The notes beneath the pieces are model-generated. The model made no database searches. It had not been told where the DNA came from and saw nothing but the letters and a program-made list of their open reading frames with translations. This document shows, piece by piece, positions 1 to 64,000 of a stretch of 64,000 nt of DNA. Position 1 is the stretch's first letter. The number at the start of each line of letters is the position of its first letter. The stretch lies in the NCBI RefSeq assembly GCF_002797975.1, contig NZ_PGET01000001.1, positions 682,001 to 746,000 on the forward strand. Reading direction: 5' to 3'. Source of the stretch: [Clostridium] celerecrescens 18A. GTDB lineage: Bacteria > Bacillota > Clostridia > Lachnospirales > Lachnospiraceae. A program made the translations under genes and the position numbers.

Positions 1-60
1 TTAGAGCGCAACTATATTCTTCAAATATCAATAGATGCATTTAAAATGAAAGGAAGTTGA
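1..60 (+). pseudogene. possible tail of a truncated dioxygenase duplicate
   Basis: An open frame runs from the window edge to TGA at 58-60. Its visible residues include ERNYILQISIDAF, which resembles ERDIPVFQISIDAS inside the complete dioxygenase gene that follows (around 420-460), and the DNA is also similar there. This suggests a truncated second copy just upstream. It could equally be the last codons of an unrelated gene, because only 19 codons are visible. Confidence 0.3.
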
Positions 61-64
61 CAAT

Positions 65-835
65 ATGTCTAAAATGCCGATGATGTTTATAGGTCATGGA
101 TCACCTATGAACGCAATAGAAGATAACCGCTATACGAAGAGCTGGATGGAAATGGCAAAGAAAATACCTAAGCCTGAGTCAATAGTATCAATTTCGGCTC
201 ATTGGTATACGAAAGGTACAAAGATTATGAATGAGGAAAATCCAAAGACTATTTATGATATGTACGGATTTCCTAAAGAGTTATATGAGATTTCATATAA
301 TGTTCCTGGTAATCCGAAACTTGCGGAGAATGTAGAAAGTTTAATCAGCAAACAAAGTGTATTTGATAATTCCTGGGGCATTGACCATGGTACCTGGTCT
401 GTTCTGGTCCATATGTACCCCGAAAGGGATATCCCCGTTTTTCAAATCAGTATAGATGCCTCCGCGCAGCCGGAAGTTCATTATCAAATAGGCAGGGAGT
501 TAAAATCCTTAAGGCATCAAGGCGTTCTTTTGTTTGGCACCGGAAATATCGTTCACAACCTGCGAATGATTGATTGGGAAATAAAAGACAAAGGCTTTGA
601 TTGGGCATATAAGTTTGATGATTATATGAAAGAAAATATTGAAAATAGAAATCATGAGAAAGTGATAAATTATCTGAGCTTGGGAGAAACAGCAAAATTA
701 GCCGTACCTACGCCGGATCATTTTAATCCGATTTTATATATACTTGGCGCCTCCGATAAAGAAGATGAGATATCGACCTATAACAATGGCTGCATGATGG
801 GTTCCTTGTCTATGACAAGCTATTTATTTACATAG
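65..835 (+). CDS. ygiD: DODA-type extradiol ring-opening dioxygenase family protein (YgiD-like)
   Basis: The 256-residue product matches the length of the 4,5-DOPA extradiol dioxygenase family, class III non-heme metal enzymes that open catechol-type rings in the cytoplasm. Visible family motifs are the N-terminal GHGSPMNAI (metal-binding His), SISAHWY (second His), WGIDHGTW (third His) and a C-terminal HFNPILYILG. Start ATG 65 follows AAAGGAAG at 49-56. The natural substrate of bacterial members is usually unknown, so a role in aromatic degradation is an inference. The gene stands alone and the next sequence is decayed, so no operon partner is visible. Confidence 0.85.
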   Translation: MSKMPMMFIGHGSPMNAIEDNRYTKSWMEMAKKIPKPESIVSISAHWYTKGTKIMNEENPKTIYDMYGFPKELYEISYNVPGNPKLAENVESLISKQSVFDNSWGIDHGTWSVLVHMYPERDIPVFQISIDASAQPEVHYQIGRELKSLRHQGVLLFGTGNIVHNLRMIDWEIKDKGFDWAYKFDDYMKENIENRNHEKVINYLSLGETAKLAVPTPDHFNPILYILGASDKEDEISTYNNGCMMGSLSMTSYLFT

Positions 836-971
836 ATGGCAGCATTTATACCACATGGCAAAACTATTAATCTGAGAGAATATACCCTGCAACCAAGGGC
901 AAACTGTGCCTATTAGAAATAATTAAGGCAGTATGGTATAGTTAGCTTATACTAACAGTAAATATAGTTTT

Positions 972-1211
972 TTGATAATAATACAAGAAAGGAACTTTTA
1001 CATATATGGAAATGATGCGGTTCACAGAGTTAATACATGTGAAGGCACGGTCATATTTCCTCATAATATAGGTATCGGTGCGGCTAATAATAAAGAATTA
1101 ACCTATCAGATGGGGATTGCAGTAGCGAATGAAGCAAAGATAACAGGCATGCTGTGGAGCTTTTCCCCTTGCTTATCTGTTGTTCCGGTGGGATATGGAA
1201 TAAAGTATTAG
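972..1211 (+). pseudogene. glycoside hydrolase family 3 (beta-glucosidase) internal fragment
   Basis: About 60 codons encode the conserved N-terminal-domain stretch of GH3 enzymes: YGNDAVHRVNT, then GTVIFPHNIGIGAANN, then ANEAKITGMLWSFSPCL. In intact GH3 proteins this lies within a 700-800 residue enzyme and is preceded and followed by more of the barrel. Here the frame opens directly upstream without a usable start and diverges after SVVPVGYG before stopping. Both ends are therefore missing. It is a relic of a deleted sugar hydrolase gene and is unlikely to be functional. Confidence 0.7.
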
Positions 1212-1264
1212 CAGCTGCCGGACTATAAAACATGAAGATAAGAGAGAAGGGGGATTAACGCATT

Positions 1265-2083
1265 ATGTCAAAAAAAGGCAGGGAATTTATGAGTATTGAA
1301 TTTGGTATGCCCACTTTAATCGAACTGACAGACTTAGAGGAAAATGCTAAGCTTTGTAATAACCTTGGACTAAAATTTATTGAGCTTAACATGAATTTAC
1401 CACAGTATCAGATAGAGAGCATGAAAAAAACAAAAATGTTTCAAGATATATCCAAGGAATACGGAGTCTATTACACAATCCATTTAGATGAAAACCTGAA
1501 TATCAGCGATTTTAATCAAGCTGTGACCAAAGCTTATCTGGATACGGTTATACAAGCTTTGATGATTGCCAAAGAGCTGGAAATTCCCCTTTTAAATATG
1601 CACATGAATCGAGGGGTATATTTCACGCTTCCAGAGCAGAAAATATTTTTATTTGAAAAATTCCGGGATTCTTATTTAAGGAGCATTCAATATTTCAAAA
1701 CTATATGTGAAAATCTAATTGGCGGAGACAACTTAATTATTACCATAGAAAACACAGAAGGCTATCCTGCACACCAGAGAGAAGCAATTGATATTCTGCT
1801 TGAAAGTCCTGTTTTCGCTCTGACATGGGATATTGGGCACTCTCATTCTGCCGATGATATTGATGAAAAATATATTATGCAAAATGAGTGTAAATTAAAA
1901 CATTTTCATATACACGATGCCAACGGGAAAAAAAATCATCTGACTCTTGGCGAAGGAAATATTAATTTGCTTGAAAAGCTTAATATTGCCAATCAAAATC
2001 ATTGCAGATGCGTGATTGAAACAAAAACTGTTGCATCATTGCATAAGTCATTAAATTGGTTGAATACCCATTGGGAGCAATAA
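1265..2083 (+). CDS. sugar phosphate isomerase/epimerase-like TIM-barrel protein
   Basis: This 272-residue protein has the AP-endonuclease-2/xylose-isomerase-like TIM-barrel fold. Metal-site motifs can be read: ITIENTEGYP (Glu), TWDIGHSHSAD (Asp and His), HFHIHDANG (His) and CVIETK (Glu) near the C terminus. The family includes hydroxypyruvate isomerase, tagatose epimerase and inosose enzymes. The substrate here cannot be decided. ATG 1265 is preceded by AGAAGGGGGA. An alternative ATG at 1289 (MSIEFGMPTL) fits the family N terminus slightly better and cannot be excluded. A strong terminator follows at 2204-2248, so it is a single-gene unit. Confidence 0.8.
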   Translation: MSKKGREFMSIEFGMPTLIELTDLEENAKLCNNLGLKFIELNMNLPQYQIESMKKTKMFQDISKEYGVYYTIHLDENLNISDFNQAVTKAYLDTVIQALMIAKELEIPLLNMHMNRGVYFTLPEQKIFLFEKFRDSYLRSIQYFKTICENLIGGDNLIITIENTEGYPAHQREAIDILLESPVFALTWDIGHSHSADDIDEKYIMQNECKLKHFHIHDANGKKNHLTLGEGNINLLEKLNIANQNHCRCVIETKTVASLHKSLNWLNTHWEQ

Positions 2084-2203
2084 GTGAACGTGAGTAGATG
2101 CTTTCAAGGTGCAGTAGAAGAGAATAATCTTTCAGCCAAGGAATACCAGAGGGTGACCTCCTTTTGATTACAAAGGCTCTTCTTACTTACAATTTAATAT
2201 GAT

Positions 2204-2255
2204 AAAAACAGAGGGATCGGATTTATAAAACTTGATTCTTCTGTTTTTATTTCAG
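2204..2255 (+). terminator. intrinsic terminator after the TIM-barrel gene
   Basis: AAAAACAGA (2204-2212) pairs with TCTGTTTTT (2240-2248). The stem continues inward through wobble pairs (GGGATC with GATTCT) to about 15 bp. The arms supply both the A-rich lead and the T tract. Confidence 0.75.
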
Positions 2256-2333
2256 TCAAAATAAGAAATGGGATATTCCTTAAAGTCTTAAATCCATTAC
2301 CGGCCAGGAACCGGTTCTGTGATCACTATAAGT

Positions 2334-2402
2334 AAATGTAAAATTCTCTTGACATTTTTGTATATGAATAGTATTCTAAAAATGTAAAATACTTTTGACA
2401 TT
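2334..2402 (+). promoter_or_regulatory. tandem 23-bp direct repeats with dyads over a promoter
   Basis: Two 23-bp copies, 2334-2356 and 2380-2402, differ at two positions and lie 46 bp apart. Each has dyad character, AATGT...ACATT. The first copy contains a -35 TTGACA (2349-2354), spaced 17 bp from TATTCT (2372-2377). The arrangement suggests two operator sites for the small XRE regulator encoded just downstream, which would make the pair autoregulated. Binding is an inference. Confidence 0.55.
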
Positions 2403-2414
2403 ATGGAGGCTTTT

Positions 2415-2711
2415 ATGAGAAAAATGGATGAGATGGAATTAAAGATAAACCAGAAAGGAATTAAATGGAGTTGGGCCTTTTTGGTTTTTTCTCTCGTTAT
2501 ATGGGGAGTATTTAACTATGCTAAAAGTCAACAGACATCACTTCCGTTTATCCTGTTCGGGCTACAGTTTCTGGTTTACTTTTTTGTAACGGGCATTGAA
2601 AAGATAAAAGTTGATGACAACAGTGGCAAAAAACAAATTCTAATTTCTTTAGGTGTAATACTTCTACTCATATTCTTTGGCGCAATCCTGTATTATACGA
2701 TTGGTCGTTGA
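2415..2711 (+). CDS. small three-helix membrane protein
   Basis: This 98-residue protein has a charged N terminus and three predicted membrane segments: roughly residues 18-35 (WAFLVFSLVIWGVF), 44-60 (LPFILFGLQFLVYFFV) and 73-93 (ILISLGVILLLIFFGAIL). ATG 2415 is chosen over the in-frame ATG at 2403 because GGAGG (2405-2409) then sits at normal spacing. Its stop overlaps the start region of the XRE regulator, a layout common for Firmicutes pairs of small membrane protein plus XRE regulator. Such membrane partners are often of unknown function. I do not recognise a specific family. Confidence 0.65.
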   Translation: MRKMDEMELKINQKGIKWSWAFLVFSLVIWGVFNYAKSQQTSLPFILFGLQFLVYFFVTGIEKIKVDDNSGKKQILISLGVILLLIFFGAILYYTIGR

Positions 2712-2716
2712 GAATT

Positions 2717-2923
2717 ATGAAGAATAGCATACGAGAATTACGTAAAGATAAAAAATATAGACAAGAAGATTTGGCTATGGCATTAGGTGTTACACGACAA
2801 ACGATAAATGCGATTGAAAATGACAAATATGACCCCACTCTGCTATTAGCCTTTAAGCTGGCAAACATACTGGGAACGACGGTTGACGAGCTTTTTGAAC
2901 CTGACACAACCACACTTAAATGA
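2717..2923 (+). CDS. XRE-family transcriptional regulator (Cro/CI type, short)
   Basis: A 68-residue single-domain helix-turn-helix protein: QEDLAMALGVTRQTINAIEN is the classical HTH_3 signature, followed by DPTLLLAFKLANILGTTVDELF. There is no effector domain. ATG 2717 is preferred, although a TTG at 2708 overlapping the upstream stop would add three residues. Translational coupling to the membrane protein is likely. It probably binds the duplicated dyads at 2334-2402 (inference). Confidence 0.85.
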   Translation: MKNSIRELRKDKKYRQEDLAMALGVTRQTINAIENDKYDPTLLLAFKLANILGTTVDELFEPDTTTLK

Positions 2924-3360
2924 AAACTGAACGGCAGCATAATATAGAAAGCATAGAAGTTATTGAGGGCATGAACTTCCAGAAGCTGTAGGCTGGGAAT
3001 GTAGAGATGCAGACTATCCCTCTTTTTTTGAACATTGTTTGTTTTGGACAGGTTTACGGGATGGGGGAACTAGATACTTACGATCTCACTATTGTGACTT
3101 CAAGGCATTGTAAGGTTGTATGCTCGTCGCAACGTGTTGATTAGTAAATAGAATAGAAAACAGTAAAAGACGTGAGTGAAAGTGAACTCACGTCTGTCCT
3201 TATTTAGAAAAGAGATCATAATGAAAAAACCTAAACTAATAGAAGTCGGGTGCTGCCAAGGATTTATAAAATTCATTTTAGCCACTTGGTTTCCAGAAAG
3301 TTAACCAGCAATACAATCAGCCTCAGGCCTGTTTATGTTTTCTTGATTGATCTGTTCCTA
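2924..3360. other. intergenic region with one hairpin
   Basis: No convincing gene was found. The one clear element is the inverted repeat AGACGTGAGT (3168-3177) / ACTCACGTCT (3186-3195) with an 8-base loop. It may act as a weak terminator between convergent transcription units; the minus strand has only a broken T tract after it. Confidence 0.4.
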
Positions 3361-4410
3361 TTAAGCTTTTACAGCCCAACGTAATTTTGCGCATCGAGCG
3401 CGGCCATTGGAATTGCATTCGGCTGCTGATGGTCGAATTGCTTCAGGAGCAATTTCTCTATAGATCCCTTCACGATAGAAACGTTTAAAGGATTTTTTAA
3501 CAAGGCGGTCTTCGCCAGAATGAAAGGTAAGGATCGCAACACGTCCGCCCTCCGCCATTGCAGCAGGAAGTTTTTCTAAAAATGTATATAACACTTCAAA
3601 TTCATTATTGACATCAATTCGCAGCGCCTGAAAGCATCTTTGACAGGATTTTTTCACTTCATCGTTTCTATCCTTTTCCGGAATGAATTTCAATGCATCA
3701 TTGATGATTTGCTGGAGCTGACTTGTTGTTGTAATGTCTTCTCCTTTTTTTATTGCGGAAATAATGGCACGAGAAATTTCTGCAGAATGTGGTTCATCCG
3801 CATTTTCTAACAACATGCCATGTAATTCGTCTTGTGAAATAGTTTTAAGACGATCCGCTGCAGAGATACCTTTCGATGGATTTAACCGAAGGTCTAGCGG
3901 TCCCTCTGTTTTAAAAGAAAATCCTCTTTCAGGATTATCTATTTGCATGGAAGAGACGCCTAAATCTGCCAATATAAAATCCAATGGTCCTGATTCGGAA
4001 GTAATTTGATCTATATTGGAGAAGTTTGTTTGCTTGACCGTTAAAATTTCCGGGCCATAGCCTAAGCGTTCCAAACGCTCCCTGGTTCTGGGTAATTCAA
4101 TAGGATCTACATCAGTAGCATATAAGTGTCCCTTTGAATCTAAGCATTTAAGCATCTCTAAAGTATGACCGCCATAACCTAAAGTTGCATCTAATCCAGT
4201 TTGACCAGGGGCGATTTGTAAAATTTCTAATATTTCCTTTACACAAATGGAGCGATGCATACCAGCAGGAGTATTTCCTTTTTGAATGACCTTTGCCACA
4301 GCATCAGCGTATAACTCTGGTTGCAGTTCCTTATATTTATCTTTAAAAGCTCTGGGGTGAGTGCCTTTATATCTGGGGCGACGCTGATGTTTTTGTTCTT
4401 GATTATCCAT
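3361..4410 (-). CDS. rsmH: RsmH-like 16S rRNA (cytosine-N4) methyltransferase, divergent paralogue
   Basis: The 349-residue protein carries the RsmH/MraW architecture: SAM-binding GLDATLGYGGHT, the acidic strand YATDVDPIEL, LDFILADLGVSSMQIDNPERGFSF, the SYSHSEDR-type loop read here as LTFHSGEDRLVKKSFK, and a C-terminal NGRARCAKLRWA. RsmH N4-methylates C1402 in the ribosomal P site. Typical RsmH is about 310 residues, begins near a HxPVLLxE motif and sits in the mra/dcw cluster. Here the N terminus is longer and basic, HxPVLL is replaced by MHRSICVKEIL, and the gene is isolated. It is probably a second copy rather than the housekeeping enzyme. Confidence 0.85.
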   Translation of the reverse strand: MDNQEQKHQRRPRYKGTHPRAFKDKYKELQPELYADAVAKVIQKGNTPAGMHRSICVKEILEILQIAPGQTGLDATLGYGGHTLEMLKCLDSKGHLYATDVDPIELPRTRERLERLGYGPEILTVKQTNFSNIDQITSESGPLDFILADLGVSSMQIDNPERGFSFKTEGPLDLRLNPSKGISAADRLKTISQDELHGMLLENADEPHSAEISRAIISAIKKGEDITTTSQLQQIINDALKFIPEKDRNDEVKKSCQRCFQALRIDVNNEFEVLYTFLEKLPAAMAEGGRVAILTFHSGEDRLVKKSFKRFYREGIYREIAPEAIRPSAAECNSNGRARCAKLRWAVKA

Positions 4411-4704
4411 TTTTGTTTCCGCCTTTTTAAATATCTATTTTTTATCTGTGATCCAAAGCGTCATGAAACTGACGGCTTTAAATATTCTTACTCATTACAT
4501 GATATCAAATGCATGTCATAATAGCAAATGCATAATATAAGAATCTGTAGGATAAATCAAGTCTACCTCAAATGGAAATTAATTAAACAGTAGTGATTGC
4601 ATTAAACGGTTTTCTCATGTAAAATGGGTTAGCACGTAACTCACCCCAAATTAAGGAATCTTTTTTATTATTATACAGATTTTGAATGGAAAGAAAGGCT
4701 GGAT

Positions 4705-6156
4705 ATGGATGTTAGTAAGTTTCATAATTATATAATCAGTGAGGATATTGTAAAGGCGCTTAATGGTCTGGAGTATGATATACCTACGGAGGTTCAGGCA
4801 AGAGTCATTCCGGCTGCTCTGAAAAAAAATAATCTTATCGTCAAAGCCCGGACGGGCAGCGGTAAGACTGCTGCATATGTAATTCCGATATGTGAATTTA
4901 TTGAATGGCTGGAAAATAAACCACAAGCGCTTATTTTGACTCCAACAAGGGAGCTTGCTGTTCAAGTAAAAGAGGATTTTACTAATATAGGCAGATTTAA
5001 ACGAATAAAAGCAGCAGCAATCTATGGAGGTCACCAATTTTCTATGGAGAAAGCAGAGTTGAAGCAAAAAACTCATGTAGTTGTTGGTACACCGGGGCGC
5101 GTCATGGATCACATAAGGAAAGGTACGTTACCTTTAAATAAGATTAACTGCTTCGTCATTGATGAAGCTGACCGAATGCTTGATATGGGATTTATTGAGC
5201 AGGTAAAAGAAATTATGAAAGAACTGCCCCTGGAACGGATGACAATGCTGTTTTCTGCTACGATGTCCGATGAAGTAAAAAGTTTATCAGAAAATTATAT
5301 GAGTGATCCCATCAATATAGATGTCAGTGAGAACGGTATCGTGACGGCTGATATTAATCATGCTCTTTATATTACGGATGAAGAAGATAAATTTAACTTA
5401 CTGACCGATGTTATGATTATTGAAAATCCGGATAGCTGTATCATCTTTTGTAGTATGAAAGACCAAGTGGATATGGTTAGTGAACGTCTGAATAAGTTAG
5501 GCTATCCCTGTAATAAAATGCATGGCGGCATGGAACAAGACGATCGATTATCTGCAATAAAGCGTTTTAAAAGGGGAGAGTACCGCTATTTAATAGCCAC
5601 TGATGTAGCGGCAAGAGGGATAGATATAGAGAATATTTCTCTGGTTATTAACTATGACATCCCCTTGGATGAAGAGAACTATGTTCATCGCACAGGAAGA
5701 ACAGGGCGTGCAGGGCGAAAAGGGAAGGCCATTTCCTTTGTTGTTCCGACTCAAACCAGATATCTGCATGACATCGAAGATCTGATCGGGTTTAAAATTC
5801 AGGAAAAAACGAAACCTTCCCAAGAGGAAGTAGCCAATCTGAAACCTTCCTTTGAAAAAAAATTGAATACGGCTCCTAAGATTAAAAAAATGAAAAGTGA
5901 TCAATTGAATAAAGATATAATGAGATTACGTTTCAATGGTGGAAAGAAAAAGAAACTCAGAGCAACTAATTTTGTCGGGGTCATATCCAATCTTGATGGT
6001 ATGAAGGCAGAAGACATCGGAATTATAACCATACAAGATACCCTTACTTATATAGAAATACTAAACGGGAAAGGCCCCTTGGTGCTGAAAGCAATGAAAA
6101 ATACTATGATTTGCGGTAAACAATTGAAGGTAACGAAGGCAGTGGATAAAATTTAA
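4705..6156 (+). CDS. dbpA: DEAD-box RNA helicase with DbpA RNA-binding domain
   Basis: The 483 residues contain the helicase motifs in order: motif I ARTGSGKT (about 48-55), Ia PTRELA, GG and [15 protein letters not shown] (about 152), III SAT (about 187), [11 protein letters not shown] and [12 protein letters not shown] (about 327-336). The C-terminal part, after a basic linker, matches the DbpA/YxiN RRM-like domain ([18 protein letters not shown]...) that in this subfamily recognises hairpin 92 of 23S rRNA during 50S assembly. The gene is divergent from the rsmH-like gene, so both neighbours concern rRNA. A strong terminator at 6315 ends the unit. Confidence 0.92.
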
Positions 6157-6314
6157 AAGTGCTGCATTATGGAGAAAAAGAAGATGTATTATAAGGACTG
6201 TGGCAAACGATGAATTCTACTCAATGACATTTTAACTGGGCTTCAGGATTTAGAAGAAGAGCAAATTAGCAAAAGGCTGACTGTCCGATTTTACATCTAT
6301 ATGGAAATGTATTT

Positions 6315-6352
6315 GAGATTGACTAATTTTTGGTCAATCTCTTTTCTTTTTT
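6315..6352 (+). terminator. intrinsic terminator of dbpA
   Basis: GAGATTGAC (6315-6323) and GTCAATCTC (6333-6341) form a 9-bp stem with a 9-base loop, followed by TTTTCTTTTTT. Confidence 0.9.
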
Positions 6353-6549
6353 AGGCTTAATCACAGGAAAAATGGTTTTATTATGTTATAATTTTCGTGA
6401 CCGCACTTATATAAATTCCTATGAATTTCAGATAATTATCATAAAATTTCGTCCAATTGCATAGAAAACTGCACAGAACCAATTTCATTAGAATAAACTG
6501 AATTGAGAATGAAAATGCGTTGCAAATCGAGCAGTTTGCAGGAGTTTAT

Positions 6550-8502
6550 ATGGACAATATCAGTTATAGTGATGAAGCAATGACAAGTGCAGGATTACCT
6601 TATGATAATATAAACTGGTATAATATTGCGGGTCAGCCTTTTGGTACTGCCTCTAGATTTAATGTTATTATATTTAATGATGCCAATAACATTATAGATA
6701 TTGAAGGACCTGTAGCAATAGGCGGAAGTTTTTACAGCCCAAGAGGTTTGAGTGTTGGCTTTGTCAGTAAAGGTAACAAAGCAGTCAATTACTCACCGGA
6801 TTTAGTACGCTTTTTAGTTGGCGGTAATGTATCTATGACCGGGCCTTTGGTAGTTATCGGTCATGTGGTTGTGGGCGGAGGATTCCGTGCAGCCAAGGGA
6901 AGTACCTATTTAATCGGAAAAGATGGTATGAATGATGGAATACAAGAACTGAAATTTTTGTACCAAGCCAATGGAGGCAGCCAATATTGGACACCATCAG
7001 ATAAAGGTGATCACTATGTGGTTCCAAGTTATGACGTACCAAGATATATACCTGCAAGCAGGATAGGTGCTGATTTACCTAGATTTTTTAGTGATGCCAG
7101 GGAAAGCATCGGTTTCTACAAAGACTGTATTGAATCTTTAACTCCCAATGGAAATGTAGTGGATAATAATTACGAGTGGATTTTAAGGGGCAATGATCCT
7201 GTACAGAATGTATTCCTTATCGATGTAAGGCCAAATGGTTTAATCAATAAAGGAATACGTGCAGAAGTTCCACAAGGAAGTAGAGTCGTTGTAAGGTTAA
7301 GAACAGGAGCAAATGCCCATTTGCAATACGGTGTTTATGGGGAAAGAAATAAGACTAATCAAACATTGTATGTGTTTGAGGATGCAACTAATATTTATAT
7401 GGAAAAGTCTTCTGATATCTGGGGAAGTATATTAGCACCACAGGCTATGTTCCATGCTCATCCTACAGGCGGCCGTGTAAGCGGCAATGCTGCCTTAGGA
7501 TCTTTTGCCGTAAATGCAGAGAGCGGCTTTGAATTTCATTATTTCCCATTTGTAGGAGGAGTGATATGTCCAGCTGCAGCACCAGCTCCGGAAGTACCTC
7601 AGGTATCACCAGGACAGGAAGAACAGGTATGCCCACCATGTCCGGCACCCCCACCATGCCCGGCACCCCCACCATGTCCGGCACCCCCACCATGTCCGAC
7701 ACCCCCACCATGCCCCACGCCGGAACCCTGCCCAGCATGTCCGGTACCCCCACCATGCCCTACCCCAGAACCCTGTCCAGCATGTCCGGTACCCCCACCA
7801 TGCCCCACCCCAGAACCCTGTCCGGCGTGTCCGGTACCACCACCATGCCCGGTACCACCACCATGCCCGGTGCCACCACCATGCCCAGCGTGCCCGGTGC
7901 CAGAACCATGCCCAACGTGCCCGGTACCACCACCATGCCCAACGTGTCCGGTGCCAGAACCATGCCCAGCGTGTCCGATGCCAGAACCATGCCCAGCGTG
8001 CCCGGTACCACCACCATGCCCAGCATGTCCGGTGCCAGAACCATGTCCAGCGTGCCCGGTTTGTCCACCATGTCCCGTACCAGAACCATGCCCAGCCTGC
8101 CCGGAATGCCCGATACCGGAGCCATGCCCAGCTTGCCCGGAACCAGAAACGGTATTTATTCCCATTCCAATACCAGTTCCTACAGAGTGTCCGGAACCGG
8201 AACTCTGCCCTGTTTGTGAGGAATGCCTGATTAAACCCTGCATTATTGCGGGCTGTATCTGGGGCTGTTGCTGCAATAGTTTTCATGATTGGGATGTAAA
8301 GTTATACGAGAGATGCAAAGACATTGACACCTTACTGTGCTGTGTACAGATCAATGGTTGCGGCTGCTTTGAGTTTACAGTTCCCTATGAAGGTTTTTAT
8401 ATCTTAAAAGTAAGAATGACTGATAATTGTTGCAAGACATTCCGGTGTAAACCAATCATTACACTGAATAATGTTGGTGTAGCCTGTTTTATGATTGATT
8501 AA
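6550..8502 (+). CDS. choice-of-anchor A domain protein with long Cys/Pro repeats, possible spore-surface protein
   Basis: About 650 residues. Residues 1-345 resemble the choice-of-anchor A (adhesin-type beta) domain: NIDNAN-like FNVIIFNDANNI, SFYSPRG, VGGNVSMTG and IWGSILAPQAMFHAHPTGG...GNAALGSF. Residues about 360-535 are low-complexity CPxP, CPAC and CPEP units, rich in cysteine and proline. The last 75 residues form a Cys-containing beta-rich domain ending CFMID. No signal peptide or LPXTG is present, which argues against classic wall anchoring and, with the high cysteine content, fits coat or exosporium proteins of clostridial spores (inference). ATG 6550 follows GCAGGAG; a TTG at 6520 is less likely. 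A CATANNNT-like box near 6440 could be a sporulation promoter, but this is weak. Confidence 0.7.
   Translation: MDNISYSDEAMTSAGLPYDNINWYNIAGQPFGTASRFNVIIFNDANNIIDIEGPVAIGGSFYSPRGLSVGFVSKGNKAVNYSPDLVRFLVGGNVSMTGPLVVIGHVVVGGGFRAAKGSTYLIGKDGMNDGIQELKFLYQANGGSQYWTPSDKGDHYVVPSYDVPRYIPASRIGADLPRFFSDARESIGFYKDCIESLTPNGNVVDNNYEWILRGNDPVQNVFLIDVRPNGLINKGIRAEVPQGSRVVVRLRTGANAHLQYGVYGERNKTNQTLYVFEDATNIYMEKSSDIWGSILAPQAMFHAHPTGGRVSGNAALGSFAVNAESGFEFHYFPFVGGVICPAAAPAPEVPQVSPGQEEQVCPPCPAPPPCPAPPPCPAPPPCPTPPPCPTPEPCPACPVPPPCPTPEPCPACPVPPPCPTPEPCPACPVPPPCPVPPPCPVPPPCPACPVPEPCPTCPVPPPCPTCPVPEPCPACPMPEPCPACPVPPPCPACPVPEPCPACPVCPPCPVPEPCPACPECPIPEPCPACPEPETVFIPIPIPVPTECPEPELCPVCEECLIKPCIIAGCIWGCCCNSFHDWDVKLYERCKDIDTLLCCVQINGCGCFEFTVPYEGFYILKVRMTDNCCKTFRCKPIITLNNVGVACFMID
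7636..8140 (+). repeat. tandem Cys/Pro-coding repeats (18-bp and 45-bp units)
   Basis: Near-identical 18-bp units coding CPAPPP occupy about 7636-7710. Three tandem 45-bp units (7711-7755, 7756-7800, 7801-7845) then code CPTPEPCPACPVPPP. Degenerate mixtures of the same words continue to about 8140. Such arrays expand and contract by slippage, so length is expected to vary between strains. Confidence 0.85.
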
Positions 8503-8540
8503 TTTTTTACCAATTTGCTGTTTATTAAATTTTGTCAGAG

Positions 8541-8584
8541 CTGCTGCATGCAAGGGTATACCTTAATTGCAGCAGTTTTTTTAT
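8541..8584 (+). terminator. intrinsic terminator of the Cys/Pro-repeat gene
   Basis: CTGCTGCA (8541-8548) pairs with TGCAGCAG (8568-8575). An inner AAGG/CCTT stem lies between them, and TTTTTTTATT follows. Confidence 0.85.
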
Positions 8585-8594
8585 TAATTTCTCT

Positions 8595-8666
8595 TTAGAT
8601 GTTTGCCATACCTTTACAAATGGAAATGCTGCCCGTTCTCTGGCAGAAAACGAAGGCAGAGAATAA
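8595..8666 (+). pseudogene. relic of a 4Fe-4S protein gene (LDVC...ARSLAEN segment)
   Basis: An in-frame 23-codon stretch reads LDVCHTFTNGNAARSLAENE and ends at TAA 8664. It closely matches LDVCLTLGNVARSLAENG in the intact ferredoxin-type protein encoded at 12605-13888, also at the DNA level (GCCCGTTCTCTxGCAGAAAA in both). A two-codon insertion separates the two. The rest of the gene is absent, so this is a short remnant of a second copy. Confidence 0.6.
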
Positions 8667-8671
8667 ATTTA

Positions 8672-8715
8672 AAAGTCAATGAATAAATAATATAATTATA
8701 ACATTCATTGACTTT
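8672..8715. repeat. 13-bp perfect inverted repeat
   Basis: AAAGTCAATGAAT (8672-8684) and ATTCATTGACTTT (8703-8715) are perfect complements around an 18-bp AT-only centre. It could be a bidirectional hairpin or the scar of a small mobile element; nothing decides which. Confidence 0.6.
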
Positions 8716-8872
8716 CCAGAACTCATATGTTATTTTTAGGTCAGATTTATACCATTCGATGGGATACAGCGATCCATTGTATTCATACGTGACACTTCGT
8801 GAAGAACTGGCCAAACAGCATTTCGAAGTTTCGGCAGATAACCGTGCAGGAAAATGCGATCCCCGCACCTGA
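8711..8872 (+). pseudogene. unrecognised open stretch, possible 3' gene remnant
   Basis: Between the inverted repeat and the YciI-like gene, one frame stays open for about 53 codons to TGA 8870-8872, with protein-like content (LREELAKQHFEVSADNRAG). It has no plausible start or ribosome binding site. It lies next to another gene relic, so it may be the decayed end of a lost gene. I do not recognise the family. Confidence 0.3.
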
Positions 8873-8902
8873 GTAATATGGAGTATTTAAGGAGGAAGAG
8901 TG

Positions 8903-9184
8903 ATGACGTATATATATTTGATGAGTAATGTAAAACCATTACATAAGGAACTCATAATGAGTCATGTGGATCACTTAAAAGAATTAAAGAATCAAGACAA
9001 GCTTGTATTTTGCGGGCCTTTTACAGATTACCCCGGAGGGATGGTCATTTTTTTAGCTGAAGACTTGGCGGAAGCAACGAAGATAGCAAAATCAGACCCT
9101 TTCATTGCTTCCGGCTGTAAATCTTTTGAAATCAGAACGCTGGAACCAGCCAATGAAGAAAACAATTACCTTTTGGGAGAATAA
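8903..9184 (+). CDS. YciI-like (YCII domain) protein
   Basis: A 93-residue protein with the ferredoxin-like alpha-beta fold of the YciI family: HVDHLKELKNQDKLVFCGPFTDYPGGMVIF, then AEATKIAKSDPFIASGCKSFEIR. The central His and the Asp of SDPF correspond to the conserved pair of the family. Some YciI relatives are dehydrochlorinases or domains of larger enzymes; most have unknown function. ATG 8903 has GGAGG at 8891-8895 with good spacing; GTG 8900 would be too close. Confidence 0.8.
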   Translation: MTYIYLMSNVKPLHKELIMSHVDHLKELKNQDKLVFCGPFTDYPGGMVIFLAEDLAEATKIAKSDPFIASGCKSFEIRTLEPANEENNYLLGE

Positions 9185-9297
9185 ATAAACATTATTTTTG
9201 ACGGATTAAGGTATGTGAAACCTTGGTATTGATTTCAAAAGTATGAAGCTCTGAACGTCTTAAAAAACATAAAAGTAAGTATTTCGTCTTGTATTTA

Positions 9298-9340
9298 TCC
9301 CTCGATATGTGTTTATGAAAACATATCGAGGGATTTTACA
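9298..9340. terminator. strong hairpin, terminator-like
   Basis: TCCCTCGATATGT (9298-9310) and ACATATCGAGGGA (9321-9333) form a perfect 13-bp stem with a 10-base loop, followed by TTTTA. It separates the YciI-like gene from the padR unit. Confidence 0.75.
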
Positions 9341-9348
9341 TATATTTG

Positions 9349-9400
9349 TTGACAAAATATAGAAATTGGAGTAATGTTTAAATATGTCTAAACGACATAT
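9349..9400 (+). promoter_or_regulatory. padR promoter with dyad operator
   Basis: A -35 box TTGACA at 9349-9354 is followed by AT-rich sequence, with TAATGT at 9372-9377 as a poor -10. Just downstream, ATATGTC (9382-9388) and GACATAT (9394-9400) form a perfect 7-5-7 dyad. PadR proteins commonly bind such dyads in their own promoters, so autorepression is likely (inference). Confidence 0.55.
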
Positions 9401-9426
9401 ATAAGATTTTATAAAGGAGAAATTAC

Positions 9427-9981
9427 ATGATAGAGTTAATTATTTTAGGATTTTTATCTTATAATGATCCTCTTACCTTATATGATATAAAAAAGGGAAT
9501 GGAAAGAAGCACCGAATATTTTGCAAGTACAAGTCAAGGAGCAATACATCCGGCCTTAGTGAAACTTGAGAAGAATGGATATATAATTTCAAAAGAGGAA
9601 GTTAAAAATAACAGGACAAAAAAGTTATATAGAATTACGGATTCTGGAAGAGAGAGATTTAGCATCTTAATGAGACAGGATTTGGGTTCTGATAAGTATA
9701 AGTCCACACAATTGCTAAAGATGTTATTCTTTAACGAATTAACCAAAGAAGAACGGCTGGAATCGATTAACCTCCATATTAAGAATTTTAAAAATATGCA
9801 GCAAGACCTTGTAAATATTAGAGATGAAGGGAACCTGCGCCTTGAGGAAATGGGATTATCTCCAGATAATCATAGACCGGCAAAATATGAAAATGATGCT
9901 CTTGCATTTGGCCTTGCATATACCAGCTTTGTTATAAAGTGGTTTGAAGATTATTTCATAAGGATTGAGGAGGAGTTATGA
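9427..9981 (+). CDS. PadR-family transcriptional regulator
   Basis: 184 residues: an N-terminal winged helix typical of PadR (IELIILGFLSYNDPLTLYDIKKGME, ...GAIHPALVKLEKNGYI, ...KLYRITDSGRERF) followed by the helical C-terminal dimerisation domain (residues about 90-180). PadR proteins are usually repressors induced by phenolics or drugs. The stop overlaps the next start (ATGA at 9978-9981), so the regulator and the flavodoxin-like protein are translationally coupled. That makes the latter the probable target, together with the regulator itself. Confidence 0.9.
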   Translation: MIELIILGFLSYNDPLTLYDIKKGMERSTEYFASTSQGAIHPALVKLEKNGYIISKEEVKNNRTKKLYRITDSGRERFSILMRQDLGSDKYKSTQLLKMLFFNELTKEERLESINLHIKNFKNMQQDLVNIRDEGNLRLEEMGLSPDNHRPAKYENDALAFGLAYTSFVIKWFEDYFIRIEEEL

Positions 9982-11225
9982 AGATATCGATTTTTGATTT
10001 AGGGCAAAATAAAAGAAATGAATCTCTGGCTCAGGAAATAAAGGATTACTATGCAGAAACAAAAAAAGAAACTGAGGTAGTTATCTATCATCCTATGGAT
10101 ACTGAAATGAAGGATTGCATCGGTTGCTGGAGTTGCTGGTGGAAGACTCCTGGAAAATGTGCTTTGAATGATGATGCATTTAAATTGTATAAGGATTATA
10201 TAAACAGTGATGAAGTGGTTATTTTGTTTCGTACAGCAAATGGCTTTATAGATAGCAAGGGAAAAACATTTCTGGACCGATTAATTCAACATTATTTACC
10301 CTACATTAAATTAAGAAATGGTGAATGTGGTCACCTGAAACGATATGATAAATATCCTGTTATGAACTTCTATTTTGAAAAGACTGGGTTAAGTACTGAT
10401 GAAGTAAAAGTCATAAAGGACTATCTCACCCGGGTGGCATATCATTTCCAAAGCTCTTGTAATGAAATTTTGTATGAAAACGAAAGCATACAAACAGCTG
10501 AATTAGATAACACAAAGCCTCTGGCCGAGAGTTTATCAAAGGAAATTATTGAAAGAAAACCTAACGGTAAATGGGTGATTTATAATGGATCTCCAAGAGG
10601 GAATCATTCTAACAGTAAGCTGATCATTGAAAAGATAATAATGGGAATGAAAGTACAGGGAGTAGAAAATATTGAAGTCAGGAATTTGATTAATATAAAA
10701 GAACAGAAAAATTGGGCTGAAAATTTCAGTTCCGTTGAAAATAATTTATTTGTTTTTCCGCTTTATGTTCACGCTATGCCAGGATCGGTAATGAAATTTT
10801 TTGAACAACTAAGGCCGATGAACAATAAAGAGGTACATATGGCATTTTTAGTACAGTCCGGTTTTCCGGAAACCAGTCAGTCATACTATTTGAGACCTTA
10901 TCTTGAACTAATTACAAAAAGGCTGGGGGTATCCTTTGATGGAATCATTATAAAAGGCGGTGTGGAAGGGATTCAAATGAAACCGGAAAAAGCCAACAAA
11001 AAGTTCTTTGATCAAATGGAGACAATAGGCAGAACGTATGCCGGCAAAGGAATTATGGATTTAAACTTGAAAAAAGAATATGAAAAATCGGAGTATCTAT
11101 CAAAAGGGATTCAATTATTATTTTCTATATTCTCGTTAACCGGGTTAACGAACTACTATTGGGATTTCAACCTTAAGAAGAATGGTGCTTATGAAAAAAG
11201 ATTTGCAAAACCATATAAGGAATGA
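9978..11225 (+). CDS. tandem flavodoxin-like NAD(P)H-dependent oxidoreductase
   Basis: 415 residues in two flavodoxin-fold halves. The first starts MKISIFDLGQNKRNES and carries the iron-sulfur-flavoprotein-like signature CIGCWSCWWKTPGKC (about 46-60). The second begins near residue 197 with WVIYNGSPRGNHSNSK, the FMN phosphate-binding loop of NADPH-dependent FMN reductases, and later FVFPLYVHAMPGSVMKFFEQL. Such enzymes are usually single-domain, so the duplication is notable. The C-terminal 60 residues include a hydrophobic stretch (IQLLFSIFSLTGLTNYYW). Coupling to PadR suggests inducible reduction of quinones, nitro or azo compounds (inference). Confidence 0.75.
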   Translation: MKISIFDLGQNKRNESLAQEIKDYYAETKKETEVVIYHPMDTEMKDCIGCWSCWWKTPGKCALNDDAFKLYKDYINSDEVVILFRTANGFIDSKGKTFLDRLIQHYLPYIKLRNGECGHLKRYDKYPVMNFYFEKTGLSTDEVKVIKDYLTRVAYHFQSSCNEILYENESIQTAELDNTKPLAESLSKEIIERKPNGKWVIYNGSPRGNHSNSKLIIEKIIMGMKVQGVENIEVRNLINIKEQKNWAENFSSVENNLFVFPLYVHAMPGSVMKFFEQLRPMNNKEVHMAFLVQSGFPETSQSYYLRPYLELITKRLGVSFDGIIIKGGVEGIQMKPEKANKKFFDQMETIGRTYAGKGIMDLNLKKEYEKSEYLSKGIQLLFSIFSLTGLTNYYWDFNLKKNGAYEKRFAKPYKE

Positions 11226-11269
11226 ACGCAAGTAGGGAGAGTTTTTTATAGTAAGGGAGGTATCAAACG

Positions 11270-11791
11270 ATGCGAGAGTATTTTTTAAAAACAAACCGGA
11301 TAGGTTTCTCGAAGTGGAGTGCATCCGATTTTGATTTGGCTGCCCAGCTATGGGGAGATAAAGAGGTCACACAGTTTATTTGTGCTTCCGGAACGTTTAC
11401 ACATCAGGAAATCATTGACCGCCTGAATACTGAAATTCATAATGATGAGGTGTTTCATATACAGTATTGGCCTATTTTTGAGCTTACTACAGGTGAACTG
11501 ATTGGCTGTTGCGGTATCCGCCCCTTTCAAATGAATCCGCATTCTTATGAGCTTGGTTCTCATCTACGAAAAAAATTCTGGGGTATGGGGTATGCCTCCG
11601 AGGCAGCAAGGGCTGTCATAAATTACAGTTTTGATATTTTAAAAGCAGATAAATTGTATGCAGGACATCATCCGCAAAATAAGGCTTCAGAAAAGCTGCT
11701 CTTGAAACTGGGCTTTCAATATATTGGTTTAAATTTTTATGAACCGACGGGACTGTATCATCCGTCCTATGAAATCGGGGTGAAGGTTTAA
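11270..11791 (+). CDS. GNAT N-acetyltransferase (RimJ/RimL-like)
   Basis: 173 residues with the RimL-type layout: KTNRIGFSKWSASDFDLA at the start, IGCCGIRPF in the beta4 strand, LGSHLRKKFWGMGYASEAARAVI as the acetyl-CoA pyrophosphate loop (motif A), and HHPQNKASEKLLLKLGF near the end. RimJ/L-like enzymes acetylate N-terminal or small-molecule amines; the substrate is unknown. SD AGGGAGG precedes ATG 11270. It is the first of three consecutive GNAT-like reading frames. Confidence 0.85.
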   Translation: MREYFLKTNRIGFSKWSASDFDLAAQLWGDKEVTQFICASGTFTHQEIIDRLNTEIHNDEVFHIQYWPIFELTTGELIGCCGIRPFQMNPHSYELGSHLRKKFWGMGYASEAARAVINYSFDILKADKLYAGHHPQNKASEKLLLKLGFQYIGLNFYEPTGLYHPSYEIGVKV

Positions 11792-12015
11792 TGAATAACC
11801 GATTTTACAGGCTTAGGAAATCCCCTATATCATATTGGAATATTTGCCGTGAACATGCCGCATATAATATTAGGGAAATGTATGCACATGAATATCATAA
11901 AAAAGTATCACATGCCGTCCAAAAGGACAATTATGCGTTACGTATGTATCAAAAGGCAGGATTTAAAATTATTGATGAAACTATGGAGGGGTTCATAATG
12001 GAGTATCTTTTCTGA
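11791..12015 (+). pseudogene. truncated GNAT acetyltransferase, C-terminal part only
   Basis: Residues 33-74 read like the end of a RimI-type acetyltransferase: HKKVSHAVQKDNYALRMYQKAGFKI. The first 30 residues do not resemble the fold, and the acetyl-CoA loop is missing. The ATG overlaps the upstream stop (TAATG), so it may still be translated, but a 74-residue product cannot bind CoA in the normal way. Most likely a deletion remnant. Confidence 0.6.
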
Positions 12016-12046
12016 GATGAATTCCAATTGGAAGGGAGATATTTAA

Positions 12047-12556
12047 ATGGAGTGTATAATACGGGAATGGCAGATAGAGGATTCCGAAAATTTAGCATTA
12101 GTAATAAATAACAAGAAAATCCAAGATAATCTAAGAGATGGGTTACCTTATCCCTATTCCGTAGAAGATGCGAAAGAATACATTACCTCTATGTTGTCGG
12201 CGGACAAGGATGAGACATATGCTTTTGCAATTACAGTAGATGATAAAGCGATTGGAAGCATTGGAGTGTTCCGTTGTAACAACATTCATTTCAGAAGTGC
12301 TGAAATGGGTTATTATATAGCAGAATCCTATTGGGGTAAAGGGATTGGTACAAGTGCAGTGAAGCAGACCTGCAGGTATATTTTTGAACATACGGATATT
12401 ATCAGGATTTTTGCAGAACCCTTTGCTTATAATACAGCATCTTGTCATATTCTTGAAAAGGCAGGTTTCCAATGTGAAGGTATTTTAAGAAAGAATGCAA
12501 TAAAAAATGGGGTTATTCTCGACATGAAAATGTATGCACTGATTAAAGAAGATTGA
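12047..12556 (+). CDS. GNAT N-acetyltransferase
   Basis: 169 residues, complete GNAT fold: IREWQIEDSENLALVINN, then AIGSIGVFRC, then AEMGYYIAESYWGKGIGTSAVKQ (acetyl-CoA loop with the G-K-G-I-G pattern), NTASCHILEKAGFQCEGILRKNAI and a C-terminal DMKMYALIKED. This is close to the ribosomal-protein-alanine-acetyltransferase-like group. SD AAGGGAG lies before ATG 12047. Confidence 0.85.
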   Translation: MECIIREWQIEDSENLALVINNKKIQDNLRDGLPYPYSVEDAKEYITSMLSADKDETYAFAITVDDKAIGSIGVFRCNNIHFRSAEMGYYIAESYWGKGIGTSAVKQTCRYIFEHTDIIRIFAEPFAYNTASCHILEKAGFQCEGILRKNAIKNGVILDMKMYALIKED

Positions 12557-12604
12557 TAAATCAGATATAACACGAACCATACTTTATATTAGGAAGGTGA
12601 ATTC

Positions 12605-13888
12605 ATGGGACATATTACAAGCAAAGATGCCTATAAGAATTTAGAAGAAAGAATCAATTGGTTCACACAAGGGGCTCCGCCAACGGAAAGCCTGTATAAA
12701 ATTTTGCAAGTTCTATATACAGAAAAGGAAGCCAAATGGGTCGCATTATTGCCGGTTCGTCCATTTACAGCAAAAAAAGCAGCTAAAATCTGGAACACCA
12801 GTGAATGGAAAGCAGAAGCTTTTTTAGAGCATCTTTGTGAGAAAGCGTTACTTGTGGATTCATTTTATAATGGGGTACGTCAATTTGTAATGCCACCGCC
12901 AATGGCAGGGTTCATTGAATTTGCATTGATGCGCACAAGAGGCGATATTGATCAGAAATATTTAAGTGAATTGTATTATCAATACATGAATGTAGAGGAA
13001 GATTTTGTAAAGGATTTATTTTTCGCAACAGAGACGTATCTTGGACGAGTCTATGTTCAGGAGCCGGTCCTGGCAAGTGAAAACACAATTCATATTTTGG
13101 ATTATGAAAGAGCCAGTCATATGATTGAAGATGCAGCTTATATAGGCCTTGGAACCTGTTATTGCAGGCACAAAATGCTGCATGCAGGCCATCCATGTGA
13201 AATTAATGCACCGTTGGATGTTTGCCTCACCCTTGGAAATGTGGCCCGTTCTCTTGCAGAAAATGGACAGCATGCAAGATTAATTGATAAGAAAGAAGCA
13301 ATGGATGTATTAGAACGTTCTTATGCAGCAAATCTTGTACAAATTGGCGAAAATGTTCGTGAGGCTCCGGCTTTTATCTGTAATTGCTGCGGTTGCTGCT
13401 GCGAAGCTTTGCAGGCAGCAAGAAAATTCAGTCCAATGCAGCCTGTGGCTACTACAAATTTTATACCTAAGATTTCGGAACAATGTATAGGATGTGGTAA
13501 ATGTGCAAAGGTATGTCCGGTATTGGCTATTTCCATGCAAAAATACAAAGAGGGGAAAGCAGCAGCACAGGTGGACGAGGAGGTATGTCTTGGCTGTGGT
13601 GTATGTGTGCGGAGCTGTCCTAAAAATGCCATTGAATTAATGCGAAGAAAGGTACAAGTCATTACACCGGTAAATAGTACTCATAGATTTGTGCTGCAAG
13701 CAATCGAAAAGGGAACCCTCCAAAATCTCATATTTGATAATCAGGCATTTGCCAATCATCGTGCGATGGCAGCAGTACTTGGTGTTATACTTAAATTACC
13801 CCCATTAAAGCAGATGATGGCTAGCAAACAGTTTAAATCCATATATTTGGATAAATTGCTGTCAAATAAGAACACTAAAAGGTCATAA
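12605..13888 (+). CDS. 4Fe-4S dicluster ferredoxin-domain protein
   Basis: 427 residues. The C-terminal region has two canonical ferredoxin motifs, CIGCGKCAKVCP (about 297-308) and CLGCGVCVRSCP (about 328-339), each able to ligate a 4Fe-4S cluster. Upstream are further clustered cysteines, TCYCRHKMLHAGHPCE and FICNCCGCCCEAL, which could hold another metal centre. The N-terminal 130 residues are helical, starting with a wing-helix-like segment (RPFTAKKAAKIWNTSEW). Proteins of this layout occur in anaerobes as presumed electron-transfer proteins; partner and reaction are unknown. A relic of a paralogue lies at 8595-8666. A terminator follows at 13945. Confidence 0.75.
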   Translation: MGHITSKDAYKNLEERINWFTQGAPPTESLYKILQVLYTEKEAKWVALLPVRPFTAKKAAKIWNTSEWKAEAFLEHLCEKALLVDSFYNGVRQFVMPPPMAGFIEFALMRTRGDIDQKYLSELYYQYMNVEEDFVKDLFFATETYLGRVYVQEPVLASENTIHILDYERASHMIEDAAYIGLGTCYCRHKMLHAGHPCEINAPLDVCLTLGNVARSLAENGQHARLIDKKEAMDVLERSYAANLVQIGENVREAPAFICNCCGCCCEALQAARKFSPMQPVATTNFIPKISEQCIGCGKCAKVCPVLAISMQKYKEGKAAAQVDEEVCLGCGVCVRSCPKNAIELMRRKVQVITPVNSTHRFVLQAIEKGTLQNLIFDNQAFANHRAMAAVLGVILKLPPLKQMMASKQFKSIYLDKLLSNKNTKRS

Positions 13889-13944
13889 AATGCATGCAGA
13901 AAAAAAGAGGAGTAATTTCAAGATATTGCTTACGAAAAATTAAA

Positions 13945-13995
13945 AGGCTAAGTTTTTAGGTCTGCTTTAGGGACCTTTAAACTTAGCCTCTTTTT
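13945..13995 (+). terminator. intrinsic terminator of the ferredoxin-type gene
   Basis: AGGCTAAGTTT (13945-13955) pairs with AAACTTAGCCT (13979-13989). An inner GGTC/GGACC hairpin lies between them and CTTTTT follows. Confidence 0.85.
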
Positions 13996-14387
13996 ACAAA
14001 GATGCAGAAAGGATATCTAAAGTTCATGAGCGAACATGTGCAATAAAAACATGTTGATTCCAGTAAACTTGATATATTGTTCAGGAAGGCTGTTAAAGGC
14101 AAGATTGACTGCATAATCACATAATCTAACAGTAGATTATCAAGTGATATACAATAAGTTTAAAGAATAAAAGAATTTTTAAGGAAAAAATGACACGAAG
14201 GAGTATATGGCGGATTTTTATTATCAAATGTACAGGCTTTATTAATATTCTTAAAAGACCAGTTTAATATATTTAACATTTTCATCAATTATTTCAATGA
14301 TATTATTAATATTATTGATTTGAGTATTGACATATTTAATTTACGGTTGTATATTATAATCAAATACTACATCAGAAAGGTGAAAAT
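13996..14387 (+). promoter_or_regulatory. intergenic region with promoter of the DUF2089 operon
   Basis: Mostly AT-rich sequence without a gene. Near its end, TTGACA (14327-14332) and TATATT (14350-14355) are separated by exactly 17 bp. That places the start of transcription about 25 bases before the ribosome binding site of the DUF2089 gene. Confidence 0.65.
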
Positions 14388-14777
14388 ATGAAATACAAAG
14401 CTCCGGGTAAATGTCCCGTATGTGGTGAGAAGCTTTCCATAACCAAGCTAAGCTGTCCTAGGTGTTCTACAGCCATTGAAGGCGATTTCCAGCCTTGTGA
14501 ATTCTGTCGTCTTCCAGAAGAGGATCTCGAGTTTGTCAAGGTATTCATAAGATGCCGCGGTAATATCAAGGATGTTGAGAAAGAACTGGGCATCTCCTAT
14601 CCCACGGTCCGGGGTAAACTGGATTCGGTCATAAGAGGCCTTGGGTATGAAGTATCATCAAAAGAATCAATGAAGGAGAATGAAGATAAAGCAACCGCCA
14701 GGAATGAAATTCTTGACCAATTATCAAAAGGTGAAATCTCCCCAAAGGAAGCAACGGAACGAATTAAAAATCTATAA
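14388..14777 (+). CDS. DUF2089 family zinc-ribbon/HTH protein
   Basis: 129 residues. The N terminus is a zinc ribbon (CPVCGEKLSITKLSCPRC, then CEFCRLP). The middle is a helix-turn-helix-like segment (FIRCRGNIKDVEKELGISYP followed by TVRGKLD), both typical of DUF2089. The C terminus (LDQLSKGEISPKEATERIKNL) is a short SHOCT-like helix pair that recurs at the start of the next gene product. It is probably a small transcription factor for this operon, which resembles the yvl-type envelope-stress operons of Firmicutes (inference). Confidence 0.85.
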   Translation: MKYKAPGKCPVCGEKLSITKLSCPRCSTAIEGDFQPCEFCRLPEEDLEFVKVFIRCRGNIKDVEKELGISYPTVRGKLDSVIRGLGYEVSSKESMKENEDKATARNEILDQLSKGEISPKEATERIKNL

Positions 14778-14796
14778 TTAATAGGAGGGTCAGTCC

Positions 14797-15240
14797 ATGA
14801 GTGAACAACAAAAAATACTGGAAATGATAGAAAAAGGGCAGATTACCGCTGCAGAAGGCATGGAGCTTTTGGAAGCTCTGAATGTGACAAAGGGAACAGA
14901 AGCAATCCAAAGGGTTGAAGCTGTAACAGCTGCAAGACGAAACTATAAGTTCCTTAAAGTAAAAGTAACGTCGGATGACAATTCCGTTAATGTTAACGTA
15001 AATATACCGTTACGATTGCTGACTACGATCAGTGAAATCGCTGATAAGATGACTACTATGGTTCCTGCTGATGCCAGAAGAGAGATGGAAGCAAAGGGGA
15101 TCAATATTTCCAGCATCGATTTTGCAAAGATAATCGAAGAAATCATAAACGGCACCTTGGATGATCCGAATATCGTTGATGTGGAAGCCTGGGATGAAAG
15201 CCATAAAGCAATGGTAAAGGTGAAAGTATATGTCGATTAA
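14797..15240 (+). CDS. SHOCT-like domain protein (YvlB/LiaX-like N terminus)
   Basis: 147 residues. Residues 1-30 (QQKILEMIEKGQITAAEGMELLEAL) are the SHOCT-like helical hairpin found at the N terminus of YvlB-type proteins. The remainder is a beta-rich part (FLKVKVTSDDNSVNVNVNIPL) with helices, unlike the full DUF4097 adhesin domain. No signal or membrane segment is seen. SD AGGAGG precedes ATG 14797, and its stop overlaps the next start by 11 bases. Function unknown, probably linked to envelope sensing by context. Confidence 0.6.
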   Translation: MSEQQKILEMIEKGQITAAEGMELLEALNVTKGTEAIQRVEAVTAARRNYKFLKVKVTSDDNSVNVNVNIPLRLLTTISEIADKMTTMVPADARREMEAKGINISSIDFAKIIEEIINGTLDDPNIVDVEAWDESHKAMVKVKVYVD

Positions 15241-15544
15241 GGGCTGTCATTTTTTGCGGATCAAGCTCCAGATTGAGAACAGAAGGTTCATAAGAATTCC
15301 CTTTCCCATTCCCCTGTATAGCTTTCAGGAATTATTGGACTGTTTTCAGGATTTACTGACTGTTGCATGTTTCTTTGTACCGAAAGTGCCTGATCCCGGC
15401 TCATCCTCCTCAATCACCATCCATTCAGTGAAAGCGCTCAATATTGCAGCCATGAAGCTGCTGGATTCATTATCCGAGGATGAACCATATAATCTTGTCG
15501 ATGTCACAACCGACAAAGTTAAAGTACTAATTAAAATCAGGTAA
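15230..15544 (+). CDS. small unrecognised protein of the DUF2089 operon
   Basis: 104 residues beginning inside the end of the previous gene (ATG 15230), so translation is coupled. The product is basic at the N terminus and moderately hydrophobic (RIPFPIPLYSFQELLDCFQDLL). It ends KLLDSLSEDEPYNLVDVTTDKVKVLIKIR, which echoes the beta-strand-like end of the previous product (VDVEAWDESHKAMVKVKVYVD). The two may therefore be diverged relatives that interact. No family could be named. Confidence 0.55.
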   Translation: MSIKGCHFLRIKLQIENRRFIRIPFPIPLYSFQELLDCFQDLLTVACFFVPKVPDPGSSSSITIHSVKALNIAAMKLLDSLSEDEPYNLVDVTTDKVKVLIKIR

Positions 15545-15566
15545 AGCATGTCTATTGGAGGTAAAA

Positions 15567-15908
15567 ATGACGAAGCCGTTCATAAAATATATATCAATCG
15601 TATTAACCATATATCTGATGTCATATGTATCACACTCGGTTTATATTGGCAGCATCCCGGCACTTCTTATTATGGGCTTGGTACTGTTGGCAGTAAACTT
15701 TATATTAAAGCCGATTCTGCTGTTGTTTACACTGCCGGTTAACTTACTGACCTTAGGATTATTCAGTTTTATTGTGAATGCCTGGACGATTATGATTGCA
15801 GATCAATTTGTAGCAGACATAAGCATGGGCGGCTTTCTTAATTCACTTCTGGCTGCCTTTATCATTGCTATCTTTAATCATCTGCTCAGGGATATGAATA
15901 AGGGATAA
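15567..15908 (+). CDS. phage holin family 4_2-type membrane protein (YvlD-like)
   Basis: 113 residues with four membrane segments; the pattern VLLAVNFILKPILLLFTLPVNLLTLGLFSFIVNAW is broken by short turns and is typical of the Mycobacterial-4-TMS/phage-holin-4_2 superfamily to which YvlD belongs. Most bacterial members are not lysis proteins but stress-related membrane proteins. ATG 15567 with GGAGGT at 15557-15562 is chosen over an upstream TTG. It is the last gene of the operon; a terminator follows. Confidence 0.8.
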   Translation: MTKPFIKYISIVLTIYLMSYVSHSVYIGSIPALLIMGLVLLAVNFILKPILLLFTLPVNLLTLGLFSFIVNAWTIMIADQFVADISMGGFLNSLLAAFIIAIFNHLLRDMNKG

Positions 15909-15958
15909 ATTGATAGGTTACAGGTGTAAGACGCATATGGTAATATTAAATCGAAGAA

Positions 15959-16006
15959 AAGAAGAGGATAGTCCGGAAATGATTTTGGAGTATCCTCTTC
16001 TTTATT
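15959..16006 (+). terminator. intrinsic terminator of the DUF2089 operon
   Basis: AAGAAGAGGATA (15959-15970) and TATCCTCTTCTT (15991-16002) form a perfect 12-bp stem followed by TATT. A-rich sequence on the other side makes it potentially bidirectional. Confidence 0.8.
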
Positions 16007-16189
16007 ACGTTCTGCAAATAAAGCCGGTGGGAGAAGACTGCAATAAACTTAAAAATTGTGATTTTTACACAAAATAATTCTGATAATTGTTATATAATTA
16101 ACATTGAATAATAAAAAGAAAACCAATATAATAACAGAGTATCAATTGTTCTTTGAAAAAATCATATCTATATAGCTGTTTAAAACGTA

Positions 16190-16300
16190 GCTGGGAACAC
16201 GCGGCATACTGCTGGTATCATATATACCGATTAGCGTATGAGGGTGTTTCGTGGCCACCCGAACCGCCGGCAGTACACCAGTCATATAGTCTATGAAACA
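16190..16300 (+). promoter_or_regulatory. candidate structured RNA leader (possible riboswitch) of the deaminase gene
   Basis: The leader can fold as a closing stem TACTGCTGG (16207-16215) with CCGGCAGTA (16267-16275), enclosing two hairpins: GGTAT/ATACC (16214-16228, sharing two bases with the closing stem) and GGGTG/CACCC (16242-16260). This is a three-way-junction-like shape. The bases between the hairpins and the 3' flank CATATAGTCTATG could make alternative pairs. It is GC-rich compared with flanking AT-rich DNA. It lacks the conserved junction of purine riboswitches. A ligand related to purine breakdown is a guess from the downstream gene. Confidence 0.5.
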
Positions 16301-16334
16301 AAGCTTGTTATGTATTTAATACCAGGAGGTAATG

Positions 16335-17693
16335 ATGAAAGGAACCCTGCTTGTAAAGAATGTAAAACATCTTGTGACATGTGACGCTGATGACAGACTG
16401 CTGGAGGGAGTGAATGTGCTGATAAAGAACGGTGTAATAGCCGAAGTCGGCAGCAATGAACAAACAGCTGATGATGTGATCGACGCATCTAATATGGTGA
16501 TGTATCCGGGACTTATTAATACTCACCATCATTTATATCAAACCTTCAGCCGTAATTTGCCTCAGGTTCAGAGGATGGAATTATTCCCGTGGTTAAAAAC
16601 TTTATATGAAATCTGGAAGCACGTAGATGAGAACGTGGTTTATTACAGTTCCCTTACAGGACTTGGGGAGCTGTTAAAAACAGGGTGTACCACCTGTTTG
16701 GACCATCATTACGTGTTCCCAAAGCATGCCGGAACAGGGCTATTGGATGCCCAGTTTTCTGCAGCGGAGGCGCTTGGCATCCGTTTTCACGCCACAAGAG
16801 GCAGTATGGACTTGAGTGTGAAGGACGGAGGTTTGCCGCCGGATTCCGTTGTCCAGACAGTGGATGAGATTTTAAAGGATTCCGAAGCTGCTGTGAAAAA
16901 ATTCCATGATGGCAGCCCATATTCCATGCGCCAGGTGGCATTGGCTCCCTGTTCTCCCTTCAGTGTGACCGGGGAACTTTTGAAGGAATCGGCAAAGCTG
17001 GCCAGAAAGCTGGGGGTAAGACTACACACTCATCTGGCAGAGACAAAGGATGAAGAACAATTTACCCTTTCTCACTTTGGTATGCGGCCTTTAGCATATA
17101 TGGAAAGCCTTGGCTGGGTCGGCCCCGATGTATGGTATGCCCACGGGATTCATTTTAACGAGGATGAATTGGAGCTTTTGGCCAGAACTCAGACAGGTGT
17201 AGCTCATTGTCCCATCTCCAACATGAAGCTGTCTTCCGGCATCGCTTCCATCCCGGAAATGCTTAATCTGGATGTCCCTGTAGGCTTGGCTGTGGACGGA
17301 TCAGCCAGCAACGACGGCTCCAATCTTCTGGAAGAAATGAGAGTGGGATACCTTCTCCACAGGCTAAATGACAGCCGGAAGGCACCTAGCGGATATGATA
17401 TGCTGAAAATCGCAACTAAGGGAAGTGCAAGAGTGCTGGGCCGGGAAAATTTAGGAGAAATTTCTGCAGGCATGGCGGCGGATTTTTTCCTGGTCAATTT
17501 AAACCGTATTGATATGATAGGCGCTCAGTTTGATCCAATGTCGATTTTGAGCACGGTGGGGCTTAAGGGCAGTGTGGACTATACGGTTGTAAATGGCAAT
17601 ATTGTTGTGAAAGAAGGCCGGCTGGTGCGAATGGACGAAGAGAATTTGGTTCGGAAAGCAAATGAAGCCGTAGCTGACTATTTAAATAACTGA
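16335..17693 (+). CDS. 8-oxoguanine deaminase / SsnA-like amidohydrolase
   Basis: About 452 residues of the AtzB/TrzN/8-oxoguanine deaminase branch of amidohydrolases. Motifs: metal-binding NTHHHLYQT (about 60), HTHLAETKDEEQF (about 230), YAHGIHF, and the Asp of VDGSASNDGSNLL (about 320). Such enzymes hydrolyse an amino group from 8-oxoguanine, hydroxy-s-triazines or related heterocycles. In clostridia they accompany purine or selenium-dependent hydroxylase functions. ATG 16335 is preferred over the overlapping ATG 16332 because AGGAGGT ends at 16330. The gene is single and preceded by a structured leader, implying RNA-level control. Confidence 0.8.
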   Translation: MKGTLLVKNVKHLVTCDADDRLLEGVNVLIKNGVIAEVGSNEQTADDVIDASNMVMYPGLINTHHHLYQTFSRNLPQVQRMELFPWLKTLYEIWKHVDENVVYYSSLTGLGELLKTGCTTCLDHHYVFPKHAGTGLLDAQFSAAEALGIRFHATRGSMDLSVKDGGLPPDSVVQTVDEILKDSEAAVKKFHDGSPYSMRQVALAPCSPFSVTGELLKESAKLARKLGVRLHTHLAETKDEEQFTLSHFGMRPLAYMESLGWVGPDVWYAHGIHFNEDELELLARTQTGVAHCPISNMKLSSGIASIPEMLNLDVPVGLAVDGSASNDGSNLLEEMRVGYLLHRLNDSRKAPSGYDMLKIATKGSARVLGRENLGEISAGMAADFFLVNLNRIDMIGAQFDPMSILSTVGLKGSVDYTVVNGNIVVKEGRLVRMDEENLVRKANEAVADYLNN

Positions 17694-17750
17694 AACCTTT
17701 CCTGCATCACTGAACAGATTTGTTTGCCATGATTGCCAAGGAAGAACTGA

Positions 17751-17794
17751 TTGTAGGGGCTGCCTATAGGTTGTTTTGTCAGCAGCCCTTACAA
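17751..17794. terminator. bidirectional hairpin between convergent genes
   Basis: TTGTAGGGGCTGC (17751-17763) and GCAGCCCTTACAA (17782-17794) pair over 13 bp with one wobble. No clear T tract is present on either side, so it may stop transcription only partly. Confidence 0.55.
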
Positions 17795-17826
17795 TATGCA
17801 AAATATATGATCATCGAAGTCAACAT

Positions 17827-18330
17827 TTATTCATTGGAAGTCAGTTTAAGAATAATCTGCTGATGCTGAGGATATCTTTCTATCAACTCACTTCTTTTGA
17901 ATAGCTCAAAGTCTTTAAATTCAAATCCTGGCGATACCATACAGCCCACTAATGCATATCCTTTATTATTCATAGCGGAACCAAATATATAATCCTTTGG
18001 CACCAATACTTGAGGCTTTTCATTATTTTCAATATCAAGTCCAAGCTGTTCGGTGAAAAACTCTCCCTTTGGGCTGATCATATAAATCGTCAGGGGAGAA
18101 CCCGAATGATAGTACCACATTTCATCTGATTTTAGTCTGTGAAAATTAGATACTTCTCCGTCCCTGAGTAAAAAATAGATACTTGTCCAAAGTATTCGTG
18201 AACCTTCAAAGTCAACCTTTAACTCTTTTGAAGTTATAGTTTCTTCCGACGCATAAATTTCTTTGTAAAACCCACCTTCCGGATGTGCTGTCATGTTCAA
18301 GTTTTTAATAAAATAATCTGCTGTATGCAT
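17827..18330 (-). CDS. DUF985-type cupin protein
   Basis: 167 residues of the small RmlC-like cupin family (DUF985): HPEGGFYKEIYAS near the N terminus, SIYFLLRDGEVSNFHRLKSDEMWYYHSGSPL in the cupin barrel, and GCMVSPGFEFKDFELF at the end. The family is common and structurally known but biochemically poorly assigned. The start has GAAAGGAG upstream on the minus strand. It is convergent with the deaminase gene and has no operon partner. Confidence 0.85.
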   Translation of the reverse strand: MHTADYFIKNLNMTAHPEGGFYKEIYASEETITSKELKVDFEGSRILWTSIYFLLRDGEVSNFHRLKSDEMWYYHSGSPLTIYMISPKGEFFTEQLGLDIENNEKPQVLVPKDYIFGSAMNNKGYALVGCMVSPGFEFKDFELFKRSELIERYPQHQQIILKLTSNE

Positions 18331-18653
18331 AGTGATACTCCTTTCAATTTCTTCTTATTTTATTATATCTTATTATTTGGATATGTAAATTTAATTCTAC
18401 AAATGATACATTTAAAATAAGATGTTGAAGAGATGAAAAAAACTCGTTATGGAAGAGCCTGTATTGCAGCAGTTAAAAATTGTAACGGATTCCTTATTAA
18501 ATACAATGAAATAATATCTGTGCATTGATAAAAATAAGAATACCTCCTGACTGCAGATGGCAGTATAGGAGGTGTTTGTAACATTGACTTTCTTCATTTC
18601 TAAGGATAAAATTATTAAGGTAATAAACGCAAAGGACATAGAAAGGACAATTT
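18331..18653. other. intergenic region with a regulatory-looking hairpin
   Basis: Contains ACCTCCT (18542-18548)/AGGAGGT (18567-18573) with an inner CTGC/GCAG stem, about 80 bases before the nitroreductase gene. The 3' arm is an anti-SD-like AGGAGGT not followed by a start codon. It may be a terminator relic (A-rich 5' side gives a T tract on the minus strand) or a leader element. Confidence 0.4.
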
Positions 18654-19175
18654 ATGCTATTTGACATTTTAAAATCCAGGAGAAGCATTAGAAAGTTTCA
18701 AAATAAGGAAGTTGAAAAAGAAAAAATTAATGTGATTCTTAAAAGTGCCCTGCTGTCTCCATCATCCCGGTCCATCAGACCCTGGCATTTTATCGCCGTC
18801 ACCGATGCGGATCTGATCCGCCAGCTCTCTCTTTGCAGAGAACCTGGTTCTCAGTTTTTAGCAGGTGCTCCTTTGGCAATAGCAGTATTGGCGGATAAAG
18901 GTTCAAGTGACGTATGGATTGAGGATACGTCCATAGCGGCAGCGATTATTCAATTGACGGCACAGGATTTAGATCTTGGGTCGTGTTGGATTCAAGTAAG
19001 AGAAAGATTCCATACAGAACAGGAGACAGCAGAAGATTATATAAGAGAAGTGCTGGAAATACCTGAGCAATATAGTGTTGAATGTATGATTGCCATTGGC
19101 TATCCCGCAGAGGAGAAAAAGCCATATGAAGAACGTACGCTGCCATATCAAAAGCTTCATTACAACAAGTTTTAA
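18654..19175 (+). CDS. nitroreductase family protein
   Basis: 173 residues of the FMN-dependent nitroreductase fold: FDILKSRRSIRKFQNKEVEKEKI with the RRSIR FMN-phosphate motif, LSPSSRSIRPWHFIAVTD, then the LDLGSCWIQVRERF helix region and IAIGYPAEEKKPYEERTL at the end. Likely reduces nitro compounds or quinones with NAD(P)H. The physiological role is unknown. A good terminator follows. Confidence 0.88.
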   Translation: MLFDILKSRRSIRKFQNKEVEKEKINVILKSALLSPSSRSIRPWHFIAVTDADLIRQLSLCREPGSQFLAGAPLAIAVLADKGSSDVWIEDTSIAAAIIQLTAQDLDLGSCWIQVRERFHTEQETAEDYIREVLEIPEQYSVECMIAIGYPAEEKKPYEERTLPYQKLHYNKF

Positions 19176-19204
19176 ATCTAATAAGATGGATATTGCCAAA
19201 AAAG

Positions 19205-19243
19205 ACCTCTTGTCGTAGGAATAGAATACGACAGGAGGTTTTA
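19205..19243 (+). terminator. intrinsic terminator of the nitroreductase gene
   Basis: ACCTCTTGTCGTA (19205-19217) pairs with TACGACAGGAGGT (19227-19239) with one mismatch-like position, followed by TTTTAG. Confidence 0.8.
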
Positions 19244-19305
19244 GTTATGCCTGAAAGCTATATAATATTGGCCCCATACGCACAAAAACAGGCCTGATAT
19301 TGATA

Positions 19306-19842
19306 TTATTCGATAATATATGCACTTAGAATCTCTCCGTAATAAGCGGTATGAAAATCTTTGTTTGCGCCGTGGAATGAACTGTCTACATCCTGTGGGT
19401 AAAATGCGTTTCGGTATTCTTCGGTAATTTCGTGTTCATCTTGTTTTTGCTTATATACAACCCTGCACTCAAGCGTTAAAGGGAGCTCCTTAATAGCAGG
19501 AACAGAAATAGCATTGGGTGTTTCAAGTGACAGGTTAAGTTCTTTGATTTTATCAATGGAATGACCGGACTTTGTTCCGCATACCCCCAGGATCTTTTTG
19601 TCAAAATCGCCATATGGTATATTAATCGTGAATTCAGGATTTTTTTCCAGCTGAAGTTTTGTAAAGCGGTTCTCTCTAACAAAAACAGTAAAGATCGGTT
19701 TTGACCATTCAATTCCCAGGGTACCCCAGGAAATTGTCATGGAATTCACCTTGTCATCTGTCTGTGTGGTCAGCAAAACGCCTGTTTTTAGTGCTTTCAT
19801 GATTTCATTGGTATAATCAAATACTTCAATCTCTTTTTTCAT
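19306..19842 (-). CDS. flavin reductase family protein (flavoredoxin-like)
   Basis: 178 residues of the FMN-binding split-barrel family: GVLLTTQTDDKVNSMTISWGTLGIEWSKPIFTVF is split by short turns and is the FMN-site signature. It is followed by NPEFTINIPYGDFDKKILGVCGTKSGHSIDK and a C-terminal YYGEILSAYIIE. The Cys in VCGTKSG is typical of flavoredoxins. AAGGAGG precedes the minus-strand ATG. Likely an electron carrier or FMN reductase. It is one of several flavin-dependent proteins in this window. Confidence 0.85.
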   Translation of the reverse strand: MKKEIEVFDYTNEIMKALKTGVLLTTQTDDKVNSMTISWGTLGIEWSKPIFTVFVRENRFTKLQLEKNPEFTINIPYGDFDKKILGVCGTKSGHSIDKIKELNLSLETPNAISVPAIKELPLTLECRVVYKQKQDEHEITEEYRNAFYPQDVDSSFHGANKDFHTAYYGEILSAYIIE

Positions 19843-20033
19843 TGTATAATCCTCCTTGTCATTTTATATTTATTATATTATGATAGGATAATTATATTAG
19901 CAAGTATGCACTTTTAGGTTAGATACTATAAAAAAGGAGAGTTAGAATGGATGTTGTATTTCTTTATAAGTTGCATTTTTGCATACATCATAACTGCGCC
20001 ATCGTTTGTCATCGGTAAATAAGCTTATAGCTA

Positions 20034-20993
20034 CTATATCCAGCTTTCAGGAGCTGCAATACCAGTCTTGAACTTTTCTAAAAACAACCCCACATGATAT
20101 CCGTCAGCCACAGCATGGTGAACGGTAATAGAAAGAGGCATAATTTTTTTTCCATCTCTATCAAAAAATTGCCCCGCCTGTATTACGGGAAAATAATTGT
20201 TGATATCGGCATAAGGTACTGGTGTATAACTTGTAAATTTAATCCATGGCAGCATACCTATCATAAAGCTATTCTGCGGTGGAGTATCAGGTTTTGCCAA
20301 TATCCCATGGTTGTCTGCATATCGATCCTGATCCTCCATGTAATTATCATAGAAAATCTCGAAATTCGGGTCATACTCCGTCCACATATTTGACATCGTC
20401 TTGTCATCTTGATGGAAACATGCATAAGAGGGATGTAAAACCTCATAATAACCAAGTTGCTCGTTTAAATTGGAGATACGAAATTCCTGCTGTTCAGTGA
20501 TTAGCTTTGAAGCCAGATATAAATAAGCAGGGAAAAACTTTTTGTTTTGCTTTTTTATCATATTATAGGTGTTGGTAATGTCTGCTTCCACACTAATGGA
20601 AAATCCGGTAGGTAACATTTTCGTGAAATAATAGAAATATTGTTTCCTATCCCAGTTATCAAAATCAATGAGATGAAAGGCAGTATTTAATCGTAATTCT
20701 TTATCTGTTCTATTCGGCAGATCGTTTTTTGGCTTCCAATATCGTGATCCGTCTGGCTCGCGACATAATAAACCATAATCAATAAGTTCCCGCCTGAGTA
20801 TGAAATAATCTCCGAACGTATGCCAAGCTTCACAGATGGAGTTTACTTCTTTTTCTGTATAATTACGGTTTGATTCAAATTTTTCAGCCAGATAACAGAG
20901 CGTTGCAGCTCTGATGGATTGCTTTTGTGGTAATTGCGTAATTTTACCTTGATTATCAAGAAATTTATCTATTTTAATTTTATCCAAATTCAT
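20034..20993 (-). CDS. DUF2087-chloramphenicol acetyltransferase fusion protein
   Basis: About 319 residues in two domains. Residues 8-87 match DUF2087 (LPQKQSIRAATLCYLAEKF, YTEKEVN, LRRELIDYGLLCREPDGSRYW). Residues about 105-319 are a class A chloramphenicol acetyltransferase fold: FHLIDFDNWDRKQYFYYF at the start, YLASKLI, and the catalytic HHAVADGYH near the C terminus (His general base). CAT enzymes transfer acetyl from acetyl-CoA to a drug hydroxyl and work as trimers. The start at 20993 is chosen because AAAAGGAGAAA precedes it; a longer form to 21023 is possible. The DUF2087 part may bind nucleic acid or a ligand (unknown). Whether it acts on chloramphenicol is untested. Confidence 0.8.
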   Translation of the reverse strand: MNLDKIKIDKFLDNQGKITQLPQKQSIRAATLCYLAEKFESNRNYTEKEVNSICEAWHTFGDYFILRRELIDYGLLCREPDGSRYWKPKNDLPNRTDKELRLNTAFHLIDFDNWDRKQYFYYFTKMLPTGFSISVEADITNTYNMIKKQNKKFFPAYLYLASKLITEQQEFRISNLNEQLGYYEVLHPSYACFHQDDKTMSNMWTEYDPNFEIFYDNYMEDQDRYADNHGILAKPDTPPQNSFMIGMLPWIKFTSYTPVPYADINNYFPVIQAGQFFDRDGKKIMPLSITVHHAVADGYHVGLFLEKFKTGIAAPESWI

Positions 20994-21019
20994 TTTCTCC
21001 TTTTCAATAAGTTTTCGTA

Positions 21020-21109
21020 TCATCGAAAGCGAATGAAATTATCTCCCCACGAACTATTGTAACCCCTGAATTTTGGATTATCAATAAACGCTCCGTAGAG
21101 TTCTTCCAT
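21020..21109 (-). other. 29-codon open frame of unknown meaning
   Basis: A short frame between the CAT fusion and its divergent neighbour reads MEELYGAFIDNPKFRGYNSS and ends at TGA 21020, 26 bases before the CAT start. No ribosome binding site is visible. It could be a leader peptide or, more likely from its protein-like composition, the remnant of a lost gene end. Confidence 0.3.
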
Positions 21110-21123
21110 TATTGTAAAAGAAG

Positions 21124-21177
21124 TTGACAAGATAGTCTAATTAGACTAAGATAAAAATATATAGTCTAGTTAGATCA
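21124..21177 (+). promoter_or_regulatory. promoter with palindromic operator pair of the esterase-padR unit
   Basis: TTGACA (21124-21129) is 17 bp from TAAGAT (21147-21152). The spacer holds a perfect 16-bp palindrome TAGTCTAATTAGACTA (21133-21148). A second, imperfect copy, TAGTCTAGTTAGATCA, lies at 21162-21177. The placement over the promoter core argues for repression, plausibly by the PadR protein encoded second in the operon. Confidence 0.7.
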
Positions 21178-21214
21178 CATTACTATAGTACGATATTGAA
21201 AAAGAGGTTAAAAA

Positions 21215-22063
21215 ATGGTTAAATCATTTTTAATGTTAGGACAGTCTAATATGGCTGGTCGGGGATTTATTCACGAAGTATCCCCTATTTTTAATGAAAG
21301 GATACAGATGCTGCGCAATGGAAGATGGCAGATGATGACTGAACCCATCAACTATGACCGTCCCGTTTCGGGAATAAGCCTTGCAGCCTCCTTTGCAGAC
21401 GCATGGTGCCAGATAAATGAGAAGGATACCATTGGATTGATTCCTTGTGCCGAGGGCGGAAGCACTCTTGATGAATGGGCGATCGATGGGGTACTTTTTA
21501 AACATGCAGTGAATGAAGCTAGATTTGCAGTCCAGAATAGTGAGCTGACAGGAATTTTATGGCATCAGGGTGAAAGTGATAGTACCAATGGAAATTACAA
21601 GGTTTATTATAATAAATTATTTTCAATCATTGAAACTCTTAGGAAAGAATTAAGTTCTCCGAATATTCCTCTGATAATTGGCGGGTTAGGAGATTTCTTG
21701 GGCAAAGAAGGGTTTGGAAAAAGCTGCACGGAATATAATTATATAAATCAAGAGCTGCAGAAGTTTGCCCTTGAACAAGACAATTGTTACTTCGTTACCG
21801 CTGCAGGTTTAACCTCTAATCCGGATGGGATCCATATTGATGCAGTTTCGCAAAGAAAATTTGGTCTAAGATATTTTGAAGCATTTGATAAAAGGCAGCA
21901 TATAATGGAGCCATTAGTGAATGAAAACGAACTGATAAAATGTAATGACACCAGAACTCAAACAAAAGCGGAAAAGATCTATATCATAAGCAAGGATTTT
22001 GCATTAGGAAAAATGACATTTGAGGAATTCCAATCTCAAATCACACAAATCAGCAATGATTAA
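21215..22063 (+). CDS. SGNH/SASA-type carbohydrate esterase
   Basis: 282 residues. The N terminus SFLMLGQSNMAGRG carries the nucleophile Ser of the sialate O-acetylesterase-like (SASA) SGNH family; GILWHQGESD (about 115) is the block with the conserved Gly/Gln-Gly-Glu, and NPDGIHIDAVSQRKFGLRYF gives the catalytic Asp-x-x-His. The last 35 residues (AEKIYIISKDFALGKMTFEEFQ) look like an added SHOCT-type helix pair. No signal peptide, so it is cytoplasmic. Probable deacetylase of imported sugars or of a drug-like ester. It is co-transcribed with a padR gene behind a palindromic operator. Confidence 0.8.
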   Translation: MVKSFLMLGQSNMAGRGFIHEVSPIFNERIQMLRNGRWQMMTEPINYDRPVSGISLAASFADAWCQINEKDTIGLIPCAEGGSTLDEWAIDGVLFKHAVNEARFAVQNSELTGILWHQGESDSTNGNYKVYYNKLFSIIETLRKELSSPNIPLIIGGLGDFLGKEGFGKSCTEYNYINQELQKFALEQDNCYFVTAAGLTSNPDGIHIDAVSQRKFGLRYFEAFDKRQHIMEPLVNENELIKCNDTRTQTKAEKIYIISKDFALGKMTFEEFQSQITQISND

Positions 22064-22113
22064 CTTTTTTATAAAACGGATGTCAGTACGTTATAAGCAG
22101 AGGAGGTAACTTC

Positions 22114-22644
22114 TTGATACCGCTATTAATATTAGGTTTATTGAAGCAAAACCCAGGTTCTTATGGTTACGAATTATTAGCTCTAATGGAAGAAAATCAT
22201 TACAAATATATAGTGAACTTTACGAGAGGATCCTTTTATTACAACCTTCAGCAATTAGAAGAAAAACAACTTATTAAAAAAGTTGATGTTGACAAGAGCG
22301 ACCGCGCCAGAGAAACCCACAATTATGTTATTACTGAGCTGGGAAATAAAGAATTTGATAAATTAATGTATCAGTATGGTTCGAAAACAGAGTATGTAAA
22401 TTTATCATTTTATACAACAATGTTGTTTGCCAATGAATATAATACAGAGGACTTTATACATTTATTAGAAATGCAAATGAAACAAACCAGAGAGAAGATT
22501 TCTCTATTGGAAAAATCCCTTGAACAAGATTTTAGGAACCCTGCCTATTTTAAACACATGTTGAATAATTCACTTGCTCACCATTTAGTAAATGTTGAAT
22601 GGTTTGAAGGATTGTTGAATGAAATAAGAGCTAAAAATGTATAA
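22114..22644 (+). CDS. PadR-family transcriptional regulator
   Basis: 176 residues: IPLLILGLLKQNPGSYGYELLALMEENHY, then FTRGSFYYNLQQLEEKQLIKK and THNYVITELGNKEF form the winged helix. The C-terminal 90 residues are helical (dimerisation, Vir-type). Starts with TTG 22114, supported by AGGAGGT at 22101-22107 and because the frame then begins exactly at the family N terminus. It lies 50 bases after the esterase gene and likely binds TAGTCTAATTAGACTA at 21133. Confidence 0.88.
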   Translation: MIPLLILGLLKQNPGSYGYELLALMEENHYKYIVNFTRGSFYYNLQQLEEKQLIKKVDVDKSDRARETHNYVITELGNKEFDKLMYQYGSKTEYVNLSFYTTMLFANEYNTEDFIHLLEMQMKQTREKISLLEKSLEQDFRNPAYFKHMLNNSLAHHLVNVEWFEGLLNEIRAKNV

Positions 22645-22685
22645 ATGCAAGGGCTTTTTTTAAAAAAATCAATTCTTATATGATG

Positions 22686-22714
22686 TTGAAACAGAAACAT
22701 ATATTCAGTATAAT
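22686..22714 (+). promoter_or_regulatory. marR promoter
   Basis: TTGAAA (22686-22691) and a perfect TATAAT (22709-22714) are separated by 17 bp, about 35 bases before the marR start. Confidence 0.7.
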
Positions 22715-22748
22715 ATTGTTAATACACCAATGGGTGGGAGGATAGGCC

Positions 22749-23237
22749 ATGAAAAAAGAAGAGCAGGTCATAGCTGGTTTCTGGGACTTATTTAGCAAAA
22801 AGATCTGGCTAGATGGGTATAAGATGAAAGAAAGCCTTAAGGATTATAAGCCTTCTGAAATACATTGCATTGAATACATCGGAAAAAGTGAAGATTCCAA
22901 CGTGACAAAGCTAGCAGAGACCTTTTATATGACTAGAAGCGGTATAAGTAAAATAACGAAAAAACTCATAGAAAAAGGCCTTATCGAAAGCTATCAGAGG
23001 CCTGATAACAAGAAAGAAATTTATTTTAAGCTTACGGAACGAGGGAAATCTATTTACAAAGTCCACGAGGAACTGCACAAAGAGTTCCAAAAGAGGGATA
23101 AGGCTGTATTTGAACATGTGTCTGAAAAACAATTAGACAGCATGATTGGTTTTGCAGAAAGATATAATAAGCATTTGGATGCAGAAATAAAAAAACTGGG
23201 TGTAGATATTAAGACGGAAAGCTATGATAAATTATAG
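22749..23237 (+). CDS. MarR-family transcriptional regulator
   Basis: 162 residues with the MarR winged helix: SEIHCIEYIGKSEDSNVTKLAETFYMTRSGISKITKKLIEKG is divided over helices 2-4, followed by the wing RPDNKKEIYFKLTERGKSIY. Helical ends give the dimer. Next downstream is a decayed MFS exporter with its own promoter, so its original target may have been that exporter (inference). A terminator at 23341 separates the two. Confidence 0.88.
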   Translation: MKKEEQVIAGFWDLFSKKIWLDGYKMKESLKDYKPSEIHCIEYIGKSEDSNVTKLAETFYMTRSGISKITKKLIEKGLIESYQRPDNKKEIYFKLTERGKSIYKVHEELHKEFQKRDKAVFEHVSEKQLDSMIGFAERYNKHLDAEIKKLGVDIKTESYDKL

Positions 23238-23340
23238 TAATGCCAGGCCCTTATAAACGGGTTATAGAACCGGAAATAATCAGGTCCAAGTGTTTCGCAA
23301 CCCCTGCAGAGACAAATTGAATAATGAAAGTGATACCACA

Positions 23341-23378
23341 GGCAGCCCGACTCTATAGAGAGCGGGCTGCCTTTTTAT
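23341..23378 (+). terminator. intrinsic terminator after marR
   Basis: GGCAGCCCG (23341-23349) and CGGGCTGCC (23363-23371) form a 9-bp GC-rich stem followed by TTTTTATT. Confidence 0.9.
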
Positions 23379-23389
23379 TGCTATATTTG

Positions 23390-23418
23390 TTGACAAGGAC
23401 CCAAAAAAGTGGTAAAGT
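23390..23418 (+). promoter_or_regulatory. promoter of the MFS pseudogene
   Basis: TTGACA (23390-23395), 17-bp spacer, TAAAGT (23413-23418). The promoter survives although the gene is deleted internally. Confidence 0.6.
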
Positions 23419-23462
23419 ATGTTTCCGAGGACACAAAAAGTGCCGCGAAAGGAGAATAAATT

Positions 23463-23940
23463 ATGCAAACGAAAGCGATATTATCAAAAGATTTTATACT
23501 TGTAGCAATCGGTCAGGTCATTTCCTTGTTTGGAAATCAGATATTAAGGTATGCCCTTCCTCTTTACCTGTTAAATCAAACGGGCTCGTCTGTTTTGTTT
23601 GGGACAATTCTTGCCTGCTCTTTTATTCCTATGCTATTCCTGTTCCCTATAGGAGGAATCATTGCTGACCGTGTGAATAAGAGAAACATCATGGTGATGT
23701 TTGATATTAACGCCAAAAGAATTAACCGGGAAAGTCATTTCTTGTGTTATGTGTATTTGTATGTGTACGAATCCTCTTGGACAGTTCCTCTATGGTATTG
23801 TGTTTGAAAAAATAGAAAGCAGTACTTACCTTCCTTTTTATATGGCTGCCCTGATCATGTTTGGGATCAGTGTCTTTACCCGCCGCATGTTCTATGGAAT
23901 GGATCATCCTGTCCTTACCGGGCATCAATCTCACGGATGA
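23463..23940 (+). pseudogene. MFS drug transporter with internal deletion and frameshift
   Basis: The first 80 codons encode the start of an MFS exporter (DFILVAIGQVISLFGNQIL, then PMLFLFPIGGIIADRVNKRNI, with the DR...KR loop of motif A). Around 23700 the sequence jumps, in another frame, to the family C-terminal part: TPKELTGKVISCVMCICMC, then PLGQFLYGIVFE and a final helix. About 250 residues between them are missing. The remaining gene ends overlapping ribH. It is a recent deletion relic; the start, SD and promoter are intact. Confidence 0.8.
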
Positions 23941-24385
23941 GGTTGACCATTTCAATGGCTCCAACCGCACAGTCAAAGCCTTTGTTGCCGGCTTTGGTGC
24001 CTGCGCGCTCGATGGCCTGCTCTATGTTTTCTGTGGTCAGCACACCAAACATAACAGGAATATCACTGCTTAAGGATATACTGGCAATGCCTTTGGACAC
24101 CTCACTGCACACATAATCGTAGTGAGATGTGCTGCCGCGAATGACTGCACCAAGGCAGATCACTGCATCATATTTCCCGCTTTTTGCCATTTTAGAGGCA
24201 ATTAGCGGAATTTCAAAGGCTCCGGGAACCCATGCGATATCTATGCTGTCATCACTGACCTCATGGCGCTTTAATCCATCCAAAGCACCGCTTAGTAATT
24301 TTCCGGTTATAAATTCGTTGAAACGTGCGGCAACAATGCCTATTTTAATATCCTTTGATACGAGTTTTCCTTCAAATGTTTTCAT
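23915..24385 (-). CDS. ribH: 6,7-dimethyl-8-ribityllumazine synthase
   Basis: 156 residues, normal length for RibH. Motifs: [59 protein letters not shown] (with the catalytic His of the SHYDYVC-type block) and [27 protein letters not shown], each typical. It condenses the pyrimidinedione with dihydroxybutanone phosphate, the penultimate step of riboflavin synthesis, usually as a 60-mer capsid. Last gene of the ribD-E-BA-H operon. Its end overlaps the end of the MFS relic. Confidence 0.95.
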
Positions 24386-24409
24386 TGTAAGCTCTCCTTT
24401 AAAAATATA

Positions 24410-25609
24410 TTAATAATTTAAAATATGGCCCATTTTTTCCTGCTTGGTTTTTAGATAAAACAGATCATTTGCGTTAGCATCCATCTGGATGGGAATTCTC
24501 TCTGTTATCTCTATCCCAAAGCCAGAAAGCTGATAGACTTTGTCCGGGTTGTTCGTGAGCAGGCGCAATGTTCTGACTCCAAGGTCACGCAGAATCTGCG
24601 CACCGATAAAATACTCCCGCATATCCCCGTCAAAACCAAGGGCGAGATTCGCTTCCAGAGTATCCATACCCTTATCCTGAAGGGCATAGGCACGCAGTTT
24701 ATTGATCAGTCCAATACCGCGGCCTTCCTGACGCATATAAAGCAGAATTCCGCGGCCTTCCTTCTCTATTTGTGTCATTGCTGCCGCAAACTGCTGGCCG
24801 CAATCACAGCGCTCAGAGCCGAACGCGTCGCCGGTAAGGCATTCGGAATGGACACGGCATAAAAGATTTTGGCCGTCACCGATCTCACCTTTTACTAATG
24901 CCACATGATGCTCCCCGTTTAGCTTATTGATGTACCCATAAACCTTGAAATCACCATATTTTGTCGGAAGATCGGCGCAGGTAGCCTGTTCAACAAGCTT
25001 ATCTTTTCTTTTGCGGTACTCCTGTAAGGCTTTTATGGTAATTATTTTTAGTCCCCACTTTTCTGCCAGTGTTATTAATTCCGGTGTGCGCATCATGGTT
25101 CCGTCCTCCTGCATGATTTCGCAGCACAGACCGCATTCCTTTAATCCTGCCAGACGCATGAGATCCACCGTAGCTTCGGTATGCCCGTTTCGTTCCAGGA
25201 CGCCATTTTTTCTTGCCAGAAGAGGGAACATATGACCGGGCCGCCGGAAATCTTCCGGTCTTGCGTTGTCCTCCACGCATTTCATGGCAGTAAGACTGCG
25301 TTCTGCTGCTGAAATTCCGGTGGTGGTATCGACATGATCAATGGATACAGTAAAGGCAGTTTCGTGGTTATCATTATTATCAGAGACCATCTGAGGGAGT
25401 TTCAGCTTTTTACATAACTCCGTGCTCATTGGCATACAAATGAGACCTTTGCCATGGATTGCCATAAAATTCACTTGTTCCGTGGTAGCAAACTCAGCGG
25501 CACAAATTAAATCTCCCTCGTTTTCCCGGTCTTCATCGTCTGTCACCAGAACAATTTTTCCTTGCCGCAGTTCATCCAGTGCTTCTTCTATGGTGTTAAA
25601 TTGAACCAT
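24410..25609 (-). CDS. ribBA: bifunctional DHBP synthase / GTP cyclohydrolase II
   Basis: 399 residues. Residues 1-200 are 3,4-dihydroxy-2-butanone-4-phosphate synthase ([46 protein letters not shown]). Residues about 205-399 are GTP cyclohydrolase II ([19 protein letters not shown] with three zinc cysteines, [28 protein letters not shown]). It supplies both precursors of lumazine from ribulose 5-phosphate and GTP. All catalytic motifs look intact. Second-last gene of the operon. Confidence 0.95.
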
Positions 25610-25620
25610 TTTAATTCCTC

Positions 25621-26259
25621 CTAAAATCCATATTTTGTTAGAAAGTCGGTGGTGATATTATGTTTGGATTGCTGAATGCCCGTCAAACGTTCCACATATT
25701 TACCGATACAGTCGTTCTCAAGATTGACCGTATCACCAACGCGTCTGTTTGACAACGTAGTTATTGATGCTGTATGGGGTATGATAGAAACGCGGAAGCA
25801 GTCCCTTCCTACGTTTGCTACGGTAAGGCTGATTCCATCGATCGCAACAGATCCCTTTTCAATGATGTACCGCAGAATGCCAGGGGGTGTTTTGATCGTA
25901 TACCAAACAGCATTATCGTCTTTTTGAATGGCAGAAACTGTTCCGGTACCATCGATATGGCCTGAAACAATATGCCCCCCAAATCTTCCGTTTGCAGGCA
26001 TTGCACGTTCCAGATTGACAAGGCTGCCTGTTGGCAGACTCCCAAGAGAGGAGCGGTTAAAGGTTTCGTGCATAACGTCGGCAGTAAATCCGCTCCGAGA
26101 AAATGCCGTAACCGTGAGACACACACCGTTCACAGCAATACTATCCCCAATGCGGACATCCTGCATGATTATCTTTGCCTGAACAGAGATAGAAGAGGAC
26201 TCTGCGCCTTTGCGGACGGTCTGTATTCTGCCGATTTCTTCTATGATTCCTGTGAACAC
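25621..26259 (-). CDS. ribE: riboflavin synthase alpha chain
   Basis: 212 residues with the internal duplication of lumazine-binding barrels: N-terminal [28 protein letters not shown] and [15 protein letters not shown] in the first half, and [12 protein letters not shown] plus [10 protein letters not shown] in the second. The start overlaps the end of ribD by 19 bases, implying coupled translation. It dismutates two lumazines to riboflavin as a trimer. Confidence 0.95.
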
Positions 26260-27341
26260 CTGATTACCTCGCTTTCCAATAAAATATCCTCCTCAAACCA
26301 TGAGATGGCCGGCCTGCTTAAATGAAACGCCTGGTCCGGGCTGTCTATTCCAAGGCCCATTACCGGGGTTTTCCCGCTGCCGCCAAACAGCTTAGGGGCA
26401 ATGTAGGTCTGTACTTTGTTGACGATTCCGCATTGCAGGGCAGACCAGTTTAAAGTACCGCCTCCTTCCAGTAATACACTGTCAATTTTTCTTTCACCCA
26501 GAGCTGTCATAAGGCAGTTTAGATCAATATGCCCTTCTTTTTTAGGAAGTACCAAAATGTTACAGCCTGCTTCCAGATACGGCCGATGCTTGTCAGGATC
26601 TGTATTTGCCGTAGCAAGGAGGGTGGCGGTTATGCCTGCTGTAGTAACAAGCTTTGCGCTTAAGGGCGTTTTTAGATGGGTGTCACAGATAATGCGGAGC
26701 GGGTTTCTGCTGTTTCCCAACCGGCAGGTCAACAGCGGATCATCTGCAAGGACGGTGCCAATTCCTGCCATAATAGCAGAATAACGGTGCCTGTCTTCAT
26801 GAACACGATGCCGTGCTGCTTCACCGGTGATCCATTGGGATTTACCAGTGCGAGTCGCAATCTTCCCATCCAGTGTCATGGCGTACTTCATGACCACATA
26901 GGGTGTTTTGTTTTGGATGTAGTGAAAGAAGCTTTGGTTGAGAGCGTCACATTCGTCTTTTAAAATTCCTTTTAAGACTTCAATTCCACTGGAACGCAAC
27001 AGCTCAATGCCTTTTCCCCCTACCAGCGGGTTCGGGTCACACGAGCCGATTACCACACGGCGGATACCACTTTCCAGGATCGCGTCGGTGCAGGGGGGTG
27101 TTTTTCCAGTATGGCAACAAGGCTCCAGAGTCACATACATGGTTGCCCCCGCCGGCGACGTTACGCAGCTGGCCAGGGCATTGCGTTCCGCATGGAGGCC
27201 CCCGTACTTCTTGTGATATCCCTGACCAATCATCTTACCGTCCTTCACAATCACCGCCCCTACCATGGGATTTGGATTTGTCCAACCACATCCTTTCTTT
27301 GCAAGCTGTAAAGCTAATCGCATGTATTCCGTATCAGTCAT
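26241..27341 (-). CDS. ribD: bifunctional riboflavin deaminase/reductase
   Basis: About 366 residues. The deaminase domain has the zinc motifs HAERNAL and PCCHTGKTPPC; the reductase domain contains YAMTLDGKIATRTGKSQWI and LLEGGGTLNWS. It performs steps two and three of riboflavin synthesis. The start at 27341 is selected because GGAGGTGTTGT precedes it; the frame stays open upstream but across a hairpin. First gene of the operon and directly downstream of the FMN riboswitch. Confidence 0.95.
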   Translation of the reverse strand: MTDTEYMRLALQLAKKGCGWTNPNPMVGAVIVKDGKMIGQGYHKKYGGLHAERNALASCVTSPAGATMYVTLEPCCHTGKTPPCTDAILESGIRRVVIGSCDPNPLVGGKGIELLRSSGIEVLKGILKDECDALNQSFFHYIQNKTPYVVMKYAMTLDGKIATRTGKSQWITGEAARHRVHEDRHRYSAIMAGIGTVLADDPLLTCRLGNSRNPLRIICDTHLKTPLSAKLVTTAGITATLLATANTDPDKHRPYLEAGCNILVLPKKEGHIDLNCLMTALGERKIDSVLLEGGGTLNWSALQCGIVNKVQTYIAPKLFGGSGKTPVMGLGIDSPDQAFHLSRPAISWFEEDILLESEVIRCSQES

Positions 27342-27360
27342 ACAACACCTCCAAAAAATT

Positions 27361-27392
27361 AAATGCCTTGAACAAAGTCGTTCAAGGCATTT
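27361..27392 (-). terminator. second terminator-like hairpin just before the ribD ribosome binding site
   Basis: On the minus strand AAATGCCTTGAAC and GTTCAAGGCATTT form a perfect 13-bp stem with a 6-base loop (27361-27373 / 27380-27392), followed at once by AATTTTTT and then the SD. It looks like an intrinsic terminator lying within 20 bases of the start codon, after the normal riboswitch terminator. Confidence 0.65.
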
Positions 27393-27427
27393 AAAAATCA
27401 CGGGTACAGAAGGGTATATGCTGCAAT

Positions 27428-27462
27428 AAAAAAACTCTGGAATAAATAAAAAAATTCCAGAG
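27428..27462 (-). terminator. riboswitch-associated intrinsic terminator
   Basis: On the minus strand CTCTGGAAT (27462-27454) and ATTCCAGAG (27443-27435) pair and are followed by seven T. It lies about 40 bases downstream of the FMN aptamer, in the expected place for ligand-controlled termination. Confidence 0.85.
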
Positions 27463-27500
27463 CAAATTTACATATACACAGAGATACTGTGACTTATCAT

Positions 27501-27606
27501 CTTCTTTTATCCAGACTATACTGTCGGCTTCGGAATTACACCGAATCATGCCTTGCGGCTCGTGGGCTTTACCACCGGTAGGGAATCGAACCCTGCCCTG
27601 AAGAAA
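27501..27606 (-). promoter_or_regulatory. FMN riboswitch (RFN element)
   Basis: Read on the minus strand the conserved RFN blocks appear in order: CAGGGCAGGGTTCGATTCCC, ACCGGTGGTAAAGCCC, CGAGCCGCAAGGC, ATTCGGTGTAATTCCG and AAGCCGACAGTATAGTCTGG, closing with AAGAAG. It senses FMN and here precedes an intrinsic terminator and the riboflavin genes, so FMN should switch the operon off by premature termination. Confidence 0.95.
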
Positions 27607-27622
27607 TTATTCAATTAAAATT

Positions 27623-27650
27623 ATTATACTATGTGTTTTTCATTTGTCAA
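27623..27650 (-). promoter_or_regulatory. riboflavin operon promoter
   Basis: On the minus strand TTGACA (27650-27645), 16-bp spacer, TATAAT (27628-27623), a few bases before the FMN riboswitch. Confidence 0.85.
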
Positions 27651-27829
27651 CAAGAATTATTCTGTTTTTGCACAATTCAAAAGGGAATAGTCACTCTCTA
27701 AGACGAAGTAGATACGTTTCTAAGCTGCTGGCAGCGTTAGAATGTTGACACCAACCAGTATGTCTGCTTTAATTGTATTGTGAACTGGCTATTATTCAAG
27801 TACGCACATAGATGTTCAATACTGGTTTA

Positions 27830-27842
27830 AGGTATAGTACCT
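27830..27842 (+). promoter_or_regulatory. dyad upstream of hxlR
   Basis: AGGTATAGTACCT is a 13-bp palindrome about 20 bases before the hxlR start, overlapping a likely -10 region. It is probably an autoregulatory site. Confidence 0.5.
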
Positions 27843-27860
27843 ATAAAAAGGAGATAGTGA

Positions 27861-28217
27861 ATGAGTTTTTCGTGTATTTCAAAAGCTGAAGATTTGGAGA
27901 ATACAGGATTTAGTTATACCTTATCTCTGATCAACGGAAAATATAAAATGGTAATATTATATTGTTTGAAGGAGTTTGAAGTAGTAAGATATAATGAAAT
28001 GAGGAAGTATATCAAAACGATCTCATATAAAACTTTGAGTACAATGCTGAAAGAATTAGAAGCTGACGGGCTTGTCCATCGGGAGGAATATCCACAAATT
28101 CCGCCTAAGGTTGAATATAGCTTAACCGAACGGGGAAAATCCCTGATTCCAATTCTTGATATCATGTGTGAATGGGGCAATACCAACCGTACAACGCAAC
28201 AAGGAACATTTGGTTGA
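27861..28217 (+). CDS. HxlR-family transcriptional regulator
   Basis: 118 residues: FSYTLSLINGKYKMVILYCL is the family opening, followed by RYNEMRKYIKTISYKTLSTMLKELEADGLVHREEYPQIPPKVEYSLTERG, read across recognition helix and wing. HxlR proteins sense aldehydes, quinones or oxidants. The usual N-terminal Cys-Pro sensor is replaced by FSCISK, with a single Cys at residue 5. SD AAAAGGAG precedes ATG 27861. The next gene is a broken acetyltransferase, so its target is unclear. Confidence 0.88.
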   Translation: MSFSCISKAEDLENTGFSYTLSLINGKYKMVILYCLKEFEVVRYNEMRKYIKTISYKTLSTMLKELEADGLVHREEYPQIPPKVEYSLTERGKSLIPILDIMCEWGNTNRTTQQGTFG

Positions 28218-28265
28218 TTTCAATTAAGAACTTAAAATAGTTTCAATTTCTGGGGAGGGACGAGT

Positions 28266-28529
28266 GTGGACATACAATTTAGAAAAGGAACGGAAGAATA
28301 TTTAGATAGTTGTATAAAAGCGATGGAACATTCATCAATTTGTACGGCTTATTTTCTGATAGGAAAGAAATTACTGGAGTTTATAGAAAATATACTTTTT
28401 AAAAGAAGAGATATATTCTTATTGGTTGGTGATTACAATCCAGATGCAAAGATTTTTTATGAGAAATTGGGATATAAGTACCTGGCAACAATTCCAAGCC
28501 TTTATCGTAGTGGAATGACGAATTTTTAA
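28266..28529 (+). pseudogene. GNAT acetyltransferase with central deletion
   Basis: The 87-residue frame joins an N-terminal GNAT piece (MDIQFRKGTEEYLDSCIKAM) to a C-terminal piece (DIFLLVGDYNPDAKIFYEKL, then GYKYLATIPSLYRSGM). The acetyl-CoA-binding core between them (about 50 residues) is missing. GTG 28266 has a good GGGGAGGGA SD, so a short product may be made but should be inactive. Confidence 0.65.
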
Positions 28530-28714
28530 TGATGAAGGTATATGAAGGGGGAGAGTAATTCAGGCACAATCTCATGACATGTGGAAGCTGTAACGCTCTG
28601 TATTTATAGATTATAATGGTAAAGGTTCAGTGGCTTTAGGTCCGGCTTGCTTAAGAAGGTTAATTGTTTATAATTTCAGCTTAGAACTTCAACATGAAGG
28701 TGGGGAGCAATAAA

Positions 28715-29890
28715 ATGAGTTTAGACTTCAGCATCAGAACTCTTATATTTACAATTGTTTTAGGACATCTTTTTTCCGGAATATTAGGTATCGCCTACAT
28801 GATTCAGCATAAAAAGGATTCTTCTTTGTATATCTTTTTATTTGCAAGACTGTTTGATACAATTGCATGGGTTCTTCTTGGGTTACGGGACGATATTAAT
28901 TTATTTATTTCAATATCCCTTGGTAATTCCTTTTTAATTATTGCTCATACCACGCAGATTATTGCGTTCTTGATTATAAAGAAACGCTGTAACAAATTGG
29001 TAAAACGGGTATATGTTATTGCTTCCGCCATTGCTATTTTGGTGATCCATTTAGCCATATTGCTGCAATATGTGGAGGGTGTGCGGATCTCAATTATGTC
29101 CATCAGTATGATTATCCTTTGGTGCTATCCCATCTATGTATTTTTAATGGATAAAAATTCATCGGTTTTACAAAAGACAGTTGCCTTTATTTATTTAGCA
29201 GGATTTATTTTACTAATTCTAAGAGCTTATATGGGAATCAGTTTAAGTGAATCCGTTTCTTTGATGTCAAATAATATATACAATGTTTTGTTTTTCATTT
29301 GCTTATATCTGATTATGCTGATCGGGAATATTGGTTTTATCCTTATGGCAAAGGAAAAGTCGGATATGGAATTGACTAAGGTCGCTACATATGACGAACT
29401 GACGGATATATTCAACCGAAGAGCATTTTTACTGCGGGCAAAAGAGAACATCTCATTATTTTCAAGAAGAAATGAGCCTATTTCATTCTTTCTTATTGAC
29501 CTGGATAATTTTAAAAAGATCAATGATGTTTATGGCCATTTTGCAGGAGATATGGTACTAAAAGATTTTGCAGTGAAAATAAAAAATCAATTAAGGGATT
29601 ATGATCTGTTTGGCAGAATTGGCGGCGAAGAGTTTACAGTACTGCTTCCTGGAACGAATGAAAGGGAGGCTTTTGAGGTTGCGGAAAGATTGAGAAGGAT
29701 TGCAGAGAAAGCTTCTGTCAACGTTGGCAGAGATCATATTATAAAATATACGATAAGTATAGGGATCGTCACCGTTATTCCAGATGAACACACATCTATA
29801 AACACACTGTATAAAATAAGTGATGATGCTTTGTATGCGGCAAAAAGGAATGGACGGAATCGGATTGAAGTAGTTAAATCAAGCCCATAG
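28715..29890 (+). CDS. membrane-bound diguanylate cyclase (GGDEF)
   Basis: About 391 residues. The first 220 form six to seven membrane helices without a recognised sensor family. The GGDEF domain starts near residue 225 (ATYDELTDIFNRRAFLLRA). The active-site loop is GGEEF (about 302-306), and RDYD five residues before it is an RxxD inhibitory site, so product feedback by c-di-GMP is expected. It makes c-di-GMP from two GTP. ATG 28715 is chosen over 28694 because GGTGGGGAG lies before it. No c-di-GMP riboswitch or EAL gene was seen nearby. Confidence 0.9.
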   Translation: MSLDFSIRTLIFTIVLGHLFSGILGIAYMIQHKKDSSLYIFLFARLFDTIAWVLLGLRDDINLFISISLGNSFLIIAHTTQIIAFLIIKKRCNKLVKRVYVIASAIAILVIHLAILLQYVEGVRISIMSISMIILWCYPIYVFLMDKNSSVLQKTVAFIYLAGFILLILRAYMGISLSESVSLMSNNIYNVLFFICLYLIMLIGNIGFILMAKEKSDMELTKVATYDELTDIFNRRAFLLRAKENISLFSRRNEPISFFLIDLDNFKKINDVYGHFAGDMVLKDFAVKIKNQLRDYDLFGRIGGEEFTVLLPGTNEREAFEVAERLRRIAEKASVNVGRDHIIKYTISIGIVTVIPDEHTSINTLYKISDDALYAAKRNGRNRIEVVKSSP

Positions 29891-29949
29891 TCCTGTTGCA
29901 ATGCCGGAGTACCTGATAGATAGAACTATATGCTAAAGGAGTAGAACGA

Positions 29950-30249
29950 TTGAACAATTGGGCACATGCAGCAGCGCACGGCGCAGATGTAATGGATGAG
30001 TTGGTACAATGCCGTGAATGTAACGTGGATATAATTAAAGAAATTTTAAATGCCTTTAAGAAGATTTTGCATAATGGAAAATATATTTTTCATACAGAAG
30101 AAGACGAGCGTATCTGCCGTGTTGTTTTTAGAATCAAGACTATGCACTACGACAGTACATTGGGTCTTATAAATGTAATATTCAATGCAGAAGAAAAACT
30201 AAACCGCTTTCTTAAAACAGATAGGGAATTAGTAGAAAATCAACTTTAA
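29950..30249 (+). CDS. short DUF2785-like protein, possibly a 5'-truncated gene
   Basis: 99 residues beginning WAHAAAHGADVMDELVQC, which resembles the GWxHxxAHGAD block found in the middle of DUF2785 proteins. It continues FKKILHNGKYIFHTEEDERI. Full members are near 200 residues or longer, so the N-terminal half appears to be missing. A TTG start with GGAG upstream allows expression of the short form. A terminator follows. I give it as CDS because it is open and has a ribosome binding site. Confidence 0.5.
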   Translation: MNNWAHAAAHGADVMDELVQCRECNVDIIKEILNAFKKILHNGKYIFHTEEDERICRVVFRIKTMHYDSTLGLINVIFNAEEKLNRFLKTDRELVENQL

Positions 30250-30252
30250 AAG

Positions 30253-30289
30253 CTTCACTGACAGTAGTTGTCAGTGAAGTTGTTTTATT
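30253..30289 (+). terminator. intrinsic terminator
   Basis: CTTCACTGACA (30253-30263) and TGTCAGTGAAG (30269-30279) form an 11-bp stem with a 5-base loop, followed by TTGTTTTATT. Confidence 0.85.
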
Positions 30290-30365
30290 ATAAAGATAAT
30301 ATCGTTTCTTCTCGCGGCTGATTATTCGATCCGCGTCTGGAAATTAAAAAATGGAGGATGTGTAT

Positions 30366-30998
30366 ATGAATAAAAACGTTGTATATCTTTATGTTTTTGA
30401 CACAATGGCTGATTGGGAAATAGGTTATTTAACTGCGGAACTGAATTCCGGAAGATATTATAAGAAAGGCTCAGCCCCGTTAAAGGTTGTTACGGTCGGA
30501 ATGAATAAGACTCCTGTTATCACAATGGGAGGCCTAAAAATAATACCGGATATTGAACTTGATGAGTGTACCATGGAAAATGCAGATGCCTTAATTTTAC
30601 CTGGCGGAAACACATGGACAGAACGGGTTCACGATCCCATATTATCGATGGCAGAGCAGTTTTTAAAGGAAGGTATTATTGTGGCAGCTATTTGCGGTTC
30701 TACAATAGGACTTGCCCGGAAAGGATTGCTGGATCTAAATCTTCATACAAGCAATGACTTGGGATATCTTAAGATGATCTGCCCAGGATATGTCGGAGAA
30801 CAGTACTATCAGCAGGAACCTGCCGTAACTGACGGGAACTTGATAACTGCTTCTGGAATAGCTCCCCTGGATTTTTCTTTCCATGTCCTGAAAGCTCTGG
30901 ATGTATTTTCAGTAAAAACATTAGATCACTGGTATAATCTTTACAGGACACAGAAAGCGGAATATTTTTATGAGTTGATGAATTCAATCCAATCATGA
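30366..30998 (+). CDS. DJ-1/PfpI family protein
   Basis: About 210 residues of the class I glutamine-amidotransferase-like fold: VYLYVFDTMADWEIGYLTAEL, ITMGGLKIIPDIELD, ALILPGGNTW and the nucleophile elbow VAAICGSTIGLARKGLLD with Cys. ATG 30366 has GGAGG at 30353-30357. Members of this clade are chaperone-, protease- or glyoxalase-like; the exact role is unknown. It ends before a bidirectional hairpin. Confidence 0.88.
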   Translation: MNKNVVYLYVFDTMADWEIGYLTAELNSGRYYKKGSAPLKVVTVGMNKTPVITMGGLKIIPDIELDECTMENADALILPGGNTWTERVHDPILSMAEQFLKEGIIVAAICGSTIGLARKGLLDLNLHTSNDLGYLKMICPGYVGEQYYQQEPAVTDGNLITASGIAPLDFSFHVLKALDVFSVKTLDHWYNLYRTQKAEYFYELMNSIQS

Positions 30999-31094
30999 GT
31001 TGGGCGTCCAGTGAGCCTGCTTGAAGTGGATGGAATTGCAGTCGTTGAGGATAATGACTAAAAAGGCGACAACACAGAGATTCAGAATACGAAA

Positions 31095-31116
31095 ACCGGC
31101 AGGTTTTCCTGCCGGT
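31095..31116. terminator. bidirectional hairpin between convergent genes
   Basis: ACCGGCAGG (31095-31103) and CCTGCCGGT (31108-31116) enclose a TTTT loop; ATTTCT follows on plus and TTTTCG on minus. Confidence 0.75.
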
Positions 31117-31146
31117 ATTTCTCATGTCTGTTAGACGGATTCAAAC

Positions 31147-32307
31147 TCATTCGCCCCAATAGGTAAGTGCGATCCTCTGCCCCTGATCAATTTTTGCCCA
31201 TTGTTCTTCTTCCGTCAGCTCGTTGCCGCCATCACAGGAAGCAAATCCGCACTGGTGAGAGAGGAGCAGACGGTCTTTTGGGATGATCTCAGATGCCTCG
31301 TTTAGAAACCGGATCACACGGGCTTCGTCATCCAGCGTATTGGTTTTTGATGACAATAAGCCCAGAACAATCTCTGTATCTGGCTTATCCTGAAAGACTT
31401 TTAGTGCCTCAAGGGATCCCGCACGGTCGTCATCCCATTCCAGAAAATAACGGTCATATTTTAACTGTTTTAAAAACAGGTTGGCAATCTTTTCGTAGGA
31501 GCCGCCGCCCATATTCCGTGAATCGTAGTTGCCGCGGCAGTTGTGGGTCCACATAGCAAGCCCCAGGCTGTGGCTGAAATCAATCACTGTATTATTGATT
31601 TCGATAAATTCAGCCGCAAGTGCCTTGACCTCCTCCTGGTTGATATGTTCGCCCGTATATGGGGAATTGGGATTATCGTCTGCAAAAAGCTCCCAAAGGC
31701 AGTCATCAAACTGCAGAATTTTTCCGCCGGCAGCAGCGTAATCCTCCACAAATTCTATGTACGCCTTGGTAAGCCCTGCTTTCAGCTCCTGCGGGTTATT
31801 GTAAATAGAGCCGTTTCCGCCGAGGTTATCTGACCATAACAGTTCTCCAAAAATATGGGAGGGGGAGGGGATACAAAGCTTTGTTTCCTTTTCCCCGGCG
31901 ATGGACTTAAGCTGCTCAAAGACTTTGATGAAATGGTGATTCCTGCCGCTCAGCGGTTCCGTGATCTTAAGGCCGATGTCCCGGCGGGTTTCGTATTTCC
32001 GGGTATCATCTTTGTCACGGAAAAAGTAACCATGTTCCGCTATGTAACGACTGACGCCGTGAAAACCCCAGACAAAGTCCAGATGCCACATGGACTTGGA
32101 ATACTCGCCATCGGTAATGACGGTTAATCCATGTTCGATTTGTTTTGCGACGACATCTTTCGTGGACTCTGCTTCACACTGCTCATAGCCTTCAAAATCT
32201 TTGTAGAACGGGTAGGTAACATCATCCCGTATCTCAATCTGGTTCTTATATTTCAGCAATGCTGCCGGACGCAGCAGACTGCCTACTGTCTGGAATTTTA
32301 TGCTCAT
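31147..32307 (-). CDS. MetE-like cobalamin-independent methionine synthase family protein (YxjG/YxjH type)
   Basis: About 386 residues, matching the short single-barrel MetE-C-domain relatives rather than the 750-residue MetE. Motifs: TVGSLLRPAALL at the start, ITDGEYSKSMWHLDFVWG, LQFDDCLW, MWTHNCRGN (zinc His/Cys) and LLSHQCGFAS (zinc Cys). These proteins transfer methyl groups to thiols, some in sulfur salvage. The start at 32307 follows GGAGGATTTCCC. It is downstream of a LysR and a TetR gene on the same strand, so it is a probable LysR target. Confidence 0.85.
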   Translation of the reverse strand: MSIKFQTVGSLLRPAALLKYKNQIEIRDDVTYPFYKDFEGYEQCEAESTKDVVAKQIEHGLTVITDGEYSKSMWHLDFVWGFHGVSRYIAEHGYFFRDKDDTRKYETRRDIGLKITEPLSGRNHHFIKVFEQLKSIAGEKETKLCIPSPSHIFGELLWSDNLGGNGSIYNNPQELKAGLTKAYIEFVEDYAAAGGKILQFDDCLWELFADDNPNSPYTGEHINQEEVKALAAEFIEINNTVIDFSHSLGLAMWTHNCRGNYDSRNMGGGSYEKIANLFLKQLKYDRYFLEWDDDRAGSLEALKVFQDKPDTEIVLGLLSSKTNTLDDEARVIRFLNEASEIIPKDRLLLSHQCGFASCDGGNELTEEEQWAKIDQGQRIALTYWGE

Positions 32308-32413
32308 TGGGAAATCCTCCTTTATCTGGTATATCAATTTAGTAAGCTGATTGTACCATCCCAGGCGGACTTATTGGTAACATGAAAAAAATATGCCAAG
32401 TTATAGCATAAGG

Positions 32414-33343
32414 CTATAACTCATCTTTAATATCAATGCCATATTCGGCCACAACAGCTTTCAATTCCTCAAGGTACATTGCCGCCTGCCGTGACAACTG
32501 AATATCTTTGTGGGAAATCCAGCCAACCTCAATTGAATCGTTGACACAAAGAGGTACTGCCATGATATTATCCCCGTTTAAATCTGCGCTCACAATTCCT
32601 GTGGAAATTGTATAACCGTTAAGCCCGATCATAAGGTTAAAAATAGTAGCTCTGTCACCGACATGAATATCTTTTCTGGCGTATTCCGTGCTGAGTATTT
32701 CTTCTGAGAAATAAAAGGAGTTGTAATCCCCCTGCTCAAAGGACAACCGGGGGTAATCAGCCAGGTCTTCAAGGGTTACATAATTTTTCCTTGCAAGGGG
32801 ATTGGAGGTGCTTATAAAAACATGAGGTACGGCGGTAAAAAGCGGATGAAAGGTCAGATTGTGTTCCCGAAGCAGCTTTTCTAACACCTGACGATTAAAA
32901 TTGTTCATGTAGAGGATCCCCAGTTCGCTGCGCAGATTCTTCACATCCTCCACAATCTCAAAAGTCCTTGCTTCCCTCAGTGTGTACTCATATTCTTCTG
33001 CATCGGTTTTTTTCACCATATTAACAAATGCATTCACAGCAAAGGCATAGTGCTGGGTGGATATGGAGCACAGCCGCCGTGATGGTTTCTTATTCAGCCA
33101 CCGTTGTTCCAAGAGACTCGCCTGCTCCACGACCTGCCGGGCGTAGCCCAGAAACTCCGCTCCGTCAGTGGTTAAAGATATGCCTCTCGGAGTCCGGGTG
33201 AGAAGTTCGTGTCCGATTTCTGTTTCTAATTCACGAAGAGCGTTTGAAAGGCTTGGCTGGGCAATATACAATCCTTCGGCGGCTTTGTTGATGGAACCGC
33301 AGTTTGCCACTTCAATAAAATATTTTAACTGTTGTAATGTCAT
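32414..33343 (-). CDS. LysR-family transcriptional regulator
   Basis: 309 residues: N-terminal HTH (LKYFIEVANCGSINKAAEGL, AQPSLSNALRELETEIGHELL) then the periplasmic-binding-like co-inducer domain. GGAGGAAAAATAAG precedes the start. It lies between tetR and the MetE-like gene, all on the minus strand, with a 15-bp and an 106-bp gap; it may control methionine- or thiol-related expression (inference). Confidence 0.9.
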   Translation of the reverse strand: MTLQQLKYFIEVANCGSINKAAEGLYIAQPSLSNALRELETEIGHELLTRTPRGISLTTDGAEFLGYARQVVEQASLLEQRWLNKKPSRRLCSISTQHYAFAVNAFVNMVKKTDAEEYEYTLREARTFEIVEDVKNLRSELGILYMNNFNRQVLEKLLREHNLTFHPLFTAVPHVFISTSNPLARKNYVTLEDLADYPRLSFEQGDYNSFYFSEEILSTEYARKDIHVGDRATIFNLMIGLNGYTISTGIVSADLNGDNIMAVPLCVNDSIEVGWISHKDIQLSRQAAMYLEELKAVVAEYGIDIKDEL

Positions 33344-33358
33344 CTTATTTTTCCTCCC

Positions 33359-33922
33359 TTATACAACCGGCTCTATTACTGCCCAAAAATATTCCGCGAT
33401 TTCTTCCGGCAGCTGCTTCATATGATTTTTCAGCCACCACCGCACCAGATTAACAAAGCTCCCTGAAATATGATCGATGAGAAAGTCATCCGGTACAATG
33501 GTATTTTTACGGGTACTCCCACAAAATATGTGCAGCGTTACAAGCTCATGGAAGTATTGATGAAAGTAACGCTGGAACAGTTCCCCGTTTTCACAGGTCA
33601 AAAGGATAATCATCGTCCGCCCATGTTCTCTTAAGTGGTAGAGAATATGGGTCACAATCACCTTTGGATCGCCGGTCGCCATTGAAAAGTCATGAGTCGG
33701 TTCTGCCTCCGGCTTATGGGAGAAAACATGCTCAAACAGTTCCGCACACATCTCCCGCAAAAGATCGTCCTTTGTTGGAAAATGGGCATAAAAGGTGGTC
33801 CGGCCCACGTTGGCCTCATCAATGATTTCCTGCACGGTGATTTGCGAATAGCTGTTATGAATCAGCAGTTTGCTGAATGCATTAAAAATAGCTTCCCTGG
33901 TTTTTCTTTGTCGTCTGTCCAT
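33359..33922 (-). CDS. TetR/AcrR-family transcriptional regulator
   Basis: About 187 residues: RRQRKTREAIFNAFSKLLI, then YSQITVQEIIDEANVGRTTF and YAHFPTKDDLLREM form the TetR HTH. The C-terminal domain (ending LPEEIAEYFWAVIEPVV) resembles the TetR_C_8 type. The start at 33922 is preferred because GGAGAGG precedes it. First gene of a tetR-lysR-metE-like minus-strand cluster. Confidence 0.9.
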   Translation of the reverse strand: MDRRQRKTREAIFNAFSKLLIHNSYSQITVQEIIDEANVGRTTFYAHFPTKDDLLREMCAELFEHVFSHKPEAEPTHDFSMATGDPKVIVTHILYHLREHGRTMIILLTCENGELFQRYFHQYFHELVTLHIFCGSTRKNTIVPDDFLIDHISGSFVNLVRWWLKNHMKQLPEEIAEYFWAVIEPVV

Positions 33923-34409
33923 ATACCTCTCCATTTTGAACAATTTCGCAGATTTGTTCGGTTTCGTACATTTTGAAAAAATCGTTTCTTGTATCGCTCA
34001 AATGCCATTGTTATACTATTTAAAGAACAATATGTTCTATTATGAACTTATTGTACTGGAAAATGAAGAAAGAATCAAGGAAGACTTTGTGCTCTATGAC
34101 CGGAAGTTTACGTAAAAAGAAGACCATGTATTTGTATGGCTTACAATTAATCCACTGTTAAATGCCTTGTCAGGAATTGCACCTCCTTACTAACCATAGT
34201 CCTTAACTATGAAATAAATTCAAACGGCCTACGTACCCGCAGGAACACGGATTTCGTGTAAATTTTATAAATATGGCAGGAAATTAATAAAAAAACATAA
34301 AAAGTGCCACAATATAATACTGCGCTATTTTTTATAGAAAAACAGACAAACTATCTGTAAAAAGATATTGTTATGCCGGAAGGATTTCTTAAATAAGGAG
34401 GAGCTTCAA
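33923..34409. other. divergent intergenic region between tetR and the glucan synthase genes
   Basis: No clear gene. A 27-codon plus-strand frame (34033-34116, MFYYELIVLENEERIKEDFV) has no ribosome binding site and is probably meaningless or a relic. TATAAT occurs at 34313-34318 without a matching -35; it may be the weak promoter of the glucan synthase unit. Confidence 0.35.
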
Positions 34410-37400
34410 TTGCAGAGCTTTTTTGAAAAAACTAATTTTTATATAAATTCACCGTTCCTGCTGAATATTCTATTGCTGCTGGCCGCGTCAATCTGCCTTG
34501 TACTATTCATATTGTATTACCGGCGTTATCATTTTAGCAAGAACGTTCATTTCCTGGACTGCTTCCAGGGTGAAGAAAATAAACTTGATCCAAGCGAGTG
34601 GGAAAAGCAGATGCTTGATCTGGCAGAAGGTCATGGCCAGGTCAGGCTGGTGGGACGCAGCTTTGTTCTTAATGATTATAATCAGGCCGCCTATAAAAAA
34701 CTGAATAAAATAAGAGACAGTATCTCCGTCGTATCCACGGATATCATTTCCCTGATTCCTGCAGCACGCTGGCTCTTTGACAATTTCCAGATGCTGTACC
34801 GGGAAATCAAAAAGGTCCGTACATCAGGAACCAGCTATGCCGTATTGCCGGTTCTGGAGGGAAAGGAATACCGGAACTTTCCCCGTATTTATGTTGTGGC
34901 AAAAAAGATGGTGGCTCTTTCCGGCGGGCACTTAAGTGAAGAAAATATTTCTGTGATGCTGAAGGCTTATCAGCAGAAGATCCCCCTTACGGACAAGGAA
35001 ATCTGGGTTTTGCCGGAAGTGCTGGGCTTTTGCATTCTGGAAGAAATCATTGTGATCGCGGAAGAAATTCTTCATATGATTGATGTGAAATCAAAGGCTG
35101 AAAAGTTTCTCCGTGATAAGCTGGCGGATAAGAAGGGTCCGGCCGATATATCAGCGCTGCTATGCAAAACTGAGGATAACTTAAGGCTGAACTACTCCTT
35201 TCATGCCCATGTAATACACCTGCTGAAAAACCTGTCTTTTGATGAGGCCTCCATTCAAAAATACCTGGAACATCACTTTTCTTCCCTGGAAAGGCAGGTG
35301 AAAACCTCCGGAGTATTCATGGAGGAAGGAAAAATTGAATCATTTCTTGAGACAAATATCCGGACCTTGATTGTAAGCCTCAGGGATATTAATGAAGTTG
35401 ATGAAGAAAAGTTCTTTGAGGAATATTCTTATCTGGAGCAGATTTTATCACAGGATCCGGATGGGGTATATCCAAAGATGGATTTGGAATCCAGGGGCAT
35501 GTACCGTGGGGTTATCGTTAAATTATCACACCGTTACCGGCTGCTGGAGGAAAAAATAGCCGGAGACTGTCTGGAGCTGGCGGTTCAGGGCAGAGAGGAC
35601 CTGCATTGTTCCCATCATGTGGGTTCCTATCTTTTGGGTAAGGGGTATCCGATTCTGAAAGCAAAGGCGTTAGGAAAACCGATCCCTCAAAATATTAAGA
35701 AAAGGATGAACGTAAGCGGCTTCCTTTATTTCCTTACCATGTTCCTTATTATTCCTGCATTTTGCGCCTGTCTGCTCTATGCTTTTTGGAACCTTGGCGG
35801 ACTTAGGAATATCAGCCGGCTAGTCATTATCTTTTTATCGGTAATGCCGCTGCTAATGGGTATTTCCATAGAGCTTACAAATTTTATTTTTACAAGAAGA
35901 ATGAAAGTAAGAAAGATTCCTTCTCTGAACTATCTGGAGGAAATACCGGAGGAAGCAAAAACTTTTGTGGTTATGCCGGTTATTGTCTCCTCAAAGGAAC
36001 AGGGCCTGGGGTACATGGAACGCCTTCAAAAGCATTATCTGGCAAACAGTCAATCCAACCTTTACTTTGCATTGCTGCTTGATTTTGCGGATTCCCAGGA
36101 CGAGTTCATGGATAAGGACCAGGTGATTGAAAACGCCCTTGCTGCACGTATGAAGGAGCTGAATGAACTCTATCCTTCGGAACAGCAGCGCTTTTCCTTA
36201 TTTTTCCGCTGCCGCAAATGGAATAAAGCAGAAAACTGTTATATGGGCTGGGAGCGTAAGAGAGGAAAGCTGGAAGAGTTTAATAACCTTTTAAATGGAG
36301 AAGAAAAGGAGAATACCACCTTTTCCTCTATTTACTGTGACGATAAGCTCCTTCCCACCTTCCGGTATGTAATCACACTGGATGCGGATACCAATCTGCT
36401 TCGTGACAATGCCGCAAAACTGGTAGGATTGATTGATCATCCTTTAAATAAGCCTGTCCTGGATCCGGCAGGCCAAAAGGTAGAAGAGGGCTATGTCATC
36501 ATTCAGCCTTCGGTAAGAAACCATATTGTGGATAAAAACGGCAGCAGGTTTGCGAAAATCTTTGGAGGGGAATCGGGCCTTGCCCATTACGGAACCGTAA
36601 TATCAGATATATACCAGGATATTTTTAATAAGGGAATCTATACCGGGAAGGGCATCTATGACAGGGAGGCCTTTCACAAGGTGCTTCAGAACAAGGTACC
36701 GGAAAACAGGATTCTAAGTCATGACCTTTTTGAGAGCTGCTATGCGAGGACAGCTTTTTCCAGTACGGTCAAGATTATGGACAATTTTCCAACCAGCGTT
36801 TTATCTTTCACCAAAAGGGAACATCGGTGGCTGCGCGGGGACTGGCAGCTGCTGCCCTGGCTGTTTTTAAGAAAGAACCAGGACGGTAAAAACTTATGTA
36901 CGCTGTCAAAGTGGAAGATCTTTGACAATTTAAGAAGAAGCATGGTTCCTTTAAGTAAGACGTTATTTGTATTGTTCAATCTGGCTTGGATGCCAAAAGC
37001 ATATTATCTTTGGTTACCCATTGTTTTCTTCAATGATATATTTACTCTGGTGATTCTGTTGCTTGCAGTGATTACCCAGAAGCTGATCCGGCCAAAGCTC
37101 GCTCTTGTTTATAAATGCTTTTTTAGGGAACTAGCTACAATGCTTTATCGGGCATTTCTGGAGTTTACAATCACTCCATACCGTGCCTATGTCGCAACGG
37201 ATGCAATAATCAGAACCATGTACCGGATCTTTATCAGCAAAAAAAATCTGCTTCGCTGGAATACGGCGGAAGCAGTGGACGCCTCCATTGTCAATACCAG
37301 AAGAGGATATTTTATCACTATGTGGAGTTCTCTTCTTCCAGCGGCTGCCCTTGCGATAATTTTTTTTATGGGATATTTAAACCCGGCCGGAATGATTTTG

Positions 37401-40400
37401 ACAGCAATCGTAATAGCCGACTGGTGCTTTGCCTCCCAGATCGCTTACGGGATCAGTCAGCCGGATAAGAAGCTTCAACTGAAAAATAAAGCACAGAACA
37501 ATGAACTGCTTCTGGATACTGCACGCAGAACCTGGCAGTTTTTTAAGGAGCTTTCCACGAAGGAAAATAACTGGCTCTGTCCGGATAATTACCAGATTTC
37601 AATGGTTGAAAAAGTCAGCGATAAAACATCGCCGACCAATATGGGACTTCAGTTTCTGGCAATCCTGTCAGCAAGGGATCTGGGTTTTGAAACGTTAAGC
37701 GCAACGGTTGAAGTCGTGGAAAATCTGATGGAAACTGTTCAGAAAATGCCGAAATTCAATGGGCATCTCTATAACTGGTATCACATCGGGACCCTGGAGG
37801 TTTTAAATCCTGCCTATATATCAACTGTTGACAGCGGCAATTTCCTGGGTCATCTGGTCGCGCTGAAAAACGGACTTCTGGAACAGGTAGACAGGCCGGT
37901 CTATCCGGAGAATTTTCTGTCCGAACTCAGGATTGCGGTTGAAAACAGCAATGAAGAAATACGGATAAGAACAGGCAGTCCTGCCGGGAATGAACTTAAG
38001 CCCAGGTATCAAAGGATAGGGGAGCTGATCGATGATATTGCACAAATCCAGGAAGATTTAAAGGATAGGGAGCTTACACCACCAGAAGATTACCTCTGGA
38101 GCAGACAGTTAATGAATCTCATTGCCAGCACTGTAAAAGAAGCGGAAGCTTTAAAACTGAAGGAGAAGACCTATTTTTCTTATCCTTCCCTTCGCAGTAT
38201 TACGTCAGAGGACAATAAGTTCGCAGATAGCATGATGGAACGGATCAGAGCGCTCAGCAATAAAATAGACTGCATTTTAACAAATGTAGATTTCCGTTTT
38301 TTATTTAACGAAAAGAGAATGCTGTTCCATATCGGATATCACGTGTCCTCCCATACGCTTGATGAGGGCTGCTATGACCTGATGGCGTCTGAATCGGCGC
38401 TTACAAGCCTTCTTGCCATAGCCATGGGAGAAGTGCCGCTAAAGCATTGGCATAAACTGGGAAGACCGCTGACCATTGTGGGAGGCATTCCCTGCTTTGT
38501 GTCCTGGAGCGGTACGATGTTTGAATATCTGATGCCAAATCTCGTGTTCAAAGAATATGAAGACTCGGTCTATGCCCAGACATCAAGGGCGGCGGTGCTC
38601 CAGCATATGAAGTATGCGAAGGAGGCGGAGATACCATGGGGGATATCTGAGTCCCAGTATTACCGGTTCGACTTAAACTCAAATTACCAGTATAAAGCCT
38701 TCGGTGTTCCGAAGATAAGGCTTCAGCCGGTCCGTAAAAATTCCATGGTTGTTGCTCCCTATGCGACGATGCTGGCACTGGATATCGCAGAAGAAGAGTG
38801 CATGGAAAATTTAAAACGTCTGAAGGAATTAGGCGCTTACGGCACTTATGGTTTCTATGAATCCGTGGATTTTAATGTGCCGAATTCTGTGGAACTGACC
38901 CCTTACTGCATTGTAAAATCCTATATGGCTCATCATCAGGGGATGAATCTGGCTGCAATTAATAATTATCTCAATGGGGGAATCCTCCGGGAGAGATTTC
39001 ACGGGGAGATGATGATAAAAGCCACAGAAGTTCTGTTGGAAGAAAAACGTCAGTCCTATTTGATTTCCATTGCAAAGCAGGGATATACCATTAAGATAGG
39101 AAAACCTCTTTTTAAAGAAGACATTTACAGCAACCGGTATGTCAAGCGCACCGGCATGAATCCACCGGTTGTGAATTATTTGTCAAATGGTAATTATTCC
39201 CTGATGATAACCACCGATGGGGATGGCTTCAGTAAATATGAAGACCGTATGCTTTACCGTTTCCGGTCGGATATTTATGCGAATACAGGTAATTATATCT
39301 ATATCAAAGACATGAAACAGGGGAAGGTCTGGAGTGCCGCTTATCATCCGACCAGAAAGACACCGGATGCTTACCAGGTAATTTTCAGCCCGCACCAGGC
39401 GGAATTTAAACGCAGGGATGGAGATATCTCATCACACATGATTGTCAGCTTAAATGCGGACCAAAACTATGAGATACGTAAGGTAATCTTTACCAATCAC
39501 GGGAATGAGGAAAAGCACTTAGAGGTGACCAGCTATCTGGAGGTGGTCGATGATACCCATCTGGCAGAAATAAGCCATCCTGCATTCAATAAGCTATTTC
39601 TGGAGAGTGAGTATCTGGAAGAGCAGGACATCTTTCTTGCTAAAAGACGTCGGAAGGGTGAAGATGATAATCCTTATATGATGCACATGGTAAGAACCGG
39701 AACAAAGCTATGCAAAAAACTGGAATATGAAAATGACAGAAAACGCTTTATAGGAAGAAACAATACCCTGGAAAATCCGGATTCTGTGGTTAACAGCATT
39801 GCATTTTTAAATAATTCAGGCTTTTGCAATGACCCGATCATGAGCCTGCGGGCACAGATCTGCATAGGGGCAGGTGAAACCGCTTGCATCTCATTCATTA
39901 CCGGAGTGTGTGGGAGTAAAGAGGAAGCAATAAAAATCGCGGGGGAATTAAATGTAAGCTACCGGATCGACGATATCCTGGAAAAATTCCGGCTACAAAC
40001 GAACCTGGAGTTAAAGTATCTGGAAATTACCAGAGCCCAGTTAAACGCTTTTCAGGACTTAATCAGCCCTGTCTTCTATCCTTCGGGCATTTACCGGGGG
40101 CCGGCTGAAAATATAAGGCGGAACTTTATGAATCAAAGCTTCTTATGGAAATTCGGAGTATCCGGAGATAACCCCATTCTGCTTCTAATGGTCCGGTCAA
40201 TGAAGCAGGAAAGAATCGTAAAGGATGCATTAAAGGCTTATGAATATTTAAGAATCAACCGAGTTATGGTGGATTTAGTTATCCTGATCGATTCCAAGCA
40301 TGGGTATCATCAGGAGGTGGATGAATTAATCAACGATATGACAAGCTCTCTTCGAATCTATGATTCCAGAAGCGAGAAGCCAAGCTTCTTTACGCTGCAT

Positions 40401-40529
40401 ACGTATGAGATGAAACCGGCGGAGCTTGATTTGCTGTATACGGTAGCACGGGTCGTATTTTCAGAGAAGACAGGGATCTATTTTACCAATGGCCAAGAAA
40501 ATCAGTATGAATTACTTGAAGAATATTAG
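34410..40529 (+). CDS. cyclic beta-1,2-glucan synthase, N-terminal polypeptide (GT84 + cyclisation domain)
   Basis: About 2039 residues. One membrane helix near 10-33; a helical cytoplasmic part; two helices near 435-496; the GT84 glycosyltransferase (about 510-830) with LDADTNLL (655, DxD), HDLFE (771) and HRWLRGDWQ (805); further helices near 850-890 and 965-1015. A glycoamylase-like domain follows at about 1030-1545 (HHQGMN near 1508), the type now placed in GH189 as the cyclisation domain. The last part (about 1555-2039) is a GH94-like beta-sandwich and linker. Whole enzymes of this class are one chain of about 2800 residues that polymerise UDP-glucose and close the ring. Here the GH94 part is a separate gene. 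TTG 34410 is chosen for its AAGGAGGAG SD. Confidence 0.85.
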   Translation: MQSFFEKTNFYINSPFLLNILLLLAASICLVLFILYYRRYHFSKNVHFLDCFQGEENKLDPSEWEKQMLDLAEGHGQVRLVGRSFVLNDYNQAAYKKLNKIRDSISVVSTDIISLIPAARWLFDNFQMLYREIKKVRTSGTSYAVLPVLEGKEYRNFPRIYVVAKKMVALSGGHLSEENISVMLKAYQQKIPLTDKEIWVLPEVLGFCILEEIIVIAEEILHMIDVKSKAEKFLRDKLADKKGPADISALLCKTEDNLRLNYSFHAHVIHLLKNLSFDEASIQKYLEHHFSSLERQVKTSGVFMEEGKIESFLETNIRTLIVSLRDINEVDEEKFFEEYSYLEQILSQDPDGVYPKMDLESRGMYRGVIVKLSHRYRLLEEKIAGDCLELAVQGREDLHCSHHVGSYLLGKGYPILKAKALGKPIPQNIKKRMNVSGFLYFLTMFLIIPAFCACLLYAFWNLGGLRNISRLVIIFLSVMPLLMGISIELTNFIFTRRMKVRKIPSLNYLEEIPEEAKTFVVMPVIVSSKEQGLGYMERLQKHYLANSQSNLYFALLLDFADSQDEFMDKDQVIENALAARMKELNELYPSEQQRFSLFFRCRKWNKAENCYMGWERKRGKLEEFNNLLNGEEKENTTFSSIYCDDKLLPTFRYVITLDADTNLLRDNAAKLVGLIDHPLNKPVLDPAGQKVEEGYVIIQPSVRNHIVDKNGSRFAKIFGGESGLAHYGTVISDIYQDIFNKGIYTGKGIYDREAFHKVLQNKVPENRILSHDLFESCYARTAFSSTVKIMDNFPTSVLSFTKREHRWLRGDWQLLPWLFLRKNQDGKNLCTLSKWKIFDNLRRSMVPLSKTLFVLFNLAWMPKAYYLWLPIVFFNDIFTLVILLLAVITQKLIRPKLALVYKCFFRELATMLYRAFLEFTITPYRAYVATDAIIRTMYRIFISKKNLLRWNTAEAVDASIVNTRRGYFITMWSSLLPAAALAIIFFMGYLNPAGMILTAIVIADWCFASQIAYGISQPDKKLQLKNKAQNNELLLDTARRTWQFFKELSTKENNWLCPDNYQISMVEKVSDKTSPTNMGLQFLAILSARDLGFETLSATVEVVENLMETVQKMPKFNGHLYNWYHIGTLEVLNPAYISTVDSGNFLGHLVALKNGLLEQVDRPVYPENFLSELRIAVENSNEEIRIRTGSPAGNELKPRYQRIGELIDDIAQIQEDLKDRELTPPEDYLWSRQLMNLIASTVKEAEALKLKEKTYFSYPSLRSITSEDNKFADSMMERIRALSNKIDCILTNVDFRFLFNEKRMLFHIGYHVSSHTLDEGCYDLMASESALTSLLAIAMGEVPLKHWHKLGRPLTIVGGIPCFVSWSGTMFEYLMPNLVFKEYEDSVYAQTSRAAVLQHMKYAKEAEIPWGISESQYYRFDLNSNYQYKAFGVPKIRLQPVRKNSMVVAPYATMLALDIAEEECMENLKRLKELGAYGTYGFYESVDFNVPNSVELTPYCIVKSYMAHHQGMNLAAINNYLNGGILRERFHGEMMIKATEVLLEEKRQSYLISIAKQGYTIKIGKPLFKEDIYSNRYVKRTGMNPPVVNYLSNGNYSLMITTDGDGFSKYEDRMLYRFRSDIYANTGNYIYIKDMKQGKVWSAAYHPTRKTPDAYQVIFSPHQAEFKRRDGDISSHMIVSLNADQNYEIRKVIFTNHGNEEKHLEVTSYLEVVDDTHLAEISHPAFNKLFLESEYLEEQDIFLAKRRRKGEDDNPYMMHMVRTGTKLCKKLEYENDRKRFIGRNNTLENPDSVVNSIAFLNNSGFCNDPIMSLRAQICIGAGETACISFITGVCGSKEEAIKIAGELNVSYRIDDILEKFRLQTNLELKYLEITRAQLNAFQDLISPVFYPSGIYRGPAENIRRNFMNQSFLWKFGVSGDNPILLLMVRSMKQERIVKDALKAYEYLRINRVMVDLVILIDSKHGYHQEVDELINDMTSSLRIYDSRSEKPSFFTLHTYEMKPAELDLLYTVARVVFSEKTGIYFTNGQENQYELLEEY

Positions 40530-40548
40530 GCTTTAAGGAGGAAGGGTT

Positions 40549-42981
40549 TTGGACACAGCATATGCACCTACGACACAGGAGAAAGAAACAGAAAATTATG
40601 AATTTTTTAACGGCTTCGGGGCATTTGCCTGTGAAGGCAGGGAATATGAAATTCTGCTGGAGGGTAATAACCGGCCGCCGGCACCATGGCTTAATGTTGT
40701 CTCAAATAAAAATTTTGGATTCCAGATATCGGAATCTGGCGCCGGCTTTACCTGGAGTATTAACAGCAGGGAGAATAAGCTGACTCCATGGTCCAATGAC
40801 CCAGTCAGTGACAGGGCCTCTGAGGCGATCTACATTCTGGATGAAATATCCGGAGAGGTAATGACTCCCATGTCCTTAGGAAGATCTGACCGGGGCACTT
40901 ACCGGGTGAGGCATGGTTTTGGATACAGCAGGTTCCTTCATGAGGAAGCGCTTATCAGTCAGGAGCTGACTGTTTTTACTCCTTTGGATGAGTCATTGAA
41001 GCTGTGGAGCCTTACGCTCACCAACCGTTCGGATAAAGTGAAATATTTAAGCCTGACCTATTATGTGGAATGGGTTTTGGGAACCCAGGGGGAGCAAACC
41101 AACCCCTATATTCTGACCTCCTATAACAATGAACATGAATGCTTATATTCAAAGAACATTTATACCATGAACTTTCAAAACACCTATTCCTACCTGTTTT
41201 CCAGTGAAACCATCATCGGTTATACCGGGGACAGGAAGGAGTTTCTGGGGCAAAAGGGCAGTGTCCGGGAGCCGCGGGGAGCGGAGGTCAAGTTATCCTG
41301 TAATACGGGGGTATGCTATGATCCCTGCGGAGCGATTCAGGTATCCGTTGCAATACAGCCGGAAGAGAGTAAGACGGTGTTGTTCGGGCTGGGTCAGAGC
41401 ACCAGCCTTGAAGAGATATACAAAATCAGAAATAAATACAGGGAAACCGCCGCTTCTGAAAAGGAGCTTGAAAGGTTGAGAACCTATTGGGACGGTTTAT
41501 TAGGGACGGTTAAAGTCAAAACAAAGGACAGGGCAGTGGATATCCTGGTAAACGGCTGGCTGCTTTATCAGACTGTGTCCTGTCGCATCCAGGCAAGAGC
41601 AGGCTTTTATCAGTGTGGAGGAGCTTATGGATACAGGGACCAGCTGCAGGATACCCTTTCCCTACTCTTTGCGGATTCCAGTATTTTGCGCAGGCAAATC
41701 CTTATTGCCTGCAGCAGGCAGTTTGAAGAGGGAGATGTCCAGCACTGGTGGCATCCGCCCATGGGAATCGGTGTGAGAACGAGAATCACCGATGATTTGC
41801 TGTGGCTTCCTTATTGCACCGCAGCTTATATCCGAAGTACCGGAGATACCACAATTTTAAAGGAGCAAGTCCCTTATATCAAGGGTCCGGTCCTAAAGGA
41901 TGGGGAGCATGATATGATGTTTACCCCGGAAATATCCCAAAGCTTTGAAAGTGTTTATGAACATTGCAAAAAAGCCATCGAACGGACAAACTTCGGAGAA
42001 CACGGACTTCCTCTCATGGGGGGCGGCGACTGGAATGACGGTATGAATGAGGTAGGAATAGAGGGGAAGGGAGAGAGTGTCTGGCTTGCATGGTTTTTCT
42101 ATACGGTACTGGGTGACTTCATTCCTTTGTGCAATCAGGAGAATGATGAGGCTTACGGCCGGGAACTGGAGCAGAAACGGGAAGGCCTGCTTCAAAGCAT
42201 CGAAGAACACACCTGGGATGGGGAGTGGTATCTTCGTGCCTTCTACGACGACGGCTCGAAACTGGGATCCAAGGAAAATGATGAGTGCCGGATCGATTCC
42301 ATCAGTCAGTCCTGGAGTGTGATATCAAAGGGAGCAAAAGAGGAACGTGCAAAAACGGCAATGCAGTCGGCATGGCGTTATCTTCTAAGAGAGGAAGAGG
42401 CCATCTCCCTGCTTTTGACTCCTCCTTTTAATAAAACAAGCAAAAACCCAGGTTATATCAAAAATTATATCCCCGGTATGCGGGAAAACGGAGGCCAGTA
42501 TACCCATGCGGCGGTTTGGCTGGCGATTGCTACGTCAATGCTCCGCGACTATCACATGGCACAAACTCTGTTCACCATACTTAATCCGATTCATGTGACG
42601 CAAACCAGGAAGGATGTGCTCAGGTATGAGAAGGAGCCTTATGTTATGACGGCGGATATCTCCTTAAGCCCGCCGTATACCGGAAGAGGCGGCTGGAGCT
42701 GGTATACCGGATCCGCAGGTTGGATGTACCAGGGATTATTATGCTGGTTTCTTGGCATTCGGAAAGAGGTGAATGAACTGATCATTGATCCGGCTACACC
42801 GGCAAGCTTCGGCGATTTTTCCATTGAGTATAAGTATGGAAGATCCATCTATGAAATCAGGGTCGAAAGCAGAAGCAAGGGAACGCTGACAACGGAAGCA
42901 GTTACAGTAGATGACAAGCTCATTCAGGGGAACAGGGTTACGCTGGTGGATGACGGAGAAAAGCATCTGGTTATCGTATAA
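40549..42981 (+). CDS. GH94 glycoside phosphorylase, C-terminal part of the split glucan synthase
   Basis: 810 residues covering a complete GH94 unit: beta-sandwich (NGFGAFACEGREYEILLEG, then RPPAPWLNVVSN), linker helices and the (alpha/alpha)6 barrel. The barrel carries QHWWHPPMGIGVRTRI, GGGDWNDGMN (acid catalyst Asp region, about 494-497) and GSAGWMYQGLL. In one-chain cyclic glucan synthases this domain trims chains by phosphorolysis to set ring size. It starts at TTG 40549 with its own AAGGAGGAAGG SD, 19 bp after the stop of the preceding gene and in a different frame. It could also act alone as a 1,2-beta-oligoglucan phosphorylase. Confidence 0.85.
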   Translation: MDTAYAPTTQEKETENYEFFNGFGAFACEGREYEILLEGNNRPPAPWLNVVSNKNFGFQISESGAGFTWSINSRENKLTPWSNDPVSDRASEAIYILDEISGEVMTPMSLGRSDRGTYRVRHGFGYSRFLHEEALISQELTVFTPLDESLKLWSLTLTNRSDKVKYLSLTYYVEWVLGTQGEQTNPYILTSYNNEHECLYSKNIYTMNFQNTYSYLFSSETIIGYTGDRKEFLGQKGSVREPRGAEVKLSCNTGVCYDPCGAIQVSVAIQPEESKTVLFGLGQSTSLEEIYKIRNKYRETAASEKELERLRTYWDGLLGTVKVKTKDRAVDILVNGWLLYQTVSCRIQARAGFYQCGGAYGYRDQLQDTLSLLFADSSILRRQILIACSRQFEEGDVQHWWHPPMGIGVRTRITDDLLWLPYCTAAYIRSTGDTTILKEQVPYIKGPVLKDGEHDMMFTPEISQSFESVYEHCKKAIERTNFGEHGLPLMGGGDWNDGMNEVGIEGKGESVWLAWFFYTVLGDFIPLCNQENDEAYGRELEQKREGLLQSIEEHTWDGEWYLRAFYDDGSKLGSKENDECRIDSISQSWSVISKGAKEERAKTAMQSAWRYLLREEEAISLLLTPPFNKTSKNPGYIKNYIPGMRENGGQYTHAAVWLAIATSMLRDYHMAQTLFTILNPIHVTQTRKDVLRYEKEPYVMTADISLSPPYTGRGGWSWYTGSAGWMYQGLLCWFLGIRKEVNELIIDPATPASFGDFSIEYKYGRSIYEIRVESRSKGTLTTEAVTVDDKLIQGNRVTLVDDGEKHLVIV

Positions 42982-43052
42982 TACCTGGTCTTGCTGTTTC
43001 TGGGAAGCTGAGTCCTAAGCAACCAGGATGGGTAAATCGGAAAGGAGGTAAC

Positions 43053-43976
43053 ATGAAGACTGACAGACGATTGAATCATGCATATAAAAATGCGGAGGTT
43101 GTGTATTTTGATGATAATTCGAAATATATATTTTTTAGTGATATCCACAGAGGGGATGACAGCATCTCAGATGAATTCACCAGAAATCAGAATGTTTTTT
43201 TGCATGCATTAAATTACTATTATAAAGAAGGATATGAATATATAGAAGTTGGGGATGGAGATGAGCTTTGGGAATACAAGAATTTTAGTGTTATCCGTTT
43301 AGCCCACAGCGATGTTTTTACAGTTATCAAAAAGTTTTATGATGAAGGCCGCTTTATCATGTTATATGGGAACCATAATATTTATTTAAAGTCAAAGCTG
43401 TTTATCAGAGAAAATTATTATCAATATTATGATGAATACAACCAGATCCGAGTGGACCTATACAGGGGACTGAAGCCGAAGGAGGCCATCATTCTTAAAC
43501 ATAAGAAAACGAAACAGAAGATTTTTGTGCTTCATGGGCATCAGGGTGACATCATGAATGATCAGCTATGGCTTTTTTCCATGTTATTACTTCGGTATTT
43601 TTGGAGGTATCTGCATATTGTTGGATTCGGCAATCCAACCAGCCCGGCCCGTAATTTATTTAAAAGACATAAAGTAGAGAAGGTTTATGACAGATGGATA
43701 GAAAAAAATAAGATGATGCTGATCTGCGGACATACTCACAGACCAAAGTTCCCGAAAGCAGATGACCTCCCATACTTTAATACTGGCTGCTGCATACGTA
43801 CCCGTGGGATTAATGGGATTGAAATTATTAATGGCATGATACAAATGGTTGATTGGAGAATTGCTGCCAATGAAAAAGGAGAATTGCGTGTTCACAGGAC
43901 CGTAGTCAGAGGACCGGTACCACTTGAAAATTATGATTATAAAAACAATCCGTATTCGTCTCATTATAATAACTAA
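43053..43976 (+). CDS. calcineurin-like metallophosphoesterase
   Basis: 307 residues with all five metal motifs: FFSDIHRGDD, EVGDGDELWE, LYGNHN, LHGHQGD and ICGHTHRPKF. The spacing resembles the UDP-diacylglucosamine-hydrolase/LpxH-like group, but the organism type suggests another phosphoester. GGAGGT precedes ATG 43053. It lies 71 bp after the GH94 gene with a terminator only afterwards, so it may be in the glucan operon and act on a phosphorylated glucan substituent or lipid (inference). Confidence 0.85.
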   Translation: MKTDRRLNHAYKNAEVVYFDDNSKYIFFSDIHRGDDSISDEFTRNQNVFLHALNYYYKEGYEYIEVGDGDELWEYKNFSVIRLAHSDVFTVIKKFYDEGRFIMLYGNHNIYLKSKLFIRENYYQYYDEYNQIRVDLYRGLKPKEAIILKHKKTKQKIFVLHGHQGDIMNDQLWLFSMLLLRYFWRYLHIVGFGNPTSPARNLFKRHKVEKVYDRWIEKNKMMLICGHTHRPKFPKADDLPYFNTGCCIRTRGINGIEIINGMIQMVDWRIAANEKGELRVHRTVVRGPVPLENYDYKNNPYSSHYNN

Positions 43977-44102
43977 GATGGAGTAACCCCCTATCACTGG
44001 GGCCGGATGTTCTTGTTAACGTATTGCTTCGGGCTGGATCAATGGAACGGAGCAGCAGGAAAAGCATCGTTACAAACGGTTGCATCTATACCGAAATTTA
44101 AT

Positions 44103-44140
44103 AAAAACCGCAATCCTTTTAAAAGGACTGCGGTTTTTAT
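44103..44140. terminator. bidirectional intrinsic terminator
   Basis: AAAAACCGCA (44103-44112) and TGCGGTTTTT (44129-44138) with an inner ATCC..GGAC stem; T tracts are present on both strands. Confidence 0.9.
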
Positions 44141-44179
44141 TTGCGGTTTAATATTTAGGTAATAAAACTGCGACGAAAG

Positions 44180-44419
44180 TTACTTCCAATCGGAAAGCCA
44201 GGACTTATCATTTGCAATAGCGGTAACAATTTCTTCTCCTGATTTAAAATTGTCAAAGGTTCCTCTGTTAATCTCGCTGATGGCTTTGCTTAACAGGTTT
44301 TCATAGTATGCTTCCGGTGTTATTTCAGTTGTGGTCTGGTGGAAATGCTGCTGGGACTCAGATGAGGCTATTCGTGCATATTCGTCTTTTACTTGGGATA
44401 TGAGCTTATCACGGTTCAT
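44180..44419 (-). CDS. small hypothetical protein
   Basis: 79 residues, acidic-polar and probably helical (NRDKLISQVKDEYARIASSE, then YYENLLSKAISEINRGTF), with no membrane segment or cysteine. A ribosome binding site (AAAGGAG) lies before the minus-strand start. It is followed by another small gene upstream on the same strand. I do not recognise the family; such pairs occur in sporulating clostridia but a function cannot be given. Confidence 0.6.
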   Translation of the reverse strand: MNRDKLISQVKDEYARIASSESQQHFHQTTTEITPEAYYENLLSKAISEINRGTFDNFKSGEEIVTAIANDKSWLSDWK

Positions 44420-44448
44420 ACAATTTACTCCTTTGCATAAAAAGTTAA

Positions 44449-44598
44449 TTATTTATCGTTACCGGGTTTGTGACGGCTGCCGGACTGCTTCTTAGTATTT
44501 CGGCTTTCTCCATCTAATGCGCTCTCAGCCATAGTAGGGCCACCATTGGCTTTTTTCTTACGGATCGATTTTGGGTCAAGTTGTGAATCTTTTGCCAT
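44449..44598 (-). CDS. very small basic protein
   Basis: 49 residues, highly charged and without hydrophobic core: MAKDSQLDPKSIRKKKANGG through SRNTKKQSGSRHKPGND. The start at 44598 has AAGGAGAATAATT before it; a longer upstream reading lacks an SD. The composition (Lys, Gly, Ser, Asn) suggests a disordered, nucleic-acid-binding or spore-core protein, without proof. It sits between the other small gene and the lactonase-like gene. Confidence 0.5.
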   Translation of the reverse strand: MAKDSQLDPKSIRKKKANGGPTMAESALDGESRNTKKQSGSRHKPGNDK

Positions 44599-44770
44599 AA
44601 TTATTCTCCTTAATATTAATAGAGTTATTATCTGCAGGTAAAAGGATATTATTCGCTTTCGGATAATTCCGATGGATATATAAATGGTTCTGGGCAACCA
44701 CAATTTGCCTGACAGGATTATGTAAATGATATCAGGCAAATTGAGATTAAAATGATTAATAAGTGATTAT

Positions 44771-45850
44771 TTAATATCTATTTGGCGAGCATAGGATTGC
44801 CAGACCTTGTGAACCTATAATCGGTAACTGTGTATCGCGGATAACCTCCGTCCGGATTAGTCTGCCATTCCGGTCAGTAAAGAAAACACTGATGGAGCCC
44901 TCATTTCCGTTGAGTACATACAAGTTATTAGAACAAATACCGCTGTCAATTGGTGAACCAGATCCATCATTCGTACTATAGATAATATTAGAAACGTCAA
45001 GACGTCCGTTACGTTCAACTTCATATGTCGTTATTGTGTGGCCGCCAGCATTGGAAGTATAGGCAAAATGTCCGTTTTCAGATAGGGAGACCCAACAGGT
45101 AGCTGATTGAAAATTCAATACAGATGGACTAATGACTGAAAGTGTTCCGTCATGATTAATTTTGTAGGAAGATAATGCATTTATTCCAACTTCCGTAACC
45201 AGCAAGATTTCATTTGTTAAGAAGACAGAGCCAAAAGGTCCGGGACCGCTGGAATTGCTGACAATAGGGCCATTGAGGGATCCATCCTGTTGAACGGTAA
45301 ATACACTGATTAGGTTTGTGTTCTGCTCGGAAACAGCTATTTTTTTGCCATTATAATTGATGACAATGCAGGTTGGTTTGGCATTTACTGAACTTAATGG
45401 TTTAGCAGAGCCTATGATTTCGGTAAGCATGCCGTTTTTGTCTATATGAAAACCGGTAACATTGGATGCAATACTGCTTCCATTGCCTGCATTTGCCACA
45501 TAGAGAAGATTGCGGTGAGTTGTCATGCTTATTGGAAGGAAACCGCCGGACGGACTCACATCTGCAAGAATCAAGGTTCCCGATTTGGTAATTTTAAAGC
45601 TGGAGATATTGTTGCTGCCAGCGTTCACGGCGAAAAGGAAATGTCCGTCATCAGATATTACAATTGATCCCTGTGAACTAAGAGGATCAACAATGGGATT
45701 TCCGGTGCCTTGACCGCCTGTCCTGTAAGCCTTTATAAATGTAAAATCATCGTTTGATTTCTGGCGTATCGCTATTATTTCATTTTCGTCAGCGTTATTT
45801 GTCATAGAGTAAACGGCATATCCATGCCGGCAGTTTGTCATATCATACAT
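44771..45850 (-). CDS. lactonase-family seven-bladed beta-propeller protein
   Basis: 359 residues built of repeated propeller blades (SDDGHFLFAVNAGSNNISSF, RNLLYVANAGNGSS, SENGHFAYTSNAGGHTITTYEV) of the 6-phosphogluconolactonase-like (Pgl/YkgB) family. No signal peptide is visible. True 6-phosphogluconolactonase activity is uncertain, because many relatives lack it. GGAGTG precedes the minus-strand start. Confidence 0.75.
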   Translation of the reverse strand: MYDMTNCRHGYAVYSMTNNADENEIIAIRQKSNDDFTFIKAYRTGGQGTGNPIVDPLSSQGSIVISDDGHFLFAVNAGSNNISSFKITKSGTLILADVSPSGGFLPISMTTHRNLLYVANAGNGSSIASNVTGFHIDKNGMLTEIIGSAKPLSSVNAKPTCIVINYNGKKIAVSEQNTNLISVFTVQQDGSLNGPIVSNSSGPGPFGSVFLTNEILLVTEVGINALSSYKINHDGTLSVISPSVLNFQSATCWVSLSENGHFAYTSNAGGHTITTYEVERNGRLDVSNIIYSTNDGSGSPIDSGICSNNLYVLNGNEGSISVFFTDRNGRLIRTEVIRDTQLPIIGSQGLAILCSPNRY

Positions 45851-46152
45851 TTATATATCACTCCTTATATGAAATTTTATTAATAGGAATGTGCGTAATA
45901 TGGTGTTTACGCTTATATTAATATATGCTATATTTATTTAAATGCGATTATAAACTGTCTTTAGAAAGTATTTTGCTATCAAACTTAGCATGTAATGAAA
46001 TAGCATGCCGAATAATTGCTTTATATTGTTTATAAGATAATTTTTTATCATAATTAAAACAGCAAAGAGTACAACAAGAAAATTAACATATAACATGTTC
46101 TATATTGGTTCTCGTTGAATGCTCAATATTATCAGTGTAAGGAGGATAATTT
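45851..46152. other. AT-rich intergenic region
   Basis: About 300 bp between divergent genes with no open gene or clear hairpin. It must hold the two promoters, but none is convincing by eye. Confidence 0.4.
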
Positions 46153-47271
46153 ATGATCTATCTAGATTATAATGCCACTACCCCTATCGACAAAAAGGTA
46201 TATCATGCCATGCTTCCCTATCTGGAGTCAGAGTTTGGAAATCCATCCAACAGTTATGAATTGGGAAAGCTTGCAAAAGGTGCAGTTGAGAATGCCAGAA
46301 AACAGGTCTCAGAATTGCTAGGTGCCAAAAGCAGCGAGATTTTATTCACAAGCTGCGGCAGTGAATCCAATAATGCCGTAATCAAGGGAGTTGCCTACAC
46401 TTATAGGAACAAGGGAAAGCATATTATTACTTCTTGTATCGAGCACCCTTCCATCATGGAACCACTCTCATTTTTAAAGAAAAATGGTTATAAAGTCACC
46501 TATCTTCCAGTAAACAGGCAAGGCGCTGTGAATCCTCAGGATTTAAGAAATGCCATCTGTGAGGAAACGATTTTGGTTAGTATTATGCATTCCAATAATG
46601 AGGTGGGTACTTTGCAGCCAATTAGAGAGTTGGGGGAAATTTGCAGGGAACGAGGCGTTTTGTTTCACACAGATGCATCTCAGTCCATTGGAAAAGTGGA
46701 TATTAACGTTTCCCGGTTACCAGTGGATTTTCTGACTCTTGCCGGTCATAAGCTCTATGCTCCTAAAGGAATTGGTGCATTGTTTATTCGTGATGGAGTT
46801 GTAATGGAATCATTTCTGCATGGTGCAAGCCAGGAGGAGGGCAGGCGTGCCGGTACGGAAAATGTGCCTTATATTGTAGCTTTGGGAGAAGCAGCGGAAC
46901 AGGCAGGAAACCATTTGGATCAAAATGATTTGATGCCAATAAGAGATTATTTTTATAGTAAACTAGTGGAGGAATTCGGTAGTAATATTCACTTAAATGG
47001 TGATGCAGTTCACCGTCTGCCCAATACTCTTAATATTAGTTTTGTAGGAAAAATTGGTGCTCATATATTGGCGGCGCTTCCTGAACTATGTGCTTCTACC
47101 GGTTCCGCCTGCCACTCTGGCTCGAAGACTATTTCCCCGGTTTTGGCGGCGATGGGTGTTGAAGAAGAAATTGCATTGGGGGCTGTACGTTTTAGTGTAG
47201 GCAGGTATACTACAAAGAAAGAGATCGATCATGCAATGAAATTGTTAAAAGGATACTTTCAGTACGTGTAA
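46153..47271 (+). CDS. cysteine desulfurase (NifS/IscS family)
   Basis: 372 residues, PLP-dependent. Motifs: MIYLDYNATTP at the N terminus, FTSCGSESNNAVIKG, IEHPSIMEP, FHTDASQSIGKVDINV, the PLP lysine in AGHKLYAPKG (about 200) and the catalytic cysteine in TGSACHSG (about 320) within the short loop of the NifS-like type. It releases sulfur from cysteine for Fe-S cluster or thio-cofactor synthesis. No scaffold gene (iscU) or tRNA-thiolase is adjacent, so it acts as a stand-alone sulfur donor here. GGAGG precedes the ATG. Confidence 0.92.
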   Translation: MIYLDYNATTPIDKKVYHAMLPYLESEFGNPSNSYELGKLAKGAVENARKQVSELLGAKSSEILFTSCGSESNNAVIKGVAYTYRNKGKHIITSCIEHPSIMEPLSFLKKNGYKVTYLPVNRQGAVNPQDLRNAICEETILVSIMHSNNEVGTLQPIRELGEICRERGVLFHTDASQSIGKVDINVSRLPVDFLTLAGHKLYAPKGIGALFIRDGVVMESFLHGASQEEGRRAGTENVPYIVALGEAAEQAGNHLDQNDLMPIRDYFYSKLVEEFGSNIHLNGDAVHRLPNTLNISFVGKIGAHILAALPELCASTGSACHSGSKTISPVLAAMGVEEEIALGAVRFSVGRYTTKKEIDHAMKLLKGYFQYV

Positions 47272-47444
47272 AAGAGAATCAGATGTATTTGAAATCAATC
47301 ATTGCAGGGAAGGCCGGTTTGAGTGTGTCTTTGGTAATGGTGATTGCCAATATGTTGGAGCCGGCGACCTTTCGATCAAACGGCTCACCAATGAAACCAC
47401 ATCGACCACGTTCCCGTTATCCCATTATCATGGAACTGCTGCAC

Positions 47445-47834
47445 CTAGTTTTGATGGGATCCACCATGGTTGTACTCATTATACTGCTTTGTATAATGGT
47501 TGATTTTATGAGATACCTTTTCAAGATGCTTGTTCATCTCCTGAATCTGAGCTTCCACGTTCTTCTTATGTTCGATCAATATATCGCACCGCTGTTTGAG
47601 TGTCTCTCTGCCTTCTGCACTTAATTCTACAAATTCCTTGATTTGTTTCAGGGACATGCCCGTGTTCTTGAGACAGCAGATCAGTCCCAGCCATTCTAAA
47701 TCATCTTCGGTATAATTACGGATGCCGCTTTTGCTTCTGTTTATATTGAACAAAAGACCTTCTTTTTCATAGTAACGCAGTACGTGTGCGCTTAGGTTTG
47801 TACGTTCCGATACCTGTTTGATTGTATAACCCAT
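47445..47834 (-). CDS. MerR-family regulator (AdhR/NmlR-like)
   Basis: 129 residues: YTIKQVSERTNLSAHVLRYY plus EKEGLLFNINRSKSGIRNYTEDDLEWL is the MerR DNA-binding domain, followed by a coiled coil (FVELSAEGRETLKQRCDILI). No metal-binding cysteine cluster at the C terminus; the single Cys of LICCLKNTG resembles the aldehyde-sensing AdhR/NmlR group. It is divergent from the reductase cluster and likely activates it from the 19-bp-spacer promoter at 47875. Confidence 0.88.
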   Translation of the reverse strand: MGYTIKQVSERTNLSAHVLRYYEKEGLLFNINRSKSGIRNYTEDDLEWLGLICCLKNTGMSLKQIKEFVELSAEGRETLKQRCDILIEHKKNVEAQIQEMNKHLEKVSHKINHYTKQYNEYNHGGSHQN

Positions 47835-47874
47835 ATAGATAGCCCTTTCACTTTAATAATTTTGCAATTTGATA

Positions 47875-47905
47875 TTGACTTAGAGTTAAGATTAAGGTTT
47901 ATGAT
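47875..47905 (+). promoter_or_regulatory. MerR-type promoter with 19-bp spacer
   Basis: TTGACT (47875-47880) and TATGAT (47900-47905) are 19 bp apart, the hallmark of MerR-activated promoters. The spacer reads CTTAGAGTTAAGATTAAG, a dyad similar to known AdhR/NmlR operators. It drives the aldo/keto reductase-alcohol dehydrogenase genes. Confidence 0.85.
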
Positions 47906-47960
47906 ACCAATATACAATCAAAATAACAGTTTGTCAAATTGCAGATTGGGGGAAAATATA

Positions 47961-48812
47961 GTGAAAACATTAACAGATTGTTATGAACTTTCAGGCGGTG
48001 TAAAAATCCCATGTATTGGCTTCGGCACATGGCAGGCACAAAACGGAGATATGGCCATCACATCGGTGAAAGAAGCTTTAAAATGCGGTTATCGTCATAT
48101 TGATACCGCAGCAGGTTATGGGAATGAGGAAAGCGTCGGCATAGCTGTAAAGGAAAGTGGTATTGCCCGCGAGGAAATTTTTATTACCAGCAAACTTCAA
48201 AATGATATGCATGGATATGAAAATACCATGGAAGCCTTTCAACAGACGATGAAAAATCTTGATATGGATTATCTGGATCTTTATCTGATACACTGGCCTA
48301 ATCCAGTCAAGTACCGCGATCAGTGGCAGGAAGCCAATGCCGGCACTTGGAAAGCGTTCGAAGAGCTTCACAAAGCCGGAAGCATTCGCGGGATAGGAGT
48401 CAGCAATTTCCATCCGCATCATCTTGAGGCGCTTATGCAGACGGCAACGATCCAGCCAATGGTCAATCAGATCCGGCTTTGCCCCGGTGATACACAGGAT
48501 AACGTGGTAGATTATTGCAGGAAGCATTCGATTCTTCTGGAGGCATATAGCCCCCTTGGCGTAGGTAGGATTTTTGAAGTTCCGCAGATGCAGTCACTGG
48601 CACAAAAGTATGGAAAGTCCATTGCCCAGATTTGCGTGCGTTGGAGCCTGGAACGCGGATATCTGCCTCTGCCAAAATCCATAACGCCCGAACGTATCCT
48701 GGAAAATGCTGATGTATTTGATTTCCAGCTTTCCCCTGAGGATGTGCAGATAATTGCCGACTTGAAAGGCTGCTGTGGATATTCTGCAGATCCTGATACA
48801 ATCACATGGTAA
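47961..48812 (+). CDS. aldo/keto reductase
   Basis: 283 residues. Motifs: IPCIGFGTWQA, GYRHIDTAAGYGNEESVG with catalytic Asp and Tyr, LYLIHWPNP, IRGIGVSNFHPHHL and LPKSITPERI for NADPH binding. GTG 47961 is preferred because GGGGGA precedes it; upstream in-frame codons run through the promoter. It reduces aldehydes or methylglyoxal-type carbonyls; the MerR context supports a detoxifying role. Confidence 0.9.
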   Translation: MKTLTDCYELSGGVKIPCIGFGTWQAQNGDMAITSVKEALKCGYRHIDTAAGYGNEESVGIAVKESGIAREEIFITSKLQNDMHGYENTMEAFQQTMKNLDMDYLDLYLIHWPNPVKYRDQWQEANAGTWKAFEELHKAGSIRGIGVSNFHPHHLEALMQTATIQPMVNQIRLCPGDTQDNVVDYCRKHSILLEAYSPLGVGRIFEVPQMQSLAQKYGKSIAQICVRWSLERGYLPLPKSITPERILENADVFDFQLSPEDVQIIADLKGCCGYSADPDTITW

Positions 48813-48856
48813 AACATATAATAAACCAGATATAACCAAAAGAAAGGGTAAAAATA

Positions 48857-50035
48857 ATGCTTAATTTTGATTTCTATTCACCGGCTCGTATACTATTTGG
48901 AAAAGATATGGAGAAACAGATTGGTGCTCTTTTAAAACCTCATGCAACCAAGGTTCTGCTGCATTACGGCGGAGGCAGCATAAAAAAGAGCGGATTATAT
49001 GACACGGTGATCACTTCACTGAATGAGAGTGGGCTCTCATATGTGGAACTGGGGGGCGTTGTTCCAAATCCCCGTCTTTCCCTGGTACATGAAGGAATTG
49101 CCTTATGCAAAGAAGAAAAGGTGGATTTAATCTTAGCGGTTGGCGGCGGAAGCGCCATTGATTCTGCCAAGGCCATTGCAATGGGTGTATATTATGATGG
49201 TGATGTGTGGGAGATTTATGAACAAGGCAAAGCAATCCAAAAGGCGCTGCCTGTAGCCACAATTCTTACCATTCCTGCTGCAGGAAGCGAAGCAAGCGGC
49301 GACACAGTTATCACCAATGAGGAAAAGCAGCTAAAATACGGTTATGGCAGTCCCCACCTGCGTCCCTTGCTCAGCGTCATGAATCCGGAATTGTTCTACA
49401 CCTTGCCAAAGAATCAGATCGCCAACGGTGTGGCTGACATGATGAGCCATGTCTTTGAACGTTACTTTACCAACACCACACATACCGATCTGACGGACGG
49501 TTTGTGCGAAACAGTCTTAAAGACCATCATAAAGAATGCTCCGCTTGTCCTTGAGAATCCAGGGAATTACGATGCCTGGTGCGAGGTGGGTTTTGGAGGT
49601 ACAGTTGCCCATAACGGTTTAGTGGGTATGGGACGTGAACAGGACTGGGCCTGCCATGGCATGGAGCATGAACTCAGTGCCATCTACGATGTGGCGCACG
49701 GAGCAGGTCTGGCGGTACTGACTCCTGCATGGATGCAGTATGTATACAAGGATAATGTAAATATGTTCGTACAGTTTGCGGTTAATGTCATGGGTGTGAA
49801 GGGCAGCTATCGCGATCCGGACGCAATAATACAGGAAGCGATTTTACGTCTGCGTGAATTTTTTAACAAGATGGGACTTCCGGCTACTCTTGGAGAACTT
49901 GGCATAGACGCAAGCCAGCTTGAAATAATGGCTAAAAAAGCGACAGGTGCTGCATTTGGAAATGAGGGGCCAATTGGCGGCTTAAAGAAGCTGTACTGGC
50001 AGGATGTGCTTGAGATTTATAAGCTGGCTCAATAA
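48857..50035 (+). CDS. iron-containing alcohol dehydrogenase
   Basis: 392 residues of the group III (BDH/YqhD-like) family: FDFYSPARILFGKDME, HYGGGSIKKSGLYD (Rossmann loop), AVGGGSAIDSAKAIA, IPAAGSEASGDTVI, metal-site DMMSHVFERYF and GMEHELSAIYDVAHGAGLAVL. It reduces aldehydes with NAD(P)H. It is 44 bp after the first aldo/keto reductase gene and forms one cluster with it and with the next. Confidence 0.92.
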   Translation: MLNFDFYSPARILFGKDMEKQIGALLKPHATKVLLHYGGGSIKKSGLYDTVITSLNESGLSYVELGGVVPNPRLSLVHEGIALCKEEKVDLILAVGGGSAIDSAKAIAMGVYYDGDVWEIYEQGKAIQKALPVATILTIPAAGSEASGDTVITNEEKQLKYGYGSPHLRPLLSVMNPELFYTLPKNQIANGVADMMSHVFERYFTNTTHTDLTDGLCETVLKTIIKNAPLVLENPGNYDAWCEVGFGGTVAHNGLVGMGREQDWACHGMEHELSAIYDVAHGAGLAVLTPAWMQYVYKDNVNMFVQFAVNVMGVKGSYRDPDAIIQEAILRLREFFNKMGLPATLGELGIDASQLEIMAKKATGAAFGNEGPIGGLKKLYWQDVLEIYKLAQ

Positions 50036-50087
50036 AAAAAGTCTGAAATTAGAGAACAGTTTAATTTTGTTAAGGAGGTTTCATGTC

Positions 50088-51002
50088 ATGAGAACAGTTA
50101 AGTTAGGGAATTTGCAGGTACCGGTGATTGCAGTCGGCTGCATGCGTATCAATAAACTGGATAAGTCCGAAGCAGAGCATTTCGTACAGGCAGCACTGGA
50201 TTTAGGCACGAATTTTTTTGATCATGCGGATATCTATGGCGGCGGCGTGTGTGAGGAGATATTTGCAGAAGCGGCACATATGAACGCAACTGTGCGTGAA
50301 AAGATGTTCCTGCAGTCAAAATGCGGAATCCGTCCAGGTATTGCGTTCGATTTCTCAAAAAAACATATTTTAGAAGCAGTAGACGGCAGTTTAAAAAGGC
50401 TGAGAACGGATTATCTGGATGTATTGCTGCTCCATCGCCCGGATGCTCTGGTAGAGCCAGAGGAGGTAGCCGAGGCATTTGACATCCTGCAAAGTACTGG
50501 TAAGGTACGTAACTTTGGAGTTTCCAACCAAAACCCCATGCAGATCCAGCTGCTGAAGAAGTTTGTTAAACAGCCGATTATTGCAAACCAGCTGCAGTTA
50601 AGCATTACAAACGCAAATATGATCTCTCAGGGGATTCATGTCAATATGCTGGATGATCAGGCAGTGAACCGGGATGGCAGCGTAATAGATTTCTGCCGCT
50701 TAAATGACATCACCATTCAGCCATGGTCTCCCTTCCAGTACGGATTTTTTGAGGGTGTATTCCTTGGCAATGATAAGTTTCCAAAGCTCAATGCCAAGAT
50801 TGATGAAATTTCTGCTAAATATGAGGTCAGCAACACGACCATCGCCATGGCATGGCTGCTGCGCCATCCGGCCAATATGCAGCCTGTGACCGGGACCATG
50901 AATGTGGAGCGTCTGAAGGATTGTACCAAGGCTGCCGATATTAAGCTGACCCGGGAGGAATGGTACGGGATTTACCTTAGCGCCGGGAATATTTTACCGT
51001 AA
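50088..51002 (+). CDS. aldo/keto reductase (YdhF-like)
   Basis: 305 residues: VPVIAVGCMRINKLD, GTNFFDHADIYGGGVCEEIF, YLDVLLLHRPDALVEPEEVAEAFD, VRNFGVSNQNPMQIQLL and a final IAMAWLLRHPANMQPVTGTMN. The catalytic Tyr is in DIYGGG. ATG 50088 has AAGGAGG upstream; the frame is open further but overlaps the previous gene. A second carbonyl reductase in the same cluster broadens substrate range. Confidence 0.9.
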   Translation: MRTVKLGNLQVPVIAVGCMRINKLDKSEAEHFVQAALDLGTNFFDHADIYGGGVCEEIFAEAAHMNATVREKMFLQSKCGIRPGIAFDFSKKHILEAVDGSLKRLRTDYLDVLLLHRPDALVEPEEVAEAFDILQSTGKVRNFGVSNQNPMQIQLLKKFVKQPIIANQLQLSITNANMISQGIHVNMLDDQAVNRDGSVIDFCRLNDITIQPWSPFQYGFFEGVFLGNDKFPKLNAKIDEISAKYEVSNTTIAMAWLLRHPANMQPVTGTMNVERLKDCTKAADIKLTREEWYGIYLSAGNILP

Positions 51003-51020
51003 GCAAAAAGATGCATAGAT

Positions 51021-51090
51021 ATGGCGGTTGTCTTCAAACCGCCATTCATAAACCACCCTGCCGGATTACAGTTTTTAATTCGGCAGGGTG
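51021..51090 (+). terminator. two consecutive hairpins after the reductase cluster
   Basis: ATGGCGGTT/AACCGCCAT (51021-51045), then CACCCTGCCG/CGGCAGGGTG (51054-51090). Neither has a clear T tract on the plus strand. They lie between convergent genes and may halt transcription partly from both sides. Confidence 0.55.
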
Positions 51091-51112
51091 CAATGATGAG
51101 ATACCGTTCCAT

Positions 51113-51946
51113 TTATTTTTCCAGCAGTATAGAAATCGTTATGCTATCTGTACGATAAGTGCTGCCTGCAACATCTCCAAATACTTCGCATACCTTAAAA
51201 CCCGCATCGGCTGCTTCTTTCATCAGCATTTCTTTGGTAAAACAGGTATTCCATAAATAGTAAGAGATAGCCCCTGTATCAAAAACAATAGAAGTTTGTT
51301 CTAATGTTGCATTCTCTGGATACCGATAGCATCCGTTAAATGCAATATAGTTCTCTTTGTGCCAAAACCCCCCATCCTGACAAATTTCCCATGTTTGTTT
51401 TTCTTCAAAATCCTTATACTTAGCCATTGAAAAAACATCCAATAAGAACCTTCCCCCAGGCTTTAGATGACGGTATACCGCAGTCATTACCATTTGCCTG
51501 TCTGCTGTTGAAAGCGCACCGTAGTCACAATAGATCATTGTTGAAAAATCATAATTACGATTCAAATCCATAGTTAAATAATTCTGATACAAGTATTGAA
51601 TATCTAAATTTCTTTTTTTCGCAGACTCTATGGCATAGTTTATAGACCGTTTGGAAAAATCAATTCCCGTTACCTGATAGCCCATTTGTGCATATCTTTC
51701 CGCATATATTCCTGGCCCGCAGCCAATGTCAAGAAGTTGCCTGTACTTTGATGGTGGTGCAATCTCTTTTATCCAGGTGGCAGATTTATCTATAAACGCT
51801 AACTTTCTGCTTGCACCTTCAAAGCCAGGATCCAGATGGGCTTTGAGCATTTGCTTGGATATATGCTCATCATCCCAAAATGGAACTGTTGTTTTCGTGT
51901 ACAGTGGCGGTCTTTCTAACAATGGTATTAAGCTTTTAAACATCAT
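51113..51946 (-). CDS. class I SAM-dependent methyltransferase, attenuator-controlled
   Basis: About 277 residues. The SAM site is YRQLLDIGCGPGIYAERYAQ with acidic GYQVTGIDFSKRSINYA, post-I DFSTMIYCDYGALS and GGRFLLDVFS. The target domain (EEKQTWEICQDGGFWHKENY) is unrecognised. This group is seen as stand-alone small-molecule methyltransferase in Clostridia and Bacilli; the substrate is unknown. The start at 51946 is chosen for AAAGGAG just upstream. A 5' leader with short frames and a terminator (51979-52230) suggests induction by a translation-inhibiting compound, so it could be a resistance factor (inference). No rRNA target is shown. Confidence 0.75.
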   Translation of the reverse strand: MMFKSLIPLLERPPLYTKTTVPFWDDEHISKQMLKAHLDPGFEGASRKLAFIDKSATWIKEIAPPSKYRQLLDIGCGPGIYAERYAQMGYQVTGIDFSKRSINYAIESAKKRNLDIQYLYQNYLTMDLNRNYDFSTMIYCDYGALSTADRQMVMTAVYRHLKPGGRFLLDVFSMAKYKDFEEKQTWEICQDGGFWHKENYIAFNGCYRYPENATLEQTSIVFDTGAISYYLWNTCFTKEMLMKEAADAGFKVCEVFGDVAGSTYRTDSITISILLEK

Positions 51947-51967
51947 GTTTTCTCCTTTCAAAATGAA

Positions 51968-52000
51968 CAAAAGAAAAAGCCGTAGATTTTACTCTACGAC
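51968..52000 (-). terminator. attenuator terminator in the methyltransferase leader
   Basis: On the minus strand GTCGTAGA (52000-51993), loop GTAAAA, TCTACGGC (51986-51979) with one wobble, followed by TTTTTCTTTT, about 22 bases before the ribosome binding site. Its place between promoter and gene implies readthrough control. Confidence 0.75.
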
Positions 52001-52072
52001 TAATCTTCCTAAGATAAAATAGAAGTTAAGAGTAAAATAAAATCAAACATCAGGCATAAAAACTAAACTGTG

Positions 52073-52173
52073 TTAACAGCTTGCTCTTAAACCTATTGAA
52101 TTGATTTTATCTGCTCTTTTCCAGTGATATCCATGCCATCGTTTATGTGGCATCAGATATGCCGGACTTCCAT
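52073..52173 (-). promoter_or_regulatory. leader mini-ORFs with alternative hairpins
   Basis: On the minus strand the leader encodes MEVRHI (52173-52153, preceded by AAAAGG) whose stop overlaps the start of a second 26-residue frame (52153-52073, MPHKRWHGYHWKRADK...). The segment 52148-52153 can pair either with 52159-52163 (GGCAT/ATGCC) or with 52133-52138 (ATGCCA/TGGCAT). These pairings exclude each other, as in erm-type leaders where ribosome stalling shifts the fold. Confidence 0.55.
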
Positions 52174-52201
52174 CACCTTTTCTTTTAAATTTTATGTTTT
52201 T

Positions 52202-52230
52202 ATTTTATAGTACTTAACTTACTTTGTCAA
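52202..52230 (-). promoter_or_regulatory. methyltransferase promoter
   Basis: On the minus strand TTGACA (52230-52225), 17-bp spacer, TAAAAT (52207-52202). The start of transcription would be about 250 bases before the methyltransferase, leaving room for the attenuator leader. Confidence 0.75.
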
Positions 52231-52357
52231 CAATATCTGACAGATGTATGGGTTCCCCTTTGAGGGTATAATAAAAAGAGCCACCCCATGGGGCGCACTC
52301 TATCTATATGATAATCGATCATAAAGAAAAAGTCTATATCTTTATGAAATTTTATTA

Positions 52358-52379
52358 TATAATTTTCACTGTCGCGACA
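52358..52379 (+). promoter_or_regulatory. promoter element and palindrome of the flavin reductase gene
   Basis: TATAAT at 52358-52363 is followed by the perfect palindrome TGTCGCGACA (52370-52379), at the likely transcription start. No good -35 is present, so activation may be needed. A redox regulator could bind there (inference). Confidence 0.5.
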
Positions 52380-52407
52380 AATATAACCGATTGATAGGAG
52401 AATAAAA

Positions 52408-52950
52408 ATGACAAAGACAAAGATAGCAAATATCCCTTTTGGACCGTATGTTACTGTTTTAGCAGGGGCTTCTGTAAAGGGAAAGCCCAATTATGCCACC
52501 ATTGGAGCGTATGGGGTTGTAAGTCAAAAGCCTGTACTTTATATTTCTCTGAAAAATACCCATTACACAACAGCCGGAGTTATAGAAAACGGATACTTCT
52601 CTGTAAACATTCCCTCTTCCGAGGATATAGAAAAAACGGATTATTGCGGGACTGCAACGGGAAATAAAACAGATAAATCAAACGTTTTTGAGTCATTTTA
52701 CGATGATGCAGGTAATGCACCCATGATAGAAGAGTGCCCGGTTAATTATCTTTGCAAAGTAATTCAGACAATTCCAATTTTTGATTTTACAATGTTTCTT
52801 GGGGAAATTGTTGCGGCATATGCGAATGAGGAATGTCTGGAAAATGGTAAACCAAATGCTTTAAAGGTCAATCCTACCATCATGATGGATTCTGGGTATT
52901 TTGATATCAAGGACAGAGTAGGTTCCATATTTAGGATAAATCTTTCATAA
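52408..52950 (+). CDS. flavin reductase family protein
   Basis: 180 residues, FMN-binding split barrel: GPYVTVLAGASVKGKPNYAT, VVSQKPVLYISLKNTHYT, GYFSVNIPSSEDIEKTDYCG and the C-terminal YFDIKDRVGSIFRI. The Cys in DYCGTATG equals the flavoredoxin position. Second protein of this type here (see 19306-19842). GATAGGAG precedes ATG 52408. Likely reduces FMN or carries electrons to an oxygen-protecting or nitro-reducing partner. Confidence 0.85.
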   Translation: MTKTKIANIPFGPYVTVLAGASVKGKPNYATIGAYGVVSQKPVLYISLKNTHYTTAGVIENGYFSVNIPSSEDIEKTDYCGTATGNKTDKSNVFESFYDDAGNAPMIEECPVNYLCKVIQTIPIFDFTMFLGEIVAAYANEECLENGKPNALKVNPTIMMDSGYFDIKDRVGSIFRINLS

Positions 52951-52955
52951 AACGG

Positions 52956-52986
52956 TTGACATTAACGCTGCGTAATAGTTTATAGT
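52956..52986 (+). promoter_or_regulatory. TipAS/Mta-type MerR promoter
   Basis: TTGACA (52956-52961) and TATAGT (52981-52986) have a 19-bp spacer containing ATTAACGCTGCGTAAT, a dyad matching the known TipA/Mta promoter style. It lies directly before the merR gene, so the protein should activate its own synthesis on binding a drug. Confidence 0.88.
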
Positions 52987-53009
52987 GGTCTTTGCAAGGG
53001 GGTGAAAAG

Positions 53010-53765
53010 ATGGAATACACCATCAACAAGCTGGCGAAATTGGCGGGGGTCAGTACAAGAACACTGAGGTACTACGATGAGTTGGGATTGCTTTCACCCG
53101 CCCGGGTCAGTTCCAATGGATACCGGGTTTACGGACAAAAGGAGATCGATCGGCTGCAGCAAATCCTTTTTTACCGTGAACTGGGCGTATCGCTGGAAGA
53201 AATCCGAAATATTCTTGCTTCAAATGACTTTGACGGACTATCGGCGTTGGAGAGCCATTTGACTGCCCTGCTTGCCAGGCGAGCACAATTGAATTTGCTG
53301 GTCGCCAATGTCGAAAAGACCATTAAGACCATGAAAGGAGAAATGATAATGAGTGACCAGGAGAAGTTTGAAGGCTTTCTTCAAAAGCTGGTGGACCAAA
53401 ACGAGCGTCAATATGGAGAGGAAGTCCGGAAAAAATACGGGGATGAGCGCATAAACCGCTCTAACACCAAGGTTTTAAATATGAGCAAGGAACAATTCAC
53501 TGAATTGGAAAGGCTGACGGAAGAGTTGAACGAAACATTAAAAGCGGCCTATGAGCAAGGAGACCCAGCCAGTGAACTGGCGCAAAAAGCCTGTGAGCTG
53601 CATAAAAAATGGCTCTGCTTTTATTGGAACGATTACAGCAAAGAAGCACATAAAGGCGTGACGCAGATGTATGTGGAAGATCCACGTTTTACTGCTTATT
53701 ACGATAAAATAGCGCCCGGCTGTGCAGCGTTTCTGCGTGACGCGGTAGAGATATTCTGCAAATAA
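53010..53765 (+). CDS. MerR-family regulator with TipAS antibiotic-recognition domain
   Basis: 251 residues: MerR HTH (YTINKLAKLAGVSTRTLRYY, SNGYRVYGQKEIDRL), a coiled coil to about 110 and the TipAS domain (about 130-250: DERINRSNTKVLNMSKEQF, WNDYSKEAHKGVTQMYVED). TipAS domains bind cyclic thiopeptides and other large hydrophobic drugs. ATG 53010 follows AAGGGGGTG. No efflux gene directly follows, only a terminator, so the target may be elsewhere or the product may act by sequestering drug. Confidence 0.9.
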   Translation: MEYTINKLAKLAGVSTRTLRYYDELGLLSPARVSSNGYRVYGQKEIDRLQQILFYRELGVSLEEIRNILASNDFDGLSALESHLTALLARRAQLNLLVANVEKTIKTMKGEMIMSDQEKFEGFLQKLVDQNERQYGEEVRKKYGDERINRSNTKVLNMSKEQFTELERLTEELNETLKAAYEQGDPASELAQKACELHKKWLCFYWNDYSKEAHKGVTQMYVEDPRFTAYYDKIAPGCAAFLRDAVEIFCK

Positions 53766-53791
53766 TTTTATATCATGTCCGAAAGATGGAA

Positions 53792-53823
53792 AGCCTACCT
53801 GCTGGAAAGCAGGTGGGCTTTTT
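53792..53823 (+). terminator. intrinsic terminator after the TipAS regulator
   Basis: AGCCTACCTGCT (53792-53803) and AGCAGGTGGGCT (53808-53819) pair with one wobble; TTTTT follows. Confidence 0.88.
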
Positions 53824-53968
53824 CGCTAAATATGCGGGGACGTCTTATAAGCTTAGCGTCACCTACTGCGGAAGACCTCCAATTTAACTTAAGGGCAATA
53901 TCATACAAGCATTCCATTATCTCTTGTGGTACACTGGATATCAGATAATCGGGAAAGGGGGCTTGTAA

Positions 53969-54793
53969 ATGAAACAAGAGATAAGAACTGTAAAATATGA
54001 TACCGAATTAAACGTGGAAGCTTATCATTTTCAAGGGATCATGCAGAAATTTCCCAATCATTTCCATGAGTATTATGTGATTGGTTTTATTGAAAAAGGT
54101 CAGCGGCTTTTGTCCTGCAAAAACAAGGAATATACCATAGAACCGGGTGATTTATTACTGTTTAATCCACATGACAATCATGCTTGTGAACAAATTGATG
54201 GTAAAACACTGGATTATCGCTGTATCAATATCCAACCGGAAAATATGAGCAATGCTGTCTTAGAAATAACAGGAAATGAATATTTACCTTATTTTACACC
54301 TCAAGTTATTTTTCACAGTGAATTGGTTGCTGTACTCCGAGAGTTGCATCAAATGATTATAGAGGAAGATAGGGCTTTTAGAAAGGAGGAAATCTACTTC
54401 TTCCTTTTAGAGCAATTAATGGAAGAATATACAGAACAGCAGGTTCCGGCAGCCCGTGCAGAGCAAAGTATGGAAGTGAAAGCAATCTGTGAATTCTTAG
54501 AGGCACATTACATGGAGAACATTACACTGGCTGACCTCAGCAAGCTGACCGGGTTAAGTAAATATTATCTGCTTCGCTCTTTCACCAGGCAAAAAGGTAT
54601 ATCTCCTTACAGCTATCTGGAAACGATACGGATCAATAAAGCAAAGAAAATGCTGGAACAAGGTATACCTCCAATAGAAGCAGCATTGCAGACAGGGTTT
54701 GCCGACCAAAGTCATTTCTCCAACTTTTTTAAGAAGTTCATAGGACTGACACCAAAACAGTATATGAAGATTTTTATAAAGAAACAAAGCTGA
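53969..54793 (+). CDS. AraC-family transcriptional regulator
   Basis: 274 residues: an N-terminal cupin-like sensor (FPNHFHEYYVIGFIEKGQRL, GDLLLFNPHDNHACEQ) and two C-terminal AraC HTHs (ITLADLSKLTGLSKYYLLRSF and IEAALQTGFADQSHFSNFFKKFIGL). GGAAAGGGGG precedes the ATG. It lies 23 bp before an EamA transporter on the same strand and is probably co-transcribed with it and regulates it. Confidence 0.9.
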   Translation: MKQEIRTVKYDTELNVEAYHFQGIMQKFPNHFHEYYVIGFIEKGQRLLSCKNKEYTIEPGDLLLFNPHDNHACEQIDGKTLDYRCINIQPENMSNAVLEITGNEYLPYFTPQVIFHSELVAVLRELHQMIIEEDRAFRKEEIYFFLLEQLMEEYTEQQVPAARAEQSMEVKAICEFLEAHYMENITLADLSKLTGLSKYYLLRSFTRQKGISPYSYLETIRINKAKKMLEQGIPPIEAALQTGFADQSHFSNFFKKFIGLTPKQYMKIFIKKQS

Positions 54794-54816
54794 TTATTAA
54801 TAACGAAAGGGTTTAT

Positions 54817-55722
54817 ATGGACAGAAAAAAGGATATACAAGGACATCTGTTTGCATTTGTGACAATATTTATTTGGGGTACGACTTTCATATCAACCAAA
54901 ATACTTTTAAAAGCGATTTCTCCAATTGAAATACTGTTTATAAGATTTACGATAGGATTTATTGTGCTGCTTGTGTTTTGCCCTCATAGGCTCAAAGTCA
55001 AGGATAGAAAACAGGAGCTGTATTTTGCTGCGGCTGGCTTGTGTGGAGTCACACTATACTATTTATTTGAAAACATTGCTCTGACTTACACCTTTGCATC
55101 CAATGTTGGGGTCATTATTTCGATTGCACCATTTTTTACTGCCATTTTTGCACATCTGTTTTTAGATAGAGAAAAATTAAGACTGCAATTTTTCATAGGT
55201 TTTGCTGTTGCAGTTATGGGAATTTTTCTCTTAAGCTTTAACGGAAGCAATAATTTAAAATTGAATCCATTGGGAGATATATTAGCTGTACTGGCCGCTG
55301 TGGTATGGGCAGCCTATTCTGTCCTGACAAAGAGAATCAGCGGTTTTCATTACAACACGATCCAAGCGACACGCAGAATCTTTTTTTATGGGCTGGTGTT
55401 CATGGTACCTGCATTATTCATATTTGGGTTTGAGCCAAAGATCAATCAATTGATGCAGCCGGTTATTCTGTTTAACATTTTGTTCTTAGGATTGGGAGCA
55501 TCTGCTCTTTGCTTTGTGACGTGGAATACTTCGGTTAAAATACTGGGCGCAATAAAAACCAGTGTTTATATTTACATGGTTCCAGTAATAACCGTTATTA
55601 CCTCCGTGATTGTACTTCGTGAAACGATTACAGGTATTGCTGTATTCGGGATTGTACTTACATTATCGGGCTTAATTATTTCGGAGATGAAATCCCAAAA
55701 GCTGTGTTTTTCAAAAAGTTGA
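54817..55722 (+). CDS. EamA/DMT-family transporter
   Basis: 301 residues with ten predicted membrane helices in two EamA repeats: LFAFVTIFIWGTTFISTKIL starts the first and GDILAVLAAVVWAAYSVLTK the second; GASALCFVTWNTSVKILG is typical. DMT transporters export amino acids, metabolites or drugs. The preceding AraC gene suggests substrate-dependent induction. No TAG/motif decides the substrate. Confidence 0.9.
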   Translation: MDRKKDIQGHLFAFVTIFIWGTTFISTKILLKAISPIEILFIRFTIGFIVLLVFCPHRLKVKDRKQELYFAAAGLCGVTLYYLFENIALTYTFASNVGVIISIAPFFTAIFAHLFLDREKLRLQFFIGFAVAVMGIFLLSFNGSNNLKLNPLGDILAVLAAVVWAAYSVLTKRISGFHYNTIQATRRIFFYGLVFMVPALFIFGFEPKINQLMQPVILFNILFLGLGASALCFVTWNTSVKILGAIKTSVYIYMVPVITVITSVIVLRETITGIAVFGIVLTLSGLIISEMKSQKLCFSKS

Positions 55723-55811
55723 AAAGCATAGTTTTTTATTGCCATATAGAGCAGCAATATTCTCAGAATGACGGCCCGTAAAATAATTTGTAAGATTTGC
55801 AATCAGAAAGC

Positions 55812-55841
55812 TTGACAAGGCATATTATAATGATATATCAT
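55812..55841 (+). promoter_or_regulatory. padR promoter with palindrome and direct repeat
   Basis: TTGACA (55812-55817) is 16 bp from TATATC (55834-55839). ATGATATATCAT (55830-55841) is a perfect palindrome over the -10. TAATGATATAT occurs twice in tandem. PadR autorepression is likely. Confidence 0.6.
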
Positions 55842-55873
55842 AATGATATATAGAGCGAACAAAAGGTGCATAG

Positions 55874-56437
55874 ATGAAAGAAAATACAGGAAAATCGAAA
55901 TATGTAATACTGGGAATGCTCGCCCGCATGCCGCAGACAGGTTATACCATAAAAAAATGGATAGAGAATGAATACAGCCATTTCTGGCAGGAAAGTTATG
56001 GTCAGATCTATCCGACTCTTAAGAAAATGGTGGCTGAGGGGCTTGCCGTCACCTCAAATAATAGGCAGTCTGGGAATGGGCGGGGACAGATCGTATACAA
56101 TATCACTGACGCAGGCAGAAAAGAGCTCTCAGATTGGCTTAGAGAGGAGCCGGAAATCGAGAGAATCAGGTACGAACTATTGCTTAAAGTTTCCTTTGGC
56201 GAGAACACGGAGCCGGAGGTGCTGCTTGGTCATCTGGACAATTTTATCAGAAGGAATGATAAGCTGGTGAAAGAGATGAACGGCTATATCGAGCTTTGCG
56301 GGCAGTTTAAAGAGAAAGATATTGACTGCTCCTACAGTCAGCTGACCGCACTTTGCGGCGTTTATGTTTATTCTGCAATGAGGGATTGGGCTGTTGAGGC
56401 AAAGAAAATTATTATAGAGAAAGAAGATGATAATTAA
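55874..56437 (+). CDS. PadR-family transcriptional regulator (Vir C-terminal type)
   Basis: 187 residues: SKYVILGMLARMPQTGYTIK, then WQESYGQIYPTLKKMVAEGL and GRGQIVYNITDAGRKELSDWL form the winged helix, followed by the Vir-type helical domain (about 95-187). It controls, in all likelihood, itself and neighbouring genes; the flavodoxin gene starts 149 bp downstream. GGTGC-type SD is poor (AAAGG at 55862). Confidence 0.9.
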   Translation: MKENTGKSKYVILGMLARMPQTGYTIKKWIENEYSHFWQESYGQIYPTLKKMVAEGLAVTSNNRQSGNGRGQIVYNITDAGRKELSDWLREEPEIERIRYELLLKVSFGENTEPEVLLGHLDNFIRRNDKLVKEMNGYIELCGQFKEKDIDCSYSQLTALCGVYVYSAMRDWAVEAKKIIIEKEDDN

Positions 56438-56585
56438 CTGAATAATTAATTTATGATGTAACCATTAATTGTATTGATGAGTTAAGAAGAGAGAGATCTC
56501 TCATAAAATATCATCGATACCACAAAAAGAATAAGCCTATAACCCATTTTTCCGGCTATAAACTTATTATATGAGGAGATTCGCT

Positions 56586-57065
56586 ATGAGCACTCTGGTT
56601 GTATATTTTTCGTTTACTGGCAGTACGAAATTCATTGCAGAAAAGATTGCAGAAACGATAGACGCTGACATCACGGAGTTAAAAACAAGCAAGAACTATC
56701 CCACAGAAGGATTCCGGAAATACTTTTGGGGAGGAAAGAGTGTCATTTTTGGTGAGATGCCAAGGTTAACAAACGAACTCGTTGACTTAGATCAGTATGA
56801 CACGATTATCATTGGAACACCCATTTGGGCCGGGTCATTTACACCGCCTATGAAAAGCTTTATCAGTCAATACAAGATCCAGGGCAAACGGATTGCGATG
56901 TTTGCCAGCCATGCAGGAGGCGGAGCCCAAAAGTGCTTTACAAAACTAAAGAAAGAGCTTTCTGGGAATGAATTCATCGGAGAAATAGATTATGTAGAAC
57001 CAAAGAAAAGCTTAGAGGAAAATTTGCTGAAAGCTGTCAGTTGGGCCGAGGGCCTTGCTGTCTGA
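56586..57065 (+). CDS. flavodoxin
   Basis: 159 residues: MSTLVVYFSFTGSTKFIAEK has the FMN-phosphate loop (T/S-G-S/T-T), then YDTIIIGTPIWAGSFTPPMKSF and MFASHAGGGAQKCFTKLKKEL. These match the flavodoxin/flavodoxin-like FldP group. ATG 56586 is preferred because GAGGAG precedes it. An electron carrier, perhaps replacing ferredoxin under iron shortage; one of several FMN proteins near the rib operon. Confidence 0.88.
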   Translation: MSTLVVYFSFTGSTKFIAEKIAETIDADITELKTSKNYPTEGFRKYFWGGKSVIFGEMPRLTNELVDLDQYDTIIIGTPIWAGSFTPPMKSFISQYKIQGKRIAMFASHAGGGAQKCFTKLKKELSGNEFIGEIDYVEPKKSLEENLLKAVSWAEGLAV

Positions 57066-57177
57066 TAAATAGCTCACGATTGTCCGCCATAAAGCTGCCG
57101 CAGTCAGTCATTAAAGATGGCTGGAGATAAGGCTGGCTCATATCAGATTATTAATAAGATGGTTAGGAGATGCAAGA

Positions 57178-57780
57178 ATGGGGAATACGGATAAGTTTGA
57201 AATAATAGCTGATAGATACGACACTCCAGAAAGAATCCAGATTGCAAAGGTATCATCTGATGCCATTCGTGAATACGTGGTTGATGCGAAAAGTAAGAAT
57301 GCCATTGATTTTGGGTGTGGAACCGGCCTAGTTGGAATGAATTTGCGAAACGATTTTAATTCTATGCTTTTTCTGGACACATCGCAAAACATGATTCATC
57401 AAATAGAGCAAAAAATTTCAAACTCTAATATTCAGAATGCAGCTACATTATGTTTTGACTTTGAAAAAGACAGCCTTTCAGATTTACATGCTGACTATAT
57501 TTTTATGGTTCAGGTGTTACTCCATATCAAAGACTTTGAATTAGTTTTATCAAGATTATATGAGACTTTAGAAGAGAATGGGCATTTATTAATTGTAGAC
57601 TTTGATAAAAATGAAAAAATTGCCTCAGATATGGTTCATAATGGTTTTGAGCAGGCAGAATTAACGGACGTCATGACAAAAATAGGGTACAAGGGTATTC
57701 AATCTAAAACAATATATTCAGGAAGTAAAATATTCATGGGGCAAGATGCATCCTTGTTTGTTCTTGATTCTCATAAATAG
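57178..57780 (+). CDS. class I SAM-dependent methyltransferase
   Basis: 200 residues. Motif I NAIDFGCGTGLVGMNLRNDF, acidic MLFLDTSQNMIHQIE, post-I DYIFMVQVLLHIKDFE and NGHLLIVDFDKNEKIA fit a small-molecule methyltransferase of the Methyltransf_11/25 group. The substrate is unknown. GGTTAGGAG precedes ATG 57178. It is not similar enough to the 51113 gene to be called a duplicate. Confidence 0.85.
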   Translation: MGNTDKFEIIADRYDTPERIQIAKVSSDAIREYVVDAKSKNAIDFGCGTGLVGMNLRNDFNSMLFLDTSQNMIHQIEQKISNSNIQNAATLCFDFEKDSLSDLHADYIFMVQVLLHIKDFELVLSRLYETLEENGHLLIVDFDKNEKIASDMVHNGFEQAELTDVMTKIGYKGIQSKTIYSGSKIFMGQDASLFVLDSHK

Positions 57781-57863
57781 AGCCGGAAATATCAAATACT
57801 TTGGTTCAATGCATGCAAAAAATGATTAAAACAATAGAAAAACAGCTAAGCACAAAAAACATC

Positions 57864-57892
57864 TTGCAAAGTTTGGAAAAATTCGTTATGAT
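57864..57892 (+). promoter_or_regulatory. promoter of a long leader
   Basis: TTGCAA (57864-57869), 17-bp spacer, TATGAT (57887-57892). The first translated sequence downstream is the mini-ORF at 57923, about 370 bases before the acetyltransferase start. Confidence 0.75.
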
Positions 57893-57922
57893 AATTCTAA
57901 TGATACAAAGGGAGGTGGCTTG

Positions 57923-57940
57923 ATGTCGTCTATTCGCTAA
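57923..57940 (+). CDS. leader mini-ORF, MSSIR
   Basis: ATG TCG TCT ATT CGC TAA is preceded by GGGAGGTGG at good spacing and lies about 30 bases after the predicted transcription start. A terminator hairpin follows 22 bases after the stop. This is the layout of attenuator leader peptides controlling antibiotic-resistance genes. The peptide is too short for any other evident role. Confidence 0.55.
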   Translation: MSSIR

Positions 57941-57962
57941 GATAATGAACAATAAAATTTAG

Positions 57963-57987
57963 CTCTCATATCACGAGGGGTTTTTTG
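57963..57987 (+). terminator. first leader terminator
   Basis: CTCTC (57963-57967) and GAGGG (57975-57979) with one wobble, 7-base loop, then GTTTTTTG. The stem is short, consistent with a conditional terminator. Confidence 0.6.
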
Positions 57988-58166
57988 TTGTACTTATTTT
58001 GCGGATATATGAAGCTCAGGCTGCCTGTAATTTGATTGAAAAATTATAGGTTTTATTTGCGCAGGCAATGGATCGGGTGAACTTAAATGGAAGTTTGCCA
58101 GGAGACTGCCGCAATTCCGTGGGAACCAGTAAAGCGTGTTATTTACGCTAGTGTGGGATAAGTAAG
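57988..58166 (+). promoter_or_regulatory. structured leader before the GNAT gene
   Basis: About 180 bases containing small hairpins AACTT/AAGTT (58080-58098), TTCC/GGAA (58115-58125) and AGCGT/ACGCT (58133-58149). GCCAGGAGACTGCCG (58097-58111) recalls the B12 box, but the other conserved cobalamin-riboswitch blocks are not seen, so it is not called a riboswitch. It ends at a second terminator. Confidence 0.35.
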
Positions 58167-58205
58167 CAGATGGCTCTAAGTGACAGAGTTATCTGTTTTT
58201 TTATT
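58167..58205 (+). terminator. second leader terminator
   Basis: CAGATGGCTCT (58167-58177) pairs with AGAGTTATCTG (58185-58195) using two wobbles; TTTTTTTT follows. It lies about 65 bases before the acetyltransferase start. Confidence 0.8.
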
Positions 58206-58267
58206 GTTCAGAATATCACATAATGGAAATAAATCATTTCGCTCAAAAGGAGAAAGTATATTTAATT

Positions 58268-58720
58268 ATGATAAGAGAATTGAAAGAAACCGATATGGAA
58301 CAAATTATGAAGATATGGCTTGATACGAATATCAAGGCGCATCATTTTATTGACAGCAGTTATTGGTTAAAACACTATGTAGCAGTGGAAAAAGTTCTGC
58401 CCCAGGCAACTGTGTATGTGTATGATTCCAATGATCGGATCCAAGGATTCCTTGGACTGAACGGGGATTACATTGAAGGGATTTTTGTTGATGCAGAATA
58501 TCAATCCAAAGGAATTGGAAGAGAACTGCTTGGTTATGCCAAAGAGAGGCATAACAAACTTCTTTTAAATGTTTATAAACGAAATGAAAGGGCAGCAGCG
58601 TTCTATCTGAAAGAAGGCTTTGCGGTTTCGACGGAACAGATCGAGGAGGAAACAAAAGAACGCGAGCTCACGATGGTATGGAAGCCGCTTGAATCAGAAA
58701 ATTGTACTGCTTATAAATAG
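58268..58720 (+). CDS. GNAT N-acetyltransferase
   Basis: About 150 residues: MIRELKETDMEQIMKIWLDT, IQGFLGLNGDYIEGIFVDAEYQ, SKGIGRELLGYAKERHNKLL (acetyl-CoA loop) and NERAAAFYLKEGFAVSTEQI. It resembles the YjaB/PhnO-type small acetyltransferases. ATG 58268 is chosen by homology; GGAG at 58250 is 14 bases away and an upstream ATG at 58223 has no SD. The long leader with a mini-ORF and two terminators suggests inducible expression. Confidence 0.8.
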   Translation: MIRELKETDMEQIMKIWLDTNIKAHHFIDSSYWLKHYVAVEKVLPQATVYVYDSNDRIQGFLGLNGDYIEGIFVDAEYQSKGIGRELLGYAKERHNKLLLNVYKRNERAAAFYLKEGFAVSTEQIEEETKERELTMVWKPLESENCTAYK

Positions 58721-58745
58721 CCTTTAAGAAGGGAGGAAGCATTTT

Positions 58746-58775
58746 ATGATATTTAGCCCGGTTCGCTATGCATAG
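58746..58775 (+). CDS. leader mini-ORF, MIFSPVRYA
   Basis: ATG 58746 to TAG 58775 codes nine residues and is preceded by GGGAGGAAGC (58731-58740). The end of the frame lies inside a hairpin AGCCC/GGGCT (58755-58783) with an inner palindrome GCTATGCATAGC (58765-58776). It stands 83 bases before the CD3324-family start. A leader peptide is possible; chance cannot be ruled out. Confidence 0.45.
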   Translation: MIFSPVRYA

Positions 58776-58857
58776 CAAGGGCTATTGCATGGCATCAGAA
58801 AGTTGATACTTGTATAGCCTTTGCCCATTCCTGAAAACACAGATTGGGAGGAGCATA

Positions 58858-59136
58858 ATGAGCTATATCAAAGCAGCCGATGTGCTGCCAAAAGAAATCA
58901 TAGACTTAATACAAGATTATATTGATGGTGAATATATTTACGTTCCAAGAAAAGAAATCAATCGCAAAGCATGGGGAGAGAATACCAGAAGCAAAGAGAT
59001 GATTCATTTCAGAAACATGGAGATCTATGAAAAATATACAAAAGGAATACCAATAGACCATCTTTCGGAGACTTACTATCTATCGCCAAAAAGTATACAG
59101 AAAATAATTGCGAAATTAAAACTGAAGAATCATTAA
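58858..59136 (+). CDS. CD3324 family protein
   Basis: 92 residues: YIKAADVLPKEIIDLIQDYI, DGEYIYVPRKEINRKAWGEN, then IYEKYTKGIPIDHLSETYYL and SPKSIQKIIAKLK. The last part is a helix-turn-helix (Mor/sigma-70 region 4-like). It is a clostridial family of unknown function named after a C. difficile member. GGGAGGAG precedes ATG 58858. A terminator follows at once. Confidence 0.85.
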   Translation: MSYIKAADVLPKEIIDLIQDYIDGEYIYVPRKEINRKAWGENTRSKEMIHFRNMEIYEKYTKGIPIDHLSETYYLSPKSIQKIIAKLKLKNH

Positions 59137-59138
59137 AC

Positions 59139-59173
59139 AAAGAAGCGCCATGAAACTGCATGGTGCTTCTTTG
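59139..59173 (+). terminator. intrinsic terminator
   Basis: AAAGAAGCGCCATG (59139-59152) and CATGGTGCTTCTTT (59159-59172) pair over 14 bp with one wobble; the arms supply the T tract. Confidence 0.85.
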
Positions 59174-59282
59174 CTTCTGAAACGTGAAATCGGTTGCCGC
59201 TATATGGAAACAGAACCTATAATATTTAATGAAAAGAGCAAGCGCAGCCACAACGCTTGTTCCTGATCAGGAGGAAATATAG

Positions 59283-60566
59283 GTGAATAAGAAAAAAGGA
59301 ATTAAAATCAAAAAAGATATAAATACGGAAGCTTTTCAGGCCACGGTTATAAATATCATGAATAAACAAGTGAAAGTATTATCAAAAGGTGAAGTCTATT
59401 CTTGCCTGCTTCCCGGTTCTTTGATCTCAAATAAGAATTCCCTGGTTGTTGGTGATGAGGTTGAAGCAGAAAATGCCGGAAACGGTCAATATAAACTAAT
59501 TCATGTACTCCCAAGAAAAACTGCCTTATACCGGGGAAATCGCCGTTCTCCAGAGGAGAAGGTACTGGTAGCAGCGAATGTTCAGTGTCTATTGGCATTT
59601 GTGACTGCGGATTACCTGCTCCATCAGGCTGGGTACCTGGAATCGGCAATCATTGCTGCCAGACGCGCACAAATTCAAGTAGGCATATTTATCAGTAAAT
59701 GGGATTTGATCGGGGAAAGCGCTCAGGCTCTGTTAGAAGCCAAACTGGAACTTTATAAAAACACTGCCGACTTTGTATTTGCAGGCTCCGCTCGTGAGCG
59801 GCAGGAAGAACTATTTAAAACAGTTGAGGGAAAGACTGTGGTTGTCGTTGGTGACAGATCCTGCGGAAAAACAACGCTCATACATGGGAGTGATTCCCGT
59901 TGTCCGATGACAAGCACTCATACCAGCGTATTGGAGGTTGGCCTTAAAGGAACCTTTTGGATTGATACACCGGGTTTCCGGGATTTTGCCCTGCAGCAAA
60001 TCTCTGAAGAGGAGAGAAACGCGGTATTCCCTGAACTGGCACAATTAACAGGAGGCTGTTATTTCAGGAATTGCACCCATGTCCACGAAGATGGGTGCCA
60101 GGTTCTTGAGGCCCTTCGCTCAAAGAAACTAAAAAGAGAACGATATGATGCATATCAGAAGATGACTGATATCAAAGCCGCTTCAAGCTTCACCCCCAAA
60201 ATTGATTACCGGCATTCTGCCTGCACTGAGAGCTTCACCTGCAAGGTATGCGGAACGCTTGTAGTGCCGGAAGGTGCCGGGAGCCGGCATCGAAACCATT
60301 GTCCGAAGTGTTTATCAAGTATTCATATAGACAATGATCCCGGTGACCGTGCTTCCTTATGCAAAGGAATTATGGAGCCAGTCAGTGTTTGGGTACGCAA
60401 GGGGGGCGAATGGGCGATTATTCACAGATGCCGAATGTGCGGCGCTTTGAGTTCCAATCGAATTGCAGCAGATGATAATCCAGCTATGCTCATGTCCATT
60501 GCAGTAAAGCCGTTGGCTATGACACCATTTCCACTGAATCATTTGGAGGAGCTGTTTGGTCAGTAA
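59283..60566 (+). CDS. rsgA: RsgA-type ribosome GTPase fused to an RNHCP domain
   Basis: 427 residues. OB fold at about 20-85 (NKQVKVLSKGEVYSCLLPGS), circularly permuted G domain at about 85-260 with G4-like ISKWDLIGE before G1 VVVGDRSCGKTTLI and G3 DTPGFRDF, then the zinc knuckle CYFRNCTHVHEDGC. Residues about 318-410 form the RNHCP domain, containing FTCKVCGTLVVPEGAGSRHR followed by NHCPKCLSS and more cysteines. RsgA acts late in 30S maturation. G4 is SKWD instead of NKxD and G1 lacks the usual SGVGKS, so this is a divergent paralogue, probably not the main RsgA. GTG start with AGGAGG. Confidence 0.85.
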   Translation: MNKKKGIKIKKDINTEAFQATVINIMNKQVKVLSKGEVYSCLLPGSLISNKNSLVVGDEVEAENAGNGQYKLIHVLPRKTALYRGNRRSPEEKVLVAANVQCLLAFVTADYLLHQAGYLESAIIAARRAQIQVGIFISKWDLIGESAQALLEAKLELYKNTADFVFAGSARERQEELFKTVEGKTVVVVGDRSCGKTTLIHGSDSRCPMTSTHTSVLEVGLKGTFWIDTPGFRDFALQQISEEERNAVFPELAQLTGGCYFRNCTHVHEDGCQVLEALRSKKLKRERYDAYQKMTDIKAASSFTPKIDYRHSACTESFTCKVCGTLVVPEGAGSRHRNHCPKCLSSIHIDNDPGDRASLCKGIMEPVSVWVRKGGEWAIIHRCRMCGALSSNRIAADDNPAMLMSIAVKPLAMTPFPLNHLEELFGQ

Positions 60567-60575
60567 AAGAATCGT

Positions 60576-60612
60576 AATTAGGGCGGTGGATATATACGCC
60601 CTAATTTTTTTT
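60576..60612 (+). terminator. intrinsic terminator after rsgA-RNHCP
   Basis: AATTAGGGCG (60576-60585) pairs with CGCCCTAATT (60597-60606), followed by TTTTTT. Confidence 0.9.
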
Positions 60613-60665
60613 ACCACCGCAAGGAGCTGCCAGCTTCATAGCTCATAATATTGTAAATACTAGAC

Positions 60666-60706
60666 TTGACAGTAAAATAAAGAAATGCTATATTTGTATG
60701 TACAAA
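60666..60706 (+). promoter_or_regulatory. promoter and MarR operator of the nitroreductase operon
   Basis: TTGACA (60666-60671), 17-bp spacer, TATATT (60689-60694). TTTGTA and TACAAA (60693-60706) make a dyad around TG, overlapping the -10/start region, the usual position of MarR autorepression. Confidence 0.8.
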
Positions 60707-60722
60707 CAAAGGAGGGAATGTT

Positions 60723-61175
60723 TTGAATTGTAATTATGAATCAAACGATCAGGAGTGTATGCTAAATGGCTGCCTGTTTTTTACTTCTGCGAAACTGGCC
60801 AGGGAATTGGGAAAAATGGCAGATGAAGCCTTCCGCAAAACCGGGTTGTCACCCAGCCATGCTATGCTCCTGTATATTGTAAACCTCAAAGGTGGAATAC
60901 CACAGAAAGAAATTGGCGAAATGCTGCATTTGACACCGTCAACCATAACTCGCCTGCTTGAGAGGCTTGAGCGGAAAGGACTGATTGTAAAACAAGCGGA
61001 AGGAAAGAATGTATATCTAAGTACAACACCAGAGGGTCTATCCTTGCAAAATGAAATTTTAACAGCATGGAATCAGCTTCAAGAGAAATACAAGGACGTT
61101 TTGACAGAAGAAGAAACCCTTAAATTTATAGAAATCAGCAACAAGCTTCTTGAAAGTCTGGACGATAAAAAATAA
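60723..61175 (+). CDS. MarR-family transcriptional regulator
   Basis: 150 residues: KTGLSPSHAMLLYIVNLKGG, IPQKEIGEMLHLTPSTITRLLERLERKG is the HTH read across two helices, then the wing KQAEGKNVYLSTTPEG. Three cysteines in the first 18 residues (NCNYESNDQECMLNGC) might make it thiol-responsive (inference). TTG 60723 follows AGGAGGGA. First gene of a marR-nitroreductase-ABM-nitroreductase operon. Confidence 0.9.
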   Translation: MNCNYESNDQECMLNGCLFFTSAKLARELGKMADEAFRKTGLSPSHAMLLYIVNLKGGIPQKEIGEMLHLTPSTITRLLERLERKGLIVKQAEGKNVYLSTTPEGLSLQNEILTAWNQLQEKYKDVLTEEETLKFIEISNKLLESLDDKK

Positions 61176-61199
61176 ATAGAAATTCAAATTAAAGAGGTT

Positions 61200-61709
61200 A
61201 TGTCTATGGAAGAAATTTATATCAGAAGAAGTATTCGTAAATTTAAAGAGCAGGAAGTGGAACCTGAAAAAATTGATAAGCTGCTGCGCGCAGCTATGCA
61301 GGCGCCATCGGCTGCCAATCAGCAGCCATGGGAATTCATTGTGGTAAAGGATAAGGAAAGACTGGCTCAAATTGCTCAAACGTCTCCTTATGCGAAACTG
61401 GCTGAGAATTCCGCGGCAACCTTTGTTTTACTGGCCAATGACAAAGAATTGAAAGTACCTGCCGGTTGGGAGCAGGATATGAGCGCTGCGGCACAAAACA
61501 TGCTTCTGGAAGCAGTTCATCTTGGACTTGGGGGCGTATGGCTTGGCGTCGCTACATCCGATGTTGTTACGGAAAATGTGAGCCGTTTGTTCCATCTTCC
61601 GGATCATATCAGACCCTTTGCGCTGATTTCCATCGGATACCCTGATGGACAGCGTAATGAATTTGTTGACCGTTATAAAGCGGATCGGGTACATTACGAA
61701 ATTTGGTGA
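61200..61709 (+). CDS. nitroreductase family protein
   Basis: 169 residues: MEEIYIRRSIRKFKEQEVEP, MQAPSAANQQPWEFIVVKD, AAQNMLLEAVHLGLGGVWLG and FALISIGYPDG mark a complete FMN nitroreductase. SD AAAGAGG; ATG 61206 is an alternative start. With MarR upstream it is likely induced by quinones or nitroaromatics. Confidence 0.92.
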   Translation: MSMEEIYIRRSIRKFKEQEVEPEKIDKLLRAAMQAPSAANQQPWEFIVVKDKERLAQIAQTSPYAKLAENSAATFVLLANDKELKVPAGWEQDMSAAAQNMLLEAVHLGLGGVWLGVATSDVVTENVSRLFHLPDHIRPFALISIGYPDGQRNEFVDRYKADRVHYEIW

Positions 61710-61737
61710 CAAAACGAAAAGGAGAGTTTATCAATCA

Positions 61738-62028
61738 ATGATTAAAGTTGTTGCAGAAAATTTTATAAAATCAGAAAAGGTAGAAGAATTTATCGTATTA
61801 GCAAAGCAGCTTGTACAGGATACCAGGCAGAACGACGCTGGCTGTATCCGTTATGAGCTGCTGCAGGATATAAAAGACCAACAGCTTCTGACAATACTTG
61901 AGGAATGGGAAGATCAGGAAGCGCTGAACAAACATATGGCGCCAAAGCATTTTAAGGAAGCCATCGCATTGTTTGCGGATCTCGTGGAAAAACCAGGTAA
62001 TATCAATCTTTATAAGACGTTAGTCTGA
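61738..62028 (+). CDS. antibiotic biosynthesis monooxygenase-domain (YgiN-like) protein
   Basis: 96 residues, dimeric ferredoxin-like ABM fold: KVVAENFIKSEKVEEFIVLA, NDAGCIRYELLQDIKDQQLL, EEWEDQEALNKHMAPKHFKE. Relatives include YgiN quinol monooxygenase and AI-2 LsrG. ATG 61738 has AAAAGGAG upstream. Its place between two nitroreductases supports a joint role in quinone handling. Confidence 0.88.
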   Translation: MIKVVAENFIKSEKVEEFIVLAKQLVQDTRQNDAGCIRYELLQDIKDQQLLTILEEWEDQEALNKHMAPKHFKEAIALFADLVEKPGNINLYKTLV

Positions 62029-62048
62029 AAAAGGAGGAGCAGCAAACT

Positions 62049-62891
62049 ATGAAAATGGATTTCCCTGTTGCTAAAACAGTCAATGCCCGCAGCAGTGTCA
62101 GGACTTATGAGAACCGTGATCTTTCAGCAAATGAAAAGGATCAAATCAACGCCTATATTAATAAATTATCCAATCCTTTTTCCGCAGATGTTACCTTTCG
62201 ACTTCTGGAAAAGGCTTCATCATCCGATAGAGAGAAGCTGGGAACCTATGGTGTTATTAAAGGTGCAGGGAATTATATTGCTGCATCGGCAGCAGATAAA
62301 GAACTGGCTTTAGAAGCCCTTGGCTATTCTTTCGAAAAACTGGTTCTGTATGCCACATCCCTTGGACTTGGTACCTGCTGGCTTGGGGGAACCTTTAACC
62401 GCAGCGGTTTTGCTGCGGCCATGAATCTAAAAGAAGGAGATCTTTTTCCCTGCATTTCTCCCATCGGATATCCAGCAGGTAAAAAAAGAACTATGGAATC
62501 GCTGATGAGATGGGTGTCAAAGGCAGATCAGAGAAAAGAATGGAGCGAGCTATTTTTCAAACAGAACTTCTCACAACCTTTGACAAAAGATGATGCTGGG
62601 GAGTTTGCATTCCCGTTGGAAATGGTGCGTCTGGCTCCTTCTGCTGTTAATAAACAGCCATGGAGGATCGTGCAGGATAAAGACACGTATCATTTTTATC
62701 TGGCAAGATCTTTAAAAAGCGAAAACGATAAGGTTGACATTCAAAGAGTGGATATGGGTATAGCGACCTGCCATTTTCATATGGCTGCATTGGAAAGGGA
62801 ATTGTCGGGGAAATTTCAAAAGCTTGCAAAACCCGAGATACCAACCCCGGAACAGGTGCAGTATATTATTTCCTGGCTTCCAGGTAAATAG
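62049..62891 (+). CDS. nitroreductase family protein (TM1586-type)
   Basis: 280 residues: VNARSSVRTYENRDLSANEK (FMN motif), a second nitroreductase half LVLYATSLGLGTCWLGGTFN, PCISPIGYPAGKKR, and the extended C-terminal part FPLEMVRLAPSAVNKQPWRI with VDMGIATCHFHMAAL. This longer, internally duplicated form fits the TM1586_NiRdase family. Start ATG 62049 after AAGGAGG; 62055 is an alternative. Last gene of the operon. Confidence 0.88.
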   Translation: MKMDFPVAKTVNARSSVRTYENRDLSANEKDQINAYINKLSNPFSADVTFRLLEKASSSDREKLGTYGVIKGAGNYIAASAADKELALEALGYSFEKLVLYATSLGLGTCWLGGTFNRSGFAAAMNLKEGDLFPCISPIGYPAGKKRTMESLMRWVSKADQRKEWSELFFKQNFSQPLTKDDAGEFAFPLEMVRLAPSAVNKQPWRIVQDKDTYHFYLARSLKSENDKVDIQRVDMGIATCHFHMAALERELSGKFQKLAKPEIPTPEQVQYIISWLPGK

Positions 62892-62893
62892 CA

Positions 62894-62936
62894 AAAATCC
62901 GCTGATCCAATGTTACAGATCAGCGGATTTTATATT
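62894..62936. terminator. bidirectional intrinsic terminator
   Basis: AAAATCCGCTGATC (62894-62907) and GATCAGCGGATTTT (62918-62931) form a perfect 14-bp stem with a 10-base loop and serve the operon and the convergent gene. Confidence 0.9.
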
Positions 62937-63478
62937 TAACAGCATATATATCTAAATTCTATACTAGTTATAGCTATCGCGCCGGCATAGTCATTAAAAG
63001 CTGGAATACGGGCAATACTAAGTAAGGCAAAATCTTCTGCATGAAAAAAATCATCTAAAAAAAATTCTATTACATAATGATTATACTGCTGGCTGCCAGG
63101 TGAAGTTTGAACAAGGATGTTCTCCCTGTTAACAGTACTTAAATTAGCTATATCGATTACATCGTTGGCTTTGGTAAATAATGATGAGAGTCTGATTGAG
63201 AATCGATCGCCCATTGGTATACTTGAATTATCACTTATTAAATGAACAAATACTCTCGATTTATGATTTCCTTTTCGAGCATCTTTTGGTACACTAAAAG
63301 TTAATGAATATTCATCGGTATCACCTTGAGGCATAAGCCATCCTAATATAAAAATACCGGATCCTCCCAGCTGTGCTGTGTCAGATCCAGTAGTGTTAGC
63401 ATCATTCATATTTCCAGCGTTGAATATTAATGATTTGTATTTCAGTATTTTATGATCGCGATAAATACTATATAACAT
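62936..63478 (-). CDS. unrecognised 180-residue protein, probably beta-rich
   Basis: 180 residues, with GNMNDANTTGSDTAQLGGSG, FILGWLMPQGDTDEYSLTFS, FFLDDFFHAEDFALLSIARI and a Cys-Cys end (RYICC). The alternation of polar and hydrophobic residues suggests a jelly-roll-like fold. No signal peptide. GGAG lies before the minus-strand start. It might be a spore or surface structural protein given the terminal CC and Gly/Asn-rich part, but this is only a guess. Confidence 0.6.
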   Translation of the reverse strand: MLYSIYRDHKILKYKSLIFNAGNMNDANTTGSDTAQLGGSGIFILGWLMPQGDTDEYSLTFSVPKDARKGNHKSRVFVHLISDNSSIPMGDRFSIRLSSLFTKANDVIDIANLSTVNRENILVQTSPGSQQYNHYVIEFFLDDFFHAEDFALLSIARIPAFNDYAGAIAITSIEFRYICC

Positions 63479-63862
63479 ATTAATTTATCTCCTTTCATAA
63501 TATAGTATATTTTGCATGTCCAAGTAATGTTACTAATTATAAGAACATCATTTACCGCGTTTAATTTAATATTACAAATTAAAAAGTAATCCTGTTATTG
63601 AACATAAAAGGCATTGAGAAGTACAAAAAAATAATAACATTTGATCGCATATTTCCCATAAATTGAATAACATTGACTAATTTCAAAAACGAGTTTATAA
63701 TCAAGCTTAATCTGAGAAACATCATCTTATTAAAGATTTAAGTGATCTTGTGTTCCGTAATTTAACTGGTTTGTGACCGAGTGAGTGGAAATCTGATCAT
63801 TGCGGGAGTTGGCATAGTTATATATCTGCAGGATTACCATTCAAGGAAGGGGAAAACACCAA
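63479..63862 (+). promoter_or_regulatory. intergenic region with a strong promoter
   Basis: TTGACT (63673-63678) and TATAAT (63696-63701) are 17 bp apart, giving a leader of about 155 bases before the last gene. No terminator or known RNA motif is visible in the leader. The rest is AT-rich with no gene. Confidence 0.65.
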
Positions 63863-64000
63863 ATGTTTAGAGAAATGAGAAGAAACAAACAATTATTATC
63901 GGCGGAAGAGACAATCGCTGTAATGGAAAGATGCACCAATGGCATCTTGGCATGCTTCGGGGATGACGATTATCCTTACGCTGTTCCGCTGAGCTACGTA
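63863..64000 (+). CDS. pyridoxamine 5'-phosphate oxidase family protein (NimA-like), partial
   Basis: The first 46 codons are present before the window ends: REMRRNKQLLSAEETIAVME, CTNGILACFGDDDYPYAVPL and SYV. This is the start of the FMN-binding split barrel of the NimA/pyridoxamine-oxidase-like group, related to nitroimidazole reductases. AAGGGG precedes ATG 63863. Confidence 0.8.
   Translation, partial: MFREMRRNKQLLSAEETIAVMERCTNGILACFGDDDYPYAVPLSYV

Follow-up and report, generated by a model that had tools for sequence, protein, structure and literature searches.

Riboswitches with terminator platforms have a conserved, structured 5' domain that is followed by P1, an antiterminator, and a terminator; they show covariation and have their own promoter. 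The inducible leaders of the ribosome-drug resistance genes vmlR and tlrB, as the cited passages describe them, act via a ribosome stalled on a leader peptide (PMC9226507, PMC6851288). The ~200-nt 5' leader of vmlR in Bacillus subtilis contains the uORF MIN, the anti-antiterminator SL-1, an antiterminator, and a terminator, and both the start codon and the Shine-Dalgarno (SD) sequence of the uORF are required (PMC9226507). The tlrB (yxjB) gene of B. subtilis encodes RlmA-II, the 23S rRNA G748 methyltransferase, and has a 9-codon leader peptide with an RYR/RXR motif; the cited passages identify no antiterminator (PMC6851288). In the literature that we searched, the only structured RNA found before a class I SAM methyltransferase is the smtA motif ("Soda Lake RNA"), which is described as >350 nt long and restricted to Thioalkalivibrio (PMC11109978).

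The window, to which all coordinates refer, is a stretch of 64,000 nucleotides from [Clostridium] celerecrescens 18A (contig NZ_PGET01000001.1, positions 682,001 to 746,000); the nearest relative among named records is Lacrimispora celerecrescens (90% protein identity). On its minus strand, a promoter is followed by a leader of ~240 nt and then by the gene for a 277-amino-acid class I SAM-dependent methyltransferase (MTase; 51113 to 51946), identified by domain and family matches. The leader consists, in order, of an SD-like tract, a hairpin that we call SL1, a long hairpin (P1), and an intrinsic terminator. It resembles the vmlR leader in having an SD tract before the first hairpin and an anti-antiterminator/antiterminator/terminator logic (PMC9226507), but it differs in that 12 of the 31 leaders lack the start codon, whereas the sequence and the structure of the hairpin are both conserved. 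As in tlrB (PMC6851288), a methyltransferase gene lies behind an intrinsic terminator in an arrangement for attenuation; unlike tlrB, this leader has a covarying antiterminator and no conserved peptide, and its MTase matches the RlmA model just weakly (23.9 bits, with a cut-off of 303). With riboswitches and orphan candidates it shares a structured 5' domain, P1, antiterminator, terminator, covariation, and its own promoter, whereas its candidate sensor is a single hairpin, a pseudoknot is unsupported, and the one MTase family found behind 30 of the 31 leaders gives little hint of a ligand. Like the smtA motif, it is a structured RNA that precedes the gene of a class I SAM methyltransferase; we rejected that motif as the identity of the leader, since the size and host range given for it (PMC11109978) mark it as a different RNA.

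The promoter is a strong one of the sigma-A type (TTGACA-17-TAAAAT, 52230 to 52202, minus strand) with 11 of 12 matches, and the terminator (51968 to 52001) has a stem at 52001 to 51978 and a T-rich tail, followed by the MTase SD sequence AAAGGAG at 51958 to 51952. Both had been proposed in the original prediction, and both are borne out. Simple scans over 2 kb found 7 promoter-like sites versus 6.1 in shuffled sequence and 3 terminator-like sites versus 1.5. These scans barely exceed chance, so it is position and conservation that support the two elements. In 27 of 31 leaders, a promoter site matching at 9 or more of 12 positions ends 14 to 22 nt upstream of the SL1 segment; the weakest best scores are those of L091 and L103 (7 and 8 of 12, respectively), and in L104 and L105 the top-scoring site lies 42 to 46 nt upstream. 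The window leader folds at -77 kcal/mol, compared with a shuffle mean of -43.4 (z = -7.7; 0 of 200 shuffles as low). Rfam searches at gathering score gave no match at the leader in the window or in 20 further leader loci, and two tRNAs elsewhere in L086 and L089; under permissive settings, the window leader produced four matches, all far below gathering scores. The sole match at gathering score within the window is an FMN riboswitch at 27495 to 27609 (minus strand).

SL1 occupies 52120 to 52166 (minus strand) and has a conserved base, TCCGG/CTGGA. This most conserved element of the leader, a hairpin rather than an ORF, had been missed in the original prediction. On its 5' side lies the purine-rich, SD-like flank GAAAAGGTGATGGAAG (52167 to 52182), which is seen in alignments A1 and A2 and by eye in the other leaders, and on its 3' edge lies the conserved stretch GGAAAAGAG (52114 to 52122), identified by alignment and folds. 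Homologues of the MTase were collected from 25 genus genomes and, in the genome collection, from 39 loci, of which two gave weak, partial matches; some of these homologues have the leader in common. A covariance model of SL1 built from nine sequences (R1) returned 29 rows from 70 sources, representing 27 leaders, with some places counted twice, and two matches that we took to be due to chance (L062 and L023, E = 3.3 and 4.0). R1 found SL1 in 13 of the 25 genus genomes, once per genome and always upstream of the MTase (three of these MTases being broken), in 8 of 396 family genomes, and in 4 of 41 relatives of G190, two of which were already known. Of 392 class-level genomes, a second model (R2) matched 7, with five new copies before an MTase, the copy in the window, and one chance match inside a coding region (L106, E = 0.04). 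The tallies from scans of ~400 genomes are lower bounds, reflecting strict filters and about a dozen scored candidates per genome. Similarity searches of plasmids added leaders in Monoglobus (81%) and Enterococcus gallinarum (72%), and a pattern scan of viral contigs added L090. SL1 is present in Lacrimispora, Blautia, Monoglobus, E. gallinarum, and other Clostridia.

In a 30-row alignment of SL1 (29 distinct rows), 14 of 17 pairs are changed on both sides, with 55 such cells; 92.2% of cells hold standard pairs, compared with 30.3 to 41.5% for slid partners, and 0 of 500 shuffles equalled any of five measures. This alignment was fitted to the structure and is hence biased towards it; a nine-row MAFFT alignment has 94.8% of cells paired and 7 of 17 pairs changed on both sides. 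As in a riboswitch, a conserved, covarying, aptamer-like fold is found ahead of an expression platform. The apical loop is lost in L104. In the window, the loop (52139 to 52144, minus strand) reads AAACGA versus AATCGG in close relatives, with the loss of one apical pair; judging from these letters, the window copy of SL1 may be slightly degenerate. A pseudoknot in which UGAU of the 5' flank pairs with AUCR of the SL1 loop seemed convincing on inspection of several clades, as well as in a score that tolerates G-U pairs, in which the own-clade score was not consistently best. It was rejected because a strict swap test without G-U pairs gave P = 0.61 and L104 has no loop. For nine leaders compared with rRNA of their own genomes, the similarity of SL1 to 23S rRNA was not above that of shuffles; against 16S rRNA the top score was that of L016 (15.0, with a shuffle maximum of 16.0), and the other leaders scored lower.

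When 31 leaders were folded, with near-identical copies omitted, the folds contained SL1 and P1 with an inner hairpin, and nearly all contained a terminator. In the window, the P1 5' arm is AAGAGCAGATAAAATCAA (~52101 to 52118), placed by folds and a swap test; the inner hairpin that caps P1 lies at 52047 to 52100 in the folds; and the P1 3' arm, TTGATTTTATTTTACTCTT (~52028 to 52046), is also the antiterminator strand, according to the swap test and a folding model. The terminator arm and loop, AGAGTAAAATC, are similar to the P1 5' arm, and the P1 3' arm can pair either with the P1 5' arm or with the terminator 5' arm and loop, but not with both. An automatic scan detected the terminator in 24 of 26 leaders; of the two missed, L004 has an imperfect homologous stem and L089 has a terminator that was identified by eye from its fold. 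Terminators are also visible in the folds of L101 to L105.

The predicted energy of P1 is below that of shuffles in all 24 leaders examined (P at most 0.05). The antiterminator energy is unremarkable against simple shuffles in 19 of the 24 (P = 0.12 to 0.65) and is low solely in L015, L087, L090, L088, and L094. Because the leader sequences are AU-rich, we introduced a swap test over 23 lineages (L089 excluded), in which the longest Watson-Crick helix formed with a lineage's own partner is compared with those formed with the partners of other lineages. In 20 of 23 lineages, the own P1 partner did at least as well as the average swap (P = 0.0004), and the own antiterminator partner did so in 18 of 23 (0 of 5,000). 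The antiterminator claim rests on this test and on the divergent clades; antiterminators with altered letters reach 11 bp in L088 and 12 bp in L103, and the E. gallinarum leader (L091) has no good antiterminator. The earlier proposal that segments of this leader pair in two exclusive ways is thereby confirmed. The folds also contain an outer helix (P0) between the 5' flank and a pyrimidine-rich segment before the terminator (52002 to 52027), which we regard as tentative, given weak swap tests (strict Watson-Crick, P = 0.027; duplex energy, P = 0.18). With a terminator between promoter and gene and a covarying, mutually exclusive antiterminator, the leader is, as far as comparative sequence evidence goes, a real transcription attenuator.

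How SL1 might be connected to this switch is indicated by the divergent clades. A counterpart of GGAAAAGAG also lies within the P1 5' arm in L015, L087, L090, L088, and L089. By eye in predicted folds, the SL1 3' strand doubles as the base of P1 in L015, L087, L090, and L088 and as the base of the terminator stem itself in L089, so that SL1 and termination are predicted to be mutually exclusive in these five leaders. SL1 shares no positions with P1 in the main clade, and the coupling between them there is therefore extrapolated from the divergent clades. In a model of the nascent RNA, the mean antiterminator pairing of 22 leaders was 0.07 when free, 0.16 when the first 40 nt were masked, and 0.52 when the P1 5' arm was masked. 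With the latter masked, 5 of the 22 leaders (L083, L084, L086, L093, and L094) still formed little antiterminator (0.02 to 0.21), and the free nascent value was already 0.60 in L090 and 0.35 in L088. In a full-equilibrium model the terminator dominates even with P1 masked (mean, 0.92), which means that antitermination would need to be kinetic.

The leader precedes a member of the MTase family in 30 of 31 cases. The exception is L089 (253 to 1278, minus strand), in which it precedes a nucleotidyltransferase-like gene encoding a 341-amino-acid protein with subthreshold nucleotidyltransferase and DUF4037 matches; this protein was found in 1 of 298 family genomes. The MTase has generic Pfam methyltransferase domains. 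Its best NCBIfam match is CpaM (51.5 bits; cut-off, 180), and among the best 25 of 37 NCBIfam families, none reached its cut-off and neither Erm nor Cfr was included, in agreement with the earlier statement that the enzyme is not one of these two. Among solved sequences, the closest is 9rfr (E = 6.7e-20), which its depositors call a ubiquinone biosynthesis O-methyltransferase. In L016 (G003), L017 (G024), and L018 (G019), the MTase is broken by stops, frame breaks, or a missing part, and the leader hairpin is intact. The fetched stretch of L084 covers merely 115 MTase residues, and in L105 ~660 nt separate leader and MTase. On a tree of 54 MTase homologues, 28 of them with the leader (broken and partial copies and three near-copies omitted), the leader label changes 7 times versus 18.3 times in shuffles, a count in which divergent leaders were possibly overlooked, and carriers occur on both sides of the midpoint root. 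The few changes and the distribution about the root indicate that the leader tends to move along with the enzyme, and from this tree their pairing may be old.

Several of the surrounding genes are of kinds associated with drugs or mobility. In L094/L097 (L097, 4053 to 6035, minus strand), the leader is followed by a nitroreductase gene, the MTase gene, and a gene for a standalone TipAS drug-binding domain, and a MerR-TipAS gene is located near the MTase in both the window and L090. In the window, this MerR regulator with a TipAS antibiotic-recognition domain (52992 to 53765, plus strand) lies beyond a divergent flavin reductase gene (52408 to 52950, plus strand). In Monoglobus, leader and MTase lie between a recombinase gene and a gene for a cysteine-rich KTR protein. 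KTR genes match 468 plasmid records, and in the three records inspected, among 12 listed of the 468, the gene before KTR is tet(M), tet(S), or tet(O). Near-identical MTase copies occur in different gut Clostridia (L035 to L041 and L067), some adjoining a recombinase-like ORF; L040 retains the terminator part of the leader alone, and L041 retains nothing of it. Circumstantially, the mobile contexts make a drug-related resistance or detoxification role of the MTase plausible. The suggestion in the original prediction of a possible new resistance enzyme holds to this extent.

Comparison gives the parts of the proposed switch, namely, SL1, P1, the antiterminator pairing, and the terminators. On balance, we lean towards an attenuator in which a conserved, noncoding RNA fold made up of the SD-like 5' flank, SL1, and the GGAAA 3' of SL1 is the sensor, with no leader peptide. 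By default, P1 would form first and hide the antiterminator strand, and transcription would stop. An inducer, which might be a small molecule, a protein, or another factor, would hold the sensor such that the 3' edge of SL1 (GGAAA...) is kept out of P1; the freed P1 3' arm would then pair with the terminator 5' arm, and the MTase would be transcribed. This direction of control (sensor held, P1 base lost, gene on) is derived from the competition between SL1 and termination in the divergent clades, and the folding model agrees with it in part. The probable function of the MTase is to detoxify a small molecule or to protect the target of that molecule.

The original prediction had instead read the leader as a leader-peptide attenuator with two overlapping mini-ORFs, controlled like drug-inducible genes of the erm, vmlR, and lmo0919 types. 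In a classic attenuator of the erm or TlrB/yxjB type, a ribosome would stall at a peptide motif in one of these mini-ORFs. Both exist as strings in the window: MEVRHI (7 codons including the stop, 52173 to 52153) and a 26-codon frame, MPHKRWHGYHWKRADKINSIGLRASC (52073 to 52153, with its ATG at 52153). However, the ATG of MEVRHI overlaps its own SD-like tract (GGTG-ATG) with no spacer, and the 26-codon frame has no SD and is, by eye, broken or altered in relatives. An ATG at the mini-ORF position is absent from 12 of 31 leaders. The other 19 have an ORF of 1 to 26 codons (median, 9, compared with 8 and 13 for the same stretch in other frames), which lies in one of two frames with respect to the hairpin and encodes differing peptides (M, MEVRHI, MKSGTSDVT, MKVRRIRCHIIGGVDMTGKE, and others), among which we found no conserved peptide or arrest motif. 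In contrast, TlrB leaders are described as keeping position, length, and the RXR motif (PMC6851288). With a ribosome on MEVRHI, the 3' edge of that ribosome would come no closer than ~24 nt to the P1 5' arm, the strand whose masking antitermination requires. Frames of 20 to 26 codons in six relatives (L032, L083, L084, L092, L034, and L094) do reach that arm, which speaks for peptide control, but 13 of the 19 ORFs leave the ribosome short of P1. Proper SD spacing, a conserved peptide, and masking of the P1 strand are thus all missing from the comparison as a whole, and we consider a classic leader-peptide attenuator highly improbable. Across orthologous leaders, pairing and terminators are kept and the mini-ORF is not, which argues that the peptide is dispensable. 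What survives of the earlier account is a transcription attenuator before a methyltransferase, with its promoter, reading frames, terminator, and exclusive pairing; the relevance of the mini-ORFs, and with it leader-peptide control, does not survive.

A ribosome could also act independently of any peptide, as in vmlR, if stalling of the ribosome by a drug at the SD-like site before SL1, or its absence from that site, altered the folding of SL1 and hence termination. The SD-like tract seen by eye ahead of SL1 in the aligned leaders, with an adjoining ATG in 19 of 31, leaves room for such involvement. Moreover, in vmlR an SD lies right before SL-1, and the uORF has three codons and a loosely constrained sequence (PMC9226507); since such a uORF is functional there, peptide-independent ribosome sensing stays the main rival. 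In a sister clade (L013, L014, L049, and L122), the MTase gene is preceded by a genuine-looking uORF, MNF...RVTI(I/F), that has a good SD and is accompanied by a hairpin of the GGAGGG...CCCTCC type, which makes ribosome sensing conceivable within the MTase family; this hairpin pattern occurs in 2 of 25 genus genomes, a search of plasmids for the uORF gave short, partial matches only, and we conclude that it is a separate regulatory solution. Against ribosome sensing at SL1 stand the 12 leaders that have no ATG, the ORFs of L086 and L103, which consist of an ATG followed directly by a stop, and the 13 ORFs that would not carry a ribosome to P1, three of them (L091, L102, and L089) falling short by just 2 to 3 nt. 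In addition, a ribosome sitting on the 5' flank would presumably favor termination in those leaders in which SL1 and P1, or SL1 and the terminator, overlap. We regard this explanation as rather unlikely. A protein, possibly the MTase itself, might instead bind SL1 and set termination, by autoregulation or as an RNA-binding regulator. A conserved hairpin with a conserved loop and base is a typical protein site, SL1 fits this description, and 30 of 31 leaders are paired with the MTase family. However, the leader in L089 precedes an unrelated gene, and the nine SL1 sequences are not 23S-like beyond shuffles, with L016 alone approaching the shuffle maximum for 16S; this explanation seems to us quite unlikely.

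For the noncoding sensor that we favor, neither Rfam nor full-text literature searches for leaders of this type, which covered few subscription papers and preprints, returned a description of the SL1 motif. Transcription attenuators are a known kind of regulator, and as far as we searched, the SL1 sensor belongs to no described family, so the leader may sense its signal in a manner hitherto undescribed. A more specific possibility, which we put forward tentatively and consider rather unlikely, is that SL1 and its flanks form a new class of RNA sensor for a toxic small molecule, possibly an antibiotic, or for translation stress, directly switching on a mobile resistance or detoxification MTase without a translated leader peptide. 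If an RNA hairpin is indeed the sensor for this horizontally moving enzyme, it would represent a different route to inducible resistance, and its inducer would provide a handle on the role of the uncharacterized MTase. If the ribosome is involved after all, the design would be peptide independent, and lineages with and without the start codon could be compared directly.
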